Below are positions 1 to 22,816 of a stretch of 22,816 nucleotides of DNA, in pieces (position 1 is the first letter of the stretch; each line of letters starts with the position of its first letter). The translations under genes and the position numbers were made by a program. The notes beneath the pieces were generated by a model that saw nothing but the letters and a program-made list of their open reading frames with translations, made no database searches and was not told where the DNA came from. Origin of the DNA: a virus; IMG/VR virus record IMGVR_UViG_3300020205_000692, positions 1 to 22,816 of that record, one strand, 5' to 3'.

Positions 1-1
1 C

Positions 2-1714
2 AGAGGAGATGTTAATCCTGGTTCTACCGCAGGAATGCCAACAGATCAGTTTGCAGACTTTGTTTCTAGAGCAGCAAGTATTCCCCTAGAACGGCGTGTA
101 TTCCTGCCAACCTACTGGCTCCTTGATGGACCTTCAACATTTAGACCAAACGATTACTTCTTCAAGAGAACTGCGGATGGAACCACATACACAGGAAACA
201 TACCTGGTGCAACATATCTAAGTACTGACTATGATGGTGGTACATTCAGCAATCTTGATACCTCTCCCTTGAGGTTCAATACTCCTTGGGCATATGTAAA
301 CCGCGAGACGGCAAAAACATCATATAAAAACTTCCTGCAACAGGCAAAGGATGTGGGTCAACTTTTCAGTGTTGTCAATGATGATAATGAGGCACTGGAT
401 ATATTCAGCATTGGATCTTTTTATAATACTCACGCTGCTGGTACTGCGGCACTGGATTCGTTCGTCAATACCTACCCGTGGCTAGAAGTCCCCGATGCAA
501 GGCGTTTCGGAGCCATCATGGATGATCCTAGGTTTGTTGGAATCACAAACAGCGTGACGAATCGGACACTTGCACAAGAGTTCAAGCATCATTATGATTC
601 GATTCTGACGAGTGAGGGTATGGGTGTTTGTGGGGCAAGTGCAGCAGCCATACTGACTTTCTTCACTAATGTGAATAATAGAAATGACTTCAAAGCACCT
701 TGGGGCATTACCGAGCAAATATTGAAGATGTATGCATGGAACTCTGCGATCTATACATTCTGTCACGGAGACTTGAAATCCAAGATCATCGGCGACTCGT
801 TGAATGAAACAGCCGGATTCCCAAGTACCAAGAAGTACTCATCTACTCTCTATGCAACCAATGCAGCAGAGGCTAAATTTGCCACGGATCTCAATGGTCA
901 TCGCAGAGTGCAAGAACATATTACTGGCTATGGACATGAGGTGCATTCTTATGGTCAGTTGGCGGGTGGAAAGAATGCATTGGGTGTTGATCCATCGGGT
1001 GGTGCAGGACCAATAAATCTGTATGGGTATCCACCAGGTGCTACGACCGACGAGGCAACTCGCTATGGCAAGTCATTTGGATGGCATCCTGTTGCAGAGG
1101 GAGGCATTACATTCGGATGTCCTGCATATCAGGCATTCATTGCAGATGTCCGTAGGTTCCGAGGAATACTTCGTACAAGACCACAGGCATATCAGGATGG
1201 CATTCGTACATGGATCTTAGGATCTCTCACTGGTGCATTTGGTGGATGGAGTGGAGATGCTTCCTACACTCAGTTCTATGAAGGAAACTCATATGCAACT
1301 GAATACTATAAGGAGCAGTTCTACCATCTCTGTCTGAATGGAATTGAGGCATTCCACATCTTCAATCCGAGCGGACCAGTTTCTCTACCGAACCAACTTC
1401 TCATCGACTGGAAAGTCATCAGCGGAAACACGGTTGGCATTCCATGTACCAATGCTACTGGTGCCACTGGTGCTACCATCGACCGCATCGATCTGTATCA
1501 AGCGGGAACCAATCAGGTGATCAGCGGAGCATACATCGGCAATACAGCCGAAAGATTGTGGAGAATAACGGTTCCGCCTGGAAAGAATCAGTTGGTTAGA
1601 GGAAGCACGGCTCAGTCAAATATTCCTGAAACTATTCGGATTCCGTCTGGTTCGCGTGGAGTATGGCTTACTGCTCCTGCATCTTATGGTATGCCTGATT
1701 ATTCGAGTGAATGA
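2..1714 (+). CDS. Large unrecognised phage protein, 5' end outside window
   Basis: The frame is open from the first complete codon at position 2, and the first ATG (35) has no well-placed ribosome site, so the gene most likely begins upstream; 570 residues are visible. The protein is rich in Gly, Thr, Asn and aromatic residues and has no obvious membrane segment. A Trp/Tyr-rich stretch near nt 1190-1370 (including residues WILGSLTGAFGGW, then YYKEQFYHLCLNG) is vaguely like a beta/alpha-barrel glycosidase. The end (nt 1440-1714) looks beta-rich, with a short Gly-Ala-Thr repeat. Composition suits a virion or secreted carbohydrate-active protein, but I do not recognise the family. It sits directly before the replication block, separated from the next gene by a hairpin. 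Coding status is firm from length and codon pattern; function is unknown. Confidence 0.85.
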   Translation, partial: RGDVNPGSTAGMPTDQFADFVSRAASIPLERRVFLPTYWLLDGPSTFRPNDYFFKRTADGTTYTGNIPGATYLSTDYDGGTFSNLDTSPLRFNTPWAYVNRETAKTSYKNFLQQAKDVGQLFSVVNDDNEALDIFSIGSFYNTHAAGTAALDSFVNTYPWLEVPDARRFGAIMDDPRFVGITNSVTNRTLAQEFKHHYDSILTSEGMGVCGASAAAILTFFTNVNNRNDFKAPWGITEQILKMYAWNSAIYTFCHGDLKSKIIGDSLNETAGFPSTKKYSSTLYATNAAEAKFATDLNGHRRVQEHITGYGHEVHSYGQLAGGKNALGVDPSGGAGPINLYGYPPGATTDEATRYGKSFGWHPVAEGGITFGCPAYQAFIADVRRFRGILRTRPQAYQDGIRTWILGSLTGAFGGWSGDASYTQFYEGNSYATEYYKEQFYHLCLNGIEAFHIFNPSGPVSLPNQLLIDWKVISGNTVGIPCTNATGATGATIDRIDLYQAGTNQVISGAYIGNTAERLWRITVPPGKNQLVRGSTAQSNIPETIRIPSGSRGVWLTAPASYGMPDYSSE

Positions 1715-1715
1715 C

Positions 1716-1743
1716 TTGACATGCTTAGATCGCGGTGTATGAT
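1716..1743 (+). promoter_or_regulatory. Candidate sigma70-type promoter (TTGACA, 16 bp, TATGAT)
   Basis: A perfect -35 hexamer TTGACA (1716-1721) lies 16 bases before TATGAT (1738-1743), which matches the -10 consensus at five of six positions. It falls in the short gap between the first two genes. The predicted start of transcription is about 1750, the A of the next gene's ATG, so a transcript from here would be nearly leaderless for that gene and would serve mainly gene 46 and beyond. The same bases also form a hairpin, so either role or both may be real. Confidence 0.4.
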
Positions 1744-1752
1744 CTAGGCATG
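1720..1752 (+). other. 12-bp hairpin enclosing the start codon of the next gene
   Basis: CATGCTTAGATC (1720-1731) can pair with GATCTAGGCATG (1741-1752) over 12 base pairs with one T:G wobble, leaving a 9-base loop. No T-run follows, so it is not a canonical intrinsic terminator. The 3' arm ends with the ATG at 1750-1752, so the stem would hide that start codon in any read-through mRNA. It could be a translational switch, an mRNA 3'-end stabiliser for the gene before, or an operator. Confidence 0.5.
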
Positions 1753-2271
1753 AACATTTTCGTACTCAACAACGATCCTGCCATTGCAGCACGGGACATG
1801 TGCGACAAGCATGTAGTGAAGATGATCGTGGAGGGCTGTCAGATGCTCTCTACGAATCATCGTCTATCGGGCAGTCCTACTGTTTATACTGTTCCTATGA
1901 ATCTATACAAGCAAGCATTTGCCAATCATCCTTGCACGGTGTGGGCAAGACAAACCAAAGAGAACTACATGTGGTTGGCAGATCACACACTTGAACTCTG
2001 CTATGAATACACACGAAGGTACAATAGAGTACATTCTTGTGAAGACATGTCTGTTTGGTTCTCCAAGTATTATCCACTTAGGACTCCCGATGGAGACTTG
2101 ACACCATTCGCACAAGCAATGCCTGATCAGTACAAGAACGAGGATGCTGTGGTTGCATATCGCAAGTACTACCTTGGCGAGAAAGCAAGGTTTGCCAAGT
2201 GGAAGAATGGAATCGTCCCTGCTTGGTATTCCGAAAAGAATCCTATGCTTGGTCTTGAGGCTTCCGTATAA
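1750..2271 (+). CDS. Conserved phage protein of unknown function
   Basis: A 173-residue protein starting MNIFVLNNDPAIAA. An in-frame GTG at 1735 would add five residues, but the family pattern I recall begins at this Met. Visible signatures are CDKHVVKMIVEG (about residues 18-29), NHP followed by WARQTKENYMWL in the middle, LTPFAQAMPDQYK, and AYRKYYLGEKARFAKWKNG near the C-terminus. This pattern recurs in many large tailed phages and is usually annotated as hypothetical; a loose link to pyrimidine-dimer glycosylases is sometimes given, which I cannot confirm. The conserved His, Lys, Trp and Tyr residues suggest an enzyme or nucleic-acid-binding protein. It has no clear Shine-Dalgarno, and its start codon lies in the 1720-1752 hairpin. 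It ends inside the late-promoter-like motif before gene 46. Confidence 0.85.
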   Translation: MNIFVLNNDPAIAARDMCDKHVVKMIVEGCQMLSTNHRLSGSPTVYTVPMNLYKQAFANHPCTVWARQTKENYMWLADHTLELCYEYTRRYNRVHSCEDMSVWFSKYYPLRTPDGDLTPFAQAMPDQYKNEDAVVAYRKYYLGEKARFAKWKNGIVPAWYSEKNPMLGLEASV

Positions 2272-2274
2272 ATA
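2267..2274 (+). promoter_or_regulatory. T4 late promoter-like motif TATAAATA
   Basis: An exact match to the T4 late promoter core TATAAATA lies across the stop codon of the preceding gene. In T4 transcription starts about six bases after this box, here near 2280, which is inside the ribosome site GGAG (2279-2282) of gene 46. The leader would be only about nine bases, so use of this site for gene 46 is doubtful unless downstream genes are the target. I saw no other exact TATAAATA on the + strand of the window. Confidence 0.35.
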
Positions 2275-2288
2275 AAGCGGAGTGATAG

Positions 2289-4016
2289 ATGATTGTCTTT
2301 GAGAAACTTCGTTGGAAGAACTTTCTTTCGTATGGGAACTACTTCACACAGATCACGCTCAACAAGAGCGAGATGACCTTGATCTGTGGGGAGAATGGTG
2401 CAGGAAAGACCACCTTTCTTGATGCCATCTGCTTTTGCCTTTTCGGTAAGCCGTTCCGCAACATCAATATCCCCCAACTTGCAAACAGCATCAACAGCAA
2501 GGATTGCATTGTCGAGTGCGAGTTCAGCATCGGCACGAACAAGTACCTGGTTCGCCGTGGCTTGAACCCGAAGATATTTGAAGTCCACAAGAACGATGAG
2601 ATGCTTGATCAGGACTCCAAGTCCAAGGATCATCAGAAGATGCTTGAGGAGCATATCCTCAAGATGTCTTTCAAGTCCTTCTGTCAAGTCGTGATACTTG
2701 GTTCTACGAACTACATCCCATTCATGCGATTGCCAGCAGCCGACCGCCGCTCCATTGTTGAGTCTCTACTTGACATCGGTGTGTTCTCTTCCATGAATGT
2801 CGTTCTCAAGAACCGCATCTCCACCAATAAAGAGGAGATCCGTTCATGTGATACCGCAATGGAGATTCTACTCAGTAAGATTGAGACTCAGCGAAAGTAT
2901 CTCAATATGCTTGAGGATAAGAGCAGAAGTTCTCTTGATGAACTTGAAGTGGAACTCAAGAAGAACAAGGACAATCGCGACAGCCTTTCGGCATTGTCCG
3001 TCAAGGGAGGGGACTTGCTATCTACCTTCACGAAGAACCGAGATCTCTATCGTAAGAAGATTACGAATCTATCTGATCTCAAAAAACTCAAGATCAACCT
3101 TGAGCGTAAGATCGATGCTCTTGATGCTGATATTTCTTTGTATGCGACTACGAAGGAGATACCATGTCCTTCCTGTGGAAGAGAAATGACGGACGAGCAT
3201 CGTCAGACGGAGATCGCTGGAAAAACCAACAAGCGTTCTGAGATCAATATTGCATTGACTGATCTTGACTCAAAGATAGTCACGGAAAACTTATTCATTG
3301 TCACCAACAAGTTGGATGTGGTTGAGGAGCAATATAACAAGTTTCAGATTGTGCTGAATGAGCATCGGCAGAAACTTGGGGTTGCTGAGAAGATGATCGA
3401 ACGGATCATCTCCGAGATGGAGAAGATCAAGAAGTCGCAGCAGTCACTTGAGGACGAGCAGACTGCACTTGAGGAACTTGTTGACAGATCTGAGGCAGGA
3501 AAGAGAAATCTTGAAGAGAAGCAGCATGAGCAGAGGCTTCTTGGTTCGGCTCAGATCATTCTCAAGGATAGTGGAATCAAGACCAAGGTGATCCGTTACT
3601 ATCTTCCGATCATGAACAAGTTGATCAATCACTACCTTGCTTGTATGGATTTCTTCGTTCAGTTCAACCTTGATGAGAACTTTGAAGAGACGATCAAGTC
3701 CCGCCATCGCGACGAGTTCACCTATGCATCTTTCAGTGAGGGTGAGAAGATGCGAATCGATCTCTCCTTGCTTCTTGCATGGCGTGAGATTGCGCGGTTA
3801 AAGAACAGCACGAACTGTAACCTCCTTGTCCTTGATGAAGTCTTTGATTCAAGTCTTGACGGAACGGGCATGGATGAGTTCATGAAGTTGCTCAAGGGTA
3901 TGGGGGCGCGATGCAATATCTTCGTGATCTCTCACAAGAGCGATCAGTTGCTTGATAAGTTTCAAGAAGTCCTTATCTTCAAGAAGAAGAACAACTTCAG
4001 TAGGATTACCACATGA
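2289..4016 (+). CDS. 46: gp46-like recombination endonuclease subunit (Rad50/SbcC family)
   Basis: A 575-residue SMC-like ATPase that, with gp47, resects double-strand ends for recombination-dependent replication and repair. Seen in the sequence: Walker A GENGAGKT at residues 34-41, a long charged coiled-coil region (about 170-440) interrupted by the zinc-hook CPSC (Cys293, Cys296), the ABC signature FSEGEK at 482-487, and Walker B with catalytic LDE (Asp516-Glu517). Length is close to T4 gp46 (560 residues). The ATG at 2289 has GGAG six bases upstream. The next gene overlaps its stop (ATGA), suggesting coupled translation. Gene 47, the usual partner, is not immediately upstream; two unrelated genes are there instead. 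Confidence 0.97.
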   Translation: MIVFEKLRWKNFLSYGNYFTQITLNKSEMTLICGENGAGKTTFLDAICFCLFGKPFRNINIPQLANSINSKDCIVECEFSIGTNKYLVRRGLNPKIFEVHKNDEMLDQDSKSKDHQKMLEEHILKMSFKSFCQVVILGSTNYIPFMRLPAADRRSIVESLLDIGVFSSMNVVLKNRISTNKEEIRSCDTAMEILLSKIETQRKYLNMLEDKSRSSLDELEVELKKNKDNRDSLSALSVKGGDLLSTFTKNRDLYRKKITNLSDLKKLKINLERKIDALDADISLYATTKEIPCPSCGREMTDEHRQTEIAGKTNKRSEINIALTDLDSKIVTENLFIVTNKLDVVEEQYNKFQIVLNEHRQKLGVAEKMIERIISEMEKIKKSQQSLEDEQTALEELVDRSEAGKRNLEEKQHEQRLLGSAQIILKDSGIKTKVIRYYLPIMNKLINHYLACMDFFVQFNLDENFEETIKSRHRDEFTYASFSEGEKMRIDLSLLLAWREIARLKNSTNCNLLVLDEVFDSSLDGTGMDEFMKLLKGMGARCNIFVISHKSDQLLDKFQEVLIFKKKNNFSRITT

Positions 4017-4453
4017 TGGAAAACTATTTCGGTCGCAAGTTCACATCTGCGTGGCAGTTTGCCGATGCACAGTTATCGCGAGGGTTCAAGAATGCCAAGA
4101 TTTCTGAAGAGATACGGGACATCAGAGACATATGCTGTCACGGTTCCGAAGAACTAAACATTCCACCGTGCGAGTCGAGGCAGGAGAGCAAGTTCTATGC
4201 AAAATCTTTTGTGTGTGGAGAGTGTGGCTGTGGCGACTATACACATACCCAACTGACGAATCTTACAGAGAATCATTATTCCAAGTTGGATTATCCTAGA
4301 ATCATTTGCCCCAAGCAGATGCCTGGATTCACAAACTATGTTTCACTAACCATTTCGGAGAATAATATGAGAAAGAAGTTGATCGAAGAGACTTTTGGTG
4401 TAGAGTACCTATCTCAACTATTAGAGAAGAAGGAGTCAGAAGGTGAGCCGTAA
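4013..4453 (+). CDS. Small Cys-rich phage protein, possible zinc ribbon
   Basis: A 146-residue protein whose ATG overlaps the gene 46 stop (ATGA), with AGGA seven bases upstream; a second ATG at 4016 would remove one residue. It carries CxxCxC at Cys68, Cys71 and Cys73, another Cys at 99, and a CCH cluster at 41-43, which together could bind zinc. The C-terminus (about 115-146) is charged and probably helical. I do not recognise a named family. It sits between genes 46 and 45, the interval that in T4 holds rpbA (RNA polymerase-binding protein), but I see no convincing similarity to RpbA. Being coupled to gene 46 and the clamp gene, a role in recombination, replication or late transcription is likely but unproven. 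Confidence 0.85.
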   Translation: MMENYFGRKFTSAWQFADAQLSRGFKNAKISEEIRDIRDICCHGSEELNIPPCESRQESKFYAKSFVCGECGCGDYTHTQLTNLTENHYSKLDYPRIICPKQMPGFTNYVSLTISENNMRKKLIEETFGVEYLSQLLEKKESEGEP

Positions 4454-4631
4454 CTGGAACGACGAAGGCTTCGGGCGCACGGAAGATCAACGCCCTACCC
4501 CAAATGGTAGGAAGAAGGATCGGCGCGAGAAGCGACATGACGCAAAGAACCACCTACGAGACCTGAAGGACATGGTCAATGGTGGCGAGGATATATTTGA
4601 TGTTATTGAAGAAATCACTGAAGAGGAATAA
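4443..4631 (+). CDS. Small basic/acidic phage protein ahead of the clamp gene
   Basis: A 62-residue protein with a GTG start, supported by a strong AAGGAG at 4430-4435 seven bases upstream, overlapping the previous gene by 11 bases. The middle is very basic (RKKDRREKRHDAK, about residues 23-35) and the end is acidic (EDIFDVIEEITEEE). The high charge and lack of hydrophobic core suggest a mostly helical or disordered nucleic-acid- or protein-binding factor. The stop lies three bases before the clamp ATG, so it is part of the same translation unit. I recall similar short charged proteins at this place in marine T4-like phages, but no function. Confidence 0.8.
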   Translation: MSRNWNDEGFGRTEDQRPTPNGRKKDRREKRHDAKNHLRDLKDMVNGGEDIFDVIEEITEEE

Positions 4632-4634
4632 CCC

Positions 4635-5309
4635 ATGAAAATAAGCAAGAAGACATTCGACATCCTAAAAAACTTTTCCGGCATCCGCTCAAGCATTCAT
4701 GTTGAGCAGGGCAATGTCATTCGTACTGTATCAACTGCCAAGAACATCATGGCAGAGGCAAAGGTGGAGGAGGATTTCGTCAAACCCTTTGCTATCTTTG
4801 ATCTTGGCAAGTTCATTGCCACGACCTCCTTGTTCGGAACTCCTGAGTATCAGTTCAACGACAAGTTCGTGACCATCAAGGCAAACAATAGTTCCGTGAA
4901 CTACTTCTATGCCGACGAGAAGTTGGTTGAGAAGGCAAACAAGTCTATCAAGATGCCAGCCCTGACAGTATCGTTCGATCTGACTCAGAATCAGATTGCT
5001 GAGATTCAGAAGGCATCCTCCGTGCTGCAACTTGATGCTGTCTGCATCAGGAACACAGAGGCGGGTGGTATTGAGATGGTGGCATTCGACCGCAAGGTGG
5101 GTCTGAACAGTTCATCGAATGTGTTCACGATGATTCTGTCAGATCAGACGGATAACAAGTTCAATCTCTTCATGGACATCGAACTTCTGAAGATGATCCC
5201 CGATGACTACAAGGTCGAGGTGGGTGGAACTGCCGTTGCCAAGTTCACAGGCAAGAACAATTCCGTTTCTTATTGGATCGCTCTCCGTTCAGAATCAACC
5301 AAGTCGTGA
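4635..5309 (+). CDS. 45: gp45-like sliding clamp
   Basis: A 224-residue protein (T4 gp45: 228) that should form the trimeric DNA sliding clamp, tethering the polymerase and, in T4, activating late transcription. The start MKISKKTFDILKNFS and the two-part beta-rich layout, with a second domain from about residue 110 (LTVSFDLTQNQIAEIQKAS), fit the family. GAGG lies eight bases before the ATG. Identity is strengthened by the position directly before the clamp-loader pair. The polymerase encoded at 11177 ends in a short hydrophobic tail that could be its clamp-binding peptide. Gene 44 begins seven bases after the stop. Confidence 0.93.
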   Translation: MKISKKTFDILKNFSGIRSSIHVEQGNVIRTVSTAKNIMAEAKVEEDFVKPFAIFDLGKFIATTSLFGTPEYQFNDKFVTIKANNSSVNYFYADEKLVEKANKSIKMPALTVSFDLTQNQIAEIQKASSVLQLDAVCIRNTEAGGIEMVAFDRKVGLNSSSNVFTMILSDQTDNKFNLFMDIELLKMIPDDYKVEVGGTAVAKFTGKNNSVSYWIALRSESTKS

Positions 5310-5316
5310 GGAAAAC

Positions 5317-6264
5317 ATGCTTGCTACTGATGAATATCTTTGGTCAGAGAAATACCGCCCTCGTCGGATTGCTGACTGCGTCCTTCCTGAAGACATTCTG
5401 AAGACATTTGAGGATAGCATAGAGAAGGGACAGATTCAGAATCTGCTCCTTGCAGGTGGACCTGGTGTTGGCAAGACAACTGTTGCGAAGGCACTTTGCG
5501 ATGAGATGAACTGTGATTGGATCATCATCAACTGCTCTGAGGATGGAAACATCGACACCCTGAGAACCCGAATCCGCGACTTTGCGAGTTCGGTTTCGTT
5601 CAGCGGTGGCAACAAGGTGGTCATCCTAGACGAGTTCGACTACTCCAATCCACAGTCTATGCAGCCAGCACTTCGTGGCTTCATGGAGGAGTTCTCTAGG
5701 AACTGCCGCTTCATACTGACTTGCAACTACAAGAACAGAATCATCCAACCCCTGCATTCCCGTTGTACAGTCATTGACTTCCGCATTCCCTCTGCGGAGA
5801 AGCCGAAGATGGCAAAGCAGATGCACAAGCGGATCTGTGCAATCCTCGATGCAGAGGAGATTGAATATGACACCAAGGTGGTTGCTGAACTCGTCATGCG
5901 TAGGTTCCCTGACTTTCGTAAACTTATCAACGACCTACAGAAGTATGCCTTGGGTGGCAAGATCGATATTGGAATCCTTGGAACCACGGCAACCGACAAG
6001 GTCAATGACTTGATCGGTTTCATGAAGAAGAAAGAGTTTGGGTCGATTCGCAAGTGGGTGGCAAACAATATCGACAATGACCATGTTGGTCTGTTCCGTA
6101 CCATCTATGATGGGGTCTATGAGATTCTTGAGGCTCAGTCCATTCCACAGGCAATCCTTATCCTTGCGGAATATCAGTACAAGTCTGCCTTCGTTGCTGA
6201 TCAAGAGATCAACACGATGGCATGTCTGAGTGAAATGATGGTTTCCTGTGAGTTCAAGAAATGA
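5317..6264 (+). CDS. 44: gp44-like clamp loader ATPase (AAA+)
   Basis: A 315-residue AAA+ ATPase (T4 gp44: 319) that with gp62 loads the clamp at primer-template junctions. Motifs seen: the N-terminal WSEKYRPRRI box typical of clamp loaders, Walker A GGPGVGKT at 47-54, Walker B LDEFD with Asp105-Glu106, and the arginine-finger SRC at 148-150 (HSRCTVIDF). The frame is open further upstream, but only the ATG at 5317 fits the family start and has a nearby GAGGA; longer forms would overlap the clamp gene by about 100 bases. The stop overlaps the gene 62 start (ATGA), as in T4, where coupling helps set the 4:1 subunit ratio. Confidence 0.96.
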   Translation: MLATDEYLWSEKYRPRRIADCVLPEDILKTFEDSIEKGQIQNLLLAGGPGVGKTTVAKALCDEMNCDWIIINCSEDGNIDTLRTRIRDFASSVSFSGGNKVVILDEFDYSNPQSMQPALRGFMEEFSRNCRFILTCNYKNRIIQPLHSRCTVIDFRIPSAEKPKMAKQMHKRICAILDAEEIEYDTKVVAELVMRRFPDFRKLINDLQKYALGGKIDIGILGTTATDKVNDLIGFMKKKEFGSIRKWVANNIDNDHVGLFRTIYDGVYEILEAQSIPQAILILAEYQYKSAFVADQEINTMACLSEMMVSCEFKK

Positions 6265-6662
6265 ACGACAATCCATTTGATTTTCTGAACAGCATCAACA
6301 TCAGCAAAAAGAATCTTATCCGTGAGGACGGACGGGGGGCATCTGAGTATGCCCCCTACCTCATGAACAAGGGTCTGTCTCAGTTTCCTGATACTATCAT
6401 CCAAGCCAATGAGATGAACTTCCGTTGCCATATGGACAAGCAGATGCAGTATGAGTTTCTGTTGCACTCCGTTCGTCCGAGGAAGCGAATGTCTAAGTGG
6501 GCAAAGAAAGAGGATGCGGAACTGGTTCAGACCATTTCCGACCTGTTCAACTGCTCCATCAAGAAGGCAGAGCAACTGAGGGATACCCTTGGTGCCAAGG
6601 TGGTTGCAGAGATCGTGACTCGCAGTAAGAAGATGTATGGGGGTATTCAAAATGCTAAATAA
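6261..6662 (+). CDS. 62: gp62-like clamp loader small subunit
   Basis: A 133-residue protein overlapping the gene 44 stop by four bases. It starts MNDNPFDFLNSINISKKNLI and is mostly helical. T4 gp62 is longer (187 residues); shorter forms of this size are what I recall from marine T4-like phages. Gp62 has no ATPase motifs; it holds the gp44 tetramer and contacts the clamp. Assignment rests mainly on invariant position between 44 and regA plus the NPFDFLNSI start, since this subunit is poorly conserved. No other candidate for the subunit is present. Confidence 0.88.
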   Translation: MNDNPFDFLNSINISKKNLIREDGRGASEYAPYLMNKGLSQFPDTIIQANEMNFRCHMDKQMQYEFLLHSVRPRKRMSKWAKKEDAELVQTISDLFNCSIKKAEQLRDTLGAKVVAEIVTRSKKMYGGIQNAK

Positions 6663-6674
6663 TCAAAGACATTC

Positions 6675-6682
6675 TGTTATGT
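6675..6682 (+). promoter_or_regulatory. Candidate RegA-binding site in the regA leader
   Basis: The leader between gene 62 and regA contains TGTTATGT, preceded by TTC and followed by TGA. As I recall, RNA selected for binding T4 RegA has the core UUGUUAUGUAA, so eight consecutive bases match. T4 RegA represses many early mRNAs, including its own, by binding near start codons. The ATG inside the site (6679) is out of frame with regA and opens a 28-codon frame ending at 6765, overlapping the regA start. It may be a decoy start or simply the repressor site. Confidence 0.35.
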
Positions 6683-6703
6683 TGATTGATTGGCGAGGAT
6701 ACT

Positions 6704-7120
6704 ATGGAAAAAAGAATATTGAACCTCAAGGCAGACGATCTGCTAGAGGTGACCCTAAAGGCTGAGGATGATTTTCTTAAGGTGCGCGAGACCCTGACTA
6801 GAATGGGTGTCTCGTCTAAGAAGGAAAATAAACTCTATCAGAGTTGCCATATCCTACACAAGCGCGGTAAGTTCTACATCGTACATTTCAAAGAACTGTT
6901 TGCGCTAGATGGTCTACCGACCGACATTGACGATACCGACATCGGCAGACGGAACACGATTGCCAATCTCCTTGATGAGTGGGGTCTTGTTGAGATAGTC
7001 GATGATAAGAAAGCAAGCGACCCTATTGTTTCTCTTGCACAGATGAAGATAATCCCGTTTAAAGACAAGCAAAACTGGGAACTCGTACCTAAGTATCACA
7101 TAGGTAAGAAGAAGCCCTGA
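6704..7120 (+). CDS. regA: RegA translational repressor
   Basis: A 138-residue protein (T4 RegA: 122) that in T4 binds U-rich sequences at initiation regions of early mRNAs and blocks ribosomes. The start MEKRILNLKADDLLEVTLKA and the mid-protein pattern CHILHKRGKFYIVHFKELFALDG (about residues 46-68) match the family; IGRRNTIANLLDEWGLVE follows at about 86-103. The frame extends to a TTG at 6686, but the ATG at 6704 has GAGG five bases upstream and fits the family start. It sits directly after gene 62, as in T4. The next two genes have identical AT-rich initiation regions that could be its targets. Confidence 0.94.
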   Translation: MEKRILNLKADDLLEVTLKAEDDFLKVRETLTRMGVSSKKENKLYQSCHILHKRGKFYIVHFKELFALDGLPTDIDDTDIGRRNTIANLLDEWGLVEIVDDKKASDPIVSLAQMKIIPFKDKQNWELVPKYHIGKKKP

Positions 7121-7132
7121 CCACGGAGAGTT

Positions 7133-7141
7133 TATATTATG
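7133..7141 (+). promoter_or_regulatory. TATATTATG initiation-region motif, copy 1
   Basis: The nine bases TATATTATG end in the start codon of the glycosyltransferase gene and recur exactly at 8426-8434, at the start of the dUTPase gene. GGAG lies at 7125-7128, an unusually long ten bases from the ATG. The U-rich run directly before AUG resembles the class of sequence T4 RegA binds, so this is a candidate repressor operator. Confidence 0.3.
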
Positions 7142-8416
7142 CGTCCAACTGTTACACTATGCATGATTGTGAAGAGCGAATCGCACATCATTCTTGAGTG
7201 CCTCAACTCCGTCTACAAGTACATCGACTATTGGGTTATCTGTGACACAGGTTCCACCGATGGTACTCAAGACATCATCAAGAACTTCTTTGCTGAGAAG
7301 GGCATTCCTGGTGAACTCCATTCACATGAGTGGAAGAACTTTGGTCACAACCGAACTCTTGCCTTCCAAGCCGCAGAAGGCAAGGCAGACTATGCATGGG
7401 TCATCGATGCCGACGACTACATTGAAGGTGAACTGAAACTTCCTCCGAATACGGAAACTGATAGTTTTGCCCTTCGTATCAAGCGTGGGTCGTTCTTTTG
7501 GTGGCGCAATCAGGTGTTCAAGTTGGACTGCAAGTGGTCATACAAGGGTGTTCTGCATGAATATGCGGCATGTGAGAAGCCGAATCCCCGCGTGATGAAG
7601 TTGGAGGGATCTTACAACATCTGTGCGCGTACTATGGGCGGGGCTAGAAACCTCAATATCGATCCCATTGAGAAGTACAGTCGCGATGCCATCGTTCTTG
7701 AGGAAGCCCTCAGGGAGGATCCTACGAGTACTCGCGATCAGTTCTATCTTGCTCAGTCGTACTTCGATTCTCAGCAATGGGACAAGTCGGATGCTGCATA
7801 CAGAAAGCGCGTCGAGATGGCTGGATGGGAAGAGGAAGTCTTCTATTCGCTGTATCGAATTGCCATGATTGCAGCAATCACAAACAAGACATTCGGTGAG
7901 ATCAAGGAGAAGTTCCTCATGTCATGGAACTATCGTCCAATCCGAGCCGAACCTCTGTATCACATTGCCAAAATGTATCGCATGGTCAATCAGCCGAGAT
8001 TGGCATACCTATATGCTAAGTTGGCAAAGGACATGCCGTATCCTCACTTTGATATCCTGTTCATCGATGAGGATGTCTACAGGTGGCAGGTAGACGACGA
8101 GATTGCTTCGACTGCATTCTATCTCAATCGTTTTGATGAAGGATTGGATTGTGCAAAGAGATGCCTATCGAATCCTTTGTATCCGGAAACCGAGAAGCCG
8201 AGAATGCAGACGAACATCAATTTGTATAATCAAAAGATGATTGACTCTGCGGGAATGATTGCTGCCATGAATCAGAAGGAAGCCGAACGCAAGTCCGCTG
8301 AGGCACCTAAGATCATGCAGGGCATAGTTGAAGCCAAGCGAGAGGAAGAACTCCGCAAGGATAATCTCAAGCGTCTGTTGAATCGTAAGAAGGATCGCAC
8401 GACAAAGAGTCGCTAA
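7139..8416 (+). CDS. Family 2-like glycosyltransferase with helical-repeat tail
   Basis: A 425-residue protein. The N-terminal GT-A domain shows TLCMIVKSE (about 6-14), the nucleotide-binding DTGSTDGT (36-43), and the metal-binding DADD at 90-93. From about residue 185 the sequence becomes alpha-helical with TPR-like spacing (for example DQFYLAQSYFDSQQWDKSD). The last 60 residues are highly charged and likely coiled (NQKEAERKSAE, KREEELRKD). Related proteins transfer a sugar from a nucleotide donor to glycans, proteins or lipids; the repeat tail hints at a protein partner or acceptor. It lies alone between regA and dUTPase, away from the main sugar cluster at 15753-22816, so it could act on a phage protein or on modified DNA. 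Substrate unknown. Confidence 0.9.
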   Translation: MRPTVTLCMIVKSESHIILECLNSVYKYIDYWVICDTGSTDGTQDIIKNFFAEKGIPGELHSHEWKNFGHNRTLAFQAAEGKADYAWVIDADDYIEGELKLPPNTETDSFALRIKRGSFFWWRNQVFKLDCKWSYKGVLHEYAACEKPNPRVMKLEGSYNICARTMGGARNLNIDPIEKYSRDAIVLEEALREDPTSTRDQFYLAQSYFDSQQWDKSDAAYRKRVEMAGWEEEVFYSLYRIAMIAAITNKTFGEIKEKFLMSWNYRPIRAEPLYHIAKMYRMVNQPRLAYLYAKLAKDMPYPHFDILFIDEDVYRWQVDDEIASTAFYLNRFDEGLDCAKRCLSNPLYPETEKPRMQTNINLYNQKMIDSAGMIAAMNQKEAERKSAEAPKIMQGIVEAKREEELRKDNLKRLLNRKKDRTTKSR

Positions 8417-8425
8417 CTTAGGATC

Positions 8426-8434
8426 TATATTATG
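8426..8434 (+). promoter_or_regulatory. TATATTATG initiation-region motif, copy 2
   Basis: Second exact copy of the nine-base motif seen at 7133-7141, ending in the ATG of the dUTPase gene. AGGA lies at 8420-8423, eight bases before the ATG. Two adjacent genes directly behind regA sharing the same AT-rich start context suggests common translational control, possibly by RegA. Confidence 0.3.
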
Positions 8435-8929
8435 CTTAAGGTATTCCGAACGAATCCGAATGCTGTCGTTCCATCGTTTGCGACTGAGGAATCGGCTTGC
8501 TTCGATCTCTGTGCTTGCCTAAAGGGATCGAGCAAAATAAAGTGCTATACTCGCATGAATCAGCCGATTGAACTCGACTGCATGGATAAGATTGATATTC
8601 CTGCGGAGTTTCGTGTATTGATTCCAACTGGATTAATATTCGATATTCCCGAAGGTCATTCTATTAGAATCTATCCCCGTTCTGGTCTTTCTTTCAAGAT
8701 GGGACTTGTAACTCAGAACTGCGAAGGTATAGTAGACTCAGATTATGTTGAGGAGTGTTTCTTGCTTCTCAAGAACGATTCGCTCTCCCGCGTGACCATC
8801 ACGCACGGAATGCGTGTTGCTCAGGCAGAACTTGTGAGAAACCATGACTATGTGATCATGGAGAGCCTTGAGAGACCTCAAAAGAGAACATCCCGCAACG
8901 GCGGGTTTGGAAGTACAGGCGTGAACTGA
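8432..8929 (+). CDS. dut: dUTPase (trimeric dUTP diphosphatase)
   Basis: A 165-residue enzyme that hydrolyses dUTP to dUMP and pyrophosphate, keeping uracil out of phage DNA and feeding dTMP synthesis. All five motifs of the trimeric family are visible: I ESACFDLCA (20-28), II PRSGLSFK (82-89), III GIVDSDY (99-105, with catalytic Asp102 and Tyr105), IV GMRVAQ (126-131), and V GGFGSTG (157-163). Between motifs I and II there are roughly 20 extra residues compared with the compact bacterial enzyme. In motif III the usual Gly after Tyr is replaced (DYVEE), a mild oddity. The start has the AT-rich context shared with the previous gene. Six bases of the stop-to-start gap follow before the upstream candidate start of the next gene. 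Confidence 0.95.
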   Translation: MLKVFRTNPNAVVPSFATEESACFDLCACLKGSSKIKCYTRMNQPIELDCMDKIDIPAEFRVLIPTGLIFDIPEGHSIRIYPRSGLSFKMGLVTQNCEGIVDSDYVEECFLLLKNDSLSRVTITHGMRVAQAELVRNHDYVIMESLERPQKRTSRNGGFGSTGVN

Positions 8930-8946
8930 ATATCATGGAGAACCAA

Positions 8947-9330
8947 ATGACGCGAGATGAGTTACTAAAGCATCACGAAGTCCTATGCAAACAAGCACGG
9001 GATTTGATGGACAAGAAGAATCGGGACTATGCGGGTAATGATGGCAAGCAACCGTTTGCTAACTTCACGCGCGTCGAGTCGATGGGAATCTGTTCTACTG
9101 AACAAGGATTCATGGTTCGACTAACTGACAAGATGAGTCGCCTCTCCTCCATCATTGAGTCGGGAAAGACCAATGTGAAGGATGAGTCCTTTGAAGATAC
9201 GATGGTTGATGTCATCAACTACATCGTTCTGCTTTCTGCTTATCGGCAGGACAAGCGTATACTGGCACAGTATGGGGAAATCACATATGTCGATACACTG
9301 GTAAACTATCCAGGAAGGGAACTATCATGA
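8947..9330 (+). CDS. DUF1599 / MazG-like nucleotide-associated protein
   Basis: A 127-residue protein, mostly alpha-helical. The pattern KKNRDY (23-28), then PFANF (36-40), then RLTDKMSRL (58-66) and EDTMVDVINYIVLL (from 83) matches the DUF1599 (Nmad1) family, whose E-x4-D-x2-N helix resembles MazG/all-alpha NTP pyrophosphatases. The family is common in phages and linked by comparative genomics to nucleotide or DNA modification; a reaction has not been fixed to my knowledge. An upstream ATG at 8935 is in frame, but GGAG (8937-8940) lies six bases before the ATG at 8947, which I prefer. Its stop overlaps the next gene (ATGA). Being beside dUTPase and near a methyltransferase supports a nucleotide-pool role. 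Confidence 0.85.
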   Translation: MTRDELLKHHEVLCKQARDLMDKKNRDYAGNDGKQPFANFTRVESMGICSTEQGFMVRLTDKMSRLSSIIESGKTNVKDESFEDTMVDVINYIVLLSAYRQDKRILAQYGEITYVDTLVNYPGRELS

Positions 9331-9593
9331 GTAAGTTTAGACCTGTTGGCAAGTTCGTGGCTCTTCGCCGTGACTTCGGTGGGGAGAAGAAGACTGAATC
9401 GGGAATCATCTACAACGATAAGGCAACAACCAAGTTGGTCTGGTCGAAGGTGATCTCCATTGGTGAAGGCGTGACAGAGGATATCAAGGTTGGTGATCGT
9501 GCGCTTTGGGACATCACTAAGTGTCGCGGGAAGCAGCACGAAGATCTTGATGTGATTGAGGAAGAACACATTTACATGGTGGAACGCAACTGA
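9327..9593 (+). CDS. GroES-like co-chaperonin (gp31-like role)
   Basis: An 88-residue protein with the Cpn10 layout: FRPVGKFVALRRD at the N-terminus, a flexible loop with SGIIYND (25-31) where GroES carries its GroEL-binding hydrophobic triplet (here probably IIY), GEGV followed by KVGDRALW (54-61), and a C-terminal VIEEEHIYMVE strand. GroES is about 97 residues and T4 gp31 111, so this is compact. Such proteins cap the host GroEL ring; T4 gp31 is needed to fold the major capsid protein. No GroEL is encoded here. The start overlaps the upstream stop (ATGA), with AAGGGAA upstream, and its own stop overlaps the next ATG (TGATG). Confidence 0.85.
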   Translation: MSKFRPVGKFVALRRDFGGEKKTESGIIYNDKATTKLVWSKVISIGEGVTEDIKVGDRALWDITKCRGKQHEDLDVIEEEHIYMVERN

Positions 9594-9970
9594 TGCCATT
9601 TGGATACTCATACTATCTCGACATGTACGACTGCAAGGCTGGTGTAGCAGACGATATGGAACTCACCTATCGCTTTCTTGAACGAGTCGTTGACAAGATC
9701 GGCATGACCCGCATGAGCCAACCGATAGTCATACATGGACCAACTCACCTTGGCAAGGAACTCTACCCAGCAAAGGCTGGTGTAAGTGGGTGGGTTCCTC
9801 TGATTGAAAGTGGTATTCAAATCCACTCAATCGAACCCACCCACTTCATCACGCTGGATGTGTATTCCTGCAATAACTTTGACAAGAACATCATACTGGA
9901 GTATGCTAGGGAATGCTTTGGCTTCTCGTCGTTCGAGGAGCATATTTTCGCGCGTGGCATTAAGTATTGA
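9593..9970 (+). CDS. speD: S-adenosylmethionine decarboxylase family protein (SpeD-like)
   Basis: A 125-residue protein matching the short bacterial/archaeal AdoMet decarboxylase class, pyruvoyl enzymes that self-cleave to make their cofactor and yield decarboxylated AdoMet for spermidine synthesis. The N-terminus GYSYYLDMYDC and the core VSGWVPLIESGIQIHS align with the family. The expected cleavage site is Glu72-Ser73; His78 (Ser+5) and Cys93 (Ser+20, in LDVYSC) hold the positions of the processing His and catalytic Cys. The usual ESH is ESG here. No spermidine synthase is in the window. Some family members have evolved into arginine or ornithine decarboxylases, so the substrate is open. It sits in a coupled set with the co-chaperonin and methyltransferase genes. 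Confidence 0.85.
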   Translation: MPFGYSYYLDMYDCKAGVADDMELTYRFLERVVDKIGMTRMSQPIVIHGPTHLGKELYPAKAGVSGWVPLIESGIQIHSIEPTHFITLDVYSCNNFDKNIILEYARECFGFSSFEEHIFARGIKY

Positions 9971-9976
9971 GGAAAC

Positions 9977-11161
9977 ATGAACTACAAAATCATACAGGGA
10001 GACTGCCGTGAAGCACTCAAGCAGATTGATGCAGACTCTGTTCATACTTGCGTTACCTCACCTCCGTACTTCGGACTTCGTTCATACAACGGAGGAGATG
10101 GCGAGATCGGAACAGAAGATGAAGTTGTCGAGTATGTCAACGCGCTCGTTGATGTATTCCGCGAAGTTCGTCGCTGTCTTCGTCCTGATGGCACTCTGTG
10201 GTTGAACCTTGGTGATTCCTATATGTCTCAGAGGAATTGTGCTCCTCCACCACAGACAATCGGTGGGCAGCGAGATATGCCTACAACGATTCCTGGTAAT
10301 CGTAGGGAACAGAAGGGACTGAAGCACAAAGACCTCATAGGCATCCCGTGGCGGGTAGCATTTGCCCTACAAGCAGATGGATGGTGGTTGCGTCAAGATA
10401 TCATCTGGCATAAACCAAATCCCATGCCTGAGTCCGTTGAGGATCGCTGCACCAAGGCACATGAGTACATCTTTCTTCTCTCCAAGAAGTCTCATTACTA
10501 CTACGACATGGATGCGATCAAGGAGAACGCCGTGTCTCAGCCTCATGCTCCTGGCAACAAGAACAGGACTCAGCCAGAGGACAAGGGGGCTAGGGATCCT
10601 GCCCTTGATCCTGACCGAGTGGGGGGATCGGATGGAAAGAGGAACAAGCGTTCCGTGTGGTCGGTGAACACCGGGGGGTACAAGGGAGCGCACTTCGCGG
10701 TCTATCCCAAGAAACTCATAGAGCCTTGCGTCCTCTCTGGATCAAGCGAACACGGCTGCTGCTCCAAGTGCGGTGCGCCTTGGGAGAGGGATGTCGAGGT
10801 CGGCATGAGCGACTACGAGAAGCACGGAAAGTACTGCGGCGGTGACTTCGGTCGGGCTGATTCAGTTCCAGAGGGCTTCTCATCGGGTAGGCAGACAAGG
10901 ACTGCCAACGGCACGGTTCCCTCGCTCAAGGCTGCTGAAAGGACGATGAACGGATGGAAGCCCACATGCAAGTGCAAGGATGCCTTGGTCGTTCCCTGCA
11001 CCGTGCTGGATCCGTTCGCGGGATCGGGAACCACCGCCGTGGTTGCTCTGGAGAACGGACGGAACTTCGTAGGTTGTGAACTGAATCCCGAATACATCGA
11101 ACTTGCCAAGAAGAGGATCGCGGAAGAGATTCCCAGCACCCTTGATTCTCTGATGGAATGA
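9977..11161 (+). CDS. DNA methyltransferase (N4-cytosine/N6-adenine class, beta type)
   Basis: A 394-residue AdoMet-dependent DNA amino-methyltransferase. The catalytic motif TSPPYFGLRSY (Ser28-Pro-Pro-Tyr31) comes first and the AdoMet-binding DPFAGSGTT (345-353) last, the beta-class order; SPPY rather than DPPY favours N4-cytosine but does not prove it. Residues about 155-340 should recognise the target. Inside it, Cys261, Cys262, Cys265, Cys331, Cys333 and Cys341 form a likely zinc site just before motif I. GAGGA lies four bases before the ATG. No restriction enzyme is next to it, so it is an orphan that may protect phage DNA from host restriction or regulate. The gene is GC-rich: 37 of 60 bases at 10741-10800. 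Confidence 0.93.
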   Translation: MNYKIIQGDCREALKQIDADSVHTCVTSPPYFGLRSYNGGDGEIGTEDEVVEYVNALVDVFREVRRCLRPDGTLWLNLGDSYMSQRNCAPPPQTIGGQRDMPTTIPGNRREQKGLKHKDLIGIPWRVAFALQADGWWLRQDIIWHKPNPMPESVEDRCTKAHEYIFLLSKKSHYYYDMDAIKENAVSQPHAPGNKNRTQPEDKGARDPALDPDRVGGSDGKRNKRSVWSVNTGGYKGAHFAVYPKKLIEPCVLSGSSEHGCCSKCGAPWERDVEVGMSDYEKHGKYCGGDFGRADSVPEGFSSGRQTRTANGTVPSLKAAERTMNGWKPTCKCKDALVVPCTVLDPFAGSGTTAVVALENGRNFVGCELNPEYIELAKKRIAEEIPSTLDSLME

Positions 11162-11176
11162 CGCTAGGATAACACC

Positions 11177-13711
11177 ATGAAGTTCTACACCAATGTTGCC
11201 ATCCGTGGCAATCGCATTCTTCATCGCGGATATCACAACGGAGTAGCGTTCACCGAGGAGGGGGCATTCAAGCCCTCCCTCTTCGTGTTGAGCCAGAGGT
11301 CAGAGACATGGAGGACGCTCGACGGAAAGTTTGTTGAGCCAATCGTGTTCGATGACATCGATTCTGCGCGTGAGTTCACGGAGAAGTATCGCGATGTCAA
11401 GTCCTATCCCATTCACGGAAACACGGACTACCTCTATCAGTTCATAGGTGAGGAGTATCCCTCCGAGATCAACTATGACATGAAGATGATGAAGATTGCC
11501 TACATCGACATCGAAACCGAGTCGGAGGAAGGCTTCCCAAACATTGCAACTGCGAACGAGAAGGTGAATGTCATCACCATCATCTGCGGCAGCAAGAAGT
11601 ACACATTCGCTCTTGGCAAGGTTGATAAGTCCAAGATGCCGAGTGATGTTCTCGTCAACCTCTATGAAAACGAGGAGCAGATGCTTGGGGACTTTATGCT
11701 CACCTGGCAATCCCTTGGCATCGACATCGTGACGGGATGGAATGTGCAGTTCTTTGATATCCCATACCTTGTTCATAGAATGCAGAGGCTGTTCGGCGAT
11801 TCCTTCCCAAAGAAGTTTTCCCCGTGGGGTAAGTTGAAGGATCGCAAGGTTGAGATCAATGGGCGAGAGAACATCACCTACGAGATCGTGGGCATCAATA
11901 CCCTTGACTACTACGATCTCTACAAGAAGTTCACATATGTGACTCGCGAGTCCTACAAGTTGGATCACATTGCATCTGTCGAACTTGGCGAGAAGAAGAT
12001 CTCGTATCAGGAACACGATAACTTCTGTGACTTCTATCGAAACGACTTCACGAAGTTCGTGCAGTACAACATTCAGGACACCCTGCTCGTCCAAAAACTT
12101 GAATCCAAGTTGCGGCTTCTTGAACTTGCCGTTTCGCTTGCGTATTCAGCCAAGGTAAACATGCAGGATGTCTTCTCTCAAGTCCGTACTTGGGATCAGA
12201 TCATCTATCACTATCTCCATGCAAAGAAGATCGTGATTCCCCCAAAGAAGAAAGGAAAGAAGGATGCGTCATTCGAAGGTGCTTATGTCAAGGATCCGCA
12301 GGTCGGGATGCACAGGTGGGTCGTGGCATTCGACCTTGACTCCCTATATCCCCATCTCATCATGCAGTACAACCTATCTCCCGAGACAAAGACACACCAC
12401 GGTACTCGTAGAGAGGTCACCCCGCCGTCTTTTATCTTCGGTACGACTGCTGCGGCTGCTGCCATATCCAATGCCAAGAAAGAAGACCTCTGCCTTGCTG
12501 CAAATGGTACGACTTATCGAAGGGATGTTCGTGGATTTCTTCCAGAACTCATGGACACCATGTATCAGCAGCGCAAGGAATACAAGCGACTCATGCTTGA
12601 AGCCAAGGCTGCACTCAAGACCCTTCCCAAAGATGCCTCGAAAGAGGAACGAGAAGATCTATCACTTGCGATAAGCAAGTATCACAACTTTCAACTTGTT
12701 CGTAAGATTCAGTTGAACTCAGCATTCGGTGCTATCGGTAATGAGTGGTTTCGCTACTATGACGAGGAGATTGCTGAAGCCATCACCTTGTCGGGGCAAC
12801 TTGCGGTGCAATGGGTCGAGCGGGAACTCAACAAGTACATCAACAAGGTTGTTGGATCAGTCGATGATGACTATGTAATCGCAATCGACACCGACTCCGT
12901 GTATCTTGACCTTGGAAATGTCGTGGACAAGTTTCTTCCGAATGAGAAGGATGAAGAGAAGATCACGAAGTTCATAGACAAAGTTTCCAATGATGCATTT
13001 CAGAAAGTCATAAATGATTCTTATGATAAACTCGCAGTCATGATGAATGCCTACGAACAAAAGATGCATATGAAGCGCGAGTCCATTGCTGCCAAAGGCA
13101 TATGGACGGCTAAGAAGCGGTATATGCTCAATGTCCGATTGGGTGAAGAGAATGTATACCTGAAGGAACCCGAACTAAAGATCATGGGTATTGAGACGGC
13201 TCGTTCATCCACTCCAGAGGTTGTTCGCAATGCCCTCAAGAATGTTATCTCAACCATCATGAACAAGGACGAGTCTGCTGTGCATGACTTCGTCGCGAAG
13301 TTTAGGGATGAATTCAGGGGGCTGAAGCCCGAGAAGGTGGCATTCCCCCGTGGATGCAATGGTCTTAGAGAATATTTTGATCCGACCAACATCTACAAGA
13401 AGGGTACGCCGATTGCCACGAAGGGATCGCTGATCTACAACCACCACCTACGAAAGAACAAGTTGGGTGACAAGTATCAGGAAGTCCGTGAAGGTGACAA
13501 GATCAAGTTCATCTATCTCATCATGCCAAACATGCTGAACGAGAAGGTCATTGCCTTCACGGGAAAGATTCCAGAAGAGTTCGGTCTTGATGGATTCATC
13601 GACTATGATCTTCAGTTGGATAAGACATTTATTGAACCTCTTCGCACGATCCTTGGCGTTCTTGGATGGAGTGTTGAGAAGGTTGACACATTGGAGGCAT
13701 TGTTTGGCTGA
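11177..13711 (+). CDS. 43: gp43-like family B DNA polymerase
   Basis: The 844-residue replicative polymerase with proofreading. Exonuclease motifs: Exo I YIDIETE (Asp111, Glu113; T4 Asp112, Glu114), Exo II GWNVQFFD (Asn189, Asp194), Exo III YNIQD (Tyr297, Asp301). Polymerase motifs: A FDLDSLYP (Asp386), B KIQLNSAFG (Lys510, Asn514), C DTDS (Asp571, Asp573). All catalytic residues are intact and the gene is not split by an intron or intein, which happens in some T4-like polymerases. The C-terminus TLEALFG is a plausible clamp-binding peptide comparable to the hydrophobic tail of T4 gp43. AGGA lies seven bases before the ATG; the stop overlaps the next start (TGATG). Confidence 0.98.
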   Translation: MKFYTNVAIRGNRILHRGYHNGVAFTEEGAFKPSLFVLSQRSETWRTLDGKFVEPIVFDDIDSAREFTEKYRDVKSYPIHGNTDYLYQFIGEEYPSEINYDMKMMKIAYIDIETESEEGFPNIATANEKVNVITIICGSKKYTFALGKVDKSKMPSDVLVNLYENEEQMLGDFMLTWQSLGIDIVTGWNVQFFDIPYLVHRMQRLFGDSFPKKFSPWGKLKDRKVEINGRENITYEIVGINTLDYYDLYKKFTYVTRESYKLDHIASVELGEKKISYQEHDNFCDFYRNDFTKFVQYNIQDTLLVQKLESKLRLLELAVSLAYSAKVNMQDVFSQVRTWDQIIYHYLHAKKIVIPPKKKGKKDASFEGAYVKDPQVGMHRWVVAFDLDSLYPHLIMQYNLSPETKTHHGTRREVTPPSFIFGTTAAAAAISNAKKEDLCLAANGTTYRRDVRGFLPELMDTMYQQRKEYKRLMLEAKAALKTLPKDASKEEREDLSLAISKYHNFQLVRKIQLNSAFGAIGNEWFRYYDEEIAEAITLSGQLAVQWVERELNKYINKVVGSVDDDYVIAIDTDSVYLDLGNVVDKFLPNEKDEEKITKFIDKVSNDAFQKVINDSYDKLAVMMNAYEQKMHMKRESIAAKGIWTAKKRYMLNVRLGEENVYLKEPELKIMGIETARSSTPEVVRNALKNVISTIMNKDESAVHDFVAKFRDEFRGLKPEKVAFPRGCNGLREYFDPTNIYKKGTPIATKGSLIYNHHLRKNKLGDKYQEVREGDKIKFIYLIMPNMLNEKVIAFTGKIPEEFGLDGFIDYDLQLDKTFIEPLRTILGVLGWSVEKVDTLEALFG

Positions 13712-14376
13712 TGGCATATCTAATTGCTAATATTCCACCAATAGAAGTGTTTGTTCGTAAGGAATTTTTATACGATTTTCTTACAGACCAAAATGGAAAA
13801 CCTCTTGGAAAAGGTGAATACGAGTCAGCATATTGGCTGACAGTCAAATCGATTCCAAATCAGGCACTATACTTTGAATCTTTGATCACAGAGTATGGTG
13901 CAGTGTATGACAAGTTGCCTATTCATGCATATGTCTGGCGAAAGGATGTCGAGGTTGACAAGTTGTATCCGTTGGATTGGTTGCAACTTTGGGATGGATT
14001 GTCATACAATATTTCTGTCATAAAGAAATTCCAACTGAGGAATGCACGGTGTGAAGTTGTCATGAAGGACAAGTCCCGTGCGCTAGGCTACTATCTCTTC
14101 ACCGTTGATCCTTGCTCATCGGAACCGAATGAAATGGATGTATCTTGGGCAGAGACACCGAATGAACACAAATCATTCAACATCATCAAGTTAGACAATG
14201 GGCAGTTCGCAGCACAACCCAACAATCGAATCATCTGGAGGAATCAGTCTCAGGTTCCAACCTCCGATCTCAAGATTCCATATTTCAAGTTCTCCACCAA
14301 GAAATGGTTCTGTGAGAATCAGGATCGATGGAGTGCATCGAAGGCTACAAAATTCAACTATGATGAAGAATCATAA
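13711..14376 (+). CDS. Conserved T4-like phage protein between polymerase and UvsX
   Basis: A 221-residue protein coupled to the polymerase by a TGATG overlap. Features seen: an N-terminal PPIEVFVRKEFLYDF, a central LQLWDGLSYNISVIKKFQLRNA, and KLDNGQFAAQPNNRIIWRNQS (about residues 163-183). I recall proteins of this size and pattern at the same position in marine T4-like phages, always unnamed. The alternation of aromatic and charged residues suggests beta strands. No catalytic motif, membrane segment or signal peptide is visible. The constant place beside gene 43 and uvsX implies a replication- or recombination-linked role, which is inference. Confidence 0.88.
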   Translation: MAYLIANIPPIEVFVRKEFLYDFLTDQNGKPLGKGEYESAYWLTVKSIPNQALYFESLITEYGAVYDKLPIHAYVWRKDVEVDKLYPLDWLQLWDGLSYNISVIKKFQLRNARCEVVMKDKSRALGYYLFTVDPCSSEPNEMDVSWAETPNEHKSFNIIKLDNGQFAAQPNNRIIWRNQSQVPTSDLKIPYFKFSTKKWFCENQDRWSASKATKFNYDEES

Positions 14377-14384
14377 GACTACTA

Positions 14385-14412
14385 TTGACTGTCATCCTAA
14401 CTATGCTAGAGT
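14385..14412 (+). promoter_or_regulatory. Candidate extended -10 promoter before the uvsX pair
   Basis: In the 66-base gap, the longest non-coding stretch in the window, TTGACT (14385-14390) is followed after 16 bases by TAGAGT (14407-14412), with TG one base before it (14404-14405) as in extended -10 promoters. The -35 box matches five of six consensus bases and the -10 four of six. Transcription would start near 14419 and read the small gene at 14443 and uvsX. Confidence 0.4.
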
Positions 14413-14442
14413 GTGTGAAACCCCAACAAAGGAGTATAGAAT

Positions 14443-14736
14443 ATGAGTGTAAAGTTGATTAGACTGACGACAGGTGAGATGCTTCTCGCAAACACAAGCA
14501 TTGAGAACAATGCATACACGCTGAAGAAGCCAGCATGGATTGCACAACTGAAGCAAGGCGAGTTTGCCCTTGTTCCTTGGCTTCCCCTCGCGAAGGAAGA
14601 TGTCGTGACTCTCAGCGGCGACAAGATCATGTATTGCCTTGAGCCGGAGATTGGTATTCTCAACGAATACAACTCAGCATTTGGATCGGGTATCGTTGTT
14701 CCAGGTGGTGTGAAGCCATTGTCTCTTTCTCTCTAA
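14443..14736 (+). CDS. Small conserved phage protein, possibly Sm-like barrel
   Basis: A 97-residue protein with a strong AAAGGAG eight bases before its ATG. The opening VKLIRLTTGEMLLANTSI, followed by YTLKKPAWI and VVTLSGDKIMYCLEP, reads as a run of short beta strands with a conserved T-G-E turn, the sort of layout found in Sm/Lsm-type barrels; I cannot confirm the fold. I recall similar short proteins directly before uvsX in marine T4-like phages. It ends ten bases before the uvsX GTG, so the two are likely expressed together, perhaps from the promoter-like site at 14385. Function unknown; RNA or single-stranded DNA binding is a guess. Confidence 0.85.
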   Translation: MSVKLIRLTTGEMLLANTSIENNAYTLKKPAWIAQLKQGEFALVPWLPLAKEDVVTLSGDKIMYCLEPEIGILNEYNSAFGSGIVVPGGVKPLSLSL

Positions 14737-14746
14737 GGAGAACCGA

Positions 14747-15772
14747 GTGAATTTTCTAAAGCAGATTGTGAAAGACTCTGGCAACAAGTTTGCTAGTATC
14801 GTTGATGATGGAATCGAAGGAGCCGATGTTGATGGCTTTATCGATACTGGATCATATGCATTCAATGCATTGCTTTCAGGATCCATTCATGGTGGCATTG
14901 CAAACAACAAGATCATTGCATTGGCTGGTGAATCTGCTACAGGAAAGACATACTTCACACTCGGAATTGTATCTGAGTTTCTGAAGACCAACAAAGATGC
15001 CATTGTATTGTACTTCGATTCGGAGCAAGCAGTGACATCAGAGATGTTCACCACCCGTGGGGTTGATCCCTCACGGGTGGCAGTCTTTCCTGTGGCTACC
15101 ATTGAGGAATTCAAGACACAATGCGTTGGCATCGTGGACAAGATTCTTGAGATGGATGAAGCAGAACGCAAGCCAATGATGATTGTATTGGATTCATTGG
15201 GAATGCTTTCTACTGAGAAAGAAATGAATGATTCCGCAGAGGGAAAGAATGTGCGAGATATGACTCGCGCTCAAGGTGTGAAGGCAACTTTCCGTGTACT
15301 AACCATGAAACTTGGTAAAGCCAAGATTCCTATGATCATGACCAACCATGTATATGCTGTCATAGGTTCTTATGTTCCTATGCAGGAGATGGGCGGCGGT
15401 GCAGGATTGAAGTATGCGGCATCTACTATCGTATATCTTTCTAAGAAGAAAGAGAAGAATGCTGATGGTGATATCATCGGTAGTATCATTCATTGCAAGT
15501 TGTATAAGTCTCGTCTGACCAAGGAAAATCAGATAGTAGATGTTCAACTGAACTATGATAGTGGATTGAATCGTCATTATGGATTGATCGACATCGCACT
15601 CAATGCGGGTATCTTCAAGAAGGTATCAACTCGCATCGAACTTCCCGATGGTACTACAGCATTCGAAAAGACCATCAATGAGAATCCCACGAAGTACTTT
15701 ACCGACGATGTGATGAAGCGAATAGAAGAAGCGGTTGGTAAGGAGTTTAAGTATGGCGCAACACAAGGTTAA
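14747..15772 (+). CDS. uvsX: UvsX RecA-like recombinase
   Basis: A 341-residue strand-exchange ATPase that coats single-stranded DNA and drives homologous pairing and recombination-dependent replication. Walker A GESATGKT is at 61-68, the region YFDSEQAV follows Walker A as in RecA/UvsX, Walker B is MIVLDS (Asp149), and GGGAGLKYAASTIVYLSKK corresponds to the DNA-binding L2/core region. T4 UvsX is somewhat longer (about 390 residues); this size fits marine T4-like versions. The start is GTG at 14747, supported by AAGGAG (14735-14740) six bases upstream. In T4-like phages helicase genes often follow; here a glycan cluster starts inside the last 20 bases of uvsX. Confidence 0.96.
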   Translation: MNFLKQIVKDSGNKFASIVDDGIEGADVDGFIDTGSYAFNALLSGSIHGGIANNKIIALAGESATGKTYFTLGIVSEFLKTNKDAIVLYFDSEQAVTSEMFTTRGVDPSRVAVFPVATIEEFKTQCVGIVDKILEMDEAERKPMMIVLDSLGMLSTEKEMNDSAEGKNVRDMTRAQGVKATFRVLTMKLGKAKIPMIMTNHVYAVIGSYVPMQEMGGGAGLKYAASTIVYLSKKKEKNADGDIIGSIIHCKLYKSRLTKENQIVDVQLNYDSGLNRHYGLIDIALNAGIFKKVSTRIELPDGTTAFEKTINENPTKYFTDDVMKRIEEAVGKEFKYGATQG

Positions 15773-16448
15773 GATTCTCTGCAAGTTTCCTTCTAGGTCA
15801 CGACCGGAGAAGTTCAAGGAGGTATTCTCCTTGTACAAGAACATGGCATCGGGAAAGCACGAACTAACCTTCGTGCTTTCCTTCGATTCGGATGATGAAT
15901 CGATGAACAACGATGACATGAAGAAGTGGCTATCTGAGCAGGGAGATAATGTCCATTGGTTTTATGGAGACTCAACTACGAAGATATCCGCAGTCAATGC
16001 GGACATGAATCGTGGTTGGGAGTTTGACATTCTTCTTCTTGCATCGGATGATATGATCCCTGTCAAGCCTGGATATGATGACACAATCGTGAAGGACATT
16101 CTTGAGCATTTTCCTGACTTAGATGGAGTTCTTCACTACAATGACGGGCTTCGTGGGGATAAGTTGAATACACTCTGCATCTTGGGGAAGAAGTACTTTG
16201 ACATATTTGGATACATCTATCACCCATCCTACATCAGCGTGTTCGCAGACAACGAGTTTACTGAGGTCAGTTATACTATGGGTAAGGCAAAGTACATTGA
16301 CAAGGTAATCATACAGCATCGTTGGATGGAACAGGGCAAGGATGCCCTCTATCAGCGCAATGAGAATCCATCTTTGTATCAGAAGGATCATATGGTTTAT
16401 TCTCTCAGGAGATCGCGTGGATATCCATACATTCCAAGGAATCAATAA
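15753..16448 (+). CDS. Glycosyltransferase-like protein, paralogue A
   Basis: A 231-residue GT-A-like protein. The ATG at 15753 is chosen because TAAGGAG lies seven bases upstream; the gene overlaps the uvsX end by 20 bases. Visible motifs: KILCKFPSRSRPEKF (7-21), SFDSDDESMN (43-52), the pattern KISAVNADMN (77-86), and a DxD-like ASDD (97-100) in ILLLASDDMIPV. It is clearly homologous to the protein at 18048 over its full length (SGKHELTFV versus SGKHDLIFV; FGYIYHP in both). Expected role is transfer of a sugar from a nucleotide donor, though neither donor nor acceptor can be read. It opens the carbohydrate block and is followed one base later by gmd. Confidence 0.85.
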   Translation: MAQHKVKILCKFPSRSRPEKFKEVFSLYKNMASGKHELTFVLSFDSDDESMNNDDMKKWLSEQGDNVHWFYGDSTTKISAVNADMNRGWEFDILLLASDDMIPVKPGYDDTIVKDILEHFPDLDGVLHYNDGLRGDKLNTLCILGKKYFDIFGYIYHPSYISVFADNEFTEVSYTMGKAKYIDKVIIQHRWMEQGKDALYQRNENPSLYQKDHMVYSLRRSRGYPYIPRNQ

Positions 16449-16449
16449 T

Positions 16450-17451
16450 ATGCCAGAATGTAAGACGGCAATCATAACTGGTGTGAATGGACAGGATGGA
16501 TCCTATCTTACCGATCTCCTCCTATCCAAGGGATATCGCGTCATTGGGCTAAAGCGTAGGACATCTACCATCAATACGGGTAGAATCGATCACATCTATA
16601 TGAGTGATGTAATATCCCAATCGCAGTTTAAGATGCATTACTATGACTTGAGCGATGGTTCTGCTGTGTGTAATTTACTTGCCAAGTATAAGCCAGATGA
16701 GTTTTATAATCTTGCAGCACAAAGTCATGTTGCGGTTTCCTTTGATGTTCCTGAATACACATCTGATGGTATTGCTGGCGGAACGCTGAAGATACTTGAG
16801 GCTATACGAAATATCAGCCCCACCACCAGGTTCTATCAGGCATCCTCTTCTGAGATGTATGGAGACAGTACTGATTATGGTTTAGGCGGCTTCACGGAAA
16901 AGAGCAGGATGCTCCCTGTGTCTCCATATGCCGTTGCCAAACTACATGCACATCATATGACCCGCGTCTATCGCGAGGCATATGGAATTCATGCTTCGTC
17001 TGGAATTCTTTTTAATCATGAAAGTCCAAGGCGTGGGGAGACATTCGTCACTCGCAAGATCACGATGGCTGCTGCAAGGATCAAGATGGGATTGCAATCT
17101 AAATTACTGCTTGGAAATATTGATGCTCATCGTGATTGGGGATTTGCTAGAGATTATGTTGAGGCAATGTGGTTGATGCTTCAGCAGCCAAAGAGTGATG
17201 ATTATGTAATTTCTACAGGAAGAACGAACACAGTTCGTGAGTTTCTTGAGATTGTGTTCAGACATGCTGGACTTGAATCATATGAAAAGTATATTGATAT
17301 TGATCCAAAGTTATTTCGCCCAAATGAAGTACCATATTTGCTTGGTGATCCTACTAAGGCTAAAAATATTCTTAATTGGAATCCCAAGACTAGTATGGTA
17401 GAACTAGCCAAGATGATGTATGATAGTGATCTTGCAGAACTAAGGAAGTAG
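16450..17451 (+). CDS. gmd: GDP-mannose 4,6-dehydratase
   Basis: A 333-residue short-chain dehydrogenase family enzyme converting GDP-D-mannose to GDP-4-keto-6-deoxy-D-mannose, precursor of GDP-fucose, GDP-rhamnose and GDP-perosamine. Seen: the NADP-binding TGVNGQDGSYL (10-20), catalytic SSSE (132-135) with Ser133 where the E. coli enzyme has Thr, SPYAVAK with Tyr160 and Lys164, and the family signature LFNHESPRRGETFVTRKI. An upstream in-frame ATG (16342) lies inside the previous gene; the ATG at 16450 fits the family start and has AAGGAA nine bases upstream. The reductase that would complete the pathway is not in the window. Part of the gene is AT-rich (21 GC of 60 at 17341-17400). Confidence 0.96.
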   Translation: MPECKTAIITGVNGQDGSYLTDLLLSKGYRVIGLKRRTSTINTGRIDHIYMSDVISQSQFKMHYYDLSDGSAVCNLLAKYKPDEFYNLAAQSHVAVSFDVPEYTSDGIAGGTLKILEAIRNISPTTRFYQASSSEMYGDSTDYGLGGFTEKSRMLPVSPYAVAKLHAHHMTRVYREAYGIHASSGILFNHESPRRGETFVTRKITMAAARIKMGLQSKLLLGNIDAHRDWGFARDYVEAMWLMLQQPKSDDYVISTGRTNTVREFLEIVFRHAGLESYEKYIDIDPKLFRPNEVPYLLGDPTKAKNILNWNPKTSMVELAKMMYDSDLAELRK

Positions 17452-17452
17452 T

Positions 17453-18061
17453 ATGCCCACTCCAAAAGACCAAGTCCTATTCAGCGTTTTGATACTTTCA
17501 ATTCCAACTAGAATTGAAAAGTACCTCATGCCCTTGTATAATCAGATGCTAAAGCAATCTGAAGGTCATCCCGAAGTGGAGATCCTTTGTCTCATCGACA
17601 ACAAGTGCATGACCATTGGTGAGAAGAGACAGGCATTGCTCGACTCAGCCAGAGGCAAATGGGTAGGCTTCATGGATGACGATGATGGCATCTCTGATGA
17701 TTACATCGATAATCTCCACGAAGCCATGACTCAGCATCCCGCCGATGTTATATCATTTGATCAGCATTGTTCTGTGAACGGCAAGGAGTTCTCGGTGAAC
17801 TTCAAGATGGGAAATCCCCATGAGCCGTATATTCCTGGTGCGGGTACTCTTCATATTCGAAGACCACCATATCATATGTGTTATTGGAAAAGTGAGATCG
17901 CAAAGAAGGCTAAGTTTAAGCCGTCCTCGTATGGAGAGGATCTTGCTTGGTGTATGGAGATGTATCCACAAATACGAACTGAAACACATATAGATAAAGT
18001 ACTTCATTACTACAAGTATGATGACAGCACATCGGAATCTATTCAATATGCAAACAAGTGA
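17453..18061 (+). CDS. Family 2-like glycosyltransferase
   Basis: A 202-residue compact GT-A glycosyltransferase. It starts with FSVLILSIPTR (10-20), typical of the first strand of family 2 enzymes, and carries GEKRQALLDSARGKWVGF leading into the metal-binding DDDD at 75-78, then SDDYIDNL. The C-terminal YGEDLAW resembles the ED motif holding the catalytic base region in this fold. The ATG lies two bases after the gmd stop with AAGGAAG four bases upstream, and the end overlaps the next gene by 14 bases, so it belongs to the gmd unit. A GDP-linked 6-deoxysugar made through Gmd is a possible donor; this is inference. Confidence 0.88.
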   Translation: MPTPKDQVLFSVLILSIPTRIEKYLMPLYNQMLKQSEGHPEVEILCLIDNKCMTIGEKRQALLDSARGKWVGFMDDDDGISDDYIDNLHEAMTQHPADVISFDQHCSVNGKEFSVNFKMGNPHEPYIPGAGTLHIRRPPYHMCYWKSEIAKKAKFKPSSYGEDLAWCMEMYPQIRTETHIDKVLHYYKYDDSTSESIQYANK

Positions 18062-18752
18062 CCGAAAAACGATACTTATTAAATATCCTACCCGTCAGCG
18101 GGTGGTTAAGTTTACCAATAATCTATTAAACTACTTAGATAAGTCATCGGGAAAGCATGATCTGATCTTCGTGATCAGCATGGATACCGATGACGCTGCC
18201 ATGAATTCGCCTGATGTTCGTGAGGCACTTGATGCCTGTTGTGATGATGGTATTGATGTGCAATACCACTATGGGGAAAGCCTAGGCAAGATCAATGCCA
18301 TCAATCGCAATATTCCCATGACTGAATGGGATATACTGATTGCCACGGCAGACGACATGGAGGCAGTTGAGGATGGATGGGATGATATCATTGCACAGGA
18401 TATGCTGCGAGAGTTCCCGAACCTTGATGGGGCTTTGAATTATAACAATGATCCACGGCTTGAAGCAAAGGGCGTAGATGGATACAAGACCCTGATCACG
18501 CTGCCTGTCATTGGCAGGAAGTTATATGATAAGTTTGGCTACATCTATCATCCCGACTACAAGTCCGAGTGGTGTGACAATGAGCAGACTGAGGTATTTG
18601 AGTCTCTTGGCGTGTTGAGACACATCAATCGCCGTCCAATCATCCACAAGTGGGCAGAGAATCAAGATGCCCTGATGCACAGAAACATGCAGATCGGGTG
18701 GAGTCACGACAGGCAGACCTATGCACAAAGAAAGGCGAATGGCTTCAAATGA
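18048..18752 (+). CDS. Glycosyltransferase-like protein, paralogue B
   Basis: A 234-residue homologue of the protein at 15753. Shared elements in order: ILIKYPTRQR (9-18), SSGKHDLIFVIS (33-44), MDTDDAAMN, GKINAINRN, the DxD-like TADDM, FPNLDGALNYN, FGYIYHPDYKSE and DNEQTEV. It differs from A by an insert of about ten residues after ALNYN. Earlier in-frame ATGs exist at 18018 and 18021, but the ATG at 18048 aligns with the paralogue start. No good Shine-Dalgarno is visible, so it probably depends on coupling with the overlapping upstream gene. Its stop overlaps the next start (ATGA). Two diverged copies around gmd suggest sequential transfer steps in one glycan. Confidence 0.84.
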   Translation: MQTSDRKTILIKYPTRQRVVKFTNNLLNYLDKSSGKHDLIFVISMDTDDAAMNSPDVREALDACCDDGIDVQYHYGESLGKINAINRNIPMTEWDILIATADDMEAVEDGWDDIIAQDMLREFPNLDGALNYNNDPRLEAKGVDGYKTLITLPVIGRKLYDKFGYIYHPDYKSEWCDNEQTEVFESLGVLRHINRRPIIHKWAENQDALMHRNMQIGWSHDRQTYAQRKANGFK

Positions 18753-19363
18753 AGAAAGTTGTTGCTGTCTCCCTGTGGGGAAATGATTTGCGTTATGTGA
18801 AAGGTGCAATTAAGAACGCACATCTTTCCGCAAAGTATTATCCTGATTGGGAGTTTCGGGTATATGCAGAAACCCATTTGCATGAATACCTAAAGGATAT
18901 TCCTGCTAAAGTCCTTGCCCCTATTCAGGAATGGGCTAATGGTAGATTTTGGAGATTTGCACCTGCTTTTGAGGCAAATGTAGATGTGATGATTAGTAGA
19001 GACTGTGACTCACGGATATCTAGCAGAGAGGCTTCTTGTGTAGAGGAATGGCTTGCAAGTGACAAAAAGTTTCATGTCATTAGAGATCACGAAAGACATT
19101 ATGACTTTCCGATGCTTGCGGGTATGTGGGGTGTTCGTGGAGGATTGCCACAAGAAATTAAAACCTCAATAGGCGAATGGTCAAATGACGCATCCGCATA
19201 TCTTGTTGATCAGATATGGCTTGGTAATAAAATATGGTTAGAATCAAATGCAATAACAAATGTATTTGTTCATGGAGCCAAAGAAAAGACCTTGATTACA
19301 AATCCTGGATTGGATTTTGTTGGTCAGGGATACGATCAAAACGATGAGCCTATTTACAAGTAA
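18749..19363 (+). CDS. Glycosyltransferase-like protein with RDxDSR motif
   Basis: A 204-residue protein starting MKKVVAVSLWGNDLRYV. The ATGA overlap with the previous stop fixes this start over the longer open frame. Motifs: RFWRFAP (66-72), SRDCDSRIS with the metal-binding Asp85-Cys86-Asp87, REASCVEEWL, and RDHERHYDFPMLAGMWGVRGG. This RFWRF ... RDxDSR ... RDH ... GMWG pattern occurs in small proteins of bacterial capsule and LPS clusters and in phages, thought to be nucleotide-sugar transferases; the reaction is unknown to me. The gene is AT-rich (17 GC of 60 at 19201-19260), unlike the replication genes, suggesting recent transfer. A 38-base gap separates it from the dehydrogenase. Confidence 0.86.
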   Translation: MKKVVAVSLWGNDLRYVKGAIKNAHLSAKYYPDWEFRVYAETHLHEYLKDIPAKVLAPIQEWANGRFWRFAPAFEANVDVMISRDCDSRISSREASCVEEWLASDKKFHVIRDHERHYDFPMLAGMWGVRGGLPQEIKTSIGEWSNDASAYLVDQIWLGNKIWLESNAITNVFVHGAKEKTLITNPGLDFVGQGYDQNDEPIYK

Positions 19364-19401
19364 TGAAAAGTATCTGCATATAACACCTATAAGGAGATGA
19401 G

Positions 19402-20418
19402 ATGAAAGCAGCAGTTCTTGAAAAAATCAATGCACCATTAGTAATAAAGGATGTTGGACTAACCCCCCTGAAGGTTGGTCAGGTTAAGGTGCGCGTGATT
19501 ATCAGTGGTCTTTGTGGGGCGCAATTACAGGAAATTGCTGGACTGAAGGGAAATGAGAAGTTTCTTCCTCATCTGCTCGGGCATGAGGGATGTGGTATCG
19601 TTGAGGAAATAGGCGAAGGTGTGACTCGCGTCAAGGTTGGCGATAAGGTAGTCATGCATTGGAGAGTCGGTGCTGGAATAGAATCTCCATTTCCAACCTA
19701 TATTGTTGACGGCAAGCCCGTGACAAGTGGAAAAGTTACTACTCTGAGTGAATACTCTATTGCATCCGAAAATCGTCTTACTGTTGTCCCTGCGGATGCG
19801 GATGAATATCTTTGTGCGTTGCTCGGTTGTGGATTGACGACCGCACTCGGCACTATCAACAATGAAGTGGATCTCAAATTTGGCGAGAGCATCATGATTG
19901 TTGGTTGTGGTGGAGTTGGTCTTAACCTGATACAGGGAGCAAAGATGGCTAGTGCGTATCCTATTATCGGAGTTGATATATCGGATGATAAGAAAGAGAT
20001 GGTGCTGCGTGTTGGTGCAAATAAATTCATCAATATCCTTTCTTCTGAAGAAGAACTGAAGTCCACCAAGGTCGATGTCATCATTGACACCACTGGTAAT
20101 CCTGATGCAATCAATATAACTATCCCATGTCTTTCCGACAAGGGAAGATATGTGTTGGTTGGGCAACCGAAACCTGGTCAATCCATCAGCATTCCAAATG
20201 CAAACTCGTTGTTTGGCGGCAATGGTAAGAGCATCAAGGCGACACAGGGCGGAAAGACATCACCTAACGATGATATTGCCCGATACATCAAGTTGAACAA
20301 GGCGGGTCTACTGGATATAAAAAACATCGTCAGTCATGAGTTTTCTCTTGACGATATCAACTCTGCTGTTACTATGTTGAGATCGGGAAGAGCAGGACGA
20401 GTGATGATTCGCATGTAA
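19402..20418 (+). CDS. Zinc-dependent medium-chain alcohol/polyol dehydrogenase
   Basis: A 338-residue MDR-family oxidoreductase that would interconvert an alcohol and a ketone or aldehyde with NAD(P). Catalytic zinc ligands are Cys38 (SGLCG), His61 with Glu62 (LGHEGCG), and Cys143 (LGCGLTT). The Rossmann motif GCGGVG is at 168-173, and Asp192 at the end of the next strand favours NAD. The structural-zinc lobe with four cysteines found in classical alcohol dehydrogenases is missing; HWRVGAGIESPFPTY fills that place. AAGGAG lies five bases before the ATG. It precedes the E1 alpha gene by 14 bases, and the grouping with E1 subunits and a sugar kinase suggests a step in making an unusual sugar or polyol. 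Confidence 0.92.
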   Translation: MKAAVLEKINAPLVIKDVGLTPLKVGQVKVRVIISGLCGAQLQEIAGLKGNEKFLPHLLGHEGCGIVEEIGEGVTRVKVGDKVVMHWRVGAGIESPFPTYIVDGKPVTSGKVTTLSEYSIASENRLTVVPADADEYLCALLGCGLTTALGTINNEVDLKFGESIMIVGCGGVGLNLIQGAKMASAYPIIGVDISDDKKEMVLRVGANKFINILSSEEELKSTKVDVIIDTTGNPDAINITIPCLSDKGRYVLVGQPKPGQSISIPNANSLFGGNGKSIKATQGGKTSPNDDIARYIKLNKAGLLDIKNIVSHEFSLDDINSAVTMLRSGRAGRVMIRM

Positions 20419-20432
20419 TTGGAGGATACTTC

Positions 20433-21395
20433 ATGACTATTCAAACAATGTTGTCAGCATATAAAAAAATGTTTTTGATTCGGCGGCTCGAAGAAGATCT
20501 GGTCAAGTATTACTTTGATAATAAGATCATGAGTTTTGTACATTTCTATGTCGGACAAGAAGCAGTCGCCGTTGGTGTCTGCGAAAATCTTGCCCTCGGG
20601 GATAATGCTTTTGGCAATCATAGATCACATGGACATTACCTTGCAAAAGGTGGAGATCCTGGTAGGATGGTGGCGGAACTCCTCGGAAAAGTCACTGGCT
20701 GTTGCAAGGGCAAGGGTGGTTCGATGCATATGATCGACAAGTCGGTCAATTTCGTTGGATCAACTCCGATTCTTGGAAGTGTGGCACCAATATCTGCGGG
20801 ATCGGCATTGACGCAGAAGTTGACTGGTTCAAGCAACATCACGGTTGCCTTCTATGGCGATGGTGCCTCAGAGGAAGGAGTTGTATACGAAACTATAAAC
20901 TTCGCTGCTTTGTTCAAACTTCCCCTATTGCTCGTCGTTGAGAACAACCTTTATTCGGTGATGAGCAAACTGAACGATAGACGGAGTGAAGCACACAATT
21001 TGGAGAAGATAGTCGATGGGTTTGGTGCTGCATATTACAAAGCCGATGGTAATGATTTCCTTGATGTCTATCGGAAGACCAAGATGGCGATAGACAACAT
21101 CAAGAATAACAATCAACCTTGCGTTCTTGAATGTATAACATATCGGCATATGGCGCACAGCGCACCTATCTGCGACGATAAGGCTGGTTACAGAGAGATC
21201 GATGTTCCTGATATAAGGGCAAAAGAAGATTCTGTAAAACGACTTAGGTCGGAACTGCTCAAGCACTATACCGAATCGGATATTGTACAGATAGAGGAAA
21301 CTGTCAAATCCGACATCACTTCTGCTTTCGAATTCGCACTCAATTCTCCATACCCACCACACGACGATCTTAATACGGAGGTATATCATGCCTAA
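20433..21395 (+). CDS. Thiamine-diphosphate enzyme, E1 alpha subunit
   Basis: A 320-residue homologue of the alpha subunit of pyruvate, branched-chain 2-oxoacid and acetoin dehydrogenases, which decarboxylate a 2-oxoacid on thiamine diphosphate. The cofactor motif is exact: GDG at 142-144, 26 residues, NN at 171-172. Also seen: MFLIRRLEEDLVKYYF (about 11-26), SFVHFYVGQEAVAVG, NHRSHGHYLAKGGD, GKGGSMH, and YRHMAHSAP near residue 235. GGAGG lies before the ATG. It overlaps the E1 beta gene by eight bases, so a 1:1 complex is expected. No E2 or E3 follows in the window, so it may donate the activated acyl or aldehyde unit to another acceptor, such as a sugar. Substrate unknown. Confidence 0.94.
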   Translation: MTIQTMLSAYKKMFLIRRLEEDLVKYYFDNKIMSFVHFYVGQEAVAVGVCENLALGDNAFGNHRSHGHYLAKGGDPGRMVAELLGKVTGCCKGKGGSMHMIDKSVNFVGSTPILGSVAPISAGSALTQKLTGSSNITVAFYGDGASEEGVVYETINFAALFKLPLLLVVENNLYSVMSKLNDRRSEAHNLEKIVDGFGAAYYKADGNDFLDVYRKTKMAIDNIKNNNQPCVLECITYRHMAHSAPICDDKAGYREIDVPDIRAKEDSVKRLRSELLKHYTESDIVQIEETVKSDITSAFEFALNSPYPPHDDLNTEVYHA

Positions 21396-22434
21396 ATTGA
21401 TGTCATACACAGAAGCCATACGAGATGCAACCGAGCAGTCACTTGCGCGAGACCCGAAGGTTATTGTAATGGGTCTTGGAGTTTCGTACAAGAATGGTGC
21501 GGATGGAACTATGGGAACCCTGAAGGAACAGTATCCGAATAGGATATTCGATACTCCTGTGTCTGAGTTCTGTAATACTGGTGCTGGTGTCGGTGCTGCA
21601 ATCACTGGCATGAAGCCAATCATCCATCATTCCCGAGTCGAGTTTGGTCTCTTTGCCGCAGATCAGATCATCACTCAAGCATCAAAGTGGAACTATATGT
21701 TTGGTGGAGGAAATAAAGTTCCAATCGTATTCCGTCTTGCTATAGGAAGGCAATGGGGAAACGGACCTCAGCACACACAGGCTCTATATTCCCTTTTTGG
21801 GAATGTTCCGGGTCTTAAGGTTGTCATTCCTTCGTCTCCATACACGGCTAAAGGTCTTCTGAATGCGGCAATACAGGATAGCAATCCTGTTGTCTACATG
21901 GAACCTCGTTGGCTCTATGGACTAAAGGAAGAAATTCCAGAGGATTACTATGAACTGCCCCTCGACCGTGCGCGTTGCATTCGCGAGGGAACCGACTTAA
22001 CTATTGTTGCCTATGGAGATGGAGTTGTTGATTCCATCAAGGCTCACGATATGCTCAAGCAAAGGGGTATAAGTGTGGAAATAATCGACTTGGTGTCTAT
22101 TAATCCAATCGATTACGCGGCAGTTTATGCGTCAGTATGGAAGACAGGTAGACTGCTTTGCTTCGATACTACAAATAGTGCATTCAACATTGGCAGCGAG
22201 ATAATTGCAAAGGTGTGTATGAATGCATTTGATTCATTGAAGATGCCTCCACAGAATCTCAGCACACCAAACACCCCTTGCCCAACATCAACATCATTGA
22301 CTGAGATATACTACCCAACTAGAGTTGACCTCACCAACAAGGTTCTTTCAATGCTGAGGATGGAAAAGCATGAAGAGATTATGACATTTGAAGAACTTCA
22401 TATTCTTCCAAAGATCACCATAACTACCACATGA
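21388..22434 (+). CDS. Thiamine-diphosphate enzyme, E1 beta subunit
   Basis: A 348-residue partner of the preceding subunit. It shows the beta-subunit layout: MSYTEAIRDA (5-14), IFDTPVSE with the cofactor-activating Glu60, GAGVGAAITGMKPI, and GPQHTQALYSLFGNVPGLKVV (about residues 130-150), with His in the HTQ motif. The C-terminal transketolase-like domain begins around residue 205 (LTIVAYGDGVVDS). GGAGG lies seven bases before the ATG, unusually strong for an overlapping gene. The last 25 residues extend past the usual end. Its stop overlaps the start of the sugar kinase gene (ATGA), tying the 2-oxoacid chemistry to carbohydrate activation. Confidence 0.93.
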   Translation: MPKLMSYTEAIRDATEQSLARDPKVIVMGLGVSYKNGADGTMGTLKEQYPNRIFDTPVSEFCNTGAGVGAAITGMKPIIHHSRVEFGLFAADQIITQASKWNYMFGGGNKVPIVFRLAIGRQWGNGPQHTQALYSLFGNVPGLKVVIPSSPYTAKGLLNAAIQDSNPVVYMEPRWLYGLKEEIPEDYYELPLDRARCIREGTDLTIVAYGDGVVDSIKAHDMLKQRGISVEIIDLVSINPIDYAAVYASVWKTGRLLCFDTTNSAFNIGSEIIAKVCMNAFDSLKMPPQNLSTPNTPCPTSTSLTEIYYPTRVDLTNKVLSMLRMEKHEEIMTFEELHILPKITITTT

Positions 22435-22816
22435 AGAACATATTGATCATAGGTGATAGTTGCCGCGATGTATTCGTATATTGCAATGCCCTGAGACTCG
22501 CTCCAGATTTTCCTGTTCCTATTTTGAACATAGTAAATCAGACAGAGAATCCTGGAATGGCAAAAAATGTATATCGTAACATTCAGATATTTACTGATTG
22601 CGACATTATCACCAATCAAAACTGGCAAGATATCACTAAGACGAGATATGTTCATGAGACGACCAATCACATGTTTATCCGTGTGGACAATATTGCAAAA
22701 ATTTCCCGTATACACCTAGACAAGATTACTTTTGACTATAAACTAATAGTAATATCAGATTACAACAAGGGCTTTCTTGCCGAGAGTGACATAGAATACA
22801 TCTGCAAGAGACATCC
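22431..22816 (+). CDS. HldE/RfaE-like sugar kinase (PfkB superfamily), 3' end outside window
   Basis: The first 128 codons are visible, starting at an ATGA overlap with the E1 beta stop. The sequence follows the N-terminal kinase domain of HldE (heptose-7-phosphate kinase): ILIIGDSCRDVFVY (4-17), then APDFPVPILNIV where HldE has SPEAPVPV, then NPGMAKNVYRNI in place of the sugar-binding GGAANVA pattern, FIRVDN, and IVISDYNKGFL. The catalytic GAGD motif lies beyond the window. The change of the GG pair to PG and divergence around it suggest a substrate other than the standard heptose phosphate. The region is AT-rich (17 GC of 60 at 22561-22620). Whether a nucleotidyltransferase domain or gene follows cannot be seen. 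Confidence 0.82.
   Translation, partial: MKNILIIGDSCRDVFVYCNALRLAPDFPVPILNIVNQTENPGMAKNVYRNIQIFTDCDIITNQNWQDITKTRYVHETTNHMFIRVDNIAKISRIHLDKITFDYKLIVISDYNKGFLAESDIEYICKRH

Follow-up and report, generated by a model that had tools for sequence, protein, structure and literature searches.

A dehydrogenase, E1 alpha/beta and HldE-like kinase cassette of phages and Patescibacteria is a candidate for E2-independent sugar building

Results

The window analyzed here is the whole 22,816-base virus sequence of IMG/VR record IMGVR_UViG_3300020205_000692 (22.8 kb). It carries T4-type replication genes, namely UvsX (PHROG match) and a DNA polymerase that is closest, among phage records, to those of cyanophages (approximately 50% identity), and a four-gene cassette at its 3' end, preceded by sugar genes:

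15759..18752, + strand: upstream sugar genes, including gmd, a GT2-like protein and two proteins without family match
16447-17451, + strand: gmd (GDP-mannose 4,6-dehydratase model, 443.7 bits, over cut-off)
17453-18061, + strand: GT2-like protein (Pfam Glycos_transf_2)
18749..19363, + strand: putative glycosyltransferase-like protein directly 5' of the dehydrogenase, without family match (similar-looking ORFs, by eye, in loci L089 and L005)
19402..20418, + strand: MDR zinc-dependent dehydrogenase, first gene of the cassette, PHROG 2640 family (338 aa; ADH_N and ADH_zinc_N; PHROG 2640 at 295 bits)
20433..21395, + strand: E1 alpha-like ThDP subunit (320 aa; E1_dh, 220 bits; GDG at 20856-20864, NN at 20943-20948)
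21388..22434, + strand: E1 beta-like ThDP subunit (348 aa; Transket_pyr and Transketolase_C, about 91 bits each; Glu60 at 21565-21567)
22431..22816, + strand: HldE domain I-like PfkB kinase, 5' part, open at the contig end (128 aa; rfaE_dom_I, 57.8 bits; PHROG 8133)

Open reading frames and Pfam, NCBIfam and PHROG matches bear out the gene order given in a preliminary description of this DNA (dehydrogenase, E1 alpha, E1 beta, HldE-like kinase) and its two overlapping junctions, which measure 8 bases between E1 alpha and E1 beta (21388-21395) and 4 bases between E1 beta and the kinase (22431-22434). Shine-Dalgarno-like GGAG/GGAGG sequences lie 5' of the dehydrogenase, E1 alpha and E1 beta starts. 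Nonsynonymous divergence between relatives is 0.15-0.27 while synonymous sites are mostly saturated, indicating purifying selection on all four genes. Neither an E2 nor an E3 gene is in view within the 22,816 bases, and because the record ends there, the downstream genes are known from relatives only. The tie to gmd that the preliminary description implied was rejected, gmd lying near the cassette in some relatives only.

The Cys38/His61/Glu62 region and Cys143 of the dehydrogenase are invariant among seven relatives. The TPP motifs, earlier read as intact, are so: E1 alpha has the exact ThDP motif GDG-x26-NN (GDG at residues 142-144, NN at 171-172), and motif alignment places the catalytic Glu60 as well as His129 in E1 beta. 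Alignments of the cassette E1 proteins show no loss of the ThDP motif, of the conserved histidines or of the beta glutamate; the loop YRHMAHS replaces YRxxGHS (with small variations in L005 and L089), E1 beta has GRQWGxGPQH, and a C-terminal extension of E1 beta of approximately 20 residues is conserved, includes invariant columns and could in principle obstruct E2 docking. The pair thus has the domains (E1_dh, Transket_pyr/Transketolase_C) and the ThDP and catalytic residues of a 2-oxoacid dehydrogenase E1, and the closest solved structures are pyruvate dehydrogenase (PDH) E1 alpha for the alpha subunit and 2-oxoacid/PDH E1 beta for the beta subunit. As a point against the pathway proposed below, the E1 retains the residues for ordinary 2-oxoacid decarboxylation, and docking on a host E2 is possible in principle.

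Five viral contigs were found using the E1 alpha of the record as query, and all five keep the order dehydrogenase, E1 alpha, E1 beta, kinase where their length permits, with one additional gene between E1 beta and the kinase in L004. The four-gene order, which the preliminary description had proposed to look for in other phages and bacterial O-antigen loci, is common to independent viral contigs and recurs in the bacterial locus L036. An alignment-based search gave 17 loci, none with E2 or E3 adjoining the E1 pair; some more distant members of this set have no kinase. Using a dehydrogenase profile, we obtained matches in 171 viral contigs (80 of them retrieved) and in 80 bacterial contigs, the latter mainly from Patescibacteria and Prochlorococcus. 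Once duplicates were removed, 66 distinct viral loci were left, and in every one that extends past the dehydrogenase (65/65) a ThDP enzyme lies close downstream. This enzyme takes three forms, a fused E1 (48 loci), a split transketolase (9) and the E1 alpha/beta pair (7); of the remaining two loci, one has E1 alpha at the contig end and the other ends at the dehydrogenase. The kinase follows within seven genes in 60 of the 66. As the loci were selected by dehydrogenase similarity, these counts describe the dehydrogenase family rather than all phages. The fused E1 (approximately 400 residues) has no Transketolase_C domain, and the phage split transketolase consists of Transketolase_N and Transket_pyr, likewise without Transketolase_C. 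In canonical E1 enzymes, the site of E2 docking lies close to the beta C-terminal domain, which makes E2 docking by the fused form appear unlikely.

The E1 pair had been described as standing apart from E2 and E3, and comparison across genomes and in a tree agrees. Among 23 cassette carriers (16 bacterial genomes and 7 phage records), all have an E1_dh match and none has the E2 catalytic domain (PF00198), which was found in 10 of 14 control genomes; nor was a partner E2 found adjoining the pair in related loci. The cassette-carrying bacterial genomes are draft assemblies, in which a single E2 absence weighs little, though sixteen together are telling. In a tree of E1 alpha, the cassette rows (8 phage and 18 bacterial, Patescibacteria among them) form one group, split from 11 E2-linked or host PDH/acetoin-type E1 rows, for some of which an adjacent E2 was checked, with support of 100/99 and a branch of 1.01. 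The pair is accordingly placed away from canonical host PDH E1, close identity to which had been named as grounds for refutation, and cassette E1 alpha does not group with E2-linked E1 alpha. A canonical PDH role was rejected mainly on the absence of E2 and on this tree; judged from these sequence comparisons, the E1 pair is predicted not to be part of a 2-oxoacid dehydrogenase complex (PDH, BCKDH or acetoin dehydrogenase). Matches to the Acinetobacter "phage" MD-2021a (34.9%) are an acetoin-type E1 accompanied by E2, E3 and chromosomal genes, and were kept only as an E2-linked reference.

The kinase stub of the record scores 57.8 bits against NCBIfam rfaE_dom_I (cut-off 345) and shares 76% identity with the kinase of L002, which is complete and itself scores 89.7 bits, under the curated cut-off. 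Kinases linked to all three ThDP types are set apart from HldE and from the kinases of ThDP-free modules (branch 1.91, 87/100), with two distant exceptions (L105 and L157). Such ThDP-free modules occur in P-SSM2, S-SSM7, S-CAM1 and Sf-FS3, which have a kinase-nucleotidyltransferase-HAD-epimerase set with no adjoining ThDP enzyme annotated. That the kinase clade tracks ThDP linkage suggests that the substrate of the cassette kinase is what the dehydrogenase and the ThDP enzyme produce.

Following the cassette downstream in relatives, as had been advised, revealed a nucleotidyltransferase and a phosphatase and neither E2 nor E3. The complete relatives L006, L089, P-TIM68 and S-SM2 have an epimerase, a nucleotidyltransferase and a HAD protein downstream, and most also a cupin. 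P-TIM68 gives the best scores to heptose models (rfaE_dom_II, 124.8 bits; heptose_epim, 184.6), both under the curated cut-offs; the sole match of its HAD protein, EcbF-BcbF (26.3), is also under the curated cut-off, and the nucleotidyltransferase scores 77.5 bits against the glycerol-3-phosphate cytidylyltransferase model. The HldE-I, HldE-II and HldD models are thus all matched below cut-off (57.8 bits for the fragment of the record and 89.7, 124.8 and 184.6 bits), so the kinase, nucleotidyltransferase, epimerase and HAD protein are to be read as relatives of heptose enzymes rather than proven members, and the sugar may not be a heptose. GmhA, sought as a SIS_2 match, is absent from all seven phage records and present in six of nine bacterial genomes, so the phage set does not appear to be a plain copy of the ADP-heptose pathway.

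Bacterial copies in Prochlorococcus and Patescibacteria adjoin ADP-heptose genes (GmhA, GmhB, HldE and HldD). In the Prochlorococcus loci L029 and L037, GmhB (over cut-off) lies next to the dehydrogenase and fused E1, as do genes that look HldE-, HldD- and GmhA-like in sequence. In the bacterial locus L036, an HldE-type nucleotidyltransferase and genes matching GmhB, GmhA and HldD come first, followed by the dehydrogenase, E1 alpha, E1 beta and kinase. Several split-E1 phages and Patescibacteria have, directly 5' of the dehydrogenase, a gene to which Pfam assigns no family; the structure predicted for its product (pLDDT 87.5) resembles GT9 transferases, with heptosyltransferase II one of the matches. 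The source record has a different gene at this position. The heptose-type genes around the cassettes of relatives back the sugar-building role first proposed for these genes, as members of a nucleotide-sugar pathway.

Discussion

Gene linkage, intact catalytic residues, E2 absence, exchange of the ThDP enzyme and linkage to ADP-heptose genes were all computed directly. On balance, we favor the reading that a conserved cassette for an activated, heptose-like surface-glycan sugar begins with these four genes and that the E1 pair acts as an E2-independent ThDP carboligase. A 2-oxoacid or ketose would donate a C2 (or longer) unit, which the E1 alpha/beta enzyme would attach to the carbonyl of a sugar, the zinc dehydrogenase would either make the keto group that is attacked or reduce the new ketone, and the HldE-like kinase would phosphorylate the carboligation product. 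The downstream genes of relatives (HAD phosphatase, HldE-like nucleotidyltransferase, HldD-like epimerase and cupin) would then trim, activate and epimerize the sugar, which a GT9-type transferase may use. The occurrence of the E1 pair and of a split transketolase in one slot beside the dehydrogenase fits carboligation on a sugar. An E2-free sugar-building role is well supported, the reaction itself being a proposal; we infer the substrates, the bond made, the order of steps and whether the product is branched or chain-extended. A broader reading, somewhat less probable than its converse, is a modular pathway common to phages and ultra-small bacteria: an undescribed heptose-type nucleotide sugar, C2-extended or branched, would be built by any one of a split E1, a fused E1 and a split transketolase, and a PDH-derived enzyme would have become a viral glycan-building carboligase.

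Other explanations were weighed against these. A transketolase-like ketol transferase could supply a ketose phosphate for reduction to an alditol by the dehydrogenase; kinase and nucleotidyltransferase would then yield an NDP-alditol, comparable to CDP-ribitol synthesis, instead of a branched sugar or a heptose. The split transketolase in nine viral loci, the membership of the dehydrogenase in the MDR family and the cytidylyltransferase match (77.5 bits) all speak for this route, but the nucleotidyltransferase matches rfaE_dom_II better, the HldD-like epimerase and GT9-fold neighbor indicate a heptose-type donor, and most loci fill the slot with an enzyme of the 2-oxoacid dehydrogenase type, leaving the NDP-alditol unlikely. 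Far less probable is that the cassette is an acquired fragment of host O-antigen genes, filler DNA without a function in infection; although a 2010 cyanophage study raised "stuffer DNA" for LPS clusters (PMC3037559), the strong purifying selection, the same cassette across many contigs and the overlapping genes with start signals are at odds with it.

Least probable of all, and very improbable, is that the E1 pair docks on host E2/E3 in infected cells and thereby boosts the host's dehydrogenase complex for pyruvate or another 2-oxoacid, the sugar genes around the pair being incidental. Its intact canonical domains and catalytic residues and its best solved relatives speak for this role, whereas the conserved linkage to dehydrogenase and kinase in phages and Patescibacteria, the lack of E2 in sixteen cassette-carrying bacterial genomes, the separate E1 alpha clade and the filling of the same slot by a transketolase or by a fused E1 lacking Transketolase_C argue against it.

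Several known systems resemble the favored carboligase cassette in part. The alpha-KADH2 enzymes are E1 alpha/beta pairs that add acetyl branches from pyruvate onto keto sugars in antibiotic pathways (PMC12247030; PMC4753412). As in aldgamycin and kibdelomycin (KbDH-alpha/beta) and the proposed cases AviB1/AviB2 and Pau11/Pau12, a ThDP heterodimer of the E1 alpha/beta type is found among sugar genes and lacks an E2, and a reductase often follows. The alpha-KADH2 pathways are actinobacterial and act on deoxy-keto sugars, whereas here the putative carboligase pair occurs in phages and Patescibacteria, accompanied by an HldE-type kinase and, in relatives, by genes of heptose type. Split transketolases have been proposed for other branched antibiotic sugars, the role in miharamycin being an unproven proposal (PMC12247030); those proposed for miharamycin and amipurimycin likewise combine an oxidoreductase with a two-gene ThDP enzyme on a sugar, and a two-gene transketolase fills the ThDP slot in some viral relatives where the source record has E1 alpha/beta. 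By analogy with alpha-KADH2 and split transketolases, the proposed carboligation would have precedent in antibiotic sugars. YerE-like enzymes of O-antigen loci (yersiniose) share a ThDP carboligase role in surface polysaccharide synthesis, putative for the cassette, but YerE, a flavoprotein made of a single chain, belongs to the decarboxylase superfamily of ThDP enzymes and not to that of the E1 pair.

The ADP-heptose pathway (GmhA, HldE, GmhB, HldD) shares relatives of its kinase, nucleotidyltransferase and epimerase with the cassette, which adds a ThDP enzyme and a dehydrogenase; its phage records lack GmhA and its scores are under cut-off. The cyanophage LPS module T4-GC 304-308 (P-SSM2, S-SSM7, S-SM2) has a kinase, nucleotidyltransferase, HAD protein, cupin and epimerase homologous to those of cassette relatives, and Sullivan and colleagues (2010) noted the LPS genes T4-GC 304, 305, 307 and 308 together in three cyanophages and considered a functional link between them possible (PMC3037559). 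In P-SSM2 and S-SSM7, however, the module has no adjoining ThDP enzyme or dehydrogenase and a kinase of a different group, so the nucleotidyltransferase-kinase-HAD-cupin-epimerase module does not need them. The preliminary description had supposed an undescribed T4-like phage pathway. We found no description of the dehydrogenase-ThDP-kinase cassette in the open-access literature, phages included. The cassette is not confined to the source phage, however: single genes of its fused-E1 form carry annotations in cyanophages S-SM2 and P-TIM68, and the 2010 study had already reported some genes of the downstream module as co-occurring LPS genes.

If the proposed role is true, phages use a repurposed central-metabolism enzyme for a new surface sugar, perhaps altering host glycans or decorating virions. 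A 2025 review of tertiary-alcohol-forming ThDP enzymes suggested that unexplored viral orthologues might hold surprising functions (PMC12247030), and the cassette is a concrete, testable candidate for one. Three ThDP types in one slot offer a natural experiment on the reaction that the pathway requires, and the cassette gives a candidate function to PHROGs families 34187 and 8133, both listed as unknown.

Three cyanophage records carry a gene annotated 'phosphoheptose isomerase':

L007:13501-13839
L198:18012-18323
L199:8722-9066

The sole model match of the P-TIM68 product so named is EcbF-BcbF, a HAD-type capsule phosphatase, and the adjoining gene, labelled 'cysteine dioxygenase' in cyanophage records, encodes a cupin; both labels are probably misannotations. 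A contig from a MAG titled Bifidobacterium breve, a label or binning that is doubtful, holds the fused-E1 form:

L041:8388-14083, cassette of fused E1, kinase, nucleotidyltransferase, cupin and HAD genes

The dehydrogenase, E1 alpha and E1 beta genes are also present in four more distant viral contigs (L212, L213, L215 and L216), where no kinase was recognised downstream of the E1 pair. Prochlorococcus genomes contain a second gene order, represented by loci L044, L048, L057, L064, L078 and L086: the dehydrogenase gene comes first, followed by one for a fused nucleotidyltransferase-kinase, then by two SDR genes and finally by those for E1 alpha and E1 beta. The E1 of this arrangement differs from both host PDH E1 and the phage clade; the GRxWGxGPxH and PTS motifs are shared.

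Elsewhere in the window are:

35-1714, 559-residue protein at the window start, with no PHROG match
7139-8416, glycosyltransferase family 2 protein, flanked by replication genes

Look-alikes of this glycosyltransferase lie 3' of the cassette in the related loci L089 and L211.
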